From Desulfoferula mesophila (lineage in GTDB: Bacteria > Desulfobacterota > Desulfarculia > Desulfarculales > Desulfarculaceae), in NCBI RefSeq assembly GCF_037076455.1, contig NZ_AP028679.1:1565501-1629500 (forward strand): DNA of 64,000 nt, read 5' to 3'. The position numbers and the translations under genes were made by a program. Shown piece after piece: positions 1-64,000 of the stretch. A model generated the notes under the pieces. It did no database searches, was not told where the DNA came from, and saw only the letters and a program-made list of their open reading frames with translations. Position 1 is the first letter of the stretch. The number at the start of each line of letters is the position of its first letter.

Positions 1-2
1 TG

Positions 3-446
3 GTGGACGAGGGCCTGGAAGCCGGGGAGCTCAAGCCCAGCGCCCTGGCCAGGCAGGTGGCCGGGACCACGGGCCTGGGGCGCGAAGAGGTTTATCAGAT
101 CATCCTGGAAAGCCGGGAGCAGGCGAAGCAATACGGGGACGAGGCAGTGATCCAAGGAGACAGCAGCGCAGAAGAACCCCAGGAACGTCGGCTCCTGGTG
201 GCCAACAGCCTGGGACTGCACGCCCGTGCGGCGGCCAAGATCACCGAGGCGGTCAGCCGCTTCGCTTGCCAAGTGACTTTGCACAAAGGGGAGGTGGAGG
301 CCGACGCCTCCAGCGTGCTCTCCATCCTGGGGCTGGACGCCCCCAGGGGAAGCCAGGTAGTGGCCAGGGCGGAAGGTCCCCAGGCCCGGGAGGCCCTGGA
401 CGCTCTGGATAAGCTTTTCGCCGGGTTGTTTGGAGAGGGTCGTTGA
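3..446 (+). CDS. ptsH: RsmI-like C-terminal tail joined in frame to HPr phosphocarrier (5' partial)
   Basis: The reading frame is open at the window edge, so the true start is probably upstream. Residues 10-37 resemble the C-terminal helical region of RsmI (16S rRNA C1402 2'-O-methyltransferase). Residues 62-147 are an HPr domain, the phosphocarrier that takes phosphate from PEP via EI. His73 sits in NSLGLHARAAAK, with Arg75 conserved, but the usual Pro after Arg is Ala76. Ser104 lies 31 residues after the His, matching the regulatory Ser46 site. No stop separates the two parts. A GTG at 147 (codon 49), preceded by GGGGACGAGG, could start a separate HPr. The stop overlaps the ptsI start (TTGA). 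No PTS permease is visible, so a regulatory PTS is likely. HPr is certain; the fusion depends on sequence to the left. Confidence 0.8.
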   Translation: MDEGLEAGELKPSALARQVAGTTGLGREEVYQIILESREQAKQYGDEAVIQGDSSAEEPQERRLLVANSLGLHARAAAKITEAVSRFACQVTLHKGEVEADASSVLSILGLDAPRGSQVVARAEGPQAREALDALDKLFAGLFGEGR

Positions 447-2227
447 GTTTCAGCGCCGAAAAAATCATGCACGGCGTGGGGGCCAGCCCCGGCATCGCCA
501 TAGGGCGGGCCCTGGTGGTCAGCCGCAGCCCCGTGCAGGTGCCCTACCGCCCCCTGGCCGAGGACCAGGTGGAGGGCGAGGTGGAGCGCTTCCGCCGGGC
601 GGTGGAGGCGGCTCGTAGCGAGCTCAACGCGGCCAAGGAAGAGTTGGGCCCGGATCTGGCCGACTACGCCTACATCATAGAGGCCCATTTGGGCATCCTG
701 GGCGACAAGATGATCTCCCACCGCTCGGAAGAGTTGATCCGCTCCCAGCTCATCAACGCCGAGTGGGCCCTGGGACTGGCCGAGGCCGAAGCCAAGGCCA
801 TCTTCGACAAGGTCAAGGACAATTACATCCGCTCTCGGGCCTCGGACGTGGAATACGTGGCCGGGCAGGTGCTCCGGCACCTAGCGGGTCACAACGGCAT
901 CGAGCTGTCGACCATCCGCGAAAAGGTGGTGGTGGTGGCCCACGACCTGAGCCCGGCCGAGACCACCCAGATGGACCTGGGCTGGATCATGGGCTTTGTC
1001 ACCGACATGGGCGGCCCCACCAGCCACACGGCCATCATGGCCCAGGCCAAGGCCATACCGGCCGTGGTCGGTCTGGAGCGGGTCAGCGCCGAGGTGGCCA
1101 GCGGCGACTTCGTCATCGTCGACGGCTCCAACGGCACCATAATCGTGCATCCCGACGAGGAAACCCTGCACGATTACCGGGACAAGCAGGAAGCCTACGA
1201 GATCTACGCCCAGGAGATCCTGGCCCAGGCCCACCTGCCGGCGGCCACCATGGACGGCCGCCGCCTGGAGGTGGGGGCTAACATCGAGCTGGCCGAGGAG
1301 GTGAGCACCGCGCTCACCTATGGGGCCGAGGCGGTGGGCCTGTTCCGCACCGAGTTCCTCTACGTGAGCCAAAAGGCCCTGCCCACCGAGGAGGAGCTGC
1401 TGGCCAGCTTCGTGACCGTGGCCCAGCGTCTGGAAGGGCGGCCGGTGAACATCCGCACCCTGGACATCGGGGGCGACAAGTTCGCCAGCTCCCTGGAGTT
1501 GGCCCCGGAGATCAACCCGGCCCTGGGCCTTAGGGCCATCCGCTACTGCCTCAAGGAGCCTTCGCTGTTCCGCACCCAGCTCCGGGCCATTCTGCGGGCC
1601 TCGGTGTACGGCCAGGTGCGGGTGATGTTCCCGCTCATCTCCGGGGTGGGCGAGCTGTTGCAGGCCCGCCAGATGCTGGAGGAGGTCAAAGCGGAGCTGG
1701 CCGCCGAGGGGACGCCCTTTGACCCGGATCTCAAGGTGGGCATCATGATCGAGGTGCCCTCGGCGGTGGCCGTGGCCGACCTTTTGGCCCAGCACGCCGA
1801 CTTTTTCTCCATCGGCACCAACGACCTGATCCAATACGCCCTGGCCATCGACCGGGTCAACGAATACGTGGCCCATCTGTACCAGCCCCTGCACCCGGCG
1901 GTGCTCCGGATGGTGCGCCAGGTGGTGGACGCGGCCCACGGCGCGGGCATACCCGTGGGCATGTGCGGCGAGATGGCCGGCGACGCCAACGAGGCGCCCC
2001 TGCTTTTGGGCCTGGGCCTGGATTCGCTGTCCATGAACCCCCTGGCCATCCCCCGGGTGAAGCAGGTGCTGCGCCTGGCCTCGGCCGGGGAATGGGCCGG
2101 CCTGGCCGACCAGGCCCTGGGCTATGCCACCGCCGCCGAGGTGAGCCGCTTCATGGACGCCCAGCTGGGCAAGCACTTCCCCGAGGTTTTGACCCCGCGC
2201 ACCCCCCTGCCCAAAGACATGGGCTAG
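443..2227 (+). CDS. ptsI: Phosphoenolpyruvate-protein phosphotransferase (enzyme I)
   Basis: Cytosolic enzyme I, which autophosphorylates from PEP and passes phosphate to HPr. At 594 residues it is close to the usual length of about 575. The phospho-histidine is His195 in GGPTSHTAIMA. The PEP-binding segments follow: FRTEF (301-305), DIGGDK (341-346), MIEVPSAV and FSIGTNDLIQYA (455-466). The acid/base Cys is C508 in MCGEMAGD. The chosen start is TTG 443, which overlaps the HPr stop and follows GGAGAGGG. An ATG at codon 9 is a less likely alternative. It is translationally coupled to the HPr gene and followed 15 nt later by smpB. With no EIIB/C/D genes nearby, it probably drives a regulatory or mannose-type PTS encoded elsewhere. 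Confidence 0.97.
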   Translation: MSFSAEKIMHGVGASPGIAIGRALVVSRSPVQVPYRPLAEDQVEGEVERFRRAVEAARSELNAAKEELGPDLADYAYIIEAHLGILGDKMISHRSEELIRSQLINAEWALGLAEAEAKAIFDKVKDNYIRSRASDVEYVAGQVLRHLAGHNGIELSTIREKVVVVAHDLSPAETTQMDLGWIMGFVTDMGGPTSHTAIMAQAKAIPAVVGLERVSAEVASGDFVIVDGSNGTIIVHPDEETLHDYRDKQEAYEIYAQEILAQAHLPAATMDGRRLEVGANIELAEEVSTALTYGAEAVGLFRTEFLYVSQKALPTEEELLASFVTVAQRLEGRPVNIRTLDIGGDKFASSLELAPEINPALGLRAIRYCLKEPSLFRTQLRAILRASVYGQVRVMFPLISGVGELLQARQMLEEVKAELAAEGTPFDPDLKVGIMIEVPSAVAVADLLAQHADFFSIGTNDLIQYALAIDRVNEYVAHLYQPLHPAVLRMVRQVVDAAHGAGIPVGMCGEMAGDANEAPLLLGLGLDSLSMNPLAIPRVKQVLRLASAGEWAGLADQALGYATAAEVSRFMDAQLGKHFPEVLTPRTPLPKDMG

Positions 2228-2242
2228 GGCCACCGGAGCACC

Positions 2243-2698
2243 ATGGAAAGCGGCAACATCAAGATAGTGGCCCGCAACAAAAAGGCTCGTTTCGATTACG
2301 AGCTGAGCGACCGCTTCGAGGCGGGCCTGGTGCTTACGGGCACCGAGGTGAAATCTCTGCGCATGGGCAAGGCCAGCCTGGGCGAGGCCTACGCCAAGAT
2401 CAGCAACGGGGAGGCCTGGCTGGTGGGCTGCCAGATCCAGCCCTATCCCTTTGCCTATTACGACAATCATGAGCCCACCCGTCAGCGCAAGCTGTTGTTG
2501 CACAAGCGGGAGCTTAGCCGCCTGGGGGCAAAGTTGGCCGAACAGGGCTACAGCCTCATCCCCACGGCCCTGTATTTCAAGCGGGGCAAGGCCAAGGTGG
2601 AACTGGCCCTGGCCAGGGGCAAGAAAAAGCACGACAAGCGAGCCAGCATTAAAAAACGTGAACAAGAGAGGGAAATGGCCCGCGCCCTGAAGCACTAA
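2243..2698 (+). CDS. smpB: SsrA-binding protein SmpB
   Basis: SmpB binds the tRNA-like domain of tmRNA and brings it to stalled ribosomes for trans-translation. At 151 residues it has the standard length. Diagnostic segments are the N-terminal IVARNKKARFDYEL, the GTEVKSLR loop with LGEAYAKI, and the basic C-terminal tail rich in Lys/Arg (RGKKKHDKRASIKKRE) that enters the decoding centre. It starts at ATG 2243, 15 nt after ptsI, and is probably cotranscribed with it. No ssrA gene was found in the following 212-nt gap, although the two are neighbours in some genomes. That gap is AT-rich and contains a weak hairpin (2757-2775) that might end transcription. Confidence 0.97.
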   Translation: MESGNIKIVARNKKARFDYELSDRFEAGLVLTGTEVKSLRMGKASLGEAYAKISNGEAWLVGCQIQPYPFAYYDNHEPTRQRKLLLHKRELSRLGAKLAEQGYSLIPTALYFKRGKAKVELALARGKKKHDKRASIKKREQEREMARALKH

Positions 2699-2822
2699 AT
2701 CCTGCCAATGTTTATCTGGGCAAATCTTTAGCATAAGCCAATAACTACGCGATGTTACGAATAAATATTTCGTAGCCCGCCGCTAATGGTATTATTTCAT
2801 AGGTTTTATCAAGGAATTAGCG

Positions 2823-2851
2823 TTGACAGGTTTATCCCCCACGGATATATT
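2823..2851 (+). promoter_or_regulatory. Near-consensus sigma-70 promoter for the mnmA operon
   Basis: TTGACA at 2823-2828, a 17-nt spacer and TATATT at 2846-2851 fit the housekeeping consensus almost exactly. A start near 2858 would give a leader of about 50 nt to the TTG start of mnmA at 2911. It lies in the only clearly AT-rich gap of the left flank. No operator palindrome for the downstream Rrf2 regulator is obvious, but the promoter region is a natural site for autoregulation. Confidence 0.75.
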
Positions 2852-2910
2852 CTTAATTCTCCCTAAAGACCATGCGCGCTCTATGAATTTGACGACAGGG
2901 GGAAAGAAAA

Positions 2911-3957
2911 TTGGCGAAGCTAGCAGTGGCCATGAGCGGAGGCGTGGACTCCTCATTGGCCGCGCTTGTTTTAAAGCAGGCCGGGCACCAGGTGGTGGGG
3001 CTCAGCCTGCGCTTGGGCGCCGGGCCTGACCGGGCCTGGAGCGCCGGGGCCGAGGCGGCAAGCCAAATTGGCCTGGAGCATCGGGTAGTTGAGGCTGCCG
3101 GTCCCTTTGAGCAGCGGGTCTTGGGCCCGGTGGCGGCGGCCTATGCCGCGGGGTTGACCCCCAATCCCTGCGCCCTGTGCAACGCCCGGGTGAAGCTGCC
3201 CCTGCTCTGGGAAACGGCGCGGGAGATGGACTGCGAGGCCCTGGCCACCGGCCACTACGCCCGGCTGGAAACGACTCCGGGAGGGCCGCGCCTGGCCGAG
3301 GCCGAGGACCGGGGCAAAAGCCAGGCCTATTTTTTGGCGCAGGTGGAGCCCAAGCTCTTGGCGCGCCTGGTCTTTCCCCTGGGGGAGATGCGCAAGGAGC
3401 AGGTCCGCCGCCTGGCCGCCCAGCATGGTCTGGCGGCCGCCCAGAGGCCCGAGAGCCAGGACTGCTGTTTCCTGCCCCCCGGCGGGTGGGACGAGTTCAT
3501 GGCCCAGCGGGGCGCGATTCGGCCCGGGGTGTTGGAAGACGCCGGAGGCCGGGAGCTGGGGCGGCACCAGGGGCTGCACCGCTTCACCGTGGGCCAGAGG
3601 CGGGGGCTGGGACTGGCCATGGGCCAGCCGGTGTACGTGACCGGCCTGGACGGCGAGCGCGCCGCGGTAAGGGTGGGCCCCAGGACGGAACTGGCTACTC
3701 TTGGATTGGAAGCCGTGCAACCCCTCTGGCATCGGCCTCCCCGCGAAGATGAAGTTTTAACGGTGCGGTACCGTTATTCCCACCCCGGCGTCGAGTGCCG
3801 GGTGGAGCTTAATGGACAGGGCTTGCGAGCCAGTTTCGCCCAGGAACAAGGGGCGGTGGCTCCGGGTCAGTTGGCGGTTTTTTACCGGGCCCGTACAATC
3901 GTGGGCTCGGCTTGGATTGACAAAGCCATACAATCAGTAAGGATAGGTACAACATGA
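2911..3957 (+). CDS. mnmA: tRNA-specific 2-thiouridylase MnmA
   Basis: Adenylates U34 of tRNA(Lys/Glu/Gln) and replaces the 2-oxygen with sulfur from a persulfide relay, in the cytosol. The PP-loop is SGGVDSS at residues 9-15. The catalytic cysteines are C90 in TPNPCALCN and C186 in ESQDCCF. TGHYARLE (113-120) is also typical. At 348 residues it is slightly short. The start is TTG 2911, chosen because ACAGGGGGAAAG lies just upstream and the PP-loop then falls at the expected position. The stop overlaps the Rrf2 gene start (ATGA). It is first in an operon whose other genes handle Fe-S sensing and homocysteine synthesis, so the unit looks devoted to sulfur transfer. Confidence 0.95.
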   Translation: MAKLAVAMSGGVDSSLAALVLKQAGHQVVGLSLRLGAGPDRAWSAGAEAASQIGLEHRVVEAAGPFEQRVLGPVAAAYAAGLTPNPCALCNARVKLPLLWETAREMDCEALATGHYARLETTPGGPRLAEAEDRGKSQAYFLAQVEPKLLARLVFPLGEMRKEQVRRLAAQHGLAAAQRPESQDCCFLPPGGWDEFMAQRGAIRPGVLEDAGGRELGRHQGLHRFTVGQRRGLGLAMGQPVYVTGLDGERAAVRVGPRTELATLGLEAVQPLWHRPPREDEVLTVRYRYSHPGVECRVELNGQGLRASFAQEQGAVAPGQLAVFYRARTIVGSAWIDKAIQSVRIGTT

Positions 3958-4406
3958 AACTTTCCACAAGAGGACGCTACGGAGTACGGGCCATGTTGGA
4001 ACTGGCCATCAACTCGGGCAAGGGCCCGGTGCCCCTGCGGGATCTGGCCGCGCGCCAGGAAATCTCGGCCAAGTACCTTGAGCAGTTGCTAATCCCCCTC
4101 AAGGGCGCGGGCCTGGTAAAGAGCGTGCGCGGCGCGCGCGGCGGCTATCTGCTTTCCAGCGACCCGGAGAGCATCTCCCTGTATGATATCGTCCGCAGCC
4201 TGGAAGGGCCCCTGGCCCCGGTGGAGTGCGTGCAGGACGCCAATTATTGCGATCGCGTGGGCGGCTGCACCGTGCACATGGTGTGGGGCGACATGGGACA
4301 GTTGCTGGTGGACTTCCTTTCCAACATTTCCCTGGCCGAGATGGTTCGGCGGCAAAAGGAAAAGGATCGGACCTGCCAGGCGGCAGAGGCTGTGGCAGCA
4401 GGCTAA
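3954..4406 (+). CDS. Rrf2-family Fe-S transcriptional regulator (IscR-like)
   Basis: A 150-residue winged-helix regulator of the Rrf2 family. The N-terminal MKLSTRGRYGVRAMLELA, the recognition region ISAKYLEQLL (37-46) and the wing RGARGGYLL (59-67) match IscR/CymR-type proteins. Cysteines C92, C99 and C105 nearly match the C92/C98/C104 ligands of IscR, so it probably binds a [2Fe-2S] cluster. It overlaps mnmA by 4 nt and is followed 16 nt later by the homocysteine gene. Its place in the operon suggests autoregulation and control of sulfur or Fe-S genes. The true regulon cannot be read from here. Confidence 0.9.
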   Translation: MKLSTRGRYGVRAMLELAINSGKGPVPLRDLAARQEISAKYLEQLLIPLKGAGLVKSVRGARGGYLLSSDPESISLYDIVRSLEGPLAPVECVQDANYCDRVGGCTVHMVWGDMGQLLVDFLSNISLAEMVRRQKEKDRTCQAAEAVAAG

Positions 4407-4422
4407 ACATAAGGAGACAGCG

Positions 4423-5598
4423 ATGAGAAGCCTCGAGGAGATCAACGACAAGATAAAGTCGGGCAAGGTAGTGGTGGTCACGGCCGAAGAGGTCGTGGAC
4501 ATGGTGAAGGAACAGGGGGTCAAGAAGACCGCCCGAATGGTTGACGTGGTTACCACCGGCACCTTTGGGCCCATGTGCTCCTCGGGGATCTACTTCAACA
4601 TAAAGCAGTCCACGCCCAAGATAAAGTGCGGGGGCGGCAGGGTCACCGTGGACGGGGTTGCCGCCTACGCCGGCTGGGCCGCCGCCGACATCTTGTTGGG
4701 TTGCTCGGCCATGACCGACGAAGACCCGCGCAACGCGGTCTACCCCGGCCTGTTCAAGTTCGGCGGGGCCCACGTTATCCAAAAGCTGGTGTCCGGGGAG
4801 AAGGTCCGGGTGCAGGTGCGCACCTATGGCACCGACTGCTACCCGCGCAAGGAATACGACGCCGAGTTGGGCCTGGAAGACATGAACAACGCGGTGCTGT
4901 TCGACCCCCGCAACGCCTACCAGCTCTACAACGTGGCGGTGAACCTGAGCGAGCGCACCATCTACACCTACATGGGCGTGCTCAAGCCGCGCCTGGGCAA
5001 CGCCAACTTTGCCACCTGCGGGGCCTTGAGCCCCCTACTCAACGACCCCAAGCTGCGCACCCTGGGCATAGGCACCCGCATCTTCTTGGGCGGGGGCGAG
5101 GGGTACGTGGTCTGGCCGGGGACCCAGCACGTGGCCGAGCCGGAGCGCGATGAAAAGGGCCTGCCCCTGACCCCCTCGGCCACCCTGGCGGTGATCGGCG
5201 ACCTCAAGGGCATGAAAGAGCGTTACCTGCGGGCCGCCTCCATCGCCGGCTACGGATCCTCCCTGTCCGTGGGCCTAGGCATTCCCCTGCCGGTGGTGGA
5301 CGAGGAAGTCATCGCCTACGCGGCGGTGACCGACCAGGACATCACCTTCCCCGTGGTGGATTATTCCGAGGCCTATCCCCTGGGCCGGCCCGGAGCCCTG
5401 GGCAGGGTCTCCATGGCCCAGCTCATGAGCGGGTCGGTCGAGGTGGACGGCAAGAAGTTGCCCACCGGCGGACTGGCCAGCCGGGCCCGGGGCCGCGAGG
5501 TGGCCTTGCTGCTCAAGGAGCGCATCGCCCAGGGCACCTTCTTGCTCACCCGGCCCTCGGCCGCCCTCCCCGGGGCCGAGTTGGCCCCAGGCCTGTAG
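4423..5598 (+). CDS. Homocysteine biosynthesis protein (DUF39/COG1900), aspartate-semialdehyde sulfurtransferase subunit
   Basis: A 391-residue DUF39/COG1900 protein. Members of this family, with a NIL/ferredoxin partner, make homocysteine from aspartate semialdehyde and sulfide in methanogens and sulfate reducers, bypassing O-acyl-homoserine. Conserved-looking cysteines include C52 (GPMCSSG), C69 (KCGGG), C94 (LGCSAM) and C139 (GTDCYP). Gly-rich stretches such as RIFLGGGEGYVVWPGTQH are typical. It starts at ATG 4423 behind AAGGAG; an upstream in-frame extension overlaps the Rrf2 gene and is rejected. The partner gene follows 29 nt later. A third component seen in some genomes (COG2122, ApbE-like) is not in this window. 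Confidence 0.9.
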   Translation: MRSLEEINDKIKSGKVVVVTAEEVVDMVKEQGVKKTARMVDVVTTGTFGPMCSSGIYFNIKQSTPKIKCGGGRVTVDGVAAYAGWAAADILLGCSAMTDEDPRNAVYPGLFKFGGAHVIQKLVSGEKVRVQVRTYGTDCYPRKEYDAELGLEDMNNAVLFDPRNAYQLYNVAVNLSERTIYTYMGVLKPRLGNANFATCGALSPLLNDPKLRTLGIGTRIFLGGGEGYVVWPGTQHVAEPERDEKGLPLTPSATLAVIGDLKGMKERYLRAASIAGYGSSLSVGLGIPLPVVDEEVIAYAAVTDQDITFPVVDYSEAYPLGRPGALGRVSMAQLMSGSVEVDGKKLPTGGLASRARGREVALLLKERIAQGTFLLTRPSAALPGAELAPGL

Positions 5599-5627
5599 CA
5601 ACACCACCGCGAGAAAGGAACAGGGCC

Positions 5628-6035
5628 ATGGTCAAGAAAAAACTGGTTCTAAGCTTTCCCCCCCGGCTCACCCAGCAGCCGGTCACGTACGATTTGATCC
5701 GCAAGTTCGACCTGCAAGTGAACATCCTGCGGGCTCGGGTGGTTCCCCGGGAAAGGGGCCGCATCGTCATGGAGCTCAAGGGCTCGGCCAAGGACATCAA
5801 GGCCGGCCTGGAGTACCTGGAGGAGCAGGGCGTGCAGGTGGACCCCATGGTCCAGGAGATGCGCCATTACAGCGACAAATGCGTGCAGTGCACCGCCTGC
5901 ACCGCGATGTGCCCCACCGACGCCCTGACCATAGAGCCGGTGAGCCGGGAGATCATATTCGAGCCCTCCCATTGCATCATGTGCGAGTCCTGCATCGCCG
6001 CCTGCTCGTATGGGGCCATGGAAAGCCAGTTTTAA
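5628..6035 (+). CDS. NIL-domain di-[4Fe-4S] ferredoxin, homocysteine-synthesis partner
   Basis: A 135-residue protein with an N-terminal NIL domain (about 5-77) and two [4Fe-4S] motifs: C85-x2-C88-x2-C91-x3-C95 and C116-x2-C119-x2-C122-x3-C126. The DUF39 plus NIL/ferredoxin pairing is the known two-protein homocysteine system, in which this subunit supplies electrons or a cluster for sulfur transfer. NIL domains are otherwise found at the C terminus of methionine ABC transporters as ligand sensors. Its ATG is preceded by GAGAAAGGAACAGGGCC. It is last in the sulfur operon. The next 48 nt hold a G/C-rich inverted repeat and no clear T-tract. Confidence 0.9.
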   Translation: MVKKKLVLSFPPRLTQQPVTYDLIRKFDLQVNILRARVVPRERGRIVMELKGSAKDIKAGLEYLEEQGVQVDPMVQEMRHYSDKCVQCTACTAMCPTDALTIEPVSREIIFEPSHCIMCESCIAACSYGAMESQF

Positions 6036-6083
6036 CAGCGTCCGCCGCTTGACCGGGGCGGCGCCCGCGCCGCACAATGCCCC

Positions 6084-9000
6084 ATGACCTTGGGACGTCA
6101 CATACCTCCCCGGCGCCTGGTCCTGGCCGCTTTTTTGCTGCTGGGCCTGGGGCTGCGCCTGTGGGGCCTGGATTGGGAATGCCCCGTTCTGGGGGGCAGC
6201 GCTCCCGAGCAATGGGGCTGGCGGGTTATCGATGAGCTGAGCTGGTCCTCGCCGGTCTACCCCGGACTCATCACCCAGGCCTTTTTCTCCCTGGCCGCCC
6301 TGTTTCAGGGCGCCGTTTCCCTTATCGCCGACGGCCTGGCCCTGTTGACGGGCCAGGTCCGCTTTGTGGGGGAATGGTCCCTGGACGCGCGCCTGGCCGG
6401 CCGCCTGTGCGTCGCCCTGCTGGGGGCCGGGCAGATTCCACTTGCCTATCTGCTGGGCCGCCGCTGTTTCGACAGCGTGGCCGCCGGCCTGTTGGCCGCC
6501 GCGGTGGTGGCGGTCAGCCCCCTGCTGGTGGCCCAGAGCCATTACCTTTCCCTGGAAACTCCCCTGGGCTTTTTGGGCCTGCTGGCGGCCTTGTTGGCCT
6601 GGCGGGCCATGGACGATCCCCGTAAGGGGATCATGGCCTCCTTGGGCCTGGTCCTGGGCCTGGCCGCCGCCACTTCGGCCCTGGGCCTGCTCCTCTGGCC
6701 CCTGGGACTGGCCGCCTGCTGGGCCGCCGGGCCCGAAGTAAAACGCCCGGCCTCGCGCCGCCGGGGGCTTTGGTTGCTGTGCCTGGCGGGCGGTTTGCTC
6801 GTGGGGCTGGCCTTGGGCGCCCCGGCCCTGTGGTGGCCCCAGGAAAACGGCGCCCCCTGGGGCATGGAAAGCCTGGGGGTGCTGTGGCCGGCCTGGGGCG
6901 ACTGGGGCTCTTTGATCCAGGAACGGCTGCTGGGCCAAAGCAGGGTGCTGCTGGGTTGGGAGAGCCTGGAGATCGCCGTGCTGTGGCTGGTGGCGGTGTT
7001 GGTGCTAATCAAAAAGCGGCAGGGACGCCGCCTGGTGGTGGCCCTGAGCCCGGTGCTGCCCTGCCTTTTGGCCATCTCCTGGCCCGGCACCAGCGGCCAG
7101 GGTTGGCTGGCCCTGTGGCTGCCCCTGGCCCTGGTCATCGCGGTGTGGCCCCTGGTGCTTCTCTGTCGCCGCCTGCCCTCCTTTGCCTGGCAGGTGGCCG
7201 CGGTGGGGGTGTTGCTCGCCGCCATCGCCCTGGGCGGCGCCTGGCGCTCGTCCGGGGTGAGCTACATGTTCTGGCAGGAAGGCACGGTGGCCGCGGCGCG
7301 GTTCTGGCTGGAGAGCAACCTGCCTCCCGGCGCAGCGGTTCTGGCGGGCCCCGGCGCTCCCTTGGATATTTTTCCCGGTGCGCGTTCGTGGCAGCCCGGT
7401 CAGGAGACGGACGACGCCTATCTGGTGCTGGAGGCCAACCGGGCCGCCGACGAACAGGGCGGAGACCGCCTGGCCGAGTACCTGGCCACTCGCCAACCCT
7501 TGCAGCGCTTCGACCTCAAAGGCGCCTGGTCCCGCGGCCTATGGGGGCTGGGCCCGGTTTCCCTGGAGATGCTCAACCCCACCCTGGCGGTATACGCCCC
7601 CGTCTCCCGGGCCCGGGTGCGCGAGCCGCTGGCCCTGGACCGCCCGCCGGTGGGAGCCGGCCGCTCCTATGGGCTGATCTATCAGACCGGCACGCCCTAC
7701 AGCCGCGATGACGGGGCCATGTTGACTCCGTCGGACGGCAAGGTGGTGCGGGTGTTGCGCCCCCAGGGAGGGCCCCCGCCGGTGGCCCTGCGCCTGCGCA
7801 ACCTGGGGGGCGAGCTGCTCCAGGCCCACCTGACCCAGGGCCCCTGGCACCACCGCCACCTTACCCTCTACCCCGGCCAGCAAATGGATATGGCCCTGGG
7901 GGTGCGGGGTTGGCCGCCCATGGTGACGGGCCTGTATCCGGTCAAGCTGACGCTGGGCAATAAGGGGGTTTTGTGGGCTCGCCTGCTTTCCGACCCCTTG
8001 TTGCTGGGCAAACTGGAAATGGAGGCCGGGCGCTGGGGCCAGGCGCAAAAGTGGCTGGAGCTGGCGGCGCAAAAACAGGAAGGCTTCGAGGCCTTGAGTA
8101 TGCTGGCCGGGGCCCTGGCCCGGCAAAACAAGCTCAAGGAGGCCTCCGCGGCCCTGTACCAGTTGGATTTCATATCCCCCGCCCGCTACCTTTCCTTGGC
8201 CAAGGAGGTGAAGGACCGGGCCTGGCGCGAGAGATTGGCCCAACTCACCGGATATGACCTGGATCTGTTGGAGCGGGCCACTTCCTTGGACTACGAGATA
8301 TTGGGCGCGCTCTACCTGGGCGACGAACGCCCGGTGAGCCTGCAGGGCAGGGGTTTCACCGGCAGCCTGCGCCGCGATCCCTCAAGCGATGGGTTGATGC
8401 TCAACCTGTGGCTGAAGGCCCCATGGCCCCAGGGCCAGTGGAAGGTCGTGGTTAAGCTGCGCGGCCAGAACCAGGACGACCCGGAGCGCGTCCTGGGGCG
8501 GGCGGAACTGAGGGCCGTGGAGCCCCAGGGCAGCCGTTTGGTGGCCCAAGAGGAGATAACCGCCCAAAGCCTGGAGGAGGGCGGCCTGGAAATGCCCTTC
8601 CGCCTGGGCCAAGACGGCAACCGCCTGGAATTGCGCCTGCACCTGGCCCAGGGCGCGGGTCTGAGCCTGCAGGGCCTGCGGGTGGGGGCCGATATTCAGG
8701 GCCACATGCGCCGCATCCTGCTTTGGTACTACGACGCCCGGGGCTTGGTGGCCCTGGGGGCGGGGCAGCACCAGGAGGCGGTCAAGGCCTTCCAGTCCCT
8801 GTTGAAGCTTTTTCCCACCTATCGGGCCGCCTACCTGCCCCTGGCCCGCTCCCTGCTGGAACTCGGCCAGCTGGAGCAGGCCGCCCAGGTAACCAGTCTG
8901 GCCGAGGAGGCCTACCACGCCTTCCCCGATCATTTGGCCAGGGTGGCCGCCCTGTACAAGGACCTGCGCCAACAAGGCGCCCTTGAAAGGGTGGAAACGA

Positions 9001-9452
9001 GCATGGCCCACCTGCGGCCATCGCTCAAGAGGGTGAGCCGCTTCGAGGACGGCATGAGCCTGTTGGGCTACGACCTGCCCAAAAACAAAGTGAGGCCCGG
9101 CGGTAAGCTGGAGGTGAACCTGTACTGGCGGGCCTGGCAGGCCGTGCCGGTGGACTACACCATCTTCGTGCACCTGGAGGGGCCGGGCGGGGTGCTCAAC
9201 TTCGACCACCGCCTGGACCGGGGCAACCGCCTCATGACCTCCCTGCGGGCCGGTCAGGTGGTGCGCGAGGATCTAAGCCTGAACATACCCCCTGGCGTCA
9301 AGCCGGGAACCTATACCCTAACGGTGGGCCTGTGGGATCCGGCGGTGGCCAGCGAAGCCCTGCGGGTGATCGAGGGCGAGGATATGGGACGCCGCCACCT
9401 GGAGTTGGCCAAGATCGAGATCGCCGCGCCCGAGGCTAGTCCAAAGAAGTGA
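6084..9452 (+). CDS. GT39-like polytopic protein with periplasmic repeat and beta-sandwich regions; degenerate catalytic dyad
   Basis: An 1122-residue inner-membrane protein. Residues 1-390 hold many hydrophobic segments of GT-C type, starting with the signature LRLWGLDW (24-31). The rest is periplasmic: a beta-rich region, TPR-like helices (about 630-700 and 880-960), and a terminal beta-sandwich (about 990-1110, LYWRAWQAVPVDYTIFVHLE) seen on other GT39 relatives. It is a paralogue of the protein at 44848, sharing LRLWGLDW, NLGG and QGP motifs and the SHYL loop. Where the paralogue has HPDEW with the catalytic Asp-Glu, this one reads APEQW (E42, Q43), so activity is doubtful. No clear ribosome-binding site precedes ATG 6084. 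Its 3' end overlaps the opposite gene by 17 nt. Substrate unknown. Confidence 0.8.
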   Translation: MTLGRHIPPRRLVLAAFLLLGLGLRLWGLDWECPVLGGSAPEQWGWRVIDELSWSSPVYPGLITQAFFSLAALFQGAVSLIADGLALLTGQVRFVGEWSLDARLAGRLCVALLGAGQIPLAYLLGRRCFDSVAAGLLAAAVVAVSPLLVAQSHYLSLETPLGFLGLLAALLAWRAMDDPRKGIMASLGLVLGLAAATSALGLLLWPLGLAACWAAGPEVKRPASRRRGLWLLCLAGGLLVGLALGAPALWWPQENGAPWGMESLGVLWPAWGDWGSLIQERLLGQSRVLLGWESLEIAVLWLVAVLVLIKKRQGRRLVVALSPVLPCLLAISWPGTSGQGWLALWLPLALVIAVWPLVLLCRRLPSFAWQVAAVGVLLAAIALGGAWRSSGVSYMFWQEGTVAAARFWLESNLPPGAAVLAGPGAPLDIFPGARSWQPGQETDDAYLVLEANRAADEQGGDRLAEYLATRQPLQRFDLKGAWSRGLWGLGPVSLEMLNPTLAVYAPVSRARVREPLALDRPPVGAGRSYGLIYQTGTPYSRDDGAMLTPSDGKVVRVLRPQGGPPPVALRLRNLGGELLQAHLTQGPWHHRHLTLYPGQQMDMALGVRGWPPMVTGLYPVKLTLGNKGVLWARLLSDPLLLGKLEMEAGRWGQAQKWLELAAQKQEGFEALSMLAGALARQNKLKEASAALYQLDFISPARYLSLAKEVKDRAWRERLAQLTGYDLDLLERATSLDYEILGALYLGDERPVSLQGRGFTGSLRRDPSSDGLMLNLWLKAPWPQGQWKVVVKLRGQNQDDPERVLGRAELRAVEPQGSRLVAQEEITAQSLEEGGLEMPFRLGQDGNRLELRLHLAQGAGLSLQGLRVGADIQGHMRRILLWYYDARGLVALGAGQHQEAVKAFQSLLKLFPTYRAAYLPLARSLLELGQLEQAAQVTSLAEEAYHAFPDHLARVAALYKDLRQQGALERVETSMAHLRPSLKRVSRFEDGMSLLGYDLPKNKVRPGGKLEVNLYWRAWQAVPVDYTIFVHLEGPGGVLNFDHRLDRGNRLMTSLRAGQVVREDLSLNIPPGVKPGTYTLTVGLWDPAVASEALRVIEGEDMGRRHLELAKIEIAAPEASPKK

Positions 9453-12400
9453 CGGAAACTCCAGCTACCCGCAGAGTCCCTCCCTGTTCGTAGCGCACCC
9501 TCAGGCCCAGCTCGCAGCTCCGCTTAAGCTCGAAGGGCACCGTTATCCAGCGATAGCCCGCGCCCAGGTCGCGGCCGCGCACCCGGGCCAGGCCCAGGAG
9601 GCGCCGCCCCAGGTCCGTGGACACCACCAGGCTGGCCATGGGGGCCTGGGGCGGGAGAGCGCCCTCGGCGGCCAAAAGGAAGCGGGCCTCGTAGCGCCCC
9701 GGCGGGTAGGTCTGCTGGGGGCCGTGCATCAGGTACAGGGGCGGGGTCCAGCCGGCACGGGCCCGCACCGCCAGGCCGCTGGGGGCCGCGGGGTCGGCCA
9801 CCAGCTCGCCGGTCTGGCGCCACAGGCGGCTGGCCGGGTAAAAAGGCTGGGGCCTCTCCTGGCCCGCGAAATTGATCAGCACCACGTCCAGGCCCAGATC
9901 GCTGTCCCCGTTGAACCAGGTGCGCAGATCCAGGGGGGTGACGCCCTCGATGCTGAAGGGCAGGGCCACGTCGTGCCAGCTCTCGTCCGGCGGCAGCCGC
10001 TCGGGGGTCAGCTCAACCGAGGCCAGCACCCGCCCCGTGGCCGCGTCGCGCACCTCCACCCGCCCGGGGACTTTGCCGTCCAGGCCGCGCCGTAGGCGAA
10101 AGCGGGCCACGTAGCTTCCCGGCGGGTAGGGCCGCCCCGGCCCCATGCTCAGCCAGCCCGCCTGGTCCACCCCGGCCCGAGCCTGGCGGGCGCTGCCCCC
10201 CGGCCGGGGCAGGCGCGGTCCTAGCTTGCCCCCCAGTTCCTGGGGCTCGGCGAACAGCAAGCCCCAGCCCGAGGCGTCCCCCTCCTCGCTCAGGCGCCCG
10301 GTGTCGGCGCGCAGCCATTCCGCCTCCCACAGGCTGGTCACCGGCGACACCTGGGTCAGAGCCCGCGCATTGTCCAGGGCTTGTTCCTGGGGCCGCAGCA
10401 GCCACACGTTGCCCGCCTGCAGCTCGCTTCTAAAGCGCCCTCCGGCCAGCAGCCGCCGCCGGGCCAGCTCCGGCGGGAAGGGGCAGACCTTGCGTGTGTA
10501 GACCTCCTCGTCCTCGTAAAAGGCCACCAGGCCCACCTTGAGCCGCCGAAGGGTGTCCCAGGCCGCCGGAGTCACCAGGCCGAAGTCCAGGGAGTACAGG
10601 GGCCAGAAAACTTGCTCCACGTAGGCCCGGGGCACCTGGGGGGAATAGCCGTTGACCATCACCGCCCTGGTCTGGGAGATCAATAGCTCGTACACCGAGG
10701 ACTGGTGGGAATCCCCCGGCCAGATGGGCAGACCCAGCAGGCGCTCCGGGGCGAGCGGCCCGGTGGGCAGCTTGTCCCGCACCCCTTGGGCCAGGGGGCC
10801 GGGCGGGGGCATCAGGCACAGGCCCGGATCGCGGGCGGGCCAAAAGTCCCAGGCCACCCCCAGGCTCACCGCCAGGGCCAACCCTAGGGCCACCAGGCGG
10901 CCGCCGCCCCAGGCCCTGGCCAACTCCTTTAGGGTCCAGCCGCCCAGCAGGCCCAAAAACAGCACCGCGAAAATGACCAGGCGTCCCGGCACCCGAGGGT
11001 AGTTGAAAAAGGGCAGGTGATCATAGAGCCAGGCGTAGAGCGGCAGTTGGGGCAGGTTGGGCCCCAGGCACAGCAGGGCGGCCAGGCCGCCCAGGCCCGC
11101 CCACAGGGCCACCGGGGCGCGGGTGCCTTGCTCCCGGCGGCCCAGGGCCAACAGCAGCAGCCCCGCCCCGGCCAGGATCAGGGTGACCAGGCCCAGATAC
11201 ACCACCTGCTCCGAGTGGGACGGACTGATGCAAAACAGATCGGCCAGTCGGGGCGCGAAGAGCTTGACCTCGCCCAGGCTGCGCCCCTGGCTGGCGATGC
11301 TCGCGTCCAGCACCCGAGCCTTTTGCACCATCATGGCCGCCGCGCCCAGGCCCCAGCCCACGCCCAGGGCGATCAGCGGCGGCCAGGTGCCGCTAGGCAG
11401 GTCGGGCCGGCGCCGGGCTCGCCACAAGGAGGGCAGGGCCAGCCAGGCCCCCCCGAGCAACAGGGCGGCCAGGAGCAGCTTGCCCAGATGGGGCACGTCC
11501 AGCCAGTACTGCACCGCGTACAAGGGGCTTAGCAGCAGAGGGGCCAGCCCATGGGCCAAGACGCGGCGCGTCCCCTCCCGGCCCAGGGTGGTCAGACGAA
11601 GGGCCAATTCGGCCGACACCAGCCACAGGCAGAGGGCCAGCACCAGGCCCAGGCCCAGGCTGACGGCCAGGGCCAAGCCGCCCCCCAGGGTCGCCTCGCC
11701 CCGCCCGGCGGCCAGGTGCAGGCTAAGGCCCAGGGCCAGGCCCGCCCCGATTACCCACAGGGCCGGGGTCGCCTTGGTGCCTTGTTCCTCGTCTGCCGAC
11801 TCACCCGGTGCGCCCAGGGTGAGCAGGCGCAGGGGCACGTACAGGCCCAGGAGCAAGGTGGTGTAGAACAGCAGGTGGCCTTCCATGAGGCCCACGGCCA
11901 ACAGCAACAGGCCGCCCAGGGCCCCCCACCAGGCCGATCTACGCTCCCAGCCCTTTTCCAAACACCACAGGGTGGCGGGCAGCATAAAGGCGATGAAGCC
12001 GTAGAGGTGGCCGGACAGGGCTTGGGAAGCCCTAAAAGGCAGCAGGGCGTAGATCAGGGCCACGGGCAGGGCGGCCAGGGCCGAGCCCAGCAGCCGCCGG
12101 GCCAGGGCATAGGCGGCCAACCCGGCCAGAAGGTAGGTGACGAGCACCACCGCGTTGTAGGCGCTCAGCGCGCCCAGGGGCTTGAGGGCCAGGTAGAGCA
12201 GGCTGAAGGGGAAGTTGGCGTACAGGGCGATGCCCTGGGGATGCAGGAAGGTGTTGAACTCGTAAGGGTTGCTGGGGAAGCTGCTGGGCCCGGTGAGGTT
12301 GTCGGTGAACAGCCAGGACCAGTAGTAGAACTGCAAGTGGTCGCCGGGCATCTCGGGCACCAGTTCCCAGCCCGGCGAGGGATGGTACACGTAGGGTATG

Positions 12401-12525
12401 GCCTGGTTCCAATGGGCCGCCAGGGGCCAGGTGTGGGCCAGGGTGAGCAACAGCATGAGCGCCAGCACGCCCAGCCCGGCGGGCCAGGTTCGGCGCGTTG
12501 GTTGTTCCTTAGGCCCTATGCTCAT
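9436..12525 (-). CDS. Large polytopic GT-C-like membrane protein with two C-terminal beta-sandwich domains
   Basis: A 1029-residue protein. The N-terminal part has many membrane segments and the family pattern HTWPLAAHW, then PGDHLQFYYWSWLF (60-73) with Asp62 in the first periplasmic loop, then FLHPQGIALYA. This pattern marks a large uncharacterised GT-C-like group. Residues from about 730 onward are periplasmic. Two similar modules (about 795-880 and 925-1029), each with a YPPGSYVARF or YPPGRYEARF segment, look like beta-sandwich carbohydrate-binding folds. It is third in a minus-strand operon and its ATG overlaps the preceding stop (ATGA at 12522-12525). Probable role: transfer or recognition of lipid-linked sugars. 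No enzyme activity can be asserted. Confidence 0.75.
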   Translation of the reverse strand: MSIGPKEQPTRRTWPAGLGVLALMLLLTLAHTWPLAAHWNQAIPYVYHPSPGWELVPEMPGDHLQFYYWSWLFTDNLTGPSSFPSNPYEFNTFLHPQGIALYANFPFSLLYLALKPLGALSAYNAVVLVTYLLAGLAAYALARRLLGSALAALPVALIYALLPFRASQALSGHLYGFIAFMLPATLWCLEKGWERRSAWWGALGGLLLLAVGLMEGHLLFYTTLLLGLYVPLRLLTLGAPGESADEEQGTKATPALWVIGAGLALGLSLHLAAGRGEATLGGGLALAVSLGLGLVLALCLWLVSAELALRLTTLGREGTRRVLAHGLAPLLLSPLYAVQYWLDVPHLGKLLLAALLLGGAWLALPSLWRARRRPDLPSGTWPPLIALGVGWGLGAAAMMVQKARVLDASIASQGRSLGEVKLFAPRLADLFCISPSHSEQVVYLGLVTLILAGAGLLLLALGRREQGTRAPVALWAGLGGLAALLCLGPNLPQLPLYAWLYDHLPFFNYPRVPGRLVIFAVLFLGLLGGWTLKELARAWGGGRLVALGLALAVSLGVAWDFWPARDPGLCLMPPPGPLAQGVRDKLPTGPLAPERLLGLPIWPGDSHQSSVYELLISQTRAVMVNGYSPQVPRAYVEQVFWPLYSLDFGLVTPAAWDTLRRLKVGLVAFYEDEEVYTRKVCPFPPELARRRLLAGGRFRSELQAGNVWLLRPQEQALDNARALTQVSPVTSLWEAEWLRADTGRLSEEGDASGWGLLFAEPQELGGKLGPRLPRPGGSARQARAGVDQAGWLSMGPGRPYPPGSYVARFRLRRGLDGKVPGRVEVRDAATGRVLASVELTPERLPPDESWHDVALPFSIEGVTPLDLRTWFNGDSDLGLDVVLINFAGQERPQPFYPASRLWRQTGELVADPAAPSGLAVRARAGWTPPLYLMHGPQQTYPPGRYEARFLLAAEGALPPQAPMASLVVSTDLGRRLLGLARVRGRDLGAGYRWITVPFELKRSCELGLRVRYEQGGTLRVAGVSVTSLD

Positions 12526-14951
12526 GGCTCCAGCCGGGTGATGTTCATGGTCTGGACCCGCAGGGGGGCCAGGCCGGTGGTGCCCACCCGGAACTCCAGG
12601 TTGGTGGCCCAGCGCTTGAGCGCGAACTCCAGGCTCACGGGCCCGCCAAGCTGCTCACCGCTGAACTTGCGGGTCAGCAGGGTGCGCTGGCCCTTGTTTT
12701 CGCTCAGGTCGATCCAGCCCGCCTGCTCCGGCCCGGCATAGGGGCTGCGCAGCACGGCCGTGGCCCGGTAGCGCCCCGGCGGCAGGGCCAGGTATTGGCC
12801 CCACACGTACAGGCCCGGCTTTATTCCGGCGGGGATGTCCAGGGCCTGGGGGTCGTCCGGGGCGGTATTGACCGGGCCGTGCTGATAGCGGGCCGGGGGC
12901 AGGGGCAGCTCCATGAGGGCCTTGGGCCGCACGTCCGGGTCGCCAAGTCGCCAGGTCCTGCCGCCGGGGGGCAGGTCGGATAGGCGGTTCCACAGCACCA
13001 CCCGCTGGGCCGGGTTGCCGTAGGTGAGCACCCCGGCGCCGATGTGGTCGGCGGCCACCCCGGCCCCGGCCACCATGACCAGGGCCAGCACCATCCCCGC
13101 CAGGGAGCGGCCGGGGCCGAAATTCTGGTTGCCCAGGTTCATGGCCACCAGGGCCGCGAAGGCCACCAGCATCCAGATGATGGCCAACTGGGCGTTAACC
13201 TGGGGGGCCTGGTCGTTGAAGATGAAAGCGGGCAGCAGGTTGTCGATGAGCGGGAACTGCAGGCCGCTGCCCAACACCACCTTGTGGCCGTACACCGCCG
13301 AGGGGTAGTGCATCACCCAGAAGGAGGCGGCCAGGCTGGCCGCGCCCAACACCGCCACGAACAGCAGGAAGCGGGGTGGGCCCCAATGGGCCCCGGCGGC
13401 CAGGCCCACGGCCAGGAAAGGCACCGCGGCCACCAGATAGCGCGAGGGCGGGTTGATGCCCCCGAACCAGTCGGCGAACAGCCCGGCCACCACGTAGACA
13501 GCCCCGGCCATGGCCAGGCACCAGAAGCCGTCGGACAGTCGCCGCCGCAGCAGCCACAGCAGCCCCGCCGCGCCGGCCAGCCACACGGCCCCGTAGGTGA
13601 GCATGCCTTCCCCGGCGTCCACCCAGATGCCGCTGAGGCCCTCCCAGAAGCCGCGCGGGTTCAGGTAGTGGCCCTGGGCGTGGATCTCCTGGCCGGGGAA
13701 GGGATGGCCGTAGAGCCACATGAAGTAGGTATACAAGAGCCAGGCCGAACCCAGGCAGGGCAGGGCAAAGGCGATGAGTCCCTTGATGGAGCGCCAGTGG
13801 CCCCGGGCCAGGAAGTAGAGGCCCAGCACCACCGAGAGCACCGCGAAGCGCTCGTGGAACCAGGGCAGATAGGCGGCGAGCAGGCCGGCCACGAACAAAA
13901 GGCCCCAGCGCCCCGGTTCGGCCGCGCGCAGCAGGCGGAAGGAACTCACCGCGAAGGCGGCGGCGGCGATCTCGGGGAAGGCCAGGTTGGAGTAGATGAG
14001 CCCCGGCAGGGCCAGGGCCGCCCCGGCCGCGCCCAACAGGGACGGGCCGTCGCGTTTGGTGAACAGCCGCCCCAGCCAGAACACCTCGGTGACCATCCAG
14101 GCGGCCAGCAGCCACAGGCACACGGTGGCGGTCTTGCGCGGCCCCTGGCCCAGGTAGAGCCCCCAGGCGTAGAAGGGGGCCATGAGCGCGGGCAGGCCGG
14201 GCCGGTGCTTGGATATCCAGCGGCCGTCGGCGGTCCAGCCGCCGTGCCCGCCGATGACCTTGGCCGGGTCCAGGTAGTAGGAGTTTTCCCGCAGGAATAT
14301 CTCCTCGGACAGGTCCAGGTCATGGTCCACGGCCAGGGAGTGGGTGTTGAACAGGTATTGGGGCTCGTCGCCGCCCATGAACTTGCCCACTTGGTTGCTC
14401 ACCTGGGTCAGCCGCGCCCCCACCCCGGCGAACAGCACCAGGGCCAGGATGAACACCACCGGGGAGAGCCAGTAGCGGCGATGGGGGTCCGGCTTGTTCA
14501 ACAGCTCCGGGGCGGCCAGGCGGGTCTGGATGAGCACCGCTCCGGCCGCGGCCAGGGCGACCAAGGGCCAGGCCTCCCGGGACAGGGCCAGCGGGGCCAG
14601 GCTGCCCCCGTACAGGGGCGGCAGAAGCTCGGCCAGGGGCACCAGCACCAAGGCCAGGGAAGGCAGCCAGGCCAGGGCGGCCAAACGGGCGGCCCGGGGC
14701 TCCTCCAGCCCCTGGCGGGACAGCCAGCCGTGTTGCCAAGCGGCGGCCAGGGTCTGGGCCAGCCACGCCGCCAGGCCCAGGGTCAGGGGCATCCACCACA
14801 GGGGCCAGCGCCAGATTACCGCGCTTTGGCCGCCTTCCTGGGCGGCCATGACCACCGCCCAGCGGCTGGCGGCCAGGAGGCCCCAGGCCAGGCCCGCCAG
14901 CCACACCAGGGGCCGGCGCAGGACGCCCAGTTTGAAGCCCAGGAAGCTCAT
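12522..14951 (-). CDS. GT39-like membrane glycosyltransferase with C-terminal beta-sandwich
   Basis: An 809-residue polytopic protein. The loop motif GGDEPQYLF (D195, E196) is the Asp-Glu pair of GT39/ArnT-type enzymes that use polyprenyl-phosphate sugars. After it comes DHDLDLSEE and then SKHRPGLPAL, as in bacterial relatives. Unusually, five or so hydrophobic segments precede the catalytic loop instead of one. The last 170 residues form a predicted periplasmic beta-sandwich (PGRYRATAVLRS, then LEFRVGTTGLAPLRV). The start at 14951 was chosen because its ATG overlaps the upstream stop; the frame runs 13 codons further, into the upstream gene. It belongs to the same operon as the genes at 14948 and 9436. 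Confidence 0.8.
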   Translation of the reverse strand: MSFLGFKLGVLRRPLVWLAGLAWGLLAASRWAVVMAAQEGGQSAVIWRWPLWWMPLTLGLAAWLAQTLAAAWQHGWLSRQGLEEPRAARLAALAWLPSLALVLVPLAELLPPLYGGSLAPLALSREAWPLVALAAAGAVLIQTRLAAPELLNKPDPHRRYWLSPVVFILALVLFAGVGARLTQVSNQVGKFMGGDEPQYLFNTHSLAVDHDLDLSEEIFLRENSYYLDPAKVIGGHGGWTADGRWISKHRPGLPALMAPFYAWGLYLGQGPRKTATVCLWLLAAWMVTEVFWLGRLFTKRDGPSLLGAAGAALALPGLIYSNLAFPEIAAAAFAVSSFRLLRAAEPGRWGLLFVAGLLAAYLPWFHERFAVLSVVLGLYFLARGHWRSIKGLIAFALPCLGSAWLLYTYFMWLYGHPFPGQEIHAQGHYLNPRGFWEGLSGIWVDAGEGMLTYGAVWLAGAAGLLWLLRRRLSDGFWCLAMAGAVYVVAGLFADWFGGINPPSRYLVAAVPFLAVGLAAGAHWGPPRFLLFVAVLGAASLAASFWVMHYPSAVYGHKVVLGSGLQFPLIDNLLPAFIFNDQAPQVNAQLAIIWMLVAFAALVAMNLGNQNFGPGRSLAGMVLALVMVAGAGVAADHIGAGVLTYGNPAQRVVLWNRLSDLPPGGRTWRLGDPDVRPKALMELPLPPARYQHGPVNTAPDDPQALDIPAGIKPGLYVWGQYLALPPGRYRATAVLRSPYAGPEQAGWIDLSENKGQRTLLTRKFSGEQLGGPVSLEFALKRWATNLEFRVGTTGLAPLRVQTMNITRLEP

Positions 14952-15412
14952 CGTTGGGGCAACCCGTAGCGCTCTCGCCAGGGATCCCACAGGCGGGCGC
15001 GGGTCATGTCCTTGAACAGGCGGGGGTTGTCGTCCCGGGCCCGTTGCAGGGCCTGGCGGGCGCGGGCGTCGTCCCCGGCCCGGGCCTCCAGCCAGGCCAG
15101 CTCCAGCCAGAAGAACACCGGGTAGCTGCCCCTAAAGGCCTCCATCTCCCGCCACAACTGGTCGCGCTGCTGCCGGGAAAGTTCGCCGCCGGTGGCCACG
15201 CTTTGGTGATGGGCCAGGCCCAGGCGGGGCAGCAGGCGATAGTCGGGCCGCCAGCCCATATCCAGGCGGTGCTGGGCGGCCAGGCGCCGCAACTCGCGGC
15301 CCTGCCAGGTGGGCCAAAGCAACACCAGGACCGCCAAGATCACCAGAAGGGTGATAAGCCAGTGGGGGTGGCCATGCCGCTGGGGCGTGGGCTGCAGGGA
15401 GGGCGGGTGCAA
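14948..15412 (-). CDS. Small single-span membrane protein with TPR-like tail, unknown function
   Basis: A 154-residue protein, first gene of the minus-strand operon. One hydrophobic segment (about 18-36, HWLITLLVILAVLVLLW) anchors a mainly helical, probably periplasmic domain. The end, WLELAWLEARAGDDARARQAL, is TPR-like. It starts at TTG 15412, 11 nt after GGGAG; no better start exists upstream. It is coupled by ATGA overlaps to two giant GT-C-like proteins, so it may be an assembly or partner subunit. A promoter and a leader hairpin precede it. I do not recognise the family. Confidence 0.65.
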   Translation of the reverse strand: MHPPSLQPTPQRHGHPHWLITLLVILAVLVLLWPTWQGRELRRLAAQHRLDMGWRPDYRLLPRLGLAHHQSVATGGELSRQQRDQLWREMEAFRGSYPVFFWLELAWLEARAGDDARARQALQRARDDNPRLFKDMTRARLWDPWRERYGLPQR

Positions 15413-15433
15413 GCTACTTGGGCTCCCCTAAGA

Positions 15434-15461
15434 CCGCCTTGCGGGCCAAAGGCCCCGGCGG
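15434..15461 (-). promoter_or_regulatory. Leader hairpin in the 5' UTR of the 15412-9436 operon
   Basis: On the transcribed strand an outer CCGCC/GGCGG stem encloses GGGCC-TTT-GGCCC. It lies between the predicted start near 15507 and the TTG at 15412, in a leader of about 95 nt. It could affect mRNA stability or translation. It has no T-tract, so it is not an ordinary terminator. No riboswitch class was recognised. Confidence 0.4.
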
Positions 15462-15513
15462 ATCAGGTGCGGGTTGGGGGGACGGGGTGGGTCGGCCCCG
15501 AGGGAGCCTCTTC

Positions 15514-15541
15514 AATATAAGGCCCCGTTTATTCCTGCCAA
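15514..15541 (-). promoter_or_regulatory. Sigma-70-like promoter for the minus-strand GT-C operon
   Basis: Read on the minus strand: TTGGCA (15541-15536), a 16-nt spacer, then TATATT (15519-15514). Each hexamer matches consensus at 5 of 6 positions. It lies in the only AT-rich part of the 213-nt gap between the genes at 15412 and 15626, and would start RNA near 15507. Confidence 0.6.
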
Positions 15542-15625
15542 TTTCTGTAGCACGATTGTTCGCTACTACTCAAGGGGATATTGCGCCGCCAGGGTGGGGA
15601 GCGTTGGGCGGGCGGCTGGGCCGCG

Positions 15626-16372
15626 CTAGTGGAACATCTCCATCAACTTCACCCGTTGATAGCCCTCGGGAACCGCGAACAGGGAGTCGGACAGGGTCTC
15701 TTTGTGGGCCAGCACCACCTCGCGCACCAGGGTTTCCCCGTTCAGGTGTTGGACCGTCCTGACCGGGTAGCCCTTGCTCCACAACTCCTGCACCGCCGGG
15801 TCGGACTCGTAGGAGTTTTCTCCGCTGGCTTGGGCGAAAACGGACATCATTTTTTGCATCTTCTTGGTGTCCAATTCCTTGGTCAGGTCGATGGCCGGGG
15901 CCAGCCATTGCTCCTCCAGAAGTTGGCCGTCCACCCAAATCTCGTATTTGTGCGCTTGCAGGCCGTTGATGACCCTGCTTTGCCCGGTGTTTTTGACCGT
16001 CACCTTGGGGGCGGGGGCGTTGGGTGGGCCCATGGCTTCCTGCATGGCCTTCTCCGCCTGGGCCCGCTGTTCGGGGGGCATCTCTTTCAACTGGTCCTGC
16101 ATCATGCGCATGGCCTGGTCGCGCATCTTGAGCATGTCGGAAACCGGGCCGGTCCAATAGGTCTTGGCCTCGGTGTTCACCAGGATTAGGTGGCCCTTGA
16201 CCAGGTCCATGATGGTGATGGATTCACCGCTTTCGTCGCGCACCTGGTTGTTCTGATAATACAGACTACTGAGTTCGCCCTCGGACTTTTCCAGAATAAG
16301 CCATCCCGCCGCGGCCGGAGCGGCCCAGGCCAGGATCAAGATGGCGGTCCAAAGGGCTCTGACGTAGTTCAT
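15626..16372 (-). CDS. Secreted DUF4412-like protein
   Basis: A 248-residue exported protein. The chosen start, ATG 16372, gives a clean signal peptide (MNYVRALWTAILILAWAAPAAAG, cleavage near residue 22) and has GGAG upstream; a 30-codon in-frame extension is rejected. The mature part has the DUF4412 style: a beta strand after the signal, YYQNNQVRDESGE, a statement-like ILVNTEAKTYW strand, a helical insert (about 80-120) and VINGLQAHKYEIWVDGQLLEEQWLA. Proteins of this type are periplasmic and of unknown role, with a fold reminiscent of lipoprotein carriers. It lies between the flippase-like gene and the GT-C operon, all on the minus strand, and probably has its own transcript. A GCGGC-CCA-GCCGC hairpin follows the stop. 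Confidence 0.7.
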   Translation of the reverse strand: MNYVRALWTAILILAWAAPAAAGWLILEKSEGELSSLYYQNNQVRDESGESITIMDLVKGHLILVNTEAKTYWTGPVSDMLKMRDQAMRMMQDQLKEMPPEQRAQAEKAMQEAMGPPNAPAPKVTVKNTGQSRVINGLQAHKYEIWVDGQLLEEQWLAPAIDLTKELDTKKMQKMMSVFAQASGENSYESDPAVQELWSKGYPVRTVQHLNGETLVREVVLAHKETLSDSLFAVPEGYQRVKLMEMFH

Positions 16373-16492
16373 CGTGGAGACACTCCGCAAAAACTGGAAA
16401 AAAGGATTGACCAAAGTATAGCAGCCATAGCGCCGGGTGTAAGCAGGGAGCGGGGTGCGCAAGGGGGATTTGGCTCCTGGCCCGGGCGGGCC

Positions 16493-17524
16493 TCAGCGCG
16501 ATGGGGAAGGCGGTTGCGGCGGTTTGGCGGAGCGGCTTATGCCGCCCCTCAGGTACATGGGGATAGCGGGCAGGGCGCTGACCATGGAGGCCAGGTTTAG
16601 CAAAAAGCCGATCAGGAAAGCCGAGGTGGCCCCGACGCCCACCAGGCGGAAAAAGGCCACGTAAAGGCCCTCCAACACCCCGAAGCTGGAAAAGCTCACC
16701 GGCAGGCGGGCCAGGAAGAACACCACCGGGGTCACCGCCGCCGACTCCAGCAGGGTGAGGTCCAAATGCAGGGCCCGGGCGATGAGCCAGTTGAAGATTA
16801 CCGGCGCGCCTTGTTCGATGAACGACAGGAACAGGAACCACAGCAGCACCCCCCGCTGGCGGCGGTATTGGTGGTAGGCCTTGACGAAATCCAAAACCCA
16901 GGCCAGCAGGCGGCTGCGCTCGCGCCAGCGGCGCTCGGCCTGGCCGTGCAGGCGCTCGGCCCAGGCGGAAAAGCTAAGAACCACCGCCAGGGTGGCCACG
17001 GCCAGCAGGCCGAAGGACAGGTAGAAAAAGCCGGCGGGCAGCTCGGTGCTGATGCCCGCCAAGAGCACCAGGCCCACCACGGCGGCCAGGGCGGCGGCCA
17101 CGAAACCCAGGGCCCGCTCCAGGAAGATGCTGGCCGCCACCGCCTGGCTGGGGCGCTCCGGCCGGGCGAACAGGCCCACCCGCACCGCGTCGGCCCCCAG
17201 GGTGCTGGGCAAGAAGCAACCCGCGAAGGTGGCCAGGTAATAGGCCTTGAGCGCCTCGCCGTGCCCCGCCTGGTAGCCCTGGCTCACCAACAGCAGCCGC
17301 CACTTGTAGCTCATCAGGCAGCGGTCCAGGGTCATGGCCACCAGCAGCAAGAGCAGGTATTCCCAGCTGGCCCCGGCCACCGCCCGCCAGGCCTGGCCCA
17401 GGTCCACGAAAAACAGCAGCAACACCAGCAACAGGCCGGCGCTGATGCCCAGGCGCAACCAGGTTTTGGCGGACTTTTTCAAACGGGGCGGCCTCCAGGG
17501 AAATCTCCTGAGCCACGTTATCAC
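16493..17524 (-). CDS. Flippase-like UPF0104/LPG-synthase-type membrane protein (copy 1)
   Basis: A 343-residue polytopic protein of the UPF0104/AglD/LPG_synthase_TM family (PF03706). It shows the family pattern of an early Lys/Arg-rich cytosolic end, YKWRLLLVSQG (73-83), the loop TFAGCFLPSTLGADAVR (99-115) and a late PVSFSSFGVLEG segment. Relatives sit in glycan and hopanoid loci and may move lipids or lipid-linked sugars; the synthase domain of MprF is absent. The start is GTG 17524, with AGGGGG upstream. A TTG 15 codons further in, behind GGAGG, is a plausible alternative. It is one of three such proteins in the island. Confidence 0.85.
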   Translation of the reverse strand: MITWLRRFPWRPPRLKKSAKTWLRLGISAGLLLVLLLFFVDLGQAWRAVAGASWEYLLLLLVAMTLDRCLMSYKWRLLLVSQGYQAGHGEALKAYYLATFAGCFLPSTLGADAVRVGLFARPERPSQAVAASIFLERALGFVAAALAAVVGLVLLAGISTELPAGFFYLSFGLLAVATLAVVLSFSAWAERLHGQAERRWRERSRLLAWVLDFVKAYHQYRRQRGVLLWFLFLSFIEQGAPVIFNWLIARALHLDLTLLESAAVTPVVFFLARLPVSFSSFGVLEGLYVAFFRLVGVGATSAFLIGFLLNLASMVSALPAIPMYLRGGISRSAKPPQPPSPSR

Positions 17525-17765
17525 CCGACCCCCTGGGCGTCAACGCGGGCCGGGACCGCCTTGTTTCGCCTCCGGCCAGTAGTTAATCTGATTGTAGGGA
17601 TAGGAATTGCAGTCGCCGTCTGGGCCTCGCGCCCGGCGGCGGGCCGATACCCCAAGATGATGGCCCCCAGGTGGAGAACCCGGCCGCGCGGCCGGCTTGC
17701 CCCGAGGCAGGGCGCCCAGCCCGAAGCGCCGCGCCCAACCTTTTCTCACAACCTAAGGAGATGTC

Positions 17766-18272
17766 ATGCCCAAAAGGAAACATTTCGCGGTGGTAGTGCT
17801 TATGGCTTTTGCCCTGGCCATGGCCGGCCTGGCCCAGGCGGCCCCGGTCCAGGGATACCCGGCCCTGCAGGGCGTCAAATCCATGAACGCGGTGATCGAC
17901 GTGCGGGGCAAAAGCCCGGGGGCGATGCTGGGGGCCCTGAAGCTGGTGCACGCCATGTACAAGGACAAGGCGGTCACCCAGACCGATCCCGGCCGCCACT
18001 TTGTGGTGATTTTCATCGGCCCCGCGGTTAAGTTGGTGTCCACCGCCCGCCAGGGATTTTCCCCGGCCGAGGCCAAGGTGCTGGACCAGTTGGCCCAGGA
18101 GGTGAAAGCCATGGCCGCCGACGGCATCAAGCTGGAGTTGTGCGTGTTCGCGGCCAAGGTGTTCAACGTGAAGTTGCCCACCATCCTGCCGGAGATAACC
18201 CAGGTGCCCAACGGCTGGATTTCCCTGATCGCCTACCAGCAAAAGGGCTTTGCCCTGGTGCCCATCTACTAG
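17766..18272 (+). CDS. Exported DsrE/F-like protein
   Basis: A 168-residue protein with a strong signal peptide (MPKRKHFAVVVLMAFALAMAGLAQA, cleavage near residue 25). The mature domain resembles the DsrE/DsrF-like fold: a first strand near MNAVIDV, a helix in the GALKLVHAMYKD segment, HFVVIFIGPAVKL, and LELCVFAAKVFNV with a single Cys where DsrE proteins often carry a sulfur-relay Cys. Exported forms of this cytosolic sulfur-transfer family are common in anaerobes and have no firm function. AAGGAG precedes ATG 17766. The upstream 241-nt divergent gap contains a perfect 16-nt palindrome at 17680-17695. A 15-bp hairpin follows the gene. Confidence 0.75.
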   Translation: MPKRKHFAVVVLMAFALAMAGLAQAAPVQGYPALQGVKSMNAVIDVRGKSPGAMLGALKLVHAMYKDKAVTQTDPGRHFVVIFIGPAVKLVSTARQGFSPAEAKVLDQLAQEVKAMAADGIKLELCVFAAKVFNVKLPTILPEITQVPNGWISLIAYQQKGFALVPIY

Positions 18273-18285
18273 ATAGCTTGCCCGC

Positions 18286-18322
18286 CCCCTGTCCAGACCC
18301 GCACACCGGGTCTGGACAGGGG
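18286..18322 (+). terminator. Perfect 15-bp hairpin after the DsrE-like gene
   Basis: CCCCTGTCCAGACCC and its exact reverse complement flank a 7-nt loop (GCACACC). It begins 14 nt after the stop of the gene at 17766. There is no following T-tract, so termination would have to be factor-dependent or the hairpin may protect the 3' end. It could work on either strand. Confidence 0.5.
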
Positions 18323-18437
18323 TGACAAGTCCGCGTTCGGCTCCCGTCATGGCTGTTGCACAAACCGCCAGGTTTCATTAGGCTTAGCCAAATCTCACGC
18401 CGGGGAGAGCAACCTTCGGCGGACAGCGAGGGCGGTT

Positions 18438-20303
18438 ATGTGCGGCATCAACGGATTCAGCTGGGAAGACCAAGGCCTTATCCAGGCCATGAACGAGCGC
18501 TTGGTACACCGGGGGCCCGACGCCCATGGCGACTACGTGGGCGGTGGGGCCAGCCTGGGGCACACCCGCCTGTCCATCATCGACCTCTCCGAGCGGGGTC
18601 GCCAACCCATGGTCAACGAGCACGGCGACGTGCGCATCGTGGTCAACGGCGAGATCTACAACTACCTGGACCTGCGCAAGGAGCTGGTGGCCGCGGGGCA
18701 CGTGTTCCGCTCCGACAGCGACTCCGAGGTGGTGCTGCACGGTTATGAGCAGTGGGGACCGGGGGTCATCGAGCGCATCACCGGCATGTTCTGCTTCGCG
18801 GTGTTGGACGAGAAACGCCGCCGCATAATGCTGGGCCGCGACCGTCTGGGCATCAAGCCTCTCTACTATCACCACGCCGGGGGCAAGCTGATCTTCAGCA
18901 ACGAGATCAAAGGCCTGCTGTGCTGGGAGGGCCTGCAGCGCCGGGTGGACCTGCCGGGGCTCTACCAATATCTGGGCTACGAGTACGTGCCCGCCCCACG
19001 CACCCTGTTCGACGGCGTGAAAAAGCTGCGCCAGGGCCATTACGCCATCTTCGAGATGGACAGCGGCCAGTTCAGCGAGACCCAGTACTGGGACGTGCGC
19101 TTCGCCCCCCGCTTCTCCCGCCCCGAGGAGGCGGTGGAGGAGCTTCAGGCCCTGCTCAAGCTGGCCGTCAAGCGCCGCCTGATGAGCGACGTGCCCCTGG
19201 GGGTGTTCCTCTCCGGCGGCCTGGACTCCACCACCGTGGTGGCCCTGATGCGCGAGCTGGGGGTGGAGCACATCCGCAGCTTTTCCATCGCCTATCCCGA
19301 CCCCAGCTTCAGCGAGCTGGAGTATGCCAACGACATGGCCCAACACTACGGCACCGACCAGACGGTGCTGATGATCGAGGGCCTGACCATGGAGGACCTG
19401 GAGAGCGCGGTCTATCATTTGGACGAGCCCATGACCGACCTCTCGGCCATCCCGTTGATGCTCATCTGCCGCAAGGCCAAGGAGACGGTCACCGTGGTGC
19501 TCTCCGGCGAGGGCGGCGACGAGATCTTCGCGGGCTACGACCGCTTCAAGGCCTCCAAGGCGGCGGGCTACCTGAACCGCCTGCCCGGCTGCGCCCCCCT
19601 GCTCCACCGCCTGGCCTCCCTGCTGCCCGACCAGCCCCAGAAGAAGGGGGCGGTCAACGTGGCCAAGCGCTTTTTGGAGGGCTGCGTGCTGCCCCGCGAA
19701 GGCGAGCATCTGCGCTGGCAGTATTTCCTGCCCCCCGCCCTGGCCGGGGAACTGTTCAACCGCGAGGCCGCGGCGGCGCTCAACATCGACGACCCCTTCG
19801 CGCCCATCCGGGCGGTGCTGGCCTCCTGCAACTCCTCCGACCGCCTGGACCGCGAGGTGTACCTTGACCTCAAGCTGGCCATGGCCGACAGCGTTTTGAT
19901 GAAGGTGGACAAGATGTCCATGTCCACCTCCCTGGAGGTGCGGGTACCCTTCCTGGACCACGAGGTGGTGGAGTTTACCGCCAGCCTGCCCTCCTGGTTC
20001 AAGCTCAAGGGCTTCACCACCAAGTACATCCTGCGTCAGGCCATCCGGGGCCTGGTGCCCGACCGGGTGGCCTTCCGGGGCAAGCAGGGCTATTCCCTAC
20101 CGGTGAAGAACCTCTTGCGCGACCAACTCAGGCCGGTGATGCAAGAACTGCTCACCACCAGCCCCCTGGTGCGCGAGTTCCTCAATCCGGCCACGGTGAA
20201 CACCCTCATGGCCCAGCACCTGGCCGGCACCCACAACCACAACCACGTGCTGTGGGCCCTGATGAACGCGGCCCTGTGGCATCGCCGCTTCTTCGAGAAC
20301 TAA
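18438..20303 (+). CDS. asnB: Asparagine synthase (glutamine-hydrolysing), EPS-cluster type
   Basis: A 621-residue two-domain enzyme. The N-terminal class-II glutaminase begins MCGINGFSW, with Cys2 the nucleophile exposed after Met removal. The synthetase domain has the ATP PP-loop LSGGLDSTT at about 258-266 and SGEGGDEIFAGYDR near 355-370. It makes asparagine, or amidates a related carboxylate, from glutamine and ATP in the cytosol. AsnB paralogues like this are frequent in exopolysaccharide loci, where they may amidate sugar acids, so the substrate here is open. GAGGGCGG precedes ATG 18438. Repeat copy A starts 5 nt after the stop. Confidence 0.92.
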   Translation: MCGINGFSWEDQGLIQAMNERLVHRGPDAHGDYVGGGASLGHTRLSIIDLSERGRQPMVNEHGDVRIVVNGEIYNYLDLRKELVAAGHVFRSDSDSEVVLHGYEQWGPGVIERITGMFCFAVLDEKRRRIMLGRDRLGIKPLYYHHAGGKLIFSNEIKGLLCWEGLQRRVDLPGLYQYLGYEYVPAPRTLFDGVKKLRQGHYAIFEMDSGQFSETQYWDVRFAPRFSRPEEAVEELQALLKLAVKRRLMSDVPLGVFLSGGLDSTTVVALMRELGVEHIRSFSIAYPDPSFSELEYANDMAQHYGTDQTVLMIEGLTMEDLESAVYHLDEPMTDLSAIPLMLICRKAKETVTVVLSGEGGDEIFAGYDRFKASKAAGYLNRLPGCAPLLHRLASLLPDQPQKKGAVNVAKRFLEGCVLPREGEHLRWQYFLPPALAGELFNREAAAALNIDDPFAPIRAVLASCNSSDRLDREVYLDLKLAMADSVLMKVDKMSMSTSLEVRVPFLDHEVVEFTASLPSWFKLKGFTTKYILRQAIRGLVPDRVAFRGKQGYSLPVKNLLRDQLRPVMQELLTTSPLVREFLNPATVNTLMAQHLAGTHNHNHVLWALMNAALWHRRFFEN

Positions 20304-20307
20304 GGCC

Positions 20308-20431
20308 CCGGCTGCGCCAGTCACCGCCATACTGCGTCGCCGGTGGCGCTCGGGCCTCGACGTAGACATCAGGCTACGCCTACGGCCCTCGCTTACCGGT
20401 CGCCTTGTCTGCCGGCGGCTGGCTGTGCCGG
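20308..20431. repeat. Intergenic palindromic repeat, copy A
   Basis: About 124 nt beginning CCGGCTGCGCCAG and ending GGCTGTGCCGG, so the ends form an imperfect inverted repeat. The centre holds CCTCGACGTAG and, 8 nt later, CTACGCC, which form a second arm pair. It aligns almost without gaps to copy C (31601-31725) and shares its core with copies B and D. It sits 4 nt after asnB. The rest of the 303-nt gap (20432-20606) is AT-richer and probably holds the promoter of the next operon, but no clear hexamers were found. Confidence 0.8.
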
Positions 20432-20606
20432 TGCCGTGCACCAATCACACACCCATTAAAGATGGCGGTTTATTCATAAGGGCCGCATAATTACCAAATA
20501 GCTACTTGTTTAAGCCCAACCCGCTTGAAGCACCTGGGCTGGACAGCTTCCATGACCCCATGATAATTTTCTTTATAGCTAACCATTTGCCACCCAAGAG
20601 GATTTA

Positions 20607-21383
20607 ATGGCCAATCCCTCCCAGGACCAGCCGGCCAATCTCAAGACTCATCAGATGGCCACCGGCGGGGGTAGCGCCCTCAGGCGCTACCAGGACCTGA
20701 TCGTGGGGTCGCGCTCCTGGGGGCGTCTGATCTACTTTGAGCTGTGCATGCTCTTCGCCAACTGCCGGGGGGCCCTGGGCCTGTTTCTGCGCAAGCTGTT
20801 GTGGCCTCGCCTGTTCGGCTCCTGCGGCGGAGGGGTTATGTTCGCCGCCGGGGTGGTGCTGCGCCATCCGGGGCGCATCCACCTGGGCCAGCGGGTGGTG
20901 GTCAGCGAGGGCTGCATCCTGGACGGCCGCTGCCCGGACACCGAGCGGGCCGTGGTGGTGGGCGACGACGTGAACCTGGCCAACGAGGTGATGCTCTCGG
21001 CCAAGCAGGGCTACATCGAGATCGGTCCCCGTTGCGGCCTGGGGGCCCGGGTCATCGTGCATTCGGTGGCCCACAACCCGGTGGTGATCGGCCCGGACGT
21101 GGTCATCGGCCCCCTGTGCTACCTGGCCGGGGGCGGCAACTACCACACCGACCGCCTGGACGTGCCTATCGGCCAACAAGGCATCAAGGACATGGGCGGC
21201 ATCAAGGTGGAGGAGGGCGCCTGGTTGGGGGCCGGGGTCTACGTGCTGGACGGGGTCAGCGTGGGCTCCGGGGCCATTGCCGCCGCCGGGGCGGTGGTGG
21301 CCGCCGATGTGCCCGCCCTGGCCGTGGTGGGTGGGCTGCCCGCCAAGCTCATCAAGATGCGCGCCAAGGAAGACTCCACCTAG
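20607..21383 (+). CDS. Left-handed beta-helix acyltransferase (hexapeptide repeat)
   Basis: A 258-residue cytosolic acyltransferase. Imperfect hexapeptide repeats run from about residue 90 to 245 ([51 protein letters not shown], and later [15 protein letters not shown]). The end [11 protein letters not shown] is standard for sugar O-acetyltransferases. The likely catalytic His is in HSVAHNP (about 151-157). It probably decorates a sugar or lipid-linked intermediate of this island. GAGG precedes ATG 20607. It heads a three-gene operon with the flippase-like protein and the beta-propeller protein. Acyl donor and acceptor are unknown. Confidence 0.85.
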
Positions 21384-21393
21384 CCTGGAATTT

Positions 21394-22473
21394 ATGCTAG
21401 AAACCCCCGCCAACCCCCAGCCCCGCTCCCGCCGCCGCCGGGCCGGCGCCTGGCTGACCATGCTCCTGGCCGGGGCGATCACCGCCGGGCTCTTGTATTA
21501 CCTGGCCCAAACCACCACCCTGGACGACTGGGTGGGCCTGTTTAGGGGCCTGCCCCTGGTGTTCCTGCTGGCCTATATGGCCTGCTTCTTGGGCTCCATG
21601 CTGCTCAAGGCGCTGCGCTACCGCCTGCTGTTGGCGGCCTCCAGCCAAGCCGCCCCCCCCCGCTTCGCGGGCCTGGTGGCGGTCACCTTTGTGAGCAATT
21701 TGTTCGTGGACCTGCTGCCCGCCCGCTCCGGCAGTCTGGCCTACATCGTGTTCCTCAACCGCAAGCTGGCCGTGGACCTGCCCGCCTGTTTCAGCTCCTT
21801 CGCCTTTTCCTTCATCTTCGACCTCATCGGCATGCTGCCCCTGTTCTTCCTGGCCATCGTGCTGCACGGCCTGGCCGCCGGGGATTCGGCCCCCCTGCTG
21901 TGGGCCTTGCTGGGGGCGCTGGCCATCATCGCCCTGGCCGCCCTGTACCTGTTGGAAAAGGTGCTGGCTCTGATGGCTCGCCTGGTGGCCTGGCTGGCCC
22001 CGCGTCTTCCGGGGAAGCTGCAAGCCTGGGCCGGGCGGGCGGCCGAAGAACTGGCGGCCATGGCCAAGGACGTGGCCACGGTGAAGAGCCGGGGGGTGTA
22101 CGGCCGGGTGCTGGTGGTGTCGGTGGCCATCCGGGCCCTCAAGTATCTGGGCCTGTACCTCTTGGTCAGCGGCCTGGCCGCCCAGTGGCCGGAGCAGGCG
22201 GCTCACCTCTCCTTCCCCCTGGTGCTGTTCGCCCTGCTGGCCGCCGAGGCCACGGCCAGCCTGCCGGTGAGCGGCATCGCGGGCTTCGGGGCCTACGAGG
22301 GGGTGATGATGGCCACCCTCCGGGGGGCGGGCCTGGCCTCCACCCAGGCGGCCCTGATACCCTTTGGCCTGCACCTGATCACCCAGACCATCGACTACAC
22401 CCTGGGGGCGCTGGCCCTGGTGGCCCTCGGCCTCATCAAGCCGCGAGAGAACGCAAATGAAGAGCCCCTTTAA
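21394..22473 (+). CDS. Flippase-like UPF0104/LPG-synthase-type membrane protein (copy 2)
   Basis: A 359-residue polytopic protein of family PF03706. It has a basic N-terminal end (RSRRRR), LLKALRYRLLLAAS (about 70-83), the loop FVSNLFVDLLPARSGSLAY typical of the family, and a later EATASLPVSGIAGFGAYEG. The start was set at ATG 21394, 10 nt after the acyltransferase stop; the frame is open further upstream only as an overlap. It overlaps the next gene by 17 nt, which suggests coupled translation. Likely role: transport or presentation of a lipid-linked sugar made by neighbouring enzymes. Confidence 0.85.
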   Translation: MLETPANPQPRSRRRRAGAWLTMLLAGAITAGLLYYLAQTTTLDDWVGLFRGLPLVFLLAYMACFLGSMLLKALRYRLLLAASSQAAPPRFAGLVAVTFVSNLFVDLLPARSGSLAYIVFLNRKLAVDLPACFSSFAFSFIFDLIGMLPLFFLAIVLHGLAAGDSAPLLWALLGALAIIALAALYLLEKVLALMARLVAWLAPRLPGKLQAWAGRAAEELAAMAKDVATVKSRGVYGRVLVVSVAIRALKYLGLYLLVSGLAAQWPEQAAHLSFPLVLFALLAAEATASLPVSGIAGFGAYEGVMMATLRGAGLASTQAALIPFGLHLITQTIDYTLGALALVALGLIKPRENANEEPL

Positions 22474-23488
22474 GAAGCAGCCGCCCAAAAACTGGATCAT
22501 CCTGGGGGTGCTGGCTTTGATGCTGATAGTCACCGCGGTGCACTTCGGCCCCCGCTACCTCTACTCCCACTTCGGCGATCTGGTGCTGGGCCAGGTGGTG
22601 GGCGGGCTGAGCCAGGAGCAGAAGCAGGCGGTGCGCGCGGGCACCAAGGGGCTCAAGGCCAAGGTGGTGTGGTCTTCCAGCCGCAGCGGCAACCACGAGC
22701 TGTACATGCTCACCCTGCCGGATATGGAGTTCTATCGCCTGACCCACAACGACCGGGTGGAGTATTACAACCGCTTTTCGCCCGACGGCCAGCGCCTGGT
22801 TTTCGCCCGCAGCCAGCGCCTGTGGGTCAGCGAGCGCGACGAGTTGCCCTGGGACGTCTGGGTCATGGACCTCACCACCAGAGACCAGACCGAGGTGGCC
22901 AAGAACGGCAACTACCCCCAATGGGTGGGCAACGACCAGGTCAGCTTCATGCGCGGCGGCCAGGTGGTGCTCAAGGACCTGAACAGCGGCCAGGAGAAGG
23001 TGCTCTACGACGCCGGCCAGCCGCCGGTAAAGGGAGTGCCCCAGACCCCGGAGCTGTCGCCGGACCGGCGCCTGCTGGCCTTCACCGCCCGGGGAGCCCT
23101 GCGGGGCACCGTGGTCTACGACCTGGCCGCGAACAAGCTGCGCCAGATGGGGGATGGCTGCGAGATTACCTGGTACCCCGACAGCCGCCGGGTGCTGTGG
23201 GTGGAAAACGGGGGCAACGGCGGCACCCATATTTTGCACTCGGCCCTGGAACCCCTGAAGCCCCGGGTGCTCATGGACCTGCCCGGCAAGTACAGCCACG
23301 AGTACTTCCCCCGCCTATCGCCGGACGGCAAATGGCTGGTGTGGGGGGCGGCGGCCAAGGGCCATGAGCACGACATCGCCGACTACGAGATATTCCTGTG
23401 GCAAGTTGGCACGCCCTGGGAGAGCGCCCTGCGCCTGACCCAGAACCAGGCCAACGACCGTTGGCCGGACATATACATCGAAAAATAG
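22457..23488 (+). CDS. Membrane-anchored TolB-like beta-propeller protein
   Basis: A 343-residue protein with one N-terminal signal-anchor (about 12-34) after a Lys-rich start (MKSPFKKQPPKNW). The rest is a predicted periplasmic six-bladed propeller of the TolB/PD40 type: repeated WSSSRSGNHELYMLTLP, FSPDGQRLVFARS, LSPDRRLLAFTARG and LSPDGKWLVWGAA. Such propellers bind proteins or glycans. It overlaps the flippase-like gene by 17 nt, so the two products may work together at the membrane. Its stop is 2 nt from the 3' end of the convergent gene at 23491. Confidence 0.8.
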   Translation: MKSPFKKQPPKNWIILGVLALMLIVTAVHFGPRYLYSHFGDLVLGQVVGGLSQEQKQAVRAGTKGLKAKVVWSSSRSGNHELYMLTLPDMEFYRLTHNDRVEYYNRFSPDGQRLVFARSQRLWVSERDELPWDVWVMDLTTRDQTEVAKNGNYPQWVGNDQVSFMRGGQVVLKDLNSGQEKVLYDAGQPPVKGVPQTPELSPDRRLLAFTARGALRGTVVYDLAANKLRQMGDGCEITWYPDSRRVLWVENGGNGGTHILHSALEPLKPRVLMDLPGKYSHEYFPRLSPDGKWLVWGAAAKGHEHDIADYEIFLWQVGTPWESALRLTQNQANDRWPDIYIEK

Positions 23489-23490
23489 GC

Positions 23491-24450
23491 CTACTGGGGC
23501 GGGAACAGCTCCCAATCGATGTGCAGCGAGCGCAGCATGGTCTTGAGCGCCGGGCCCAGCAGGGCCCAATCCTCGGCCCCCACCTGGCCCCACAGGTGGC
23601 CCCGAGCCCACAGATGGCCCCCATCGGGCAACCTGCGGTGCACCACGGCCATGAGCTCGTAGCTGCCCTCCGCCCGCTTCTGGTAGACGCTGAGCCGGCG
23701 GCGGTCCACCACCGACTGGCCCAGCAATTGATAGCCCTCCAGGGGAGGCAGGGCCTCCTGGTGCAGCTCCAGGCTCATTTCGCGGCCTTCGTCCGCCTTG
23801 CCCTGCCAGACGTAGCCGCCGGGCAGGCTCCGGCCTTCCCAGGACCAGGGCAAGGAAACGTACATGCCCCGCCATTCGGCCAGACGCCACTGGGAGCCCA
23901 GCACGAAAAAGAAGGGCTCGATGCGCAGCGAGGCCAGAATCGCCTCCAAGGTAGGCTGGTTTTGCGCCCACAGCTTGCTGTCGCTGTCGGCCACGGCCCA
24001 GAGGCGGCCCCCGCCGGGCAGGGGCTGCTTGAGGATCAGGATGGACCGCCGCCGGGCGTCGCGGGTGCCTTCCAGCTCGGTCTGCTCAAAGACCAGGGCG
24101 GGCCGTCCGACCAGCGAGGCCTGGCCCAAGGCCTCGGTGCGCACCCGGTCGGCCAGGCCCGGCTCGGGCAGTTGGTCATAGCCGAACAGGGAAAACTCCA
24201 TCTTGGTGTACAGGGGCGCGGTCTTGCGGGCCCACCAGCCGTAGAAATGCCTCAGCCCCACGTAGAAAAAGCCGTACCAGTTCTTGGGCACCGCCAGGCT
24301 CACCCCCCGGTCCTCCTGGATGCGCCACTGGGGGCCGGGCAGGGGGGCGAAGTCCCCGGCCAGGGGATCGCCCTGGGCCCAGGCCGCCGGAGCGGCGGCC
24401 AGCAGGGCCAGGCACAGGATCAAGGCGGCGAGACGTCGGACCATGGTCAT
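23491..24450 (-). CDS. Exported protein of unknown function
   Basis: A 319-residue protein with a signal peptide (MTMVRRLAALILCLALLAAAPAAWA, cleavage near residue 25). The mature part shows two similar halves, each with a GVSLAVPKNW or GMYVSLPWSW strand, an E-T/L-rich middle, and an end like LEAILASLRIEPF or LKTMLRSLHIDWEL, so it is probably a duplicated domain. Start 24450 fits the signal peptide. The frame stays open to an ATG at 24588 that has an excellent AAGGAG and overlaps the upstream stop by 8 nt, so a 365-residue form with a 46-residue N-terminal addition is possible. It is the last gene of a minus-strand pair. Function unknown. Confidence 0.7.
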   Translation of the reverse strand: MTMVRRLAALILCLALLAAAPAAWAQGDPLAGDFAPLPGPQWRIQEDRGVSLAVPKNWYGFFYVGLRHFYGWWARKTAPLYTKMEFSLFGYDQLPEPGLADRVRTEALGQASLVGRPALVFEQTELEGTRDARRRSILILKQPLPGGGRLWAVADSDSKLWAQNQPTLEAILASLRIEPFFFVLGSQWRLAEWRGMYVSLPWSWEGRSLPGGYVWQGKADEGREMSLELHQEALPPLEGYQLLGQSVVDRRRLSVYQKRAEGSYELMAVVHRRLPDGGHLWARGHLWGQVGAEDWALLGPALKTMLRSLHIDWELFPPQ

Positions 24451-24580
24451 GATTTTCCCCGCTTCCCGGCTCATGGCGTGGCTTTGGGTTCGGCGGCGTT
24501 TTTCCGCCTCACCATGGCTGAGCCCGGCGAGTTCCAGGGTGACGCAACGGTTGGCGACATCAATGGCGTAAAAGTAAACC

Positions 24581-26086
24581 TCAGGCATGGGCCGGCTCCT
24601 TGGCCTCGCGCCGCCTAGTCCAACGCCGGGCCAGGCGGTGGGCGCACAGGCCCAGGCAGACGGCCAAAATGGGAACCAAGGGTGAGTTGAAACGCGCATA
24701 GTTGGCGGTTATCAGGCTGTGAAAGCCGTACATGTAAATGGAGGGCAGCACAAAGGCCAACAGGGGCCAATCGCGCCGGCGCAGGGAAGACACCGCCAGA
24801 TAAAAAAGGCAAACGAAGCCGGGCAGGGCCACCCACCAGGTGTCCGCGAACAGGCCCCGCCAGGCCAGGGGAATGGAGGCCAGCAGATGGCCCCAGGGGT
24901 TGGCCAATATCTTGCGAATGGCCGCCTTTTGGCTGTAGGTGTCACCCACGGTGTAGTGGCCCAACCAATTGATGTTGCGGGTCCAGTTGTGCTGACCCCT
25001 CATCTCAAAGGAGTCGCCCCGGTTCCACTCCCGCAGGTGGTTGAAATCATCCATGGTCAGGAACCTGCCCAGGGTGGCCTGGTAAAGATCGGCACCCCAC
25101 AGCTTTTGGTGCTTTGGCGGGTCCCAACGCTGGTTGCCCGGGGTGGCCGACTCCTGGACCAGAGGGTTCAGGTAGACCCAGGGGGTGTAGTAGATGAAGG
25201 CGGCCAGATACTCCTTGGGGGTCATGACCGCGTAGTTGGAGCGAATTTCCAACACCAGGCCGCTACGGTAGGTCAGCATCCAGCGGCCATAGTGGTAGTG
25301 GTTGCGGGCCATCCAGGCCCCCACCGGGACCGCGAAGGCCAGAGTGAAGACGGCCATGCCCGCCAGCAACCTGCCCCTGGGAAGGCGGCTGCGCCAAGCC
25401 AGCAAGGCGAAGTAGATCATCAGCGGCAGCCAGCAGTACATCAGCGCCGCCCGGGTGAGGGCCCCCAGGCCCAACAACAGCCCGGCCAGGGCAAAGGCAC
25501 AAAGGCTGGGCCGCTTGAGGGCCCGGTAGAGGGCCAGAGACAGGAACAGGATGATCAGGGCCGCGCCCGCCTCGCTGTAAAACCGGTTGATGAAATAGAT
25601 CAGGGCCGGACTGTAGGCCACCACCGCGAAGCTGAGATAGCCCGGCCAGGGCGATCCGGTGGTCCGCCACACGAAAACCCCGGCCAGGATGGCCGCCAGG
25701 AGCAGCCAGCCCAGTTGCCACTTTTTGAGCGGCAGCAGGTCGTCGCTCAGGAAGCTGGGCAAGGGCAGGTCCAGGCCGGGCACCACCGCCACCCCCAGGG
25801 CCAAAAAGGCGGGGTAGCCCGGTGAGCGCCAGGCGTCCAGCCAGGGATGGGGGGTCAGGGTGCGTTGGGTGCTGATGATGCCGTGGTGCACCAGATTGTA
25901 GGCCATGCACAAATAGTGGTTGCCGTCGTGGTCTATGGCGTGCTGGGGCAGGTTGCGCGAGGCGTGAAACACGAAGCCGCCCAAAAGGAGCAGGATGATC
26001 GCCACATGGCCCGCGAAGCGCAAGTTGGCCTTGGTCAAGTAGGGCGGGGCCGGCATGGCCGGCAGGCTCTCGAGAAGTCTCGGCAT
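24581..26086 (-). CDS. GT39-like membrane glycosyltransferase
   Basis: A 501-residue polytopic protein of GT-C type. After the first membrane span comes the loop IDHDGNHYLCMAYNL (51-65), with D52 and D54 as candidate catalytic acids, then WRSPGYPAFLALG, a GT39-like sequence. About ten further hydrophobic segments follow. Unlike most large GT-C proteins here it has no long periplasmic extension. ATG 26086 was chosen because GGAG lies just before it; TTG 26125 and ATG 26056 are alternatives. The gene is transcribed away from the heptose operon across a 177-nt divergent gap. It probably transfers a sugar from a polyprenyl-phosphate carrier; the acceptor is unknown. Confidence 0.8.
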   Translation of the reverse strand: MPRLLESLPAMPAPPYLTKANLRFAGHVAIILLLLGGFVFHASRNLPQHAIDHDGNHYLCMAYNLVHHGIISTQRTLTPHPWLDAWRSPGYPAFLALGVAVVPGLDLPLPSFLSDDLLPLKKWQLGWLLLAAILAGVFVWRTTGSPWPGYLSFAVVAYSPALIYFINRFYSEAGAALIILFLSLALYRALKRPSLCAFALAGLLLGLGALTRAALMYCWLPLMIYFALLAWRSRLPRGRLLAGMAVFTLAFAVPVGAWMARNHYHYGRWMLTYRSGLVLEIRSNYAVMTPKEYLAAFIYYTPWVYLNPLVQESATPGNQRWDPPKHQKLWGADLYQATLGRFLTMDDFNHLREWNRGDSFEMRGQHNWTRNINWLGHYTVGDTYSQKAAIRKILANPWGHLLASIPLAWRGLFADTWWVALPGFVCLFYLAVSSLRRRDWPLLAFVLPSIYMYGFHSLITANYARFNSPLVPILAVCLGLCAHRLARRWTRRREAKEPAHA

Positions 26087-26171
26087 CAGGCTCCAGGGGG
26101 CTTGGGGCTTAACTGGCTGGCCCAAATATACGCAACATCACCCAGGGGGGCAACTCAACCCGCCGCCCTGA

Positions 26172-26200
26172 TTGCCAAACGGCGCGCGACCTGCTAATAA
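26172..26200 (+). promoter_or_regulatory. Possible weak promoter for the heptose operon
   Basis: TTGCCA at 26172-26177, a 17-nt spacer and TAATAA at 26195-26200. The -35 matches 5 of 6 positions but the -10 only 3 of 6. It lies 64 nt upstream of the kinase ATG. This is the best candidate in the divergent gap and is weakly supported. Confidence 0.25.
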
Positions 26201-26263
26201 GTGAGCAGCATCGCGGCCGGGCGGCAACGTCCGCTGTCGCCTAACCTTTGCCGGGAATACCGC

Positions 26264-27253
26264 ATGATTATCTCCAAGGCGCCGGTGCGCATATCCCTGG
26301 GAGGCGGGGGCACCGATCTGGCTTCCTACTACTCCAAGTTCGGCGGCTTCCTCATCGCCGGGGGTATCGACAAATATATCTTCATCTGCATCAACCAGCG
26401 CTTCGAACGCTCCATAAAGCTGTCCTATTCCAAGACCGAAGTGGTCGAGAACGTGGACCAGGTGCAGCACAAGATATTCCGCGAGGCCCTGCGCCTGGCC
26501 GGGGTGGAAAACCAGGTGGAGCTTTCCTCCATCGCCGACGTGCCGGCCAACTGCGGCCTGGGCTCCTCCTCCAGCTTCACCGTGGCCCTGCTCACAGCTC
26601 TGCGCTCCTACACCAGGGATTTCGCCTCCTTGCGCGAGCTGGCCGAGGAGGCATGCCGCATCGAGATCGACATCCTGGGCGCGCCCATCGGCAAGCAGGA
26701 CCAGTACATGGCTGCCTTCGGCGGGGTGACCGCCCTGACTTTTGACACCGACGGCACGGTGCACGTGGAACCGCTCAGGATGAGCGGCGGCAAGCTGGTG
26801 GAGCTGGAGTACAACATCGGTTTGTTCTATACCGGCATCGAGCGCAGCGCCTCGGACATCCTCTCTTCGCAGAACCAGAAGACCTTGGAAGACGACCAGG
26901 GGGTGATCGAGCGCCTGCACGGCATAAAGCAGATCGGCCTGGAGACCCGCCGCTTGTTCGAAAAGGGCGACCTCGACTCCTTTGGCGAGCTCTTGCATCA
27001 GCATTGGAAGACCAAGAAGAAGCTCAGCACGGCCATCAGCAATCCCTTTATCGACGAGGCCTACGAGGAGGCGCTACGGGCCGGGGCCCTGGGCGGCAAG
27101 ATCATGGGCGCGGGCGGCGGCGGCTTTTTCATGTTCTATTGCCCCGGCACCAAGGCCAAGGTCATCCAGCGCCTGAGCGCCATGGGTCTCAGGTACTTCC
27201 CCTTCCGTTTCGATTTCGAGGGGGCCAAGATCGTGGCCAACCTGCGCAAATAA
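26264..27253 (+). CDS. hddA: GHMP kinase, D-glycero-D-manno-heptose 7-phosphate kinase-like
   Basis: A 329-residue GHMP-superfamily kinase. Motif 1 is SKAPVRISLGGGGTD (4-18), the ATP motif is PANCGLGSSSSF (94-105), and motif 3 is GGKIMGAGGGGFF (about 278-290). HddA-type enzymes phosphorylate heptose 7-phosphate at the alpha C1 position, on the GDP-heptose route. The start, ATG 26264, puts the first motif at the normal distance; an in-frame extension of 21 codons has no family similarity. It is followed 11 nt later by an isomerase, then a phosphatase and a transaldolase, which supports the heptose assignment. A related L-fucose kinase-like activity is less likely. Confidence 0.8.
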   Translation: MIISKAPVRISLGGGGTDLASYYSKFGGFLIAGGIDKYIFICINQRFERSIKLSYSKTEVVENVDQVQHKIFREALRLAGVENQVELSSIADVPANCGLGSSSSFTVALLTALRSYTRDFASLRELAEEACRIEIDILGAPIGKQDQYMAAFGGVTALTFDTDGTVHVEPLRMSGGKLVELEYNIGLFYTGIERSASDILSSQNQKTLEDDQGVIERLHGIKQIGLETRRLFEKGDLDSFGELLHQHWKTKKKLSTAISNPFIDEAYEEALRAGALGGKIMGAGGGGFFMFYCPGTKAKVIQRLSAMGLRYFPFRFDFEGAKIVANLRK

Positions 27254-27264
27254 GGAGCCTGTCC

Positions 27265-27864
27265 GTGAGCCAGTACGCCAAGCAATATCTGGAGGAAGCC
27301 CAGCGCATCGCCGCCTCCCTGGACCCGGCGGCCATCGAGAAGATGGTGCGGGTGATCGAGACCATAAGGGAGCAAAACGGCCGCCTGTTCTTCGTGGGCG
27401 TGGGCGGCGGGGCGGGCAACGCCAACCACGCGGTCAACGACTTCCGCAAGATCGCGGGCCTGGAGTGCTACACCCCCACCGACAACGTGAGCGAGCTGAC
27501 CGCCCTGATCAACGACGAGGGTTGGGACGGCGTGTTCGCCCGTTGGCTGAGGACCAGCCGCCTGGGAGCCAAGGACGGGGTGTTCGTGTTCAGCGTGGGC
27601 GGCGGCAACCTGGAAAAGGGCATTAGCGTAAACATCGTGGAGGCCCTCAAGCTGGCCCGGGAGGTGGGGGCCAAGGTGCTGGGCGTGGTGGGGCGCGACG
27701 GCGGCTACACCGCCCAGGTGGGCGACGCGGTCATCGTGATCCCCACCGTGAACGAGGCCACCATAACCCCCCACACCGAGGCCTTCCAGGCGGTGGTTTG
27801 GCACCTGCTGGTATCGCATCCCGACATCCTGCGCAACGAGATGAAGTGGGAGTCGGTAAAATAA
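27265..27864 (+). CDS. gmhA: SIS-domain sugar isomerase, GmhA-like
   Basis: A 199-residue single SIS domain, close to GmhA length. GmhA converts sedoheptulose 7-phosphate to D-glycero-D-manno-heptose 7-phosphate. Family features are LFFVGVGGGAGNANHAVNDF, then DNVSELTALINDEGWDGVFARWL, which parallels the GmhA segment around TALANDYGYE, and VLGVVGRDGG. The phosphate-binding STSGNS loop of classical GmhA is replaced by SVGGGNLEKG, so the protein belongs to a divergent subgroup. The GTG 27265 start has AAGGAG upstream. It overlaps the phosphatase gene by 19 nt. Function is assigned mainly by context with the heptose kinase. Confidence 0.7.
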   Translation: MSQYAKQYLEEAQRIAASLDPAAIEKMVRVIETIREQNGRLFFVGVGGGAGNANHAVNDFRKIAGLECYTPTDNVSELTALINDEGWDGVFARWLRTSRLGAKDGVFVFSVGGGNLEKGISVNIVEALKLAREVGAKVLGVVGRDGGYTAQVGDAVIVIPTVNEATITPHTEAFQAVVWHLLVSHPDILRNEMKWESVK

Positions 27865-28382
27865 AACGGGCGGTTTTCCTGGACCGCGACGGGGTGCTCA
27901 ACCCGGTGGTGATGCGCGGCGGATCACCCGCCTCGCCCCGTGGCCTGAATGAGTTCGCTCTGGTGCCAGGCGCGGGGGAGCAGGTGGCCCGCCTGAAGGC
28001 GGCGGGCTATATGGTCATCGTGGTGACCAACCAGCCCGATGTGGCCCGGGGGCTGCTGGAGCATGATGAGTTGGAGGCCATGCACCAAAAGCTGGCCCAG
28101 GGAGCGGGGCCGGACGAGATACGCTTCTGCCCCCACGACGACCATCACCAGTGCGCCTGCCGCAAGCCCAAGCCCGGCATGCTCACCCAGGCGGCGGCGG
28201 AGCACGGCCTGGACCTGGCGGCCTCGTGGCTGGTGGGCGACGGGTACAAGGACATGGAGGCCGCCCGCGCCGCCGGGGTGCGGGGCGTGCTGATAGCCAC
28301 CGATTACAATGCCCAGGTGGAGGCCCGCCTACGGGTGGCCGGCCTGGCCCAAGCAGTTGATTTAATTTTGGAGCAAGGATAG
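27846..28382 (+). CDS. gmhB: D-glycero-D-manno-heptose 1,7-bisphosphate 7-phosphatase-like HAD protein
   Basis: A 178-residue HAD-IIIA phosphatase. Catalytic D13 and D15 lie in FLDRDGVLN, the Thr/Asn motif in VVTNQPDVARG (59-69), and Lys/Asp in CRKPKPG and VGDGYKD. The zinc loop is C95-P-H97 ... C103-A-C105, the GmhB signature. It removes the C7 phosphate from heptose bisphosphate to leave the 1-phosphate. The GTG 27846 start overlaps the isomerase gene by 19 nt; it is a weak start, but the DxD motif then sits at the usual place. The gene is between the isomerase and transaldolase in the heptose operon. Confidence 0.85.
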   Translation: MGVGKIKRAVFLDRDGVLNPVVMRGGSPASPRGLNEFALVPGAGEQVARLKAAGYMVIVVTNQPDVARGLLEHDELEAMHQKLAQGAGPDEIRFCPHDDHHQCACRKPKPGMLTQAAAEHGLDLAASWLVGDGYKDMEAARAAGVRGVLIATDYNAQVEARLRVAGLAQAVDLILEQG

Positions 28383-28385
28383 GCA

Positions 28386-29069
28386 ATGGCCATTTTCCTG
28401 GACAGCGGCAAAATCGAGCAGGTGGAGAAATTCTTGCGCTGGGGGGTGATCCGCGGGGTCACCACCAATCCCACCATCCTGCTCAAGGACGGGGTGACCG
28501 GCGGCGCGGCGGGCATGAAAAAGCGGGCCCAGGAGATCGCGGCCATGATCGCGCCCTTGCCCCTGTCGCTGGAGGTGACCAGCAACGACCCCGCCCAGAT
28601 GATCGAGCAGGGCCGGGAGTTCGCCTCCCTGGCCGACAACATCAACGTGAAGATCACCATCCACGGCCCCGAGGGCGAGACCGAAAACATCGAGGTGATC
28701 CACGCCCTGGAGACCAAATACGACGTGCGGGTCAACGCCACGGCCATGATGAGCGCCCAGCAGTGCCTCTTGGCCGCCCTGGCCGGGGCCTCCTATGTCT
28801 CCCTGTTCGGCGGCCGGGTGAACAACATGGGCTACGACGCGGTGGACGAGATTAGCCGCTTGCGCGAGCTCTTGGAGTTGCAGGGGCTGGACAGCCAGAT
28901 CATCATCGGCTCGGTGCGCGAGATCAACAACGTGATCACCTGGCTGCACGCCGGGGCCCACATCGTCACCGTGACCCCGGACATCTTGGCGGGCATGCTG
29001 GTGCATCCTTACAGCAAGGAGACCGTGAGGATGTTTCTCGATGATGCCAAAAAATGTGAAATGTGCTGA
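28386..29069 (+). CDS. Transaldolase (TalC/FSA-like small form)
   Basis: A 227-residue small transaldolase of the TalC/F6P-aldolase class. It has GVTTNPTILLKDG (24-36), the Schiff-base Lys89 in NINVKITIHG, and a C-terminal TVTPDILAGML. Transaldolase interconverts fructose 6-phosphate + erythrose 4-phosphate with sedoheptulose 7-phosphate + glyceraldehyde 3-phosphate. Its place 3 nt after the heptose phosphatase suggests that it supplies sedoheptulose 7-phosphate to the pathway; this is inferred from context. F6P aldolase activity is a possible alternative, since the two are hard to tell apart by sequence. Repeat copy B begins directly after the stop. Confidence 0.85.
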   Translation: MAIFLDSGKIEQVEKFLRWGVIRGVTTNPTILLKDGVTGGAAGMKKRAQEIAAMIAPLPLSLEVTSNDPAQMIEQGREFASLADNINVKITIHGPEGETENIEVIHALETKYDVRVNATAMMSAQQCLLAALAGASYVSLFGGRVNNMGYDAVDEISRLRELLELQGLDSQIIIGSVREINNVITWLHAGAHIVTVTPDILAGMLVHPYSKETVRMFLDDAKKCEMC

Positions 29070-29203
29070 GGCTGGGGCCGCCTGAACGCGCCTGACGTCG
29101 TTGCCGGCATCGCTCGTTCCTCGACGTAGGTTCACTACGTCTCCGGAACTCGCTCGCCGGGCGCCTAGTCAGACACGCCCAGCCAGCCCCAGGGCTGTGC
29201 CGG
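29070..29203. repeat. Intergenic palindromic repeat, copy B
   Basis: About 134 nt directly after the transaldolase stop. It keeps the family core CCTCGACGTAG-(N5)-CTACGTC and arms CGTCGTTGCCGG/CGCCGGGCGCC. The outer ends GGCTGGG (29070) and CCCAGCC (29178) pair. It ends GGGCTGTGCCGGG, like copies A and C. It is the most divergent copy. Confidence 0.7.
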
Positions 29204-29229
29204 GTCGCTGATAAAGAAGAAATCAAGAG

Positions 29230-29259
29230 CCCAGTCCTCCGAAAGGAGGGCCGGGTTTT
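29230..29259 (+). terminator. Rho-independent terminator of the heptose operon
   Basis: An 11-bp stem (one mismatch, one G-T pair) built from CCCAGTCCTCC and GGAGGGCCGGG, closed by a GAAA tetraloop and followed by TTTTAGTTT. It lies downstream of repeat B. The remaining 29260-29577 has mixed composition, no credible ORF and no recognised signal; it separates this operon from the convergent minus-strand one. Confidence 0.75.
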
Positions 29260-29577
29260 AGTTTGGGGTCGAGACTGTGCAAAGTGAACTGCGGGGAATG
29301 GGAGGCAGTAAAAAGAAGGGTTGCCGCAGGGTGGGGGAGGTCGTTTGTCGTGCGGCGAGGCGCTTGGCGTGGGCGCAGCAGGTAGAGCCTAATTGCGCCG
29401 CGCCTCAACCATCTCGTAGCGGTAATTACCAGGCCAGCGGTCCAACACCGACGCCTCACCTTTCCTTACCTGCTCCCCTTATCTCCCCATCTCCCCGCAT
29501 CAAATCCACAGGGCGAAGATATAATGGCGGACGGACCAACCCCCGCCCGCTCTTTCTTACCTTATTGGCCTCTTCCC

Positions 29578-30864
29578 TTATTCTTTATTAAGTTCCGCGG
29601 CCAAATCCCGGGCCCGCTCCAGGCACTGGTCCATGTTCAGATACTCGAAGGAGCCGAAGCGGCCGCAGGTGTGCAGCCCCAGGCCTTCCAGCCACTGGTA
29701 GACCTTGGCCCGGTTGGCCAGGTAGTCGCGGTCGTAGACCACGTAGGCGTGCTTGATGCGCTGAGCCTGGCTGGCGATGATCTCGCTCTCGTCGATGCCG
29801 CACAGGCCGCTCACGTCCCGGGCCACCCGGCCCACCAACTCGTCCTCACCGGCGCCGAGCAGGGCATCGCCCGGCGGCACGGTGATCTCGGCCACCAGGT
29901 GGGAGCAGCCCTCCGGGGCGTTGAAGGGGCTGAAGTAGCTCATGTAGCACACCCGGTGGGGCAGAAGGGCCGGGTCGGGGATGTAGACGGCGCTCTTGTC
30001 GGCCAGGCCGGTGTGCCCCACCCCCAGCATCACCAGGATCACGCTGTTGTATTGCAGGGCCGCGCAGGCGCCGCGAGCGTCGTCCGGCGCGCCTTGCAGG
30101 CAGGCGGCCAGGTCCATCACCGGGATGGTGGAGATAAGGCGGCGGCAGGCGTAGGTGTCTTGGCCGTCGCTGACCTCCCAGCCCTGGGCCGTCTTCTTGA
30201 CGGCCGTGGCCCTAAAGCCGGTGACCAGGTTCACCCCCTGGGCCAGGGCGTTGGTCAACGACTCGATGCCCCCGCGCTCGGGGTAGAGGAAGTTGAGCTG
30301 GTGGGTGTAGCCTTCGGTCTCGATGCCGATGGCCGCCTTGACCACGTCGGCGGTGGGCGGGCTGGGGATGCGCTCCACCCAGTGCACCGAGATGTCGGCG
30401 GCCGGGCGCTTCCAGATCTTGTCGTTGTAGGGGATCAGGTACTTTTCGCTGATGCCCCGGCCGAAACGGAAGCGGCACCATTCCTCCAGGTTGGTCGGCT
30501 CTGCCTCGCTGCGCTCCAGAAAGCCCATGAGGCACTCGAAGATGTCTTGTTTGTCCAGGGCGTAGAGGCCGTTTTCAAAGGGGTACTTAACGAAGCGGTC
30601 CTGGAACCAGATCTGGTTGTTGCGCCGCTGCTCAAGCAGGTTGCCCTTCAGCCAGGCGGTGAGCTGGGCCAACAGGGCCTGGTCCCGGGAAAACAGGATG
30701 TGCCCCCCGATGTCGTAGGTGAAGCCGTCTTTCACGAAGCTGCGGCACAGGCCGCCGGGGCGCTCCTCGGCCTCCAGCACCAGGGTCTCGCCCTCCAGGT
30801 ATTGGGCCAGGCTCAGGCCGGTTAGGCCTCCGCCCAGGATGGTGGTCTCGGCCTGCTCACTCAT
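29578..30864 (-). CDS. FAD-dependent oxidoreductase, UDP-galactopyranose-mutase/protoporphyrinogen-oxidase-like
   Basis: A 428-residue flavoprotein. The Rossmann motif GGGLTGLSLAQYL (10-22) and EERPGGLCRS bind FAD, followed by DIGGHILFSRD. FVKYPFENGLYAL resembles the UDP-galactopyranose mutase group. Such proteins are common in glycan loci, where they may isomerise or oxidise nucleotide sugars or act on polyprenyl groups. The start, ATG 30864, overlaps the nucleotidyltransferase stop (ATGA); the longer open frame upstream lies inside that gene. It is the last gene of its transcript. Specific substrate unknown. Confidence 0.75.
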   Translation of the reverse strand: MSEQAETTILGGGLTGLSLAQYLEGETLVLEAEERPGGLCRSFVKDGFTYDIGGHILFSRDQALLAQLTAWLKGNLLEQRRNNQIWFQDRFVKYPFENGLYALDKQDIFECLMGFLERSEAEPTNLEEWCRFRFGRGISEKYLIPYNDKIWKRPAADISVHWVERIPSPPTADVVKAAIGIETEGYTHQLNFLYPERGGIESLTNALAQGVNLVTGFRATAVKKTAQGWEVSDGQDTYACRRLISTIPVMDLAACLQGAPDDARGACAALQYNSVILVMLGVGHTGLADKSAVYIPDPALLPHRVCYMSYFSPFNAPEGCSHLVAEITVPPGDALLGAGEDELVGRVARDVSGLCGIDESEIIASQAQRIKHAYVVYDRDYLANRAKVYQWLEGLGLHTCGRFGSFEYLNMDQCLERARDLAAELNKE

Positions 30865-31568
30865 GGCTGCTTTCCTTCCCGGGCCCTGAGGTGGGCCTCC
30901 AACTCGGCCAAACCGGCGGGCGAGCCTATCTCCATGAAGGCCCGCTCCACCACGTAGGCCCCCAGCTCTCCCCGGCGGGCCAGGTCGCGGAACACCTCCT
31001 CGATGGCATAGGGCTCCCCCTCGGGTATGGCCGCGAGCACCTCGCGGCTCAGGGCGCTGAGGCCGTAGTCGATGCAGTCGAACTCCGGGCCGGGCGACCA
31101 CTTGTCATAGTCGGCCACCCGCTCGCCCGCCAGGCGCACGTTGCTGGGCTCCTTGGCCCCACGGTTGCGCCAAACCACCATCATGGCCGGCAGGCCCGAG
31201 GCCAAAAAGGCCTGCCACACCCGGCGGTGCTCGATCTCCAGATAGCTGTCCCCCCAGGTGAGCAAAAAGCGCTCCTCCAGCAGGGGGGCCGCCTTTTTGA
31301 GGCTGCCGCCGGTGCCCAACAGGACGGGGCCGTCCAGGCTGTAGGCCACCTCCAGGCCCCAACGGGAGCCGTCGCCCACGAAGTCCTGGATCTGCTCACC
31401 CAGGTGGCCGATGCACAAGACCACCTTGTCCACCCCGCCGGCCCGGAGCAGCTTCAGCTGGTGGTCCAGAAAGGGCCGCCCGGCCACCGGCACCAGGGGC
31501 TTGGGGACGTCCTTGGTCAGCGCGCCCAAACGGGTGCCCAGGCCCCCGGCGATGATAGCCGCCTGCAT
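30861..31568 (-). CDS. hddC: Sugar-phosphate nucleotidyltransferase, HddC-like
   Basis: A 235-residue NTP transferase. The signature is IIAGGLGTRLGALTKDVPKP (5-24) with Lys23 in the usual activation motif. LGTGGSLKKA and LLTWGDSYLE follow; the metal-binding Asp is in WGDS. Its length and GTGGS pattern match D-glycero-D-manno-heptose 1-phosphate guanylyltransferase (HddC), which would finish the GDP-heptose pathway encoded 2-5 kb away on the other strand. A different sugar 1-phosphate is possible. It is coupled to the flavoprotein gene by a 4-nt overlap, and repeat copy C lies in the 225-nt gap upstream. Confidence 0.75.
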   Translation of the reverse strand: MQAAIIAGGLGTRLGALTKDVPKPLVPVAGRPFLDHQLKLLRAGGVDKVVLCIGHLGEQIQDFVGDGSRWGLEVAYSLDGPVLLGTGGSLKKAAPLLEERFLLTWGDSYLEIEHRRVWQAFLASGLPAMMVVWRNRGAKEPSNVRLAGERVADYDKWSPGPEFDCIDYGLSALSREVLAAIPEGEPYAIEEVFRDLARRGELGAYVVERAFMEIGSPAGLAELEAHLRAREGKQP

Positions 31569-31600
31569 TTTAGCCCGCGTATTTCATAAAGGTCGTGCGT

Positions 31601-31725
31601 CCGGCTGCGCCAGCCACCCGCATACGGCGTTGCTGGCTGCGCTCGGTCCTCAACGTAGCTCTGGCGGCTACGCCTGCGGGCCTCGCTTGCCAGACGCCTT
31701 GTCTGCCGGCGGCTGGCTGTGCCGG
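31601..31725. repeat. Intergenic palindromic repeat, copy C
   Basis: About 125 nt, beginning CCGGCTGCGCCAGCCAC and ending GGCTGGCTGTGCCGG. It aligns with copy A at nearly the same length and has the core CCTCAACGTAG and CTACGCC. It lies 3' of the epimerase gene and 5' of hddC, both on the minus strand. The flanks 31569-31600 and 31726-31793 hold nothing recognised. Confidence 0.8.
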
Positions 31726-31793
31726 GCCCTGGTACAACCCATAATCTAATAAACTCAATATCATTGCCGCCCAACCTTAATGAAAAACGCGGG

Positions 31794-32729
31794 CTAGCCT
31801 TCGCTCAACATGGCCCGCACCGAGGCGGTGACCGCCTGGGCCGAGGTGTGCTTGGCCTGCCAGCCCAGGCTGTGAATCTTGTCCAGCACCAGGCGCACCT
31901 GGGGCACGTCGCCCTTCCAGCCCCGGTCGCCGCCGGTGTAAGCCAGCCTCACGCCGCTGAGGCCCATCTCGGTGATGACGATCTTGGCGATGGAGGTGAC
32001 GTCCAAGACGTCGTCGGCGGCCACGTTGTACACGTTCACCGGGTCGCTGGTGTTGGCCATGATGAACAGCATGGCCGCGATGACGTCGCTGACGTGCACG
32101 TAGCTTTTTGCCTGGGTGCCATCGCCAAGGATTTCGAGACTATGCGAGTCTTTCTTAAGTTTTCGGATGAAGTCGTAGCCCACCCCGTGGGTCTGGCGTC
32201 CACCCACCACGTTGCCCATGCGTAGCACGTAACCGGTCATGCCGTACTGGTGGCAAAAGGCGCTCAACAGCCCCTCGCAGGCCAGCTTGGAGGCCCCGTA
32301 GAAGCTGATGGGCAGCAGCGGGCCGAAGTCCTCGGCGGTGGGTAGGGTGCCCACGTCGCCGTAGATGCCGCTGCCCGAGGTGTAGAGAATCTCCCGGGCC
32401 TGGTTCAGGCGCATGGCCTCCAGCACGTTGTAGGTGAGCAGGGTGCCCTCCCTGAGATCCAGGTCGGTCTCCAGCATGCCCCGGGCGATGTCCGGGTTGG
32501 AGGCGTAGTGGATCACCCGCTCGTGCCCGGCCATGGACTTGACGACCAGTTCCAGGTCGGACAGCTCGCCTTTCACGAAATTGAAGTTGGGGTGATCCAG
32601 GTGGTCCTTCAAGAAGTCCAGGGATCCGGAGGAGAGGTTGTCGAACACGGTGAGCGGGCCCTGGTCTATGAGGGCGTCCACCATGTGGCTGCCGATGAAG
32701 CCGGCCCCGCCGGTGATAAAGGTGCGCAT
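31794..32729 (-). CDS. NAD-dependent epimerase/dehydratase (extended SDR)
   Basis: A 311-residue extended short-chain dehydrogenase. NAD motif GGAGFIGSH (7-15), FDNLSSGS (29-36), the catalytic Ser/Thr region LYTSGSGIYG and the YxxxK pair in FYGASKLACEG are all present. It resembles UDP-glucose 4-epimerase-type enzymes acting on nucleotide sugars in the cytosol. The start, ATG 32729, has GAGGAA upstream; a 28-codon extension overlaps the flippase-like gene and is rejected. It follows that gene by 4 nt. Given its neighbours it may modify GDP-heptose, but UDP-hexose is equally possible. Confidence 0.85.
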   Translation of the reverse strand: MRTFITGGAGFIGSHMVDALIDQGPLTVFDNLSSGSLDFLKDHLDHPNFNFVKGELSDLELVVKSMAGHERVIHYASNPDIARGMLETDLDLREGTLLTYNVLEAMRLNQAREILYTSGSGIYGDVGTLPTAEDFGPLLPISFYGASKLACEGLLSAFCHQYGMTGYVLRMGNVVGGRQTHGVGYDFIRKLKKDSHSLEILGDGTQAKSYVHVSDVIAAMLFIMANTSDPVNVYNVAADDVLDVTSIAKIVITEMGLSGVRLAYTGGDRGWKGDVPQVRLVLDKIHSLGWQAKHTSAQAVTASVRAMLSEG

Positions 32730-32733
32730 TGAC

Positions 32734-33729
32734 TTATTCCTCCAGGGAAGGGGCCGCCCCTTTGCCCGCGCCGAACCGGCTGCGCAGGCCGCCCAGGGTG
32801 GCGCCGTAGGCATGCAGGTAGACCAGGCCCAAGGGCACGGTCAAATACATCAGAGCATTGATGAAAACACTGTAGATCAGGGCCTGGGAGCTGTCCACGC
32901 CGAAGTAGCCCAGGCCCAACACGCAGAAGTATTGCAAGGGGCCGATGTTGCCCACCGTGGAGGGGATGGTCATGCCCACGAAGATGAAGCAAAGCACGAA
33001 CAGCACCTGAGGGTAGGTGACCTGCAGATCGAAGGCGTAGGCCAGGAGCCAGTAGGCGGCCCCCTCTATGAGATACACCGCCCAGCCCAGGGCGATGATG
33101 GCCGCCAGGCGTGAGGGGCTCTTGACCACGGCCAGGCCCTGCACAAAGGTGGTCAGCCAGCCCTGGGCCCGCTCCCGCAGGCCCTCCCAGGGCAGCAGGG
33201 CGGTCAGCTTGAGCACCCAGCCGGGCCGCCGCTGCAACCAGAACAGCCCGGCCATTAGCCCCAGGCACAGGGCCAGGCCCACCAGGGCCAGGCGATAGAG
33301 CTCGCCCCGGCCGGTTAGCCACACCGCCACGCACAACAGCACCAGCAACGAGAGCACCTCCAGCACCCGCTCCAGCACGATGGTGGAGAGCACCGAGGTG
33401 GCGGGCACCTGTTCCCGGCGGCCACAGATAAAGGCCCGCACCAGCTCGCCCAGGCGGGCGGGCAACAGGGAGTTGGCCGCGCAGCCCACCAGGATGTAGC
33501 CCAGGCAGTCGCCCAGGCCCACCGGCTTGATGCGCCCCAGGATAATGCGCCATTTTTGGGCCCGAGGGATGAACCCGGCCAGATACACCAGCACCACCGG
33601 CAGCAAGAGGGGCCAATAGACCTGGGTGAGGGCCTGCCACAGCTTGGCCGGCTCCACCTTGCGCAGCACCAGGTAGAGGAACAGGGCGGTGATGATAAGG
33701 AGTATCAGGCGCTTGGCGAGGCTTTTCAT
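32734..33729 (-). CDS. Flippase-like UPF0104/LPG-synthase-type membrane protein (copy 3)
   Basis: A 331-residue polytopic protein of PF03706. Features: MKSLAKRLILLIITALFLYL at the start, RAQKWRIILGRI (about 56-67), the loop VGCAANSLLPARLGELVRA (about 80-98), and later FVGMTIPSTVGNIGPLQYF, all standard for the family. The start is ATG 33729; upstream in-frame residues are Ala/Pro-rich and unlike the family. It is the first gene of the minus-strand unit with the epimerase, diverging from the GT2 gene at 33896. The 166-nt divergent gap has a CCGCGC/GCGCGG hairpin (33833-33850) and no clear promoter. Confidence 0.85.
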   Translation of the reverse strand: MKSLAKRLILLIITALFLYLVLRKVEPAKLWQALTQVYWPLLLPVVLVYLAGFIPRAQKWRIILGRIKPVGLGDCLGYILVGCAANSLLPARLGELVRAFICGRREQVPATSVLSTIVLERVLEVLSLLVLLCVAVWLTGRGELYRLALVGLALCLGLMAGLFWLQRRPGWVLKLTALLPWEGLRERAQGWLTTFVQGLAVVKSPSRLAAIIALGWAVYLIEGAAYWLLAYAFDLQVTYPQVLFVLCFIFVGMTIPSTVGNIGPLQYFCVLGLGYFGVDSSQALIYSVFINALMYLTVPLGLVYLHAYGATLGGLRSRFGAGKGAAPSLEE

Positions 33730-33895
33730 GGCAATCCCGGCCGAAGGGGCCATGGCGTGGGTTGCGGTTGCGGGGGCCAAAAGCCCCGGACCAACGATTG
33801 CTCAACCTATCAGAGCCCCAAGGCTTTGGCAACCGCGCGCGGTGGCGCGGCCCGTGCGGATATGCTAAATCTAGCCTCGCGAAAGGACGGACATA

Positions 33896-34573
33896 ATGAG
33901 CCCAAGCGAACCCCAGATCACCGTGGCCATGATCTCCATGAACGAGGAGCGGGCCGTGGGCAAGGTGATCGCCGACATAAAGGCAGCCGCGCCCCAGGCC
34001 CACATCCTTTTGGTGGACTCTTCCAAGGACCGCACCCCCGAGATCGCCGCGGCGGCCGGGGCCGAGGTGCTGCGCCAGTTTCCGCCCAAGGGTTACGGCC
34101 CGGCCATGATGCGGGCCCTCACCTCGGCACCCGGCCAGGTGGTGGTCACCCTGGACTGCGACGACACCTACCCCACCGACCGCATCATGCAGATGGCCGA
34201 CTACGTGCTCTCGGGCCAGGCCGACGTGGTGGACGCCTCGCGCCTGGAAAAAAAGCCCGCCTCCATGCCTTGGATCAACTACCTGGCCAACTGGGGCTTC
34301 GCCTGGCTGGCCAGCGTCTTGTTCCTGCGGCGCATCACCGACCTGCACTCGGGCATGCGCGCCTACCGCACCAGCCTGTTCGATGAAATGGCATTCGAGG
34401 CCAACGGCTCGGCCCTGCCGGTGGAGCTGTTGCTCAAGCCCATGGCCCACGGCAAGAAGCTCCAGACGATCTTCATCCCCTATGACGAGCGCACCGGGGA
34501 GAGCACCCTGGACCCCCTGAAAAGCGCCTGGTGGACCCTCAAGCGCATCCTCAAGGTCCGTTTCGGCAGCTAA
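33896..34573 (+). CDS. GT2 glycosyltransferase, polyprenyl-phosphate sugar synthase-like (no membrane domain)
   Basis: A 225-residue GT-A enzyme without membrane spans. It has AMISMNEERAVGKVIADI at the start, LVDSSKDRTPEIA (40-52) for the nucleotide, VVTLDCDDTYPTDRI (82-96) with the metal-binding DCDD, and a C-terminal IPYDERTGESTLDP. It resembles dolichyl-phosphate mannose/glucose synthases, which charge polyprenyl phosphate with a sugar for GT-C enzymes. AAGGACGG precedes ATG 33896. It is a single-gene transcript whose 3' end overlaps the convergent GT-C gene by 4 nt. One of three GT2 enzymes in the island. Confidence 0.85.
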   Translation: MSPSEPQITVAMISMNEERAVGKVIADIKAAAPQAHILLVDSSKDRTPEIAAAAGAEVLRQFPPKGYGPAMMRALTSAPGQVVVTLDCDDTYPTDRIMQMADYVLSGQADVVDASRLEKKPASMPWINYLANWGFAWLASVLFLRRITDLHSGMRAYRTSLFDEMAFEANGSALPVELLLKPMAHGKKLQTIFIPYDERTGESTLDPLKSAWWTLKRILKVRFGS

Positions 34574-36984
34574 TCCCCCGTCTTGTTTTTGCCGACGGCC
34601 AAGGGCAGCAGGCCCGCCCAGTACAACGGACGGGTCAGCGGGCCGGGCTGGGCTTGGAGCAACACCCAGCCTTGCAGAGGCTGCTCGCTGGCCGCGTAGC
34701 CCGCCCGGCTTAGGGCCTGGGCCGCGGCGGGAGCCATCTCGCCCTCCACGGCCACGCTCAGGGGCTCATCCCCGGGCATCAACTCCATGGCGTAAAGATA
34801 GGGCGGCAGCCAGGCCGGGCGGTGCCTTGTGGCCGGGCCCACGCGCATCGGAGGGGGCAACCAGGCCCGCAGCGTCGGGGGCGCCCATATCTGGTCCAGG
34901 CCCCAGGTGGTCTTGGCCAGGGTTTGCGCGGCCAAAACCGGCGAGGCCGGAGGCTCCGTCCGGGCCAGGCGGCCCACCAGCAGCTCGTTTATGGCCCAAT
35001 CGCCCCTGGCCTGGCCGGTCTGCTCCAGGCGCAGATAGCGCAGGGCGACGGGCGCGAAGCGAATCTCCTGCCAGGGAGACCGGAGGCTGAGGTTCAGCCG
35101 CTCGGCGCTCCAATGGAAGGGCAGGTAGGGCTGGGCCCTGGCCAACTCCCGCCAACGCTCGCCGTCGCTGCTGCCCAGCACCTTGAGCTCCCTGGGCAAC
35201 AGGCCGGCCCGACCGGGGAAGATGAGCACCTGGCACACCTTCTCCACCTTCCCGCCCAGGTCCAGGGTAGGGCCGCTGCCCGGCCTCTGGGGCCAGGTGA
35301 GGCGGGTGGCGGCGTCGCGGTCCCACATAGCCGCGCCCTCGCCGCCCCGTAGACTCCAGGGGCGGGTGTCCACCAGGGCCAGCTTGCGCTGGGGCGGCTC
35401 GAAATCATAAAACACGTGCCAACCGGGCTGCACCCGCTTTTCCCGGTAGCTGGCCCCTACCGTGGCCAGGCTTTGGCGGGTGACCTTGGCGTTGGACTCG
35501 CCCAGCATCACCACGGCGAAGCGGGGGGCGCGCAGCAGCGCCTCCTTGTAGGGAGGGTGGCGCTCGTGGTCAAAGGGCAGGAGGATCACTTCCTCGTCGG
35601 CCAAAAAGGTGCCCTTCATGCCCATCCAGTAGTCGTTCACGTAGGCGTAGCGAATGCCCATCTCCCTCAGGGCGCTGGTCAGGGCCTTTTGTTCCGGCCC
35701 CATGGCATTGGCCACGGCCCGCTGTCCGGCGTGGTTGAACGGCGAGAAGGCCACGGTGCCCCACAGGCTGCCCCCGGCCACCAGGGCCAGAAAGGCCCAG
35801 CCCAGCCCGGCCCAGAGCCCGCCCCGGCGGCGCAGGCAATCCCAGGCCAGGGCGGCCACCAGGGGCCAGAGTATGTACAGGGCCAGCAGGTAGCGGAAGG
35901 AGCCCGAGTCGGCTCCGCCCACCGCGCAGAACACGTAGGCCACGCAGCCCAGGGTGAGCAGCAGCACCTCGCCGCCGCTGGTCTCCGGTTTGCGGCCCAG
36001 GCGCTTGACCAGGTCCCCACCCCAGCGCCACAGGGCCCAGGCCAGGCTGAGCCCGGCGGCCAGGGCCAGGGCCGGCCCCAGGCCGGGGAGGAGCCAGCTC
36101 TTCTTGAACCAGGTGGCCCCCACCACCGCGGGCAGGCCGTGGCGCAGCAGGAAATACAGGTTGGCCGGGATGCCCGAATTGGGCCGGGGTATCTCCATGT
36201 AGTGCAGGGTGCCGCCCATGGTGAGCCAGTTGTGATAGATGAGGGGCGCGGCCCCCAGCAGGGCGGCCAGGCCCATCAACCAAAAGCGCGGCATGATCAG
36301 CAGGCGGGGGGCGCTGTAGAGCAGCAGGAACAGGGTGGGGGGCAAAAAATAGACGAACAGGGGGTTGGTCCACACCCCCACCCCTGCGGTGAGCCCCCAG
36401 GCCAGCAGGATGGCGGTCTGGCCGGGGCCGGCGGGTCCGGCCTTGAGCAAGAGCACCGTGAGCCACAGCAGCAGGGCGCCCAGGGGCAGCATCTCCACGT
36501 GCAGGCCCCGGGCCACCACCGAGTAGGCCACCAGCATGTAGGGCCCCAGGGCGGCCAGCAGGGCGGCGGCCAGGCCGGCCCGGCGGCCGATGATCTCCTT
36601 GCCCAGGAGGTAGAGCAGGGGCAGGTAGCTTAAGGATATGAGGACGGCGGTGAAATTGAGGGCGCGGGGGCCGGAGCCGAAGATGGCGAAGACCCCGGCG
36701 GCGATGATCGGCTCCAGGCTGCCGCCGTAGTGGTTGCCCCAGTACAGGGCGTAGAAATCGCCGTTCAGGGCGTGGCGGGCCATGAGCCCCACCACCGCGA
36801 TGTCGCTGTCCAGATAGGGCCAGGCCAGGTACAGGCCGCGTACCAGGGCCCCCAACAGCACGATGCCCATGAGCCACCAGACCACCCGCAGGCCGCCCGA
36901 GGGACGGTCTTCGCCGGGAGGGGCCGGGGGCGCTTGGGGACCTGGGATCAAGGCCAAGTTGTTTCCGCCGTGGGGCCGGGCCAT
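34570..36984 (-). CDS. GT39-like membrane glycosyltransferase with discoidin-like C-terminal domain
   Basis: An 804-residue protein. After the first span the loop has YLDSDIAVVGLMARHAL (D59, D61), then LYWGNHYGGSLEPI. Many membrane segments follow to about residue 430. The periplasmic C-terminal part (about 500-804) includes a discoidin/F5-8C-like beta-sandwich (PTLDLGGKV, LKVLGSSDGERW, LRYLRLEQTG), a likely sugar-binding module. It is paralogous to the protein at 38764, sharing the first-loop pattern and domain order. The start is ATG 36984, near the 87-nt repeat at 36990. Substrate unknown. Confidence 0.8.
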   Translation of the reverse strand: MARPHGGNNLALIPGPQAPPAPPGEDRPSGGLRVVWWLMGIVLLGALVRGLYLAWPYLDSDIAVVGLMARHALNGDFYALYWGNHYGGSLEPIIAAGVFAIFGSGPRALNFTAVLISLSYLPLLYLLGKEIIGRRAGLAAALLAALGPYMLVAYSVVARGLHVEMLPLGALLLWLTVLLLKAGPAGPGQTAILLAWGLTAGVGVWTNPLFVYFLPPTLFLLLYSAPRLLIMPRFWLMGLAALLGAAPLIYHNWLTMGGTLHYMEIPRPNSGIPANLYFLLRHGLPAVVGATWFKKSWLLPGLGPALALAAGLSLAWALWRWGGDLVKRLGRKPETSGGEVLLLTLGCVAYVFCAVGGADSGSFRYLLALYILWPLVAALAWDCLRRRGGLWAGLGWAFLALVAGGSLWGTVAFSPFNHAGQRAVANAMGPEQKALTSALREMGIRYAYVNDYWMGMKGTFLADEEVILLPFDHERHPPYKEALLRAPRFAVVMLGESNAKVTRQSLATVGASYREKRVQPGWHVFYDFEPPQRKLALVDTRPWSLRGGEGAAMWDRDAATRLTWPQRPGSGPTLDLGGKVEKVCQVLIFPGRAGLLPRELKVLGSSDGERWRELARAQPYLPFHWSAERLNLSLRSPWQEIRFAPVALRYLRLEQTGQARGDWAINELLVGRLARTEPPASPVLAAQTLAKTTWGLDQIWAPPTLRAWLPPPMRVGPATRHRPAWLPPYLYAMELMPGDEPLSVAVEGEMAPAAAQALSRAGYAASEQPLQGWVLLQAQPGPLTRPLYWAGLLPLAVGKNKTGD

Positions 36985-36989
36985 TAAAG

Positions 36990-37076
36990 GGCGTGGCGGC
37001 CGGGGCCCCGCTCCGGGACGCCTGGGGCCAGTGTAAAGAGCGAGGCCCGGCTTTACAAGGGGCTTGGAGTCGGGAT
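36990..37076. repeat. 87-nt imperfect direct repeat, left copy
   Basis: It aligns without gaps to 38684-38770 with roughly three quarters identity (for example GGCGGCCGG, GACGCC, CCCGG, TTTAC and GGGGCTTGG). It lies 5 nt upstream of the minus-strand gene start at 36984, so it is that gene's leader. Together the two copies bracket the AT-rich UbiA insert. The rest of the gap, 37077-37324, is AT-richer, with no gene and no convincing promoter. Confidence 0.65.
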
Positions 37077-37324
37077 CATACCGGGGCGACCTGTGCGGCC
37101 GGCGGTGTCGAGGGTACTCGTTAGCTGGTAAAATTCATCCTGTTCAGTTCCATGAGGGCGTTCCAGGCAGGCTCGGATGGGGATAAAAATACTCGCTCCG
37201 TGGAACTGGATATGGCATGTTGTGGCCACGGTGAGCCAAGAGAGTCCATGGCTCGCGCCAAGTAGTTTTAATAGACCCAGAGGTGGTTCAGACCATCGGC
37301 ATAAAGGTAGTTTGAATTAACAAT

Positions 37325-38281
37325 ATGAGCGTTCACAAACCATCTCTTAAAGATTATTTGGCGATTTGTCGTTTTGATCATTTCACAAAGCACGTTTTCA
37401 TAATACCCGGGATATGTCTGGCCTATATTCTTCGTTATCAGCACGTGCATATCCAATGGGCCAACATCCTTTTCGGATGCATAGTTGCCTTGTCCATCGC
37501 CTCGGCCAACTATGCCATAAACGAATGGCTCGACCGAAATTTCGACAAGTTCCACCCTGATAAATCATGGCGCACGGCAATCCAGTTCAATCTTGACCCT
37601 CGTGTGGTTTGGCTGATGTGGGGGGGGCTGGTTTTTATCGGGCTGGGCGCCGCCTGGCTCGCGGGCAAAGTCATGTTTATCGCCGGGTCGCTATTCGTAC
37701 TGCAAGGCATATTCTATAACGTCCCGCCGCTGCGCAGCAAAGACCGCGCTTATCTTGACGTCGTTTCGGAATCAATTAACAACCCCATCCGCTTGACAAT
37801 CGGCTGGGCAATGATTGACCCGACCACTCTTCCCCCCGCCTCGATAATTTTGGCTTACTGGCTGGGGGGCGCATTCTTGATGGCCGCCAAACGATTGAGC
37901 GAATATCGGGAGACGAATGCAGCGGGGCAGAGGGAAGAACTAGAGAAGTATCGCAAAAGTTTTTTGCATTATAGCGAACTGTCATTGCTTATTTCGTGCG
38001 TGGCGTACGCGATGATGTCCAATTTTTTCATGGCGGTGTTTTTCATAAAATATCGGGTTGAATTTATAATTTTGCTGCCAATGACCACCTACCTTTTCTG
38101 TTACTATTTGGCCATTTCCATGAAGCCGGGGTCGGTCGCTCAAAAGCCGGAGAATTTATTACATGAGCGTAATTTAATTGTGACCATGTCGGCCCTATTT
38201 GTTTTGTTCCTGCTGGCATTATTTATCGATATGCCGTTTATCGAGACTTTGGCCGTTCAAAAATACATCGTGCTGCCATAG
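37325..38281 (+). CDS. UbiA-family prenyltransferase, DPPR-synthase-like
   Basis: A 318-residue polytopic UbiA-family protein. The first Asp-rich motif is NEWLDRNFDKFHPDK (N66, D70, D74, H77, K80). The second region is RSKDRAYLDVVSESINN (R137, K139, D140, D145, E149). The D-x3-D-x2-HP-x-K pattern resembles decaprenyl-phosphate phosphoribosyltransferases, which attach phosphoribose to a polyprenyl phosphate on the way to an arabinose donor; this match is by motif only. The gene is much richer in A/T than its neighbours, and its ribosome-binding site is weak. It is immediately followed by a broken HAD phosphatase, the usual next enzyme in such pairs. Probably acquired horizontally. Confidence 0.8.
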   Translation: MSVHKPSLKDYLAICRFDHFTKHVFIIPGICLAYILRYQHVHIQWANILFGCIVALSIASANYAINEWLDRNFDKFHPDKSWRTAIQFNLDPRVVWLMWGGLVFIGLGAAWLAGKVMFIAGSLFVLQGIFYNVPPLRSKDRAYLDVVSESINNPIRLTIGWAMIDPTTLPPASIILAYWLGGAFLMAAKRLSEYRETNAAGQREELEKYRKSFLHYSELSLLISCVAYAMMSNFFMAVFFIKYRVEFIILLPMTTYLFCYYLAISMKPGSVAQKPENLLHERNLIVTMSALFVLFLLALFIDMPFIETLAVQKYIVLP

Positions 38282-38587
38282 TGGAGAGCGACATGGTTCG
38301 ATGCGCAGACTTGGCGTGACATCGAACTTGTCGTTTTCGACGTGGATGGAACCTTCTACGACCAGAGGATCTTGCGCCGCAAGATGATGCTGGAGTTGTT
38401 GGCCCACTGTCTGGCGCAACGGTGTTTCATTCCGACTATCCGGCCGCTGCCAAGGTCGCGGCGTTGGGCTTGTCGGCTGATGATATTGCAGGTGCCCGGG
38501 ACCACGGCGTCGGCATACTCAAGCCGCATCCCAGGGGACTGCTGCAATTGATGCAAAGGGCGGGGATAGGGCCGGCGCGCATTGCTT
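38282..38587 (+). pseudogene. Degraded HAD-family hydrolase remnant
   Basis: Directly after the UbiA stop the frame from 38282 encodes ELVVFDVDGTFYDQRILR, the N-terminal DxD motif of a HAD phosphatase, without a usable start codon. Near 38420 the similarity jumps to another frame, giving VFHSDYPAAAKVAALGLS and GVGILKPHPRGLL before a TGA at 38585-38587. That is the C-terminal half of the same HAD type, cut before its last Asp motif. The middle part is missing, so at least one deletion plus a frameshift occurred. The intact enzyme may have removed phosphate from the UbiA product. The stretch 38588-38683 shows no gene. Confidence 0.7.
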
Positions 38588-38683
38588 GATAAGATCCAGG
38601 CGGCCCTGCGCGGACCTTGCCAACTTCCGCTCCTTGGACGATCCGATATTTGCAACGTTCAGCGCGCCCGAACAAGCCTGAGG

Positions 38684-38770
38684 GGCGCGGCGGCCGGAGC
38701 CCCACTCCAGGACGCCCGGGTCCTAGGTGATGCGCGAAACCCGGTTTTACTCGGGGCTTGGGGCTAGGAT
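38684..38770. repeat. 87-nt imperfect direct repeat, right copy
   Basis: Partner of 36990-37076, in the same orientation and at equal length. It includes the last 7 nt of the minus-strand gene ending at 38764. With the left copy it marks the borders of the AT-rich insert (37077-38683). In the minus-strand direction it is the 3' spacer of one GT-C gene, and the left copy is the 5' spacer of the next. Confidence 0.65.
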
Positions 38771-41034
38771 TGCTTCGGCGGGCAAGGGGCGGCGTCCAGC
38801 AGGTCCGCCGGGCTGCGCCGGCTTTTGCGGGCGGCCTCCAACAGGAGGCGGTAGGGTTGTTCCCATTCCGGGGCCTGGCAGGCCGCCCGGCGCAGGTGGC
38901 CCACCACTTCGGGCCAGTCTACCTGGGAGGCCCAGAAGCGGGCAAAGGCGGAGTGGCCCGCCGGGAAGGGGGCGGTGGGGCGCTGGCCCCAGGCAGCCAG
39001 GGCCCGTTGGCCGCGCCGGAGCTGCTCCTGGGCCCTGGGGGGCCAGGAGTGGGAGTCCGCGGCCGGTTCATAAACGAACACTTCGGCGATCTTCAGGGCC
39101 GGCCAGGAAGGATTGCCCGGCTTCACCTCCAGGCGCAGCCAGCGCACGGTTTGGGGCTCGAAAGTGAACTCCAAGGCGGGCACCGGGGCCAGCTTGACCC
39201 GCTTTCCCCGCCAGGTGAGCCCGGCCATGCTTCCCTTGCCCCCGGCCAGGGTCTGCCAGGTCTTGCCGTCCAGCGATCCCTGGACGCTGAGGTTGTAGAG
39301 CATACCCGGCTTGCCCCGCCAATTGAAGGGGGGCAAAAGGCTCAAGCGGGCCACCGGCCGGGCCTGGCCCAGGTCCAACAACAGCCGGGACGGCCGCTGG
39401 TTATCGCCCGGCCAGGCGGTGCCCAGGTTGCGGTCCAAGACCGACGCGGCATGCTCCTGCTCGGAGTGGGCGCGCCAGTCCCGGGAGGGCAGGGGGACCA
39501 GGGTGGGTGCGGGATCGAAGTCGTGCCACACCACGTACTCTTCCACCTCCAGGGGACTTTTCCACGCCCCCAGGCGGCGCAGGGCGCGGTCCAGCATGGC
39601 GGGGGCGGGCACGGCCAGGCGCTTGTGGGTGACCCAGGCCGGCTGGTCCGCCGCGTCCACCTGGCGCAGATGGCTAAGATTGCGCGCCCCGAAAAAGTCC
39701 GCGGCCAACAGCCGCCCTTGGCTCTCGAAGGTGAGCGGCAGGGCCACCCGGCCATGGGCGTAACTGAAATTCACCCCCTCGTCTTCCAGAACCGCGAGCA
39801 GGGCCTCCACCGGCCGGTGGGGCGTCTGGGCAAAGCGCTCCAGATACAGATGGTGGGTGTAGAGATTGAACAACAGCAGGCCGCCCATGAGCCCCACCCC
39901 CGCCAGGTGACGCCATTGGCTCACCTTGACCAGCCACAGGGCGGCCAGCACGGTCAGGGGGATCATCATGGGGGTGGCGTAGCGCAGGATGGCCTTGTGC
40001 CCGTGTCCGCTGGAGGCGTGCAAAAACAACAGCACCCACAGGGCCAGGATTATCAGGTCGGCCGGCGATCGCCAGGGGTTCTGCCGCTTCCAGGCGCGGC
40101 GGGCCCAGCGCACCAGGGCGGCCACGGCCAGGCCCAGGGCGGGCAGATAGACCAACAGCAGCACCACCGCCGGGGCCGCCAGGGGCATCTGCCCGGCCAC
40201 GCTGCGCCCGTCCCACCAGGCCCCGATGAGCATGGGGCCCCACACCGACTTGAGGAGCATGGCCGCGTTGGACCAGGTCCGGCCCAGTTGGGATCCGCCC
40301 ACCTGCACCAGGGTGAGCCAATGATGCTCGGCGTTCCACGCTAACAGAGGGGCCACCCCGACCAGCAGGCCCAGCCCGGCCAGCCAGGGCCCCCGGCCCA
40401 GCAGCCACCGGGGCCGAGCCAGGCCCAGACCCAGCACGGAAGCGGCCACCAGGGGCAGGATCAGCAGGCTGGACCACAGGCCCAGGCCGCCCACCACCCC
40501 CAGGCCCAGGGCCCACAGGCCCTCGCGGCGGGGAGGGTCAAAGGCCAGGCGGCAGGCCCCGGCCAACAGCAGCGCCCCGGCCACCACCGCTTCCAAATGC
40601 CCGCCGGTGACGTACACCCCCTGAAAGCTCAAGAACAGGGGGGGAAGCGACCAGAGGCAGGCGGCCCAAAAGCCCAGGCGCCGCCCCCCGGCCGCCCGGC
40701 CCAGGGCGAACAGGGCCAACACCCCGGCGCTGCCGTAGACGAGCAGGGCCAAGCGCAGCATCAGGGTGCTGGGCCCGAACAGCTTGAACAGCAGGGCGGC
40801 CAGATAGGCCTCCAGGGTGCCCATGTAGGGCTGGCCCCAGAATAGGATATGGTGCTTGCCGTCGATTATATCCAGGGCCATCAGCCCGGTGACCGCCTCG
40901 TCGTAGTCCACCTGACTGAGCGAGGGGCAGGAGATGAGCCACAGGCGCACCGCCCAATACAAGGCCACGCAAGCGGCCAGGCCCAGGGCGGTTTGCCAGG
41001 CCTTGGGGCGCCGGGGAGGCTCGCCCGGATTCAC
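38764..41034 (-). CDS. GT39-like membrane glycosyltransferase with discoidin-like C-terminal domain (paralogue of 34570)
   Basis: A 756-residue protein. The first loop is VDYDEAVTGLMALDI (D43, D45, E46), followed by LFWGQPYMGTLEAYLAALLF, the same layout as the protein at 34570. Membrane segments run to about residue 420. The periplasmic end holds a discoidin-like domain (ARLSLLPPFNW, LSVQGSLDGKTWQ, VRWLRLEVKPG). The start is GTG 41034, which overlaps the GT2 stop (GTGA), so the two are cotranslated. The GT2 enzyme probably makes the donor used here. Confidence 0.82.
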   Translation of the reverse strand: MNPGEPPRRPKAWQTALGLAACVALYWAVRLWLISCPSLSQVDYDEAVTGLMALDIIDGKHHILFWGQPYMGTLEAYLAALLFKLFGPSTLMLRLALLVYGSAGVLALFALGRAAGGRRLGFWAACLWSLPPLFLSFQGVYVTGGHLEAVVAGALLLAGACRLAFDPPRREGLWALGLGVVGGLGLWSSLLILPLVAASVLGLGLARPRWLLGRGPWLAGLGLLVGVAPLLAWNAEHHWLTLVQVGGSQLGRTWSNAAMLLKSVWGPMLIGAWWDGRSVAGQMPLAAPAVVLLLVYLPALGLAVAALVRWARRAWKRQNPWRSPADLIILALWVLLFLHASSGHGHKAILRYATPMMIPLTVLAALWLVKVSQWRHLAGVGLMGGLLLFNLYTHHLYLERFAQTPHRPVEALLAVLEDEGVNFSYAHGRVALPLTFESQGRLLAADFFGARNLSHLRQVDAADQPAWVTHKRLAVPAPAMLDRALRRLGAWKSPLEVEEYVVWHDFDPAPTLVPLPSRDWRAHSEQEHAASVLDRNLGTAWPGDNQRPSRLLLDLGQARPVARLSLLPPFNWRGKPGMLYNLSVQGSLDGKTWQTLAGGKGSMAGLTWRGKRVKLAPVPALEFTFEPQTVRWLRLEVKPGNPSWPALKIAEVFVYEPAADSHSWPPRAQEQLRRGQRALAAWGQRPTAPFPAGHSAFARFWASQVDWPEVVGHLRRAACQAPEWEQPYRLLLEAARKSRRSPADLLDAAPCPPKQS

Positions 41035-41771
41035 TTGGCGGAAGGGGCTTCGGAAGGATCGAAGCTCTTGTTGAAGCGCACGCGCCACACGTTGAGAAAG
41101 GCCTCCACCGCGATGGAGCCGCTGAGTTTGGACTGGCCCACCCGGCGGTCTTCGAAGATGATGGGCGATTCTTCGTGGCGAAAGCCCAGGCGGTGGGCGC
41201 GAAAGGCCATTTCCGGCAGGGCGGCGAAGCCCTGGGCCCCTATGCTGGCCAACTGCAGGCGCTCCAGGACCTGGCGGGGCCAGCATTTGTAGGCCCCGGT
41301 TAGGTCGCGCACCGGAAGGCCCAGCACGGTGCTCACGTAGATGTTGGCCCCTTTGCTGAGAAACCGGCGGCCCAGTCCCCAGTTCTTCACCCCGCCGCCG
41401 CGCACGTAGCGCGAGCCGATGCCCACCGCCCCCTTGCGGGCGGAGGCCACCAGGGCGGGCAGGGCCTCGGGGGGATGGGAAAAGTCGGCGTCCATCTGGG
41501 CCATAAGCGGCGCGTCGAAGTTGGCCAGGGCGTAGGCGAAGCCTTCGCGGTAGGCGGTGCCCAGGCCCTGCTTGCCGGGCCGATGGAGCACGTGGATGCG
41601 CGAATTTTCCCTGGCCAGCGAATCGGCGATGCGGCCGGTGCCGTCGGGCGAGTTGTCGTCGACGAAAAGGATGCCCAGGTCCAGCTCCAGGCCCAGCAGG
41701 GCCTCGCTGAGGGGACGGATGTTGTTGGCTTCGTTGTAGGTGGGTATTACGACCAGAACTTCCATGGGCAT
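41031..41771 (-). CDS. Polyprenol-phosphate mannose synthase-like GT2
   Basis: A 246-residue GT2 enzyme of the Dpm1 type with no membrane domain. VVIPTYNEANNIRPL (7-21), FVDDNSPDGTG (36-46), QMDADFSHPPEALP with the DAD metal site (92-105), GSRYVRGGGV, and the C-terminal EDRRVGQSKLSG are all family marks. It transfers a sugar, probably mannose, from GDP-sugar to polyprenyl phosphate on the cytosolic face. ATG 41771 or ATG 41765 may start it. It is coupled by a 4-nt overlap to the GT39-like gene at 38764, a donor-maker/donor-user pair. Confidence 0.9.
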   Translation of the reverse strand: MPMEVLVVIPTYNEANNIRPLSEALLGLELDLGILFVDDNSPDGTGRIADSLARENSRIHVLHRPGKQGLGTAYREGFAYALANFDAPLMAQMDADFSHPPEALPALVASARKGAVGIGSRYVRGGGVKNWGLGRRFLSKGANIYVSTVLGLPVRDLTGAYKCWPRQVLERLQLASIGAQGFAALPEMAFRAHRLGFRHEESPIIFEDRRVGQSKLSGSIAVEAFLNVWRVRFNKSFDPSEAPSAK

Positions 41772-41917
41772 TCTTTCGACTTCAAACGTTGTTGGCGGTC
41801 AAGTCTATCCAAATTAGCCGAGTTAGCAAAAGATTTTTGCCCCTGGACGAGTTGAGCCCCCCCGCGGGGAGTCGGCCGCCGGCGGCGAGGCTGACCGCCG
41901 CGCCGGGGACCGGCCGG

Positions 41918-44581
41918 CTAGGCGGCTGAGCGCCGGCGGTGGCGGCGGCGGATCCAGAACCAGGCGCCCACCAGGAGCAAAAGCAGCAGGGGCGGCGCGC
42001 CCAGGGAGGCCTTGACCCAGGGCTCGGAGTAGACCAGCCGCACCGTGTGCTTGCCCGGAGGGACCGCTACGGCGGCCATGAACCCGTAGGCCATGGCGAT
42101 GGGCGCGGGCTTGCCGTCCAAGGTGGCCCGCCATCCGTGGTGGGCGCTTTGGCTGAGCACCAGCCAGCCGGGACGCTGGGCCGTCACCTCCAGTGAGATG
42201 TCCTGGTCTTGCCAGGAGAGCGTCTTCACCGTGCCGCCGGCATCCGGGGCCGGAGCCTGGGGCGCTTGCCACTTGGGGGGAGGGGCGCGGAAAACCACCG
42301 TCCGGGAGGGATCGATGGAGGTCAGCACGTGCTCGTATTCCCAGTCCGGCTTTACCACCGCCGCCCGGGACACGAACCAGGCCCGGCCCAGGTAGGCCCG
42401 GTTGACCAGGTAGCCGGGCGGGCCGGGCGCCAGCCAGGGGCGGTCGGCGAGAGGCCGTCCGTCCAGGCGCAGTTCCTTTATGCCCACCAGGGCGATGGGA
42501 TGGCTCGAGGCCAAGAGCACCGCGTCGGCCTGGGCCTCCGGCGGGGCTTGCAGGGCAATGACCTGGCCGTTCACCTCCCGGCCCTGGCGCAGGGGCCACT
42601 GGACAATGACGCGTCCCTGGCGCACCAGGGCCACCCGAGCCACCAGCTCGTCCGGCCGGGCCTGGCCGGGCAAGAGGGCCGAGGCGCGCAGGCTGAGCTC
42701 CTTCACCGGGACGGGGGCATCCAGGCGCACCGCCGACTGGCTGTAGCCGCAAAGGCTCCAATCGTCGCGGCTGGCCTGGGCCACCGGGCTCTTGGCGTCC
42801 ACCAGCTTGACCGCCCACAGCTGGGGATAGCGGGGATTGGCCTCGGCCTTCCACCAGGTCTGCCAAAACCCCAGGGGCAGGCGGCGGTCCATGTAGCCGC
42901 CCGGCGGATTGATGAAATTCAAGTGGGAGAGATAAATGGGGTACTGGTAGCCCAACGCGCCGCCGGTACGCTGGGCCAACACCCGCCCCCCGTCCCGGCC
43001 GCCGGCCAGGCCGGCAAGCCGGGCGTAAGAAGCCTCCAGATGCGGACGCGGCTTGCTGGGGTCGTGGTGGCTGGAAGGATCGCCGGCAACATACTTGGGG
43101 AGGTAATAGAAGCCAAGGTCCAGGGCCACCATGGCCACCAGGAACAGGGCCACCAGGCGGGGCCTCGCCCCCTGGGCGCGGCGCAGCACCGCCCACCACA
43201 GCGCGCCCACGCAAAACAACAGCCAAGTCAGCAGGCTGGCCATGGGGAAACTCTGGTCAAAGCCGAACCAGTCCGCGTGCAGGGCCTCCACGGCCATGAT
43301 CGCCAGCAACAGGGCCACCAGAATTCCGGCCAGCGCGGCCAAAAACCGCCGCAGGGTCGTCAGCTCCGGGGCCTGGGACCGGTAGAGCAGCCAGTGCAGG
43401 CCGTAGCCGGCCAGCACCAACAGGGCCAGGTGCAACAGGAACATCCAGCGCACGGTTTCCCGGAAAAGGTCGTAGCCGGGCAGCAGGGCGCAGAGCACCT
43501 TGTGCAGCCCCAGGTTGGCCCCCATCATCAAGATGATCCCGGCCAGCCCCAGGAGCTTGTAAAAACCGGTTTCGCTCCCCCGCACCCAAGCCACGGCCAT
43601 CAGGGCCAGGCCCAGGGGGATGATGCCCACGTAGGCGGTATTTTCCGCGTGGCCCATGATCAGCTTGGGGGCCAGGAAATGGGCCAGAATCCACCAATCG
43701 CCCGATCCCTGGGCCAGGAAATCGCGCCGTTGAAAGCCCACCAGGGCCCCGTGCTCGTGCACCCCCAGCGGGTCGCCCAGGGCCGCCGCGGCCAGGTGGA
43801 TCAGGCTGGGCAAGGCCCAAATCATCGCGGCCAGGCCCATGACCAGATAGGGGGCCACACCCAGGCGCCAGGCGGGCCGCCAGCCTCCCCGGTTGTATTC
43901 GCCGAGCGTCACGTACAGGCAATACAGGCTGGCCCCCACGCCCACGTAATAGAAAACCTGGGGCATGCCCCCCATGAAGCTCCAACCCAAAAACACCCCG
44001 GCCCAGGCGGCGTTGAGCAGGCCGTGGCCCTGACGGGCCCGGTGCAGGCACAAAAGCACCAGCGGGGCCCAGCAAAAGCTCTGAATCATCATGGAGTGTT
44101 CGCTGTGGGCCGTGACCACGCCCATGCAGCCCATGACCACGCCCATCACCGTGGCCGCCGCCCGGCCCAGCCCCAGTTGCAGGCCCAGCAAAAAGGCCCC
44201 CAGGCCGGCCAGGGAGCAGTAGGCGGTGAGCACCTTTTGCAGATAGGCGCTGCGCAGCAGCCCTTCCTCGAGGAAAAAGACGTTGAGCAGAGAGAGGGGG
44301 TTGAACAGATCGAAGAGGTATTCCATGAAGGGAACCCCCATGGACATCAATGGGTCCCACAAAGCCAGCTTGCCTTGGGCCAACTCGCGGTAAAAATAGG
44401 CCCGTTGCGCGGTCAGCTCCAGGAAGTCCCACCCCCAGAAAAGGCGGTAGTCCATTTCCGGCCACAGGTAGTACCAGCGCTGGAGCCAGGGAAGCGTCAC
44501 CACCAGGGCGGCCCCGGCCAGGGTCCAGGCCAGGACCCCGCTCCTGTCGCGCCATGAGCCGCTGCCTTGGGAATAGATCAT
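41918..44581 (-). CDS. YfhO-family membrane protein
   Basis: An 887-residue polytopic protein of the YfhO family (GT-C-like). The loop after the first span has LWDPLMSMGVPFMEYLFDLFNPLSLL, the family hallmark. About ten more membrane segments follow to residue 500. A periplasmic domain ends with GWLVLSQSAHHGWRATLDGK and VPPGKHTVRLVYS before a last span and a basic tail (RRRHRRRSAA). In Gram-positive bacteria YfhO glycosylates lipoteichoic acid; here it may modify a surface glycan. It lies 146 nt upstream of the GT2 gene on the minus strand and diverges from the gene at 44848. Residues 1-8 may be a slightly long start. Confidence 0.85.
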   Translation of the reverse strand: MIYSQGSGSWRDRSGVLAWTLAGAALVVTLPWLQRWYYLWPEMDYRLFWGWDFLELTAQRAYFYRELAQGKLALWDPLMSMGVPFMEYLFDLFNPLSLLNVFFLEEGLLRSAYLQKVLTAYCSLAGLGAFLLGLQLGLGRAAATVMGVVMGCMGVVTAHSEHSMMIQSFCWAPLVLLCLHRARQGHGLLNAAWAGVFLGWSFMGGMPQVFYYVGVGASLYCLYVTLGEYNRGGWRPAWRLGVAPYLVMGLAAMIWALPSLIHLAAAALGDPLGVHEHGALVGFQRRDFLAQGSGDWWILAHFLAPKLIMGHAENTAYVGIIPLGLALMAVAWVRGSETGFYKLLGLAGIILMMGANLGLHKVLCALLPGYDLFRETVRWMFLLHLALLVLAGYGLHWLLYRSQAPELTTLRRFLAALAGILVALLLAIMAVEALHADWFGFDQSFPMASLLTWLLFCVGALWWAVLRRAQGARPRLVALFLVAMVALDLGFYYLPKYVAGDPSSHHDPSKPRPHLEASYARLAGLAGGRDGGRVLAQRTGGALGYQYPIYLSHLNFINPPGGYMDRRLPLGFWQTWWKAEANPRYPQLWAVKLVDAKSPVAQASRDDWSLCGYSQSAVRLDAPVPVKELSLRASALLPGQARPDELVARVALVRQGRVIVQWPLRQGREVNGQVIALQAPPEAQADAVLLASSHPIALVGIKELRLDGRPLADRPWLAPGPPGYLVNRAYLGRAWFVSRAAVVKPDWEYEHVLTSIDPSRTVVFRAPPPKWQAPQAPAPDAGGTVKTLSWQDQDISLEVTAQRPGWLVLSQSAHHGWRATLDGKPAPIAMAYGFMAAVAVPPGKHTVRLVYSEPWVKASLGAPPLLLLLLVGAWFWIRRRHRRRSAA

Positions 44582-44847
44582 GAAAATCCTTATGCTTGAG
44601 GAGCAGGGTCATGCCAAGAATGGTCCGTTTTTCCCCGCCTTGTCAAGCGCGTCGGGGTCAACGCCTTGATAGTGCGGTCTAAACAGCCGGGCCGCGGCCT
44701 TGTGATGGCAAGAGGGCTGGGTTAAGATTGATCGGCTCTGCGGCCGCGGGGCGGGGAAGTGTTTTGGGGAGGTCTTTTCCCGGCGCGCGGACCGGGCAGC
44801 GTATATCATGGAGGGGCCGCCTGGTCGGGTGGCGGGAGGTTGGAGTA

Positions 44848-47844
44848 TTGGACGGCCCGCGTACGCTCATAACCTGGAGGCCCAATATCTCCTGGGCCTC
44901 TTGGGCCCTGGCGGCGATTGTCGCCCTGGGCCTGGCGCTGCGCCTGTGGGGCCTGGACTGGCCGGCGGGCATGCATCCGGACGAGTGGGCCGCCGACATC
45001 ATCGCCTCCTTTGCCCAAGGGCACTGGTACTATCCCCATCCGGTCATCTGGCACCAGGCCTTCTACCTGGTGGCCGGCTTTACCTACATCCCGGTCCAGA
45101 TGCTTCTGGGCAAGCTCCTGGTGCTGCTGGGCCCGGCCTACGTCCAGGTTCCGGCCATCCCCTACCTGTTGTGGGGCCGCCTGTGGGTGGCCATCATGGG
45201 CGCGGCCAACGTCTGGGTCCTCTACGCCCTGGTCCGCTCGCTGGGGCTCAGCCGGGCCGCCGGGCTGGCCGGGGCGCTGCTGCTGGCGGTGAACCCCCTG
45301 CTGGTGGTGCACAGCCACTACCTCACCGTGGACGTGCCCCTGGCCCTGGCCGTGACACTGGGCCTGTGGGCCGGGGTGCGCCTGTATCAAGACCCCCGCT
45401 GGTGGCGCTATCTGGTGGCCGGGCTGGCCTTCGGCCTCACCCTGACCACCAAGGCCAACGGCGGGGTGATCCTCTTCGCCTTTGTCACCGCCCATTTGGC
45501 CGTGGTCTGGGAGCGGCGGCCGCGCTGGCCGCGCTGGTTGCTGGGCCAACCCGCCCTGTTCGCCTTGGGCGGGGTGTTGGGCATGATCGCCGGCTATCCC
45601 GGATTTTTGCTGGCCAAGGACAACCCCCTGTTCAAGTACGCCGAGCAGGTGCACAACTTCACCCGGCCCCACTTCGCCGAGCACATCTCCTTTTTCAACA
45701 GCCCCCTGGGCGACCGCCTGGTGTGGTCGGCCCACACCATCGGCGACGCCATCGGCTGGGAGCTGGTGGCGCTGTTCGCCCTGGGCCTGGCCTTGGTCCT
45801 GTGGCGGCGCTACCGCGCGGCGTGGGTGGTGGCCGCCTACCCGCTGTTCTACTACTTCCCCTATCTGTTCATCTCCCACCGCCTGGCCGAGCGCGACCTG
45901 ACCAGTATCGTGCCGCCGTTGATCTGCCTGGCCCTGCTGCCCCTGGCCTGGGCCGTGGGCCAGGTGCCGCGCCGGGGCAAGAGCGCCGTGTGGGCCCTGG
46001 CCGCCTTGGCCCTGATGGTCCACCCCCTGGGGCGCACCGTCTCCGGGGCCTACCTGTTTTGGCAGGAAGAGACCCGGATTTCGGCCGACCGCTGGGCCGG
46101 GGCCGACCTGCCGCCCTCGGCCCGCCTGTTCCAAGGCGGCTACGGCGTGCCCCAGGTGGCCCGATCCACCGCGTTCTATCATTCGCAAAACCTGGCCGAT
46201 TACGAGGGCCAGGACAATTTCGTGCTGATTTCCTCCAGCGACGCGGATCGCTATTTCTTCCAGTGGGCCAAGATTCCCCGCAACCCAATGGGCCGCCTGC
46301 TGGACGGTTTCGCCAAATGGCAGCTGGTCAAGGAATTCGACCTGGGATATGACCAACCGGCGGACAAGCTGCCCGGCCGCTTCAAGTATCCGGTGTTCGT
46401 GGACCCCTATCTGCGCTTCTATGCCGCCCGGCCATCCCTGGAGCAGACCCAGAGCCTGGGTCTGGAACGGCCGCCTTCCATCGCCCCCGCGCCCTACGCG
46501 GTGGTCTACACCAACCACCGGGCCTACAGCGCCGACGGCGCCACGGCCCTGGTGAGAGGACCGGGCCGCGCGGTGCGGGTGTTGCGTCCGCCCCAGCCCC
46601 TGTTGGCGGTGGGGGTGGTACTGGTGAACCTGGGCGGTAAGCCGGTGAGCCTGAAGCTGGAGCAGGGCCCGCGCAAGCAGCGGCTGCGCCTGGAGCCGGG
46701 GCAGCGCGAGGTTTTCACGGACCGGCCCCTGAGCTGGCCCCCGCCCGTGGAGCGGGTCTATCCCTACACCCTGTGGGTGGAGGGCCCCGGCCCGGTGGTC
46801 CTGCGCCTGCTGGGCGATCCCCTGGGCCTGGGCCTGCGCTGCCTGGAGCAGGGGCGTTGGGAGTTGGCCGAGCGCTTGCTGGAGCAGGCTCATGCCGCCC
46901 GTCCCGCGGCCCTGTTGCCCCGGGCCTTGCTGGCGGCGGCCCTGCTGGAGCAGGGCAGGGTGCAGCCCGCCGGGCTCTTGCTGGAGGGACAGGCCCCGGC
47001 CCAGGAGCGCCTGGCCGCCCTGGTTTTGGACTCGTCCTCCGATCCCCAGTGGCTGGAGCATCTGGCCGACTGGGCCGGTCTCTATCCCGACCTGCTGGCC
47101 AATTCCCTCACCCGGAGCTACCCGGCCCAAGCCCTGGAACCGGGCCAGGACGGGAAAGCGCGCCGGGAACACCCTTCTTTTGATTTCGAGGCTTGGCCAG
47201 CCAAGGGCGGCAAGGGCCGGGGGGAGCGCTTTTCCCTCAAGGAGCCTTGGCCCACCTGGCCCCTGTCGCTGCGCCTGCGCCTGAGCCGTCCCGACCCGGC
47301 CCAGGCCCCGGCCCAGCCCCTGGGCGAGCTGGTGGCCACGGCCAAGGGACCGCGGGGGGAGGATTTACTGGTACGCCGGGAGATCAGCCCCGAGGACCTG
47401 GGCGAGGGCACCCGGCGGCGGACCCTGGAGATGGCCTTGCCCGCCGCGGGACCGGACCGGCTTTGGAGTTTCGAGCTACGCTGCCCTCCAGGCTCCAACC
47501 TGCATTTGGACGGGGTGGAGCTGCGGGTGGCGGTCCGGCCCCAGTTGGCCCGCCTGGCCCGCTGGGCCTTCTGGGCCCAAGGCGAGCTGATGCGCCGCCA
47601 GGGGCGCCCGGCCATGGCCGCGGCCATGCTGGCCTGGGTGGAGCGCCTGGACCCGCTTTTCGCCCCCGGCCTCACCAGCCAAGTGCGGGCCCTGCTGGCC
47701 AGCGGCCAGCCCGAGGCGGCCCTGAGCCGTCTGAAAAAAGCCCAGTCCGAGCTGCCCCGAGGGAGCGAGCCGCGGGCCTGGGTTGAAGGGGAGCTGAAAA
47801 AGCTTGCCATCAAAGGGAGTTCTCCCGCCCCCGCGCCCCGCTAG
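44848..47844 (+). CDS. GT39-like membrane glycosyltransferase with periplasmic repeat region
   Basis: A 998-residue protein and intact paralogue of the one at 6084. The start motif LRLWGLDW (31-38) leads to GMHPDEWAADI with D45 and E46, the catalytic-type pair of GT39/ArnT enzymes. Then NPLLVVHSHYLTVDVPLAL and membrane segments run to about residue 410. The rest is periplasmic: a beta-rich region, TPR-like helices (about 670-760), another beta-sandwich-like stretch and a final helical part. The start was set at TTG 44848, 9 nt after GGGAGG; a longer open frame upstream has no similarity. The 266-nt divergent gap upstream shows no clear promoter. Likely uses a polyprenyl-phosphate sugar; acceptor unknown. 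Confidence 0.82.
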   Translation: MDGPRTLITWRPNISWASWALAAIVALGLALRLWGLDWPAGMHPDEWAADIIASFAQGHWYYPHPVIWHQAFYLVAGFTYIPVQMLLGKLLVLLGPAYVQVPAIPYLLWGRLWVAIMGAANVWVLYALVRSLGLSRAAGLAGALLLAVNPLLVVHSHYLTVDVPLALAVTLGLWAGVRLYQDPRWWRYLVAGLAFGLTLTTKANGGVILFAFVTAHLAVVWERRPRWPRWLLGQPALFALGGVLGMIAGYPGFLLAKDNPLFKYAEQVHNFTRPHFAEHISFFNSPLGDRLVWSAHTIGDAIGWELVALFALGLALVLWRRYRAAWVVAAYPLFYYFPYLFISHRLAERDLTSIVPPLICLALLPLAWAVGQVPRRGKSAVWALAALALMVHPLGRTVSGAYLFWQEETRISADRWAGADLPPSARLFQGGYGVPQVARSTAFYHSQNLADYEGQDNFVLISSSDADRYFFQWAKIPRNPMGRLLDGFAKWQLVKEFDLGYDQPADKLPGRFKYPVFVDPYLRFYAARPSLEQTQSLGLERPPSIAPAPYAVVYTNHRAYSADGATALVRGPGRAVRVLRPPQPLLAVGVVLVNLGGKPVSLKLEQGPRKQRLRLEPGQREVFTDRPLSWPPPVERVYPYTLWVEGPGPVVLRLLGDPLGLGLRCLEQGRWELAERLLEQAHAARPAALLPRALLAAALLEQGRVQPAGLLLEGQAPAQERLAALVLDSSSDPQWLEHLADWAGLYPDLLANSLTRSYPAQALEPGQDGKARREHPSFDFEAWPAKGGKGRGERFSLKEPWPTWPLSLRLRLSRPDPAQAPAQPLGELVATAKGPRGEDLLVRREISPEDLGEGTRRRTLEMALPAAGPDRLWSFELRCPPGSNLHLDGVELRVAVRPQLARLARWAFWAQGELMRRQGRPAMAAAMLAWVERLDPLFAPGLTSQVRALLASGQPEAALSRLKKAQSELPRGSEPRAWVEGELKKLAIKGSSPAPAPR

Positions 47845-47911
47845 CCCCCTTGTCTCCCCGAAACGGCGGTCGCATTGCCAACGCCCCGCCACCTCTATAT
47901 AATTCCGAGTC

Positions 47912-49498
47912 ATGCAACGCGAGATCAACAGCTTGGGTCAAGAGTCCTGGGACCTGGTAATAGCGGGCGGCGGCATCTATGGCGCGGCGGCCCTGTGGGA
48001 GGCCTCGCGCCGTGGCCTCAAGGCGGTTCTGCTGGAGGCCGACGACTTCGGCGGGGCCACCAGCGCCAACAGCCTCAAGGTGATCCACGGCGGTTTCCGC
48101 TACCTGCAGTCCATGGACCTGGCCAGGGTGCGCCTGTCCGCCGCCGAGTTGGTGGCTCTGATGCTCATCGCCCCCCACCTGGTCAGCCCCTTGCCTTGTC
48201 TGGTGGCCACCAAGGGCTTGGGCAAGCAGGGCCGCCCCGCCTTCGCCGTGGCGCTGGCCCTATACAACTACCTGACCGGGCACGAAAAACTGCGCGGCAA
48301 GCTGGTGAGCAAGTCCGAGTTGTCCCGCCACTTCGCCCTGTGCCCCCCGCCGGGCTGCAGCGGGGGGGTGCTGTGGCACGATGGCCTGGTGCACGACTCC
48401 GAGCGCCTGGGCCTGGGCTATCTCCTGGCCGCCGGCGAGTTGGGCGGCCGGGCGGCCAACTACACGCGGGTTACGGGCCTGCTGCAGGAAAACGGCCGCG
48501 TAGTGGGGGTGCGGGCCGTGGACGAACTGGGCGGCGGCGAGCTTGAGGTGCGGGGCAAGGCGACGCTCGTCACCTCCGGGCCCTGGACCATGGAGCTGGC
48601 CGGGCAGGCCGAGCAGCCCCCGGCCTTGGCCTCGGCCCTGAACCTGGTGGTGCGCCGTTCTTATAGCGACGCGGCGGTGGGTTTGCGCTCGCTCACCGGC
48701 AAGGCGGACGATCCAGTGTGTGGGGGGCGCCGCTTTTTGTTCATGGTGCCCTGGCGCGGCCACACCATATTGGGCACCGCCTACCGGATTTGGCCCCAGG
48801 GGGCCGCGCCCGCCGGACCCGGCCACGCGGAGTTGCTGGCCCTGCTGGCCGAGTTCAACGCGGCCTGCCCCGAGCTGGAGCTCACTCCCGGCGATATCGC
48901 CGCCTACCACTGGGGCCGGGTGCCCCTGGAACGTCCGGGCCAGTCTCCGGTGGGCGGCGGCCTGGCCAGCAAGCGCCGCCTGGCCGAGCGGCCCGGCCTG
49001 ATCGCGGTGAGCGGGGCCAAGTACACCACCGCCCGGGCGGTGGCCGCCGAGGCGGTGGTGCGGGCCTGCGCTCAACTGGGACGCGAGGCCCCGGAGCTGC
49101 CCTTGGCCCCGGTGTGGGGCGGCGAGACTGAGCCTGCCCAACTGTCCGCCGGGTTGCGCCCCGAGGCCGCGGCCCATCTGCGGGCCCAATACGGCAGCAA
49201 GGCCGGGGAGGTGGCCGCCTGGGCCCAGGACGACGCTTCCCTGCTGGAGCCCCTGGCCCCGGACACCCCGGTGCTGGGCTGCGAGGTGGTGCAGGCCCTG
49301 GAGGCGGAGATGGCCCAGAGCCTGGCCGACGTGAGCCTCCGGCGCACCGTGCTGGGCAAGACGGGCCGCCCCTCCGAGGCCGCCCTGGCCGCCGCGCTGG
49401 CCATCATGGCCCCCCGCCTGGGCTGGGACCAGGCCCGCCAAGAGGCTGAAAGCCAAGCGGCCCTGCGGCCCTACGAGATCCTGGAGGGCCTGGCATGA
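47912..49498 (+). CDS. FAD-dependent glycerol-3-phosphate-dehydrogenase-like oxidoreductase
   Basis: A 528-residue flavoprotein of the GlpD/GlpA (DAO) family. DLVIAGGGIYGAAALWEASR (14-33) binds FAD. The substrate-side segment DDFGGATSANSLKVIHGGFRYLQ (about 44-66) is the clearest match to GlpD. GLIAVSGAKYTTARAVA (about 363-379) is the second FAD motif. True GlpD feeds electrons to quinone in central metabolism. Here it heads a nine-gene glycan operon and overlaps a methyltransferase gene by 4 nt, so it may oxidise a glycerol-phosphate-like part of the glycan. That role is an inference. The start is ATG 47912, with weak ribosome-binding sequence. Confidence 0.75.
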   Translation: MQREINSLGQESWDLVIAGGGIYGAAALWEASRRGLKAVLLEADDFGGATSANSLKVIHGGFRYLQSMDLARVRLSAAELVALMLIAPHLVSPLPCLVATKGLGKQGRPAFAVALALYNYLTGHEKLRGKLVSKSELSRHFALCPPPGCSGGVLWHDGLVHDSERLGLGYLLAAGELGGRAANYTRVTGLLQENGRVVGVRAVDELGGGELEVRGKATLVTSGPWTMELAGQAEQPPALASALNLVVRRSYSDAAVGLRSLTGKADDPVCGGRRFLFMVPWRGHTILGTAYRIWPQGAAPAGPGHAELLALLAEFNAACPELELTPGDIAAYHWGRVPLERPGQSPVGGGLASKRRLAERPGLIAVSGAKYTTARAVAAEAVVRACAQLGREAPELPLAPVWGGETEPAQLSAGLRPEAAAHLRAQYGSKAGEVAAWAQDDASLLEPLAPDTPVLGCEVVQALEAEMAQSLADVSLRRTVLGKTGRPSEAALAAALAIMAPRLGWDQARQEAESQAALRPYEILEGLA

Positions 49499-50226
49499 GC
49501 CCCGCTCGGCGCGAAGACTGCGACCTGGTCACCGCCAGCCAGGAATACGCGCGGCGCTTCAGCGGGGCGGTGGGGGACTACTTCCTGCAGGTGCAGACCG
49601 CGCGCACCCTGGAGCTGCTCGCCCCCTGGCCCAAGGGCAAGGTCTTGGACGTGGGCGGGGGACACGCCCAACTGGCCGGGCCCCTGGTCCGGGCCGGCTA
49701 CCAGGTCACCGTGGCCGGCAGCAGCGAGGCCTGCAACCAACGCCTGGAGGGCTTGCTGCCCCGGGGCTCCTATGCGTTTCAGGCCGTGGACCTGATGAAT
49801 ATGCCCTGGCCGGACAAGAGCTTCGACCTGGTGCTCAGCTTCCGCATGCTCACCCACGTGGCCGATCCGGCGGGCTACGTGGCCCAGCTCTGCCGCCTGG
49901 CCAAGCGGGCGGTGGTGGTGGACTACCCGGCCAAACAGAGCTTCAACCTGGTGGCCGACTCGTTGTTCAAGGCCAAAGAGTCCCTGGACGACAACCAGCA
50001 CACCCGGCCCTTTGTGAGCTTTTGGGACTCCGAGGTGGAGGAGTTGTTCGCGGCCCAGGGATTCGGCAAACCCGTACGGCGGAGGCAGCACTTCTGGCCC
50101 ATGGCGCTGCACCGGGCCCTGGGCTCGGGCGGCTTCACCAAGGCGGCCGAAGGCCTGCCCCGCGCCCTGGGGCTCACCGCCCTGTTGGGCTCGCCGGTGA
50201 TTATCAGAATGGAGCGCCTGTCATGA
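49495..50226 (+). CDS. Class I SAM-dependent methyltransferase
   Basis: A 243-residue methyltransferase. SAM motif I is VLDVGGGHAQLAGPLV (46-61), the acidic post-I residue is replaced by the VTVAGSSEAC strand, and the motif II region is DKSFDLVLSFRMLTHVADP (about 103-121). Methyltransferases of this kind in glycan operons cap or decorate sugars. The ATG 49495 overlaps the flavoprotein stop by 4 nt, and its own stop overlaps the next GT4 gene by 4 nt. Acceptor unknown. Confidence 0.82.
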   Translation: MSPARREDCDLVTASQEYARRFSGAVGDYFLQVQTARTLELLAPWPKGKVLDVGGGHAQLAGPLVRAGYQVTVAGSSEACNQRLEGLLPRGSYAFQAVDLMNMPWPDKSFDLVLSFRMLTHVADPAGYVAQLCRLAKRAVVVDYPAKQSFNLVADSLFKAKESLDDNQHTRPFVSFWDSEVEELFAAQGFGKPVRRRQHFWPMALHRALGSGGFTKAAEGLPRALGLTALLGSPVIIRMERLS

Positions 50227-51389
50227 AAATTCTGCTGCTGGCGCCGCACCCCTTTTTCCAGGAACGGGGCACCCCCATCGCGGTGCGCCTGTTGGCCACC
50301 GAACTGGCCGCCAAGGGCCACCAGGTGGAGATGCTTTGCTACCACGAGGGCGAAGATATTGAGATGGAGGGGGTGACGATCCACCGCATCGCCCCGCCGT
50401 CCTGGGTGCGCGACGTGCCGCCCGGCCCCTCCTGGCAAAAGGTGGTTTGCGATCTATATATGTGGCAAGAAGCCAAACGCCTGGCCCGCAGCGGGCGCTT
50501 CGATCTGGTGCACGCGGTGGAAGAGGGGGCCTTCATGGCCCTGCGCCTGCGCAAGCTCTACGATCTGCCCTATATCTACGACATGGATTCGTGCATGTCC
50601 GGCCAGATCGCCGACAAGCTGCCCATGGCCAAGAGCCTGGCCCGGTTGTGGGCCCTCTGGGAGGCCGCGGCGGTGCGCCGAAGCGCCGGGGTGGTGGCGG
50701 TGTGCCAGTCCCTGGTGGAGGTGGCCCAGGCCCACGACCCCGAGGTGCCGGTGTGCCGCCTGGAAGACGTGAGCCTTTTGGATCAGTGCGGCGAACCTCC
50801 CGGCGAACGTTTGGACCTGGACGGTCCGGTGATCATGTACGTGGGCAACCTGGAATCCTACCAGGGCATTGACCTGCTGCTGGAGGCCTTCGCCCTCACC
50901 GCGGAAAAGCACCCCCAGGCCCACCTGGTGGTCATCGGGGGCGCCGGCAAGGACATATCCAAATATCGGCGCGAGGCCTTTGCCCTGAACCTGTCGGGCC
51001 TGACCCACTTTTTGGGGCCGCGCCCGCAGTCCCAACTGGCCTACTTCCTGGAGCAGGCCGACATCCTGGTGAGCCCGCGCATCCAGGGGGAAAACACCCC
51101 CATGAAGATCTACTCCTACCTGGACTCGGGCCGCCCCCTGGTGGCCACCCGCCTGCCCACCCACACCCAGGTGCTGGACGACGGCATCAGCCTGTTGGTG
51201 GAGCCCAACGCCGAGGCCATGTCCCGGGGTTTCAACCAGCTTCTGGAACACCCCGAGCAGGGCCAAACTCTGGCCCTGGCGGCCAAGGAGCGCGTGGACA
51301 GCCAATACAGCCTGGAGGCCTACCGCCGCAAGCTGAGCGACTTCTACCATGGCGTGCAAGAGGCCCTGGGGCGCGGGGAGCGCCGTTGA
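50223..51389 (+). CDS. GT4 glycosyltransferase
   Basis: A 388-residue GT-B enzyme. MKILLLAPHPFFQERGTP at the N terminus is the acceptor-side glycine-rich loop. The donor domain starts near VIMYVGNLESYQGIDLLLEAF (about 201-221) and has SPRIQGENTPMKIYSYLDSG, a variant of the E-x7-E site with Glu in GENTP. Family: GT4, retaining. It builds a lipid-linked oligosaccharide at the cytosolic face. The start is ATG 50223 inside the ATGA overlap; open frame upstream belongs to the methyltransferase gene. Donor sugar unknown. Confidence 0.88.
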   Translation: MKILLLAPHPFFQERGTPIAVRLLATELAAKGHQVEMLCYHEGEDIEMEGVTIHRIAPPSWVRDVPPGPSWQKVVCDLYMWQEAKRLARSGRFDLVHAVEEGAFMALRLRKLYDLPYIYDMDSCMSGQIADKLPMAKSLARLWALWEAAAVRRSAGVVAVCQSLVEVAQAHDPEVPVCRLEDVSLLDQCGEPPGERLDLDGPVIMYVGNLESYQGIDLLLEAFALTAEKHPQAHLVVIGGAGKDISKYRREAFALNLSGLTHFLGPRPQSQLAYFLEQADILVSPRIQGENTPMKIYSYLDSGRPLVATRLPTHTQVLDDGISLLVEPNAEAMSRGFNQLLEHPEQGQTLALAAKERVDSQYSLEAYRRKLSDFYHGVQEALGRGERR

Positions 51390-52180
51390 GCGGGGAGCAG
51401 GCAGGCTGGGCCCTGGAGCTGTACCAACGCTCGGTGCTCAAGCAGCAGAAGTTCGCGGGCATCCAGTCCCTGCTGGGCGACACCGCCGGCAAGCGCTGCC
51501 TGGACATCGGGGCGGACAACGGGGTGGTGAGTCTGCTCTTGCGCCGGGGCGGCGGCGACTGGTCCAGCGCGGACCTGGCCCCCGAGGCGGTGGCCAGCAT
51601 CCGCTCCCTGGTGGGCGGCCGGGTGGAGCGGATCGACGGCGGCCCCACCCCCTTCGCGGATCGGGAGTTCGATCTGGTGGTGGTGGTGGATTTCTTGGAG
51701 CACATACCAGACGACCGGGGATTCGCGGCCGAACTGGGACGCATCCTCAAACCCGGCGGGCGGCTCATCGTCAACGTGCCCCGCGAGCCCCGCTGGTCGC
51801 TGGTTTGGCCCCTGCGCCACGCCATCGGCCTCACCGACCAGTGGCACGGCCATCTGCGCCCCGGCTACCGGGAAGATAGCCTGGCGGCCCTGCTTAAGCC
51901 CTGGTTTGAGGTCACGGCGGCGCGCACCTATTGCAAGACTTTCTCCGAGCTGTTGGACACGGCGCTCAATTTTGGGTATGTCATCAAAAAACGCGGCCAG
52001 GGCGAGGGGGGCTCCACGGCCAAGGGCACGGTGGTGACCCAGGCCGACTGGCAAAAAGGCGGCGCGGGAGCCATGAAGGCCCTGTATCCGGCCATGCGGG
52101 CCTGGACCGCCCTGGATGGGCTTTTGCCTTTTTTCAAGGGATATCGCCTGATCGTGCAGGCGACGCGCGGGAGTGATTAA
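51386..52180 (+). CDS. Class I SAM-dependent methyltransferase
   Basis: A 264-residue methyltransferase. Motif I is CLDIGADNGVVSLLLRRG (about 37-54), then SSADLAPEAV, and DLVVVVDFLEHIPDDRGFA (about 95-113). It belongs to the ubiquinone/glycan methyltransferase type. The TTG 51386 start overlaps the GT4 stop (TTGA), and its TAA overlaps the next ATG. The C-terminal helix-rich part may bind the sugar acceptor or sit at the membrane (VIVQATRG end). Acceptor unknown; the operon context points to glycan O-methylation. Confidence 0.83.
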   Translation: MSGEQAGWALELYQRSVLKQQKFAGIQSLLGDTAGKRCLDIGADNGVVSLLLRRGGGDWSSADLAPEAVASIRSLVGGRVERIDGGPTPFADREFDLVVVVDFLEHIPDDRGFAAELGRILKPGGRLIVNVPREPRWSLVWPLRHAIGLTDQWHGHLRPGYREDSLAALLKPWFEVTAARTYCKTFSELLDTALNFGYVIKKRGQGEGGSTAKGTVVTQADWQKGGAGAMKALYPAMRAWTALDGLLPFFKGYRLIVQATRGSD

Positions 52181-53166
52181 TGAAGATTTTGGTGACCGGC
52201 GGCACCGGCTTTACCGGTTCGGCCATGGTTAAAAGGCTCATCTCCCTGGGGCACGAAGTGGTGGCCCTGGACTACAAGGAAGGCCTCATCCCCCAGAACC
52301 TCCGGGAGGCCGGAGCCGAGGTGCACATCGGCTCGGTGACCGACAAGGACCTGGTGGAGCGGGCCATGCAGGGGGTGGAGATGGTCCACCACCTGGCCGC
52401 CGCCTTCCGCGAGCTCAACGTGCCCGAGAGCTTTTACGACGAGGTGAACACCGGCGGCACCCGCAACGTCTTCGAGGCGGCGGTGCGCCACGGGGTGCGC
52501 AAGGTGGTCTATTGCTCCACCTGCGGGGTGCACGGCAACGTGGACAATCCCCCCGGGGGCGAGGACGCGCCCATCCAGCCGGCCGACTACTACCAGCAGA
52601 CCAAGTACAACGGCGAGGTGGTGGCCCGGGAGTTTTTCGCCCAGGGCATGAAGACCACCATCCTCCGGCCCGCGGCCATCTACGGCCCCGGCGACCCGGA
52701 GCGCTTCTTCATGATCTACCGCCGGGTGGCCAAAGGGGTGTTCCCCATGTTCGGCTCGGGCAAGACCTTGTACCACCCGCTGTACATCGACAACCTGGTG
52801 GACGCCTTCCTCCTGGCCCAGGAGGAGGACAAGGGCCTGGGTGAGGCCTACCTCATCGCCGACGAGCACTTCTATCCCATCGAAGAGCTGGTCAAGCGGG
52901 TGGCCAAGGCCATGAACAAGCCGGTGAAGATACCCCACTACCCGGTGTGGCCCCTGGTGGCCGCCGGGCACGTGTTCGAGAAGGTGTGCAAGCCCTTTGG
53001 GATCACCCCGCCCATCTTCCCCCGCCGGGTGGACTGGTACCGCCAGAACCGGGCCTTCAAGATCGACAAGGCCAAGGCCGAGCTGGGCTACGCCCCCAAG
53101 GTGGGCATCGACGAGGGCCTCGCCAACACCTACAAGTGGTACCAGGAGATGGGCTACCTCCAATGA
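52180..53166 (+). CDS. NAD-dependent epimerase/dehydratase (extended SDR)
   Basis: A 328-residue extended SDR. NAD-binding GGTGFTGSAMVKRL (7-20), the DxxD-like region IGSVTDKDLVERAM, catalytic Ser/Thr around YCSTCGVHG (108-116) and YYQQTKYNGEVVA with the Y-x3-K pair (about 137-149). Also RPAAIYGPGDPERFF, typical of nucleotide-sugar epimerases and dehydratases. The ATG overlaps the preceding stop by 1 nt (TAATG). It probably makes or alters a nucleotide sugar for the GT4 enzymes around it. It differs in sequence from the epimerase at 31794, so the two likely serve different sugars. Confidence 0.87.
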   Translation: MKILVTGGTGFTGSAMVKRLISLGHEVVALDYKEGLIPQNLREAGAEVHIGSVTDKDLVERAMQGVEMVHHLAAAFRELNVPESFYDEVNTGGTRNVFEAAVRHGVRKVVYCSTCGVHGNVDNPPGGEDAPIQPADYYQQTKYNGEVVAREFFAQGMKTTILRPAAIYGPGDPERFFMIYRRVAKGVFPMFGSGKTLYHPLYIDNLVDAFLLAQEEDKGLGEAYLIADEHFYPIEELVKRVAKAMNKPVKIPHYPVWPLVAAGHVFEKVCKPFGITPPIFPRRVDWYRQNRAFKIDKAKAELGYAPKVGIDEGLANTYKWYQEMGYLQ

Positions 53167-53180
53167 GGGCGAGCTAGGCC

Positions 53181-53729
53181 ATGCCCACCCCCCTGGGCCA
53201 CGCCCTGGCCGGTATGGCCGCCGGGACCGCGGCCAGCGGCGGGCGCACCATCCTGGGACCGGTCAAGGATCTGGTGTTCTTCGCGGGCTTCGGGGTGCTG
53301 GCCGACGTGGACTTTCTGCCCGGCCTCATTTTGGGCGACGGAACGGGCTGGCACCGGGGGGTGAGCCACTCGATCGTGGCCGCGGTGGCGGCGGGGCTGT
53401 TGGCCTGGCTGTGGTTCCGGCGCCGGCCGGGGGGCGGCTGGCTGGCCCTGGGGGCCCTGGCCGCCTATGCCAGCCACATCCTGCTGGACTATCTCAACGT
53501 GGACACCAGGCCCCCCTTTGGGATACCCTTGCTCTGGCCCTTTTCCCAGGAGTATATGCTGGCCCATCATGCTATATTTCCTGATGTTAAGCGCCACGCG
53601 CTCACCTGGGCCATCGTAAGACACGACCTGATGACCGTGGCCTGGGAAACCCTGTTGCTGGGGCCCCCCATGTTGGCGGCCCTGCTGTGGCGGAAGATCA
53701 AGCGCCGCCAAAGCGAAGGACGAAACTAA
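53181..53729 (+). CDS. YdjM-like membrane-bound metal-dependent hydrolase
   Basis: A 182-residue integral membrane protein of the YdjM/DUF457 family. The conserved metal-binding residues are visible: His in TPLGHALAGM, LADVDFLPG with two Asp, WHRGVSHSIVAA with two His, and YASHILLDYLN. Homologues occur near many glycan and lipid genes; YdjM itself is under LexA control in E. coli, but no LexA box is seen here. It starts 14 nt after the SDR gene. The next gene begins directly after its stop. Substrate unknown; a phospholipid- or polyprenyl-related phosphatase is possible. Confidence 0.82.
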   Translation: MPTPLGHALAGMAAGTAASGGRTILGPVKDLVFFAGFGVLADVDFLPGLILGDGTGWHRGVSHSIVAAVAAGLLAWLWFRRRPGGGWLALGALAAYASHILLDYLNVDTRPPFGIPLLWPFSQEYMLAHHAIFPDVKRHALTWAIVRHDLMTVAWETLLLGPPMLAALLWRKIKRRQSEGRN

Positions 53730-54689
53730 GTGGACCTGTCAGTCGTCGTACCGATATTCAACGAGAGCGCCAACCTGGAGGCCCTGCACCAGGAATTGCA
53801 AGAGGCCCTGGAGCCCCTGGAGCTGGACTATGAGGTGATCTACGTGGACGACGGCTCCCGGGACGACAGCTTCGCCATCCTGGCCCGCTTGGCCCAGTCC
53901 CAGCCCCGCGACGTGGTGGTGCGCCTGCGCAAGAACTTCGGCCAGACGGCGGCCATGAGCGCGGGCTTCGACCATGCCCAGGGCAAGGTCATCGTGACCA
54001 TGGACGGGGATCTGCAAAACGACCCCCGCGACATCCCCAAGCTGCTGACCAAGCTGGCCGAGGGATACGACATCGCGGCGGGCTGGCGCTTCAACCGCCA
54101 GGACAAGTTCCTCTCGCGCAAGCTGCCCTCCAAAATGGCCAACGGGCTCATCAGCCTTATCACCAAGGTGAAGCTGCACGACTACGGCTGCACCCTCAAG
54201 GCCTTCCGGGCCGAGGTGATCCAGAACGTACGCCTCTACGGCGAGCTGCACCGCTTCATCCCGGCCATCGCCTCGCTCATGGGGGTGAACATCGCCGAGG
54301 TGAAGGTGAACCACCGGGCCCGCAAGGCGGGCAAAAGCAAGTACGGCATCGGCCGCACCCCCCGGGTGCTCTTGGACCTGATCACCGTCAAGTTCCTGTT
54401 GTCCTACTCCACCCGGCCCATCCAGATTTTCGGGCTGTGGGGGCTTATCGCCTTTGGGGCGGGCTTTGTCATGGGACTCTACTACACCTGCCTGAAGTTC
54501 TTCGCCGGGGTGCCCCTGTGGGGCAAGCCCGGCTTATTCCTGGCGATCCTGCTGTTGTTCATCGGTGTGCAGCTCATCTGCATCGGCCTGTTGGGCGAGA
54601 TGCAGGTGCGCACCTATTACGAGGCCCAGGCCAAGCCCATCTACGCCGTACGCCAGAGGATTAACTACACGCCGAACCGGCGGGACTGA
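53730..54689 (+). CDS. GT2 glycosyltransferase with two C-terminal membrane spans (ArnC-like)
   Basis: A 319-residue GT2 enzyme. SVVVPIFNESANLEAL (4-19), YVDDGSRDDSF (40-50), NFGQTAAMSAGFDHA (68-82) and MDGDLQNDPRDIPKL (about 91-105, metal-binding DGD) match polyprenyl-phosphate sugar transferases such as ArnC and GtrB. Two hydrophobic spans near 236-262 and 272-296 anchor it. It would load undecaprenyl phosphate with a sugar for a GT-C partner. The start is GTG 53730, immediately after the preceding TAA. A 41-nt gap follows, then the next GT4 gene. Confidence 0.9.
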   Translation: MDLSVVVPIFNESANLEALHQELQEALEPLELDYEVIYVDDGSRDDSFAILARLAQSQPRDVVVRLRKNFGQTAAMSAGFDHAQGKVIVTMDGDLQNDPRDIPKLLTKLAEGYDIAAGWRFNRQDKFLSRKLPSKMANGLISLITKVKLHDYGCTLKAFRAEVIQNVRLYGELHRFIPAIASLMGVNIAEVKVNHRARKAGKSKYGIGRTPRVLLDLITVKFLLSYSTRPIQIFGLWGLIAFGAGFVMGLYYTCLKFFAGVPLWGKPGLFLAILLLFIGVQLICIGLLGEMQVRTYYEAQAKPIYAVRQRINYTPNRRD

Positions 54690-54730
54690 TCTTCCCAGGG
54701 GAGCCCCGGGCTCCCCGCGAGGACCGCGCC

Positions 54731-55822
54731 TTGAAACTCATCTACGATCTCAGGCTGTTGACCGGCCAGATGCACGGCATGGCCCGCTATGCCCTGGAGC
54801 TGCTAAGGGCCCTGCTGGACGCGGAGCCCGAGTTGGGGGTGGGCGCCCTGGTGCGCAAGCCCGAGCACGCCCGTCTGCTGCCCGCGGACCCGCGGGTGGT
54901 GGCCATCGCCGCCAACCTGGCCCCCTACGGCCTGGGCAGCCAGATGAACCTGCCGCGCATCCTGGGCGGCCTGAAGCCCGACATTTACCACTGCCCCTTT
55001 TACGCTCCGCCCGCCCGCTACAACGGCCCCATGGTCTTCACCATCCACGACCTGATCCACCTGCGCTTTCCCAAGGACCACGGCCTGCGTCACCGCCTGT
55101 TCTATTTGTGGGTGGTGGCCCCGGCGGCCAAGCGGGCCGGAGCGGTGTTCACCCCCAGCGCCCACTCCAAGCAGGACCTCATCGACCTGATGGGGGTGCC
55201 CGAGGGCAAGATAGTCATCACTCCCAACGCGGCGAGCCCGGCCTTCCGGCCGCCGGCCAAGGGGGCCGCCCCGCCCGCCGGTCTGCCCGCCCGCTACATC
55301 CTGGGAGTGGGCAACCCCAAGCCCCACAAGAACCTGGGCGCCCTGGTCCAGGCCCATCAACAGTTGCGGCGCAACCCCCCGGGAGGGGTGGAGGTGCCGC
55401 CCTTGGTGGTGGTGGGGGTGGGGCCGGGCGAGGCCGTCTGGGCCAAGCCCAGCGACGAGCTGGTGCTGCTGCCCTCCCTGGACGACGCCGACTTGGCCCT
55501 GGCCTATGGCCTGGCCCGGGCGGTGGTGGTGCCCTCGCTCTACGAAGGCTTCGGCCTGCCCGCCCTGGAGGCCCTGGCCTGCGGCGCGCCGGTGTTGGCC
55601 GCCGATCGCGCCTCCCTGCCCGAGGTGGTGGGCTCGGCCGGGCTGTTGGTGGAGCCGGACGCCGAGTCCCTGGCCGAGGGGCTTCGGAGCTTACTGGGTG
55701 ATTCGGCCCTGGCCCAGCGCCTGCGCCAGGCCGGGCCCAAGCAGGCGGCCACGTTTTCCTGGGCCCGCACGGCCAAAACCACCCTGGCCACTTACCGCAA
55801 GGTGGCGGCGAGGTGGCGATGA
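54731..55822 (+). CDS. GT4 glycosyltransferase
   Basis: A 363-residue GT-B enzyme. MHGMARYALELLRALL (15-30) is the N-terminal loop, YILGVGNPKPHKNL (about 190-203) opens the donor domain, and VPSLYEGFGLPALEALACG (about 262-280) holds the E-x7-E motif. It is like mannosyl/rhamnosyltransferases of O-antigen clusters. The TTG 54731 start has GAGGA upstream; no ATG fits. Its stop overlaps the next gene's ATG. Donor and acceptor unknown. Confidence 0.9.
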   Translation: MKLIYDLRLLTGQMHGMARYALELLRALLDAEPELGVGALVRKPEHARLLPADPRVVAIAANLAPYGLGSQMNLPRILGGLKPDIYHCPFYAPPARYNGPMVFTIHDLIHLRFPKDHGLRHRLFYLWVVAPAAKRAGAVFTPSAHSKQDLIDLMGVPEGKIVITPNAASPAFRPPAKGAAPPAGLPARYILGVGNPKPHKNLGALVQAHQQLRRNPPGGVEVPPLVVVGVGPGEAVWAKPSDELVLLPSLDDADLALAYGLARAVVVPSLYEGFGLPALEALACGAPVLAADRASLPEVVGSAGLLVEPDAESLAEGLRSLLGDSALAQRLRQAGPKQAATFSWARTAKTTLATYRKVAARWR

Positions 55823-56994
55823 ATTTCTCGGCCATGCCGCCGTCCCTGAGCGGGGTCAGGGTGGTGCTGGTGCACGATTGGCTCACCGGCATGCGCGGCG
55901 GGGAAAAGGTGCTGGAGGCCCTGTGCCGCCTGTTCCCCTCGGCCCCGCTCTACACCCTGTTGCACCTGCGCGGTTCGGTGGGCGGCGTCATAGAGCAGCG
56001 GACCATCCGCACCTCCTTTTTGCAGCGCATGCCCCTGGCGGCCAAGCGCTACCGCCACTATCTGCCCCTGTTCCCGGCGGCGGTGGGCTCGCTCAAGCTG
56101 CCGCCCTGCGACCTGGTGGTCTCAACCAGCCACTGCGTGGCCAAGGCGGTGCGCCCGCCCCGGGGCTCGGTGCACGTCAGTTATCTGCACACCCCCATGC
56201 GCTACATCTGGGACATGTACGCCGACTACTTCGGCCCCGGACGGGGCGGGGCGGCCCGCTACGTCATGCCCCTGTTGCGCGGCCGCCTGCAGCGTTGGGA
56301 CGTGGCCACCTGCGGCCGGGTGGACCATTTCCTGGCCAACAGCCGCCACGTGGCCCGGCGCATCGAGCGCCATTACGGGCGCCGGGCCCAGGTGATCCAC
56401 CCCCCGGTGGACTCCGGGCGCTTCGCTCCGGTGGCCCGGGTGGAAGACTACTACCTGGTGGTCAGCGCCCTGGTGCCCTACAAGCGGGTAGACCTGGCCA
56501 TCCAGGCCTGCAACCGGCTGGGACGCCGCCTGGTGGTGGTGGGCGCCGGTCCGGAGAAGGCCCGGCTTCAGTCCCTGGCCGGCCCCAACGTGGAGTTTTT
56601 GGGCTGGGCCGGCGACGAGCACCTGGCCGACCTCTACGCTAGGGCCAAGGCCTTCCTGTTCCCCGGCGAGGAGGACTTCGGCATCACCCCCCTGGAGTCC
56701 ATGGCCGCCGGACGCCCGGTGGTGGCCTATGGCCGGGGCGGGGCCCTGGAGACGGTGGTGGGCCTGGACGATGCCCAGGGCCGGCCGCCCACCGGGGTGT
56801 TTTTTGACCGGCAGGAGGTGGAGGATCTGGTGGGGGCCATGAGCCGCCTGGAAGCGGACCTGGAGCGCTTCGAGCCCCAGGCCCTGGCCGAGCGCGCGGC
56901 CCAGTTCGACACCAAGGTTTTCATGCGCCAAATGAGCGCCTACTTGTCCCAGGCCCTGGCCGCCCCGGCCGTTGACCAGGCCGGGGAGCGATGA
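55819..56994 (+). CDS. GT4 mannosyltransferase-like protein (WbaZ-like)
   Basis: A 391-residue GT-B enzyme. VRVVLVHDWLTGMRGGEKV (13-31), then SYLHTPMRYIWDMYADYF (about 121-138), which is the strongest sign of the WbaZ/WbdA mannosyltransferase group. The donor site FPGEEDFGITPLESMAAG (about 284-301) contains the E-x7-E motif. The start, ATG 55819, overlaps the preceding stop (ATGA) and has GAGG before it; GTG 55813 is an alternative. It is the last gene of the nine-gene operon and is followed by a terminator. The GDP-mannose donor is a motif-based guess. Confidence 0.88.
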   Translation: MNFSAMPPSLSGVRVVLVHDWLTGMRGGEKVLEALCRLFPSAPLYTLLHLRGSVGGVIEQRTIRTSFLQRMPLAAKRYRHYLPLFPAAVGSLKLPPCDLVVSTSHCVAKAVRPPRGSVHVSYLHTPMRYIWDMYADYFGPGRGGAARYVMPLLRGRLQRWDVATCGRVDHFLANSRHVARRIERHYGRRAQVIHPPVDSGRFAPVARVEDYYLVVSALVPYKRVDLAIQACNRLGRRLVVVGAGPEKARLQSLAGPNVEFLGWAGDEHLADLYARAKAFLFPGEEDFGITPLESMAAGRPVVAYGRGGALETVVGLDDAQGRPPTGVFFDRQEVEDLVGAMSRLEADLERFEPQALAERAAQFDTKVFMRQMSAYLSQALAAPAVDQAGER

Positions 56995-57000
56995 TAGATT
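56972..57000 (+). promoter_or_regulatory. Possible promoter for trkA
   Basis: TTGACC at 56972-56977, a 17-nt spacer and TAGATT at 56995-57000. It overlaps the end of the last glycan gene. RNA would start near 57007 and run at once into the hairpin at 57009, which would make that hairpin a leader element. The -10 matches only 4 of 6 positions, so support is weak. Confidence 0.25.
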
Positions 57001-57008
57001 TTTCCCGA

Positions 57009-57041
57009 GGGCCGCTGTTATAGGCGGCCCCATAGTTTTTT
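57009..57041 (+). terminator. Rho-independent terminator ending the glycan operon
   Basis: A 7-bp G/C stem (GGGCCGC and GCGGCCC) with an 8-nt loop, followed 5 nt later by a run of six T. It begins 14 nt after the last GT4 stop and 60 nt before trkA. A second T-run (57051-57056) follows. Confidence 0.75.
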
Positions 57042-57068
57042 AGGCCGTTATTTTTTCGGGAGGAGCCC

Positions 57069-58430
57069 GTGCAGGTTCTGATCATCGGCGCCGGCGAGGT
57101 GGGATTCCACACCGCGCTCCGGCTGTCCCACGAAGGCCACCGGGTGGTGGTGGTGGACAGCCTGCCCGAACGGGTGCGCCAGATATCCGAGCAGATGGAC
57201 GTGCAGACCCTGGTGGGTCAGGGGTCCAGCCCGGCGGTGCTTCGGACCGCCGGAGTGCACAAGGCGGACCTGGTGCTGGTGGTCACCAACAGCGATGAGG
57301 TGAACCTGGCCGCCTGCCGCTTCGCCCGCCTGCTGGCCCCGGCGGCCACCCTGATCGCCCGCATCCGCAGCACCGACTACCTGGACTTTTTCGAAGAGGT
57401 GGGCGCGGCCAGCCTGGACGTGGACACGGTGATCAACCCCGAGCGGGAGGTGGCCACCCAGATCATGCAGTTTTTGGCGGTGCCGGCGGCCAGCAGCGTG
57501 GCCGACTTCGCCGGGGGCATGGTCAAGATGCTGGGCCTCAAGATTCCTCCCACCTGCCCCAACGTGGGCCATCCCCTGAGCGAGCTGCGCATCGCCGGGG
57601 GGCCGCGCTACCTGGTGGTGGCCATCGAGCGGGCCGGCAAGGTCATCATCCCCCGGGGCGACGACGTGATCCTCTCCGACGATCTAGCCTACGTGGTCAC
57701 CCGCGGCGAGAACATCGACCTGGTGGTGGAGCACTTCGGCCTGCAAAGCCAGCCGGTGCGCAACCTGGTGGTGGTGGGCGGCGGGTCCATCGGCCGCCTG
57801 GTGGCCCAGTGGGCCCGCGAGCGGGGCATCAAGATCCGCATCATCGAGAAAAACGAGGCCCGCTGCGAGGCCTTGGTGGATCAGCTGGAGGACGTCACCG
57901 TGCTCAACGGCGACGGCACCGACCTGAGCCTGTTGGAAGAGGAAAACGTGGGCGCGGCCGACGTGTTCGCGGCGGTGACCGACGACGAGGAAGACAACGT
58001 GCTCATCGCCCTGCTGGGGCGCAAGATGGGCGCGCGCCGCACCATCGCCCGGGTGGCCCACCTGGGCTACGTGCCCCTGGTCAGCTCCCTGGGCCTGGAC
58101 CTGGTGGTAAGCCCGCGCTTCGCGGCGGTGGGCGCCATCCTGCGCCACCTGAGGGCGGGCAAGGTCTTGGCCGTGGCTCCCCTCAAGGACGAGGACACCG
58201 AGGTCATCGAGGTGGAGGCCCAGGAAACCAGCGAGTTGGTGGGCAAGCCGCTTAGTCAGGTCAAACTGCCCCAGGGTTCTCTGGTGGCCGCGGTCATCCG
58301 GGGCGAGGAGGTGGAGATCGCCACCGGCGACACCGTGGTGCACCCCGGCAACCGCCTGGTCATCTTCGTCACCCGCAAGGTGCTCAAGAAGGTGGAAAAG
58401 CTTTTAACCGTGCGTTTGGAGTATTTTTAG
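57069..58430 (+). CDS. trkA: Trk system potassium uptake protein TrkA
   Basis: A 453-residue peripheral subunit of the Trk K+ channel with two RCK modules. The first NAD-binding motif is VLIIGAGEVGFHTA (3-16) and the second is LVVVGGGSIGRLVAQWA (about 234-250), each followed by a TrkA-C domain. It gates TrkH by binding NADH/NAD or ATP. The GTG 57069 start has GGGAGGAG upstream. trkH follows by 2 nt, so the two are coupled. Full length for the E. coli-type TrkA (458). Confidence 0.95.
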   Translation: MQVLIIGAGEVGFHTALRLSHEGHRVVVVDSLPERVRQISEQMDVQTLVGQGSSPAVLRTAGVHKADLVLVVTNSDEVNLAACRFARLLAPAATLIARIRSTDYLDFFEEVGAASLDVDTVINPEREVATQIMQFLAVPAASSVADFAGGMVKMLGLKIPPTCPNVGHPLSELRIAGGPRYLVVAIERAGKVIIPRGDDVILSDDLAYVVTRGENIDLVVEHFGLQSQPVRNLVVVGGGSIGRLVAQWARERGIKIRIIEKNEARCEALVDQLEDVTVLNGDGTDLSLLEEENVGAADVFAAVTDDEEDNVLIALLGRKMGARRTIARVAHLGYVPLVSSLGLDLVVSPRFAAVGAILRHLRAGKVLAVAPLKDEDTEVIEVEAQETSELVGKPLSQVKLPQGSLVAAVIRGEEVEIATGDTVVHPGNRLVIFVTRKVLKKVEKLLTVRLEYF

Positions 58431-58432
58431 CC

Positions 58433-59884
<1,452 letters not shown>

Positions 59885-60014
59885 GCCGCAGACCCAGCCA
59901 GGCGGCGGGATACTTCGTTGCCGCCGACGCTCAGACCCCGCTGTAGGTCGTGCTACAGCTGCGGTCTTCGCTAGGCGGACGCCTCGTCTGCCGTCGCCTG
60001 GCTGGGTCTCCGGT
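59885..60014. repeat. Intergenic palindromic repeat, copy D
   Basis: About 130 nt right after the trkH stop. The outer arms GACCCAGCCAGGCG (59891-59904) and CGCCTGGCTGGGTC (59995-60008) are an exact 14-bp inverted repeat. The inner arms GCTGTAG and CTACAGC pair around a 6-nt loop (GTCGTG). It shares the arm GATACTTCGTTGCCG and the layout of copies A-C. It lies between convergent genes, so it could end or protect both transcripts. Confidence 0.75.
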
Positions 60015-60020
60015 GCCGCG

Positions 60021-60048
60021 CCAGGCGGCGGGATACGTCGTTGCCGCC
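60021..60048. repeat. Truncated tandem copy of repeat D left arm
   Basis: A 28-nt stretch identical, except for one base, to 59898-59925 of copy D. It ends where the minus-strand SRPBCC gene begins to be read. It shows that these elements can duplicate in tandem or recombine at their arms. Confidence 0.65.
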
Positions 60049-60061
60049 GGGCGGCGGGAAA

Positions 60062-60655
60062 CTATGCCTGGGGCGATTGCCCCAGTTGCCGCCGCACCAG
60101 GCGCAGGGCTTCCTTGCGGATCAACCCGCTGAAGGGGCCGATGAGACTCCAGTACAAGCGGAAGTAGCGCCGGGCTTGGGGGCCCAGACACCGCACCCTG
60201 GTTTCGGTGCTGAGAAGGCAAGCGCCGCCGGGCCTGGGTTCGGCCAGAAAGTTCATGGCCATCTTGGCGTAACCGGGGCGGGCGAATTCCATGAACTCGG
60301 CCGGACCGATCCGGCACAACTCGGCCGTGGGCAGCCAGAAGCGTCCAGCCATGCCCACCACCAGTTCCCGGCCCGGCTCCTCGCCCAGGACCGTGAAACC
60401 AGGCTTTTGCGGGTCGGCCTGGGTGAGCTTGATCTTGGCGCTGCCCAAACCGCGCAGCAAGACCAACCAGCGCACCAAAGGTGATTGGCTCCAGTCCAGG
60501 TCCAAAATTAAGGGGTAAACCCGTTCCGGCGGGGCAGGGAAAAGGGCCTGGTAGCGGGCGCGCACATCATAAACAGGAACAAAGTCGTCCAACAGCTTGG
60601 CTTGACTCGCATGTTTCGGGCAGGCCGTGGGTTGGGCTAAGCAGTTCGCCGACAC
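60062..60655 (-). CDS. SRPBCC/START-like protein (DUF2867-type)
   Basis: A 197-residue predicted cytosolic protein with an SRPBCC-like layout: FPAPPERVYPLILDLD (39-54), a central beta-rich part with FTVLGEEPGRELVVGMAGRFW, TETRVRCLG, and the C-terminal YFRLYWSLIGPFSGLIRKEAL, typical of DUF2867-like proteins. These bind hydrophobic ligands; no function is known. The start is GTG 60655; residues before LLDDFVPVYDV are less conserved-looking, so a later start is possible. It follows bioD on the same strand after 107 nt and may share its transcript. Confidence 0.7.
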   Translation of the reverse strand: MSANCLAQPTACPKHASQAKLLDDFVPVYDVRARYQALFPAPPERVYPLILDLDWSQSPLVRWLVLLRGLGSAKIKLTQADPQKPGFTVLGEEPGRELVVGMAGRFWLPTAELCRIGPAEFMEFARPGYAKMAMNFLAEPRPGGACLLSTETRVRCLGPQARRYFRLYWSLIGPFSGLIRKEALRLVRRQLGQSPQA

Positions 60656-60762
60656 GCCGGGTCACTGCCCGCGCGTGCGCTAAGGCTGAGCTCACGCTTA
60701 CCCGGGAGGGGCCACGCCGACATGATAGCCATTTGGCCGGGGAAGGGAAATAAAATCGCGCC

Positions 60763-61482
60763 TTAGCGCACCGCCAGCGCCGGCGACATGTCCAGATTCT
60801 CCCGCACCGCCTGGTGCAAGGCCAGCCGGCTTATCTGTTCACGCGGGCCCAGGTAGGGCAGGGCGCCCATGAAGGGGGTGCCGCTGTACTCGTGGATCAG
60901 GGCGTGGTTCTCCTTGATGGAGGGGTCGCCCGGGTCGGCCGGTTGGGTGAAGCTAAACACGAAGCCCAGCACGTTCAGGTCTGCCTGGCGCAGGGCCTGG
61001 ATGGTCAGCAGGGTGTGGTTGATGGTGCCCAGGCCGGGCCGGGCGGCCACCACGACCGGCAGGCCCAGCTCCACGGCCAGTTCCCGGAAGGTGGCGCCCG
61101 GCGCGATGGGCACCAGCAGGCCGCCCACCCCTTCGATGACCCCGAACTCCTGCCCCGCCAAAAACTCCCTACAGGCGGCCACCGAGGCGGCCAGGGACAG
61201 CTCCACCCCTTCTTCCCGGGCGGCGGCCAGGGGCGACAGCGGGGCGCGCAAACACACCGGGTTCAGGCTGGACAGCGGCTCCTCGAGCCCCACCAGGCGG
61301 TGCAGCAGGGCCACGTCCGGGCTCATCGGCCCGCCGGGGCCCATGGCGCACTCGCTGGCCAGGGGCTTGAGGTAGCCCGCCGGGACGCCCGCCTGGCGCA
61401 GGCCGGCCACCAGGGCGGCCGAGACCATGGTCTTGCCCGCGTCGGTGTCGGTGCCGACGACCACCACTCCCTTGTGACTCAT
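60763..61482 (-). CDS. bioD: Dethiobiotin synthetase BioD
   Basis: A 239-residue ATP-dependent enzyme that closes the ureido ring of dethiobiotin from 7,8-diaminononanoate and CO2. The P-loop is GTDTDAGKTM (10-19) with K17. SECAMGPGG and GVGGLLVPIA (about 119-128) are the usual substrate loops. The ATG 61482 overlaps the bioF stop by 4 nt. A short GCGC hairpin with TTTTATTT just after the stop may end transcription weakly. It is the third gene of the bio operon. Confidence 0.93.
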   Translation of the reverse strand: MSHKGVVVVGTDTDAGKTMVSAALVAGLRQAGVPAGYLKPLASECAMGPGGPMSPDVALLHRLVGLEEPLSSLNPVCLRAPLSPLAAAREEGVELSLAASVAACREFLAGQEFGVIEGVGGLLVPIAPGATFRELAVELGLPVVVAARPGLGTINHTLLTIQALRQADLNVLGFVFSFTQPADPGDPSIKENHALIHEYSGTPFMGALPYLGPREQISRLALHQAVRENLDMSPALAVR

Positions 61483-62663
61483 AGCCCCGCCTCCCGCGCG
61501 GCGTCCGCCAGGGCCTGGGCCGCCTGCTCAATGTCCGATTCCTGGTGGGCGGCGGTGACGGTCAGCCGGATGCGGCTGGCCCCCTCGGGCACCGTGGGCG
61601 GGCGCACCGCCGGGGCGAAGATTCCCCGCTCCCAGAGGCCCTCGGCCAATTGCAGGGAGGCCTGGGCGCTGCCGGTGAGTACCGGCACGATGGGCCCGGC
61701 CCGGCCCACGCTGGTGAGCCCGGCCTCGGCCAACCGGCGGCGCAGCAGGGCGCTCAGGGCGCACAGATGCTCCCGCCGCCAGGGCTCGGCGTCCACCAAC
61801 TCCAGCCCGGCCAGGGCCACCGCCGCCTGGGCCGGGGGCGGGGCGGTGGAGTAGAGCAGGGAACGGGCTCCGTGCACCAGGGCCTCGATAACCTCCGGCG
61901 CCCCGGCCGCGAAACCGCCCAGGCCGCCCAGGGCCTTGCTGAAGGTGCCGGCCATGACCACCTGGGGCTCGGGTTCCAGGCCGTAATGCTCCAGGGTGCC
62001 CCGGCCGGTGGCCCCCCACACCCCGGTGGCGTGGGCGTCGTCGATGACCAACAGAGCGTTTTGCCGCCGGGCCGCGGCCAGCAGCTCCGGCACCGGGGCC
62101 AATTCGCCGTCCATGGAAAACACCCCGTCGCTGACCAGCAGCTTTACCCGGTCCGCAGGCCCCTGGGCCAAAAGCTCCTCGGCCCGGGCCGCGTCGCCAT
62201 GAGGGAAGACCGCCACCTGGGCGCGGGAAAGACGGCAGGCGTCGATTAGGCTGGCGTGGTTGAGCGCGTCGCTGACGATGAGGTCGCCCTCGCCGGCCAG
62301 GGTGCTCACCACCCCCAAGTTGGTCATGTAGCCGGTGGGGAAGAACAGGGCCGCCGGGGCGTGCTTGAAGCGGGCGATGGCCCACTCCAGCTCGAGGTGC
62401 GACTCCAGGGTGCCGGAGATGAGGCGGCTGGCCCCGGAGCCGGTGCCGCAGGCGGCGGCCGCCTCCTGGGCCGCGGCGGCCAGGCGGGGGTGCCCGGCCA
62501 GGCCCAGGTAGTCGTTGCTGGCCATCAACAGGCAGCGCCGCCCGCGCACGGTGACATGGCGGCCGCAGGCGGGGCCCACCGAAACCAGGCGGCGGGTTAG
62601 CCCCACGGCCTGTTTGGCGGCCACCCGGTCTTTAAGAATTTCAAGAACCGGTCGCTCGCCCAT
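61479..62663 (-). CDS. bioF: 8-amino-7-oxononanoate synthase BioF
   Basis: A 394-residue PLP enzyme joining pimeloyl thioester and alanine. The Schiff-base Lys243 lies in GTFSKALGGLGGF. HATGVWG (211-217) and the N-terminal ASNDYLGLAGHP (48-59) are diagnostic. It forms a homodimer in the cytosol. It starts 2 nt after bioA and overlaps bioD by 4 nt. bioC/bioH-type genes for the pimeloyl precursor are not in view. Confidence 0.93.
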   Translation of the reverse strand: MGERPVLEILKDRVAAKQAVGLTRRLVSVGPACGRHVTVRGRRCLLMASNDYLGLAGHPRLAAAAQEAAAACGTGSGASRLISGTLESHLELEWAIARFKHAPAALFFPTGYMTNLGVVSTLAGEGDLIVSDALNHASLIDACRLSRAQVAVFPHGDAARAEELLAQGPADRVKLLVSDGVFSMDGELAPVPELLAAARRQNALLVIDDAHATGVWGATGRGTLEHYGLEPEPQVVMAGTFSKALGGLGGFAAGAPEVIEALVHGARSLLYSTAPPPAQAAVALAGLELVDAEPWRREHLCALSALLRRRLAEAGLTSVGRAGPIVPVLTGSAQASLQLAEGLWERGIFAPAVRPPTVPEGASRIRLTVTAAHQESDIEQAAQALADAAREAGL

Positions 62664-62665
62664 GC

Positions 62666-64000
62666 TCAGGCCTCGGTGACCTCGGCGATGGCCCGGCCCA
62701 GGGCGCCCAGCAACAGGTCGATGTCCTGGGTCGTGCTGCTGAGCGGCGGCATGAGCACCACGCTGTCGCCCAGGGGACGGATGATCACTCCGTGGTTGCG
62801 GGCGGCCATGATCACCCGGTGGCCCATGCGCTCCCCCGGCTCGTAGGAGGTGTCCGTGGCCTTGTCGGCGCTGAGCTCCACCGCGGCCATGAGCCCGTGC
62901 CGGCGCACCTGGACCACGTGATCCAGGGCCGCGATCTTGGCTAGACCTTGGGCGAAATGGGCGATGACCGGGGCGGTGCCCGCCACCACCTGGTTCTTTT
63001 CCATCAGCTCCAGGCTGGCCAGGGCGGCGGCGCAGGCCAGGGGGTTGCCGGTGTAGGTATGGCCGTGGAAAAAGGTCTTGAACTCGTCGAACTCGCCCAA
63101 AAAGGCCTCATACACCCGGTCGGTGGCCATGGTGGCGGCCAGGGGCAGCACCCCGCCGGTGATGCCCTTGCCCAGGCACATCAAATCCGGCTCCACCCCC
63201 TCCTGCTCGCAGGAGAACAGGCTGCCGGTGCGGCCAAAGCCGGTGGCCACCTCGTCGGCGATGAAAAGCACGTCGTGCTTGCGGCAGATCTCCCACAAAC
63301 GGCGCACGTAGCCTTCTGGCTGCACGATGATGCCCGCCGCGCCCTGCACCCGGGGCTCCACGATCAGGCCGCAGATCTCGTCGCCGTGCTCGGCCAGGAT
63401 GGGCTCCAGGGCCTCGGCGCAGGCCAGGCCGCAGGCCGGGTGGGTCAGGCCCAGGGGGCAACGGCGGCAAAAGGGCTGGGGCAGGCGGTGCACCGGGAAG
63501 AGCAGGGGGCCGTAGACCTGGTGGAACAGCTCGATGCCGCCCACGCTCACCGCGCCGATGGTGTCGCCGTGGTAGGCCTCGCCCAGGGCCACGAAGGTCT
63601 TCTTTTCCGGGCGGCCGCTCTGCTGCCAATACTGGTAGGCGATCTTGAGGGCGATCTCCACCGCAGTGGAGCCGCTCTCCGAGTAAAAGGCCTTGTTGAG
63701 TTGGCCGGGGCAGACGCGGGCCAGCTCGGCGGCCAGACGGGCGGCCAGGGGGTGGGTCAGGCCCAGCAGGGTGGAGTGGTCCAAGCGCTCCAGCTGCTCG
63801 CTGATGGCCCGTTTGATGGCCGGGTGGTTATGCCCGTGCACCGTCACCCACAGGGAGCTGACCCCGTCGAAGTAGCGCCGGCCCTCGCTGTCGATCAGGT
63901 AGTTGCCCTCAGCCCGCTCGATGACCAGGGGCGGCTCGCCGGGCCAGAGCCGCATCTGGGTGAAGGGGTGCCAGAGGTGGTCGAAGTCCTGCTGCAAGAT
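62666..64000 (-). CDS. bioA: Adenosylmethionine-8-amino-7-oxononanoate aminotransferase BioA (5' end at window edge)
   Basis: A PLP aminotransferase giving 7,8-diaminononanoate with S-adenosylmethionine as amino donor. About 443 residues are visible, numbered from the TTG at 63997. DHLWHPFTQM (6-15) is the family start, IADEVATGFGRTG (246-258) and LGKGITGG with Lys277 form the PLP site. A four-Cys stretch, C177/C180/C189/C193, matches Cys-rich loops in some BioA. Only a TTG is visible near the edge, so the true start may be a few codons to the right, outside the window. First gene of bioA-bioF-bioD as transcribed. Confidence 0.92.
   Translation of the reverse strand: MLQQDFDHLWHPFTQMRLWPGEPPLVIERAEGNYLIDSEGRRYFDGVSSLWVTVHGHNHPAIKRAISEQLERLDHSTLLGLTHPLAARLAAELARVCPGQLNKAFYSESGSTAVEIALKIAYQYWQQSGRPEKKTFVALGEAYHGDTIGAVSVGGIELFHQVYGPLLFPVHRLPQPFCRRCPLGLTHPACGLACAEALEPILAEHGDEICGLIVEPRVQGAAGIIVQPEGYVRRLWEICRKHDVLFIADEVATGFGRTGSLFSCEQEGVEPDLMCLGKGITGGVLPLAATMATDRVYEAFLGEFDEFKTFFHGHTYTGNPLACAAALASLELMEKNQVVAGTAPVIAHFAQGLAKIAALDHVVQVRRHGLMAAVELSADKATDTSYEPGERMGHRVIMAARNHGVIIRPLGDSVVLMPPLSSTTQDIDLLLGALGRAIAEVTEA

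Follow-up and report, generated by a model that had tools for sequence, protein, structure and literature searches.

An old UbiA capture in a GT-C glycosyltransferase cluster of Desulfoferula mesophila and the history of its flanking spacer copies

The segment between the two GT-C genes

The window analysed is a 64,000-nt stretch of Desulfoferula mesophila DNA (NZ_AP028679.1, positions 1,565,501 to 1,629,500). Within it, a UbiA-superfamily gene and the remains of a HAD phosphatase gene lie between two GT-C glycosyltransferase genes, bordered on each side by a copy of a short spacer (Table 1). The flanking genes had been described as paralogous, and both do match PMT_2 and detect each other by sequence (E 1.7e-25). 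The GT-C2 open reading frame (840 aa) overlaps an adjoining same-strand GT2 gene (41031-41771); its start is probably over-extended into that gene, the true start lying further in. The earlier note on this DNA had seen a UbiA prenyltransferase in the segment. That gene is present, and the description was incomplete in that the segment also carries a HAD phosphatase gene, now broken, and a scrap of an IS481-family transposase. The HAD pseudogene keeps its old stop at its end (38679-38681), and no intact phosphatase gene accompanies the synthase-like gene at this locus.

Table 1. Features in and beside the segment, in window positions. G007 is the related genome Deltaproteobacteria MAG101 and L030 its contig (JAHLLJ010000014.1).
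Feature	Position	Strand	Remarks
GT-C1, PMT_2 glycosyltransferase	34570..36984	-	C-terminal F5/8-type-C match below cut-off
Left spacer copy	36989..37076		keeps minus-strand promoter-like TTGTAA-N17-TACACT ahead of GT-C1, and TGTAAAG/CTTTACA palindrome
Insert 5' part	37077..37324		common to G007 apart from ~200 nt missing here
IS481-family transposase scrap	37117..37165	-	49 nt, 82% match to last codons of G007 fragment L030:5734-6111
UbiA-superfamily polyprenyl-phosphate phosphoribosyltransferase-like gene	37325..38281	+	intact, 318 aa
HAD phosphatase pseudogene	38297..38681	+	against the intact 232-aa G007 gene, two internal deletions and fragments in three frames
Right spacer copy	38683..38770		decayed; without promoter-like match; groups with left copy
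GT-C2, PMT_2 glycosyltransferase with C-terminal F5/8-type-C domain	38764..41286	-	domain above cut-off in GT-C2 only

The transposase fragment of G007 encodes 125 aa, of which only the 49-nt scrap is left in this genome; beyond it, ~200 nt of the G007 sequence are missing. Its IS481 label comes from the annotation of several plasmid matches, its own Pfam match (rve_3) being below cut-off; the plasmid IS481 transposases match residues 37-124 of the G007 reading frame. An alternative placement of the scrap at 37185-37253, suggested by protein matches, was discarded because the corresponding part of that frame lies outside the stretch matched by the plasmid transposases. As to an IS481 composite transposon, a scrap is found on one side only, and the eight genomes of the genus gave one further weak match, in G005. 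The extent of the 5' region shared with G007 was taken from BLAST; its first ~30 nt align loosely, as weak evidence, with the 3' end of GT-C2 of relatives.

The sequence between the repeat copies (37077-38682) has a GC content of 51.4%, against 67% for the window, and windows of the same size elsewhere in the 64 kb (n=1180) have a minimum of 62.0% and a mean of 67.6% (sd 2.7). The segment had been called AT-rich, which holds in the sense that it is low in GC for this genome and fails in absolute terms. Codon use agrees, with GC3 of UbiA at 0.59 here and 0.42 in G007, compared with 0.85-0.92 in the six nearest conserved genes listed; the difference between the two UbiA genes fits gradual adjustment to a GC-rich host.

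Imperfect repeats of equal length at both borders had also been claimed, and such a direct pair was recovered far above shuffled controls: each copy has 88 nt, with 76% ungapped identity and a start-to-start distance of 1694, and a gapped local alignment gives 82.1% over 80 columns with a score of 76, where 200 dinucleotide shuffles reached no more than 25. The left copy starts four bases past the start codon of GT-C1, and the HAD stop lies one base ahead of the right copy. A profile built from five spacer copies, with 150 of 3342 first-look candidates scored, recovered both copies in the D. mesophila genome (E 3e-24 and 5e-19) ahead of a next match at E 0.016, so that a dispersed element, which would have undone the proposal, is ruled out, with only two strong copies present. 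Two BLAST-type searches of the same genome listed no third copy and were too insensitive, the partner copy itself being missed; the other stretches in one of them were 39 nt or shorter (best E 0.009). Two other identities for the repeats were set aside: no Rfam match was obtained in the window at gathering thresholds, and neither copy holds a match resembling an intrinsic terminator.

Filled and empty sites in the genus and the source of UbiA

A search of 60 relatives with GT-C2 gave close orthologs (at least 63%) in five genomes, G001, G004, G005, G006 and G007; the two other members of the genus, G002 and G003, gave nothing better than a 33% match and a short stretch at 49%. The flanking GT-C pair is found in six of the eight genus genomes and the insert in two of those six, this genome (G000) and G007. 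The empty sites of the other four consist of GT-C2, one spacer, a PF03706 (LPG_synthase_TM) gene and GT-C1, with no UbiA. A single spacer in relatives without the insert had been proposed as a check, and all four show it. What had been called the ancestral spacer interval did hold a single spacer; in all four empty relatives it also held the PF03706 gene (E from 8e-45 or better to 3e-44), which is missing here. The order in G007 is GT-C1, PF03706 gene, degraded left spacer, transposase fragment, UbiA, intact HAD, ~220 nt, right copy and GT-C2, the right copy comprising spacer together with the opening 20 codons of the PF03706 gene. On these alignments the repeat is the spacer of the GT-C cluster itself.

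The PF03706 gene, which is flippase-like, lies between the GT-Cs in five relatives (in G007 at L030:4456-5457), and its place is vacant here (window 36985-36989). A PF03706 paralog is still present in this genome at 32734-33780.

Within the eight genus genomes, strong matches to UbiA were restricted to this genome, G007 (88%, same place) and G003 (41%), the rest being at E 1e-4 or weaker. The G003 gene is of native GC, lies elsewhere (L057:13077-14395) and is adjoined by a HAD-like open frame; the two apparently form an independent phosphoribosyltransferase pair. In a UbiA tree of 21 rows, the window and G007 sequences belong to a clade of 15 rows (99/97) together with Bradyrhizobium, Variovorax and Rhizobium plasmids, and three homologs of their own class, which have long branches, stand outside an 18-row clade (100/99). 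Judged by this placement, UbiA is of foreign origin and groups with rhizobial, partly plasmid-borne genes; together with the low GC, this bears out the view of the segment as an insert.

In the plasmid collection, 21 records carry UbiA homologs (20 of the 21 listed), and Rhizobium accounts for 16. The order UbiA-HAD-GtrA was seen on all three Rhizobium plasmids examined and, with an adjoining PMT_2 gene, in Mesorhizobium (L041); a Rhodobacter plasmid has HAD-UbiA-GtrA. The 9-kb Paracoccus aestuarii plasmid p9146 (L076) carries a MobV relaxase, UbiA and a 467-aa hypothetical protein, with GtrA nearby and no HAD annotated, and is possibly a mobile sugar-lipid cassette.

Age of the capture and history of the spacer copies

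Between this genome and G007, dS of UbiA (Nei-Gojobori, a figure that may be inflated by a composition shift) is 0.67, compared with 0.36-0.64 for six locus genes and 0.31 for alaS. The capture is old and common to the two genomes, which amends the earlier interpretation. UbiA has a dN/dS of 0.092, the lowest of eight genes compared, which points to purifying selection and argues that the enzyme is still in use.

For a species marker, rpoB was found in only five of the eight genomes and was replaced by alaS, present in all eight (in G005 as two pieces). In the alaS tree G000, G005 and G007 are nearly unresolved, with G000+G007 at 62/45 and G005 very close to both. An eight-gene locus tree gives G000+G007 at 55/72, rising to 82/91 on codon positions 1+2, and topology tests (p-AU) reject G000+G005 (0.0005) and do not reject G005+G007 (0.385). 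Sisterhood of G000 and G007 is thereby moderately supported by the sequence data, and one capture in their ancestor would be the simplest reading.

In a tree of six spacer copies (78 columns, 6 rows), the two copies of this genome form a clade of their own (98/99), apart from the four others. The left copy has a near-zero branch, so the right one seems to descend from it or from a recent source common to both. The left copy has 87% identity to the G004 and G005 spacers; the right copy, compared alone with the G004, G005 and G007 spacers, shows no significant local similarity (scores 16-24, null maxima 26-30). Within G007, ~148 columns align between the two flanks, left and right (75%, E 7e-20), in the PF03706 start and its upstream region. 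Given the grouping of the copies here and the different, longer duplication in G007, the 88-nt pair now seen is unlikely to be the scar left by the capture itself. The proposal that the spacer was duplicated around the insert, as in recombination-mediated capture, therefore stands as regards copies of the local spacer around foreign DNA and probably falls as regards this pair being the scar. A transposon target-site duplication was rejected, 88 nt being an implausible length for one and the G007 duplication being different, longer and inclusive of coding sequence.

The spacer is probably promoter-bearing, to judge from a conserved motif. TTGN3-N17-TACAC(T/G), on the strand of the GT-C genes, occurs in six of eight spacer copies (left here, right in G007, and those of G001, G004, G005 and G006) and is missing from the right copy of this genome and the left copy of G007. 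It has one occurrence in the whole window. Against a promoter, its hexamers match the consensus at only 8 of 12 positions, and a standard scan did not report it. It overlaps a palindrome, TGTAAAG-N12-CTTTACA, whose exact pattern is found at one place in the genome. The motif may be read as the promoter of the downstream genes, with whichever copy is redundant decaying; an operator is the alternative suggested by the overlap with the palindrome. From its conservation, the kept left copy would give GT-C1 a promoter of its own despite the oppositely oriented insert.

Taken together, the likely course of events would begin with capture, by the ancestor of this organism and G007, of an IS481-associated UbiA-HAD pair from a proteobacterial pool resembling rhizobial plasmids. 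Its point of entry would have been the spacer that separates GT-C2 from the PF03706 gene in the resident GT-C cluster, with part of the local sequence duplicated around it; insert and duplication are seen by comparison, and the manner in which the junctions formed is inferred. Later, in this lineage, the PF03706 gene would have been deleted, the HAD gene broken and the right spacer copy rebuilt from the left; UbiA was kept under purifying selection. The likeliest route for the rebuilding would combine pairing of homologous spacer sequence at one end with an illegitimate join at the HAD stop at the opposite end; the loss of the PF03706 gene and the single join in this lineage are the least certain part. 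In homology-facilitated illegitimate recombination (PMC3240628), too, one junction depends on homology and the opposite one is illegitimate, but here the process is reconstructed from old, diverged junctions and was not observed.

It is rather unlikely that loss of the PF03706 gene instead came first and that UbiA-HAD was then inserted here independently, or transferred from a donor resembling G007, with the 88-nt pair as the direct scar of one homology-facilitated illegitimate event. Such an event would explain why the two copies here group with each other and not with the G007 copies, and would produce both borders, so close to the HAD stop and the GT-C1 start, from one illegitimate join without two coinciding deletions. 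It sits poorly with the identical position and orientation in G007, with left flanks that in both genomes continue into a shared transposase scrap and a shared region upstream of UbiA, with a UbiA dS as high as or above that of the flanking genes, and with the best trees, which pair G000 with G007. Distinctly improbable is an insert ancestral to a subgroup of the genus and lost from the empty genomes by recombination between the flanking repeats, with restoration of a single spacer: direct repeats permit such precise loss and G005 is very close to both filled genomes, but losses would be required in G005 and perhaps G004, as well as in G001 and G006 if the insert were older, and low GC and phylogeny indicate a foreign origin.

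Old capture followed by a later rebuilding of the right copy remains the preferred account. The capture, of a known kind of gene, is well supported, and the history of the repeat, though less securely reconstructed, is instructive. The locus shows, in a form that can be dated, how a lipid-sugar donor gene came from outside into a GT-C cluster already in place: related species provide both occupied and empty sites, and the partner gene (HAD) has stayed intact in one of the two filled genomes and died in the other. It further suggests that the repeats around an insert may have arisen when a local spacer was rebuilt at a later time, instead of being the scar of the capture, and cautions against reading such repeats as target-site duplications.

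Predicted role of UbiA and comparison with known systems

UbiA belongs to its superfamily by profile (PF01040, E 1.6e-15, 57.5 bits, cut-off 34.2), and its AlphaFold model (pLDDT 81) has the helical UbiA fold. The earlier description as a prenyltransferase resembling decaprenyl-phosphate phosphoribosyltransferase (DPPR synthase) is upheld by three kinds of match. That enzyme is the best NCBIfam model, without the equivalog cut-off (PRK12324) being reached (64.4 against 234 bits); it is the sole PDB sequence match at E up to 0.01 (8j8j); and 8j8j is the best VIA-align match (Z 26.8, 2.5 A, 284 residues aligned), followed by 8j8k, the same kind of enzyme, at 24.2, with other UbiA proteins at 21.7 or less among the families that VIA-align listed. 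Foldseek ranks an archaeal UbiA first by E-value, and its best TM-scores, among rows with E up to 0.001, are to 8j8j. Residues N66, D70, D74, R190 and E193, the loop-II Asn and two Asp and loop-IV Arg and Glu of the polyprenyl-phosphate phosphoribosyltransferase (PPPRS) type, are invariant in all ten aligned sequences and correspond to residues that Kelly et al. 2024 (PMC11127046) tested. Residue 67 is Glu in all 21 sequences examined, that of the window included; the published loop-II motif of DPPR synthase has its first Asp there, directly after Asn (D248 in ORF15), and the substitution is, at the sequence level, a conservative change.

UbiA most likely makes polyprenyl-phosphoribose, by analogy with published pentofuranose systems. 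From family, fold and active-site residues, it would transfer 5-phosphoribosyl from PRPP to polyprenyl phosphate; a 5'-phosphatase (HAD in G007, some host enzyme here) and a flippase would act next, and a GT-C would draw on the lipid-linked ribose on the outer side of the membrane. Points against this reading are the low NCBIfam scores, Glu at residue 67, the missing GtrA and the broken HAD gene. Kelly et al. (PMC11127046) report residual product from a mutant with an inactive phosphatase, so that the pathway need not fall silent without HAD. As flippase candidates, PF03706 proteins are present in the genome; GtrA was not found in any of the four genomes searched (7 of 14 control genomes positive). 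A DprE1-type oxidase (PF04030) was found in none of eight genomes, comprising seven of the genus (all except G002) and one Mesorhizobium, with 3 of 14 control genomes positive, C. glutamicum among them. Given this result, ribose is the likelier sugar than arabinose. The earlier idea that the gene could add a pentose donor is plausible, with that shift towards ribose; the link from UbiA to the two neighbouring GT-Cs is hypothetical. Both GT-Cs are ancestral, being present without UbiA in four relatives, and the adjoining GT2 gene matches dolichyl-phosphate hexose transferase (below cut-off); both points tell against assuming pentose use by them. Arabinosylation of Nod factor (noeC) was considered as a parallel and not relied on.

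It is highly improbable, if conceivable, that the organism uses polyprenyl-P-(5-phospho)ribose directly, the GT-Cs placing phosphoribose instead of ribose on a surface glycan; this would tie together strong purifying selection on UbiA, a destroyed HAD gene and the failure to detect either GtrA or DprE1 in the genomes searched, and, if true, would constitute a variant in which the donor is a lipid-linked phosphosugar. An ordinary quinone or haem prenyltransferase unrelated to glycosylation is barely credible, since membership of the broad superfamily, weak matches to several such NCBIfam models and the archaeal protein ranked first by Foldseek E-value are outweighed by DPPR synthase being best by NCBIfam, PDB sequence, VIA-align fold and Foldseek TM-score, and by the recurrence of HAD and GtrA partners. 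Production of a phosphoribose lipid for later conversion is the reading retained, and with it the range of pentofuranose-donor genes would be extended to this lineage.

The nearest functional parallel is the three-component pentofuranose system of Citrobacter youngae O1, with its PPPRS (ORF15), as set out by Kelly et al. 2024 (PMC11127046). Both loci combine a UbiA phosphoribosyltransferase and a HAD phosphoribose phosphatase with an adjoining GT-C bearing a C-terminal domain of carbohydrate-binding type, here represented by PMT_2 in both neighbours and by the F5/8-type-C domain of GT-C2. In contrast to that system as described there, HAD is here a separate and broken gene, the insert has no flippase gene, UbiA is antisense to the GT-C genes, and loop II reads N-E-x-x-D-x-x-x-D. 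Mycobacterial DPPR synthase Rv3806c (8j8j, 8j8k) has the same fold, an HPxK motif and the loop-IV Arg/Glu in common with UbiA, but identity in the structure alignments is 16-19%, the NCBIfam score falls below the equivalog level and the genome has no detected DprE1 homolog. Relative to the UbiA-HAD-GtrA operons of Rhizobium plasmids (e.g. pRL10, pRetMIM1b), the locus is without GtrA, chromosomal and set within a resident GT-C cluster, but it shares with them the UbiA-HAD order and ~53-55% UbiA identity.
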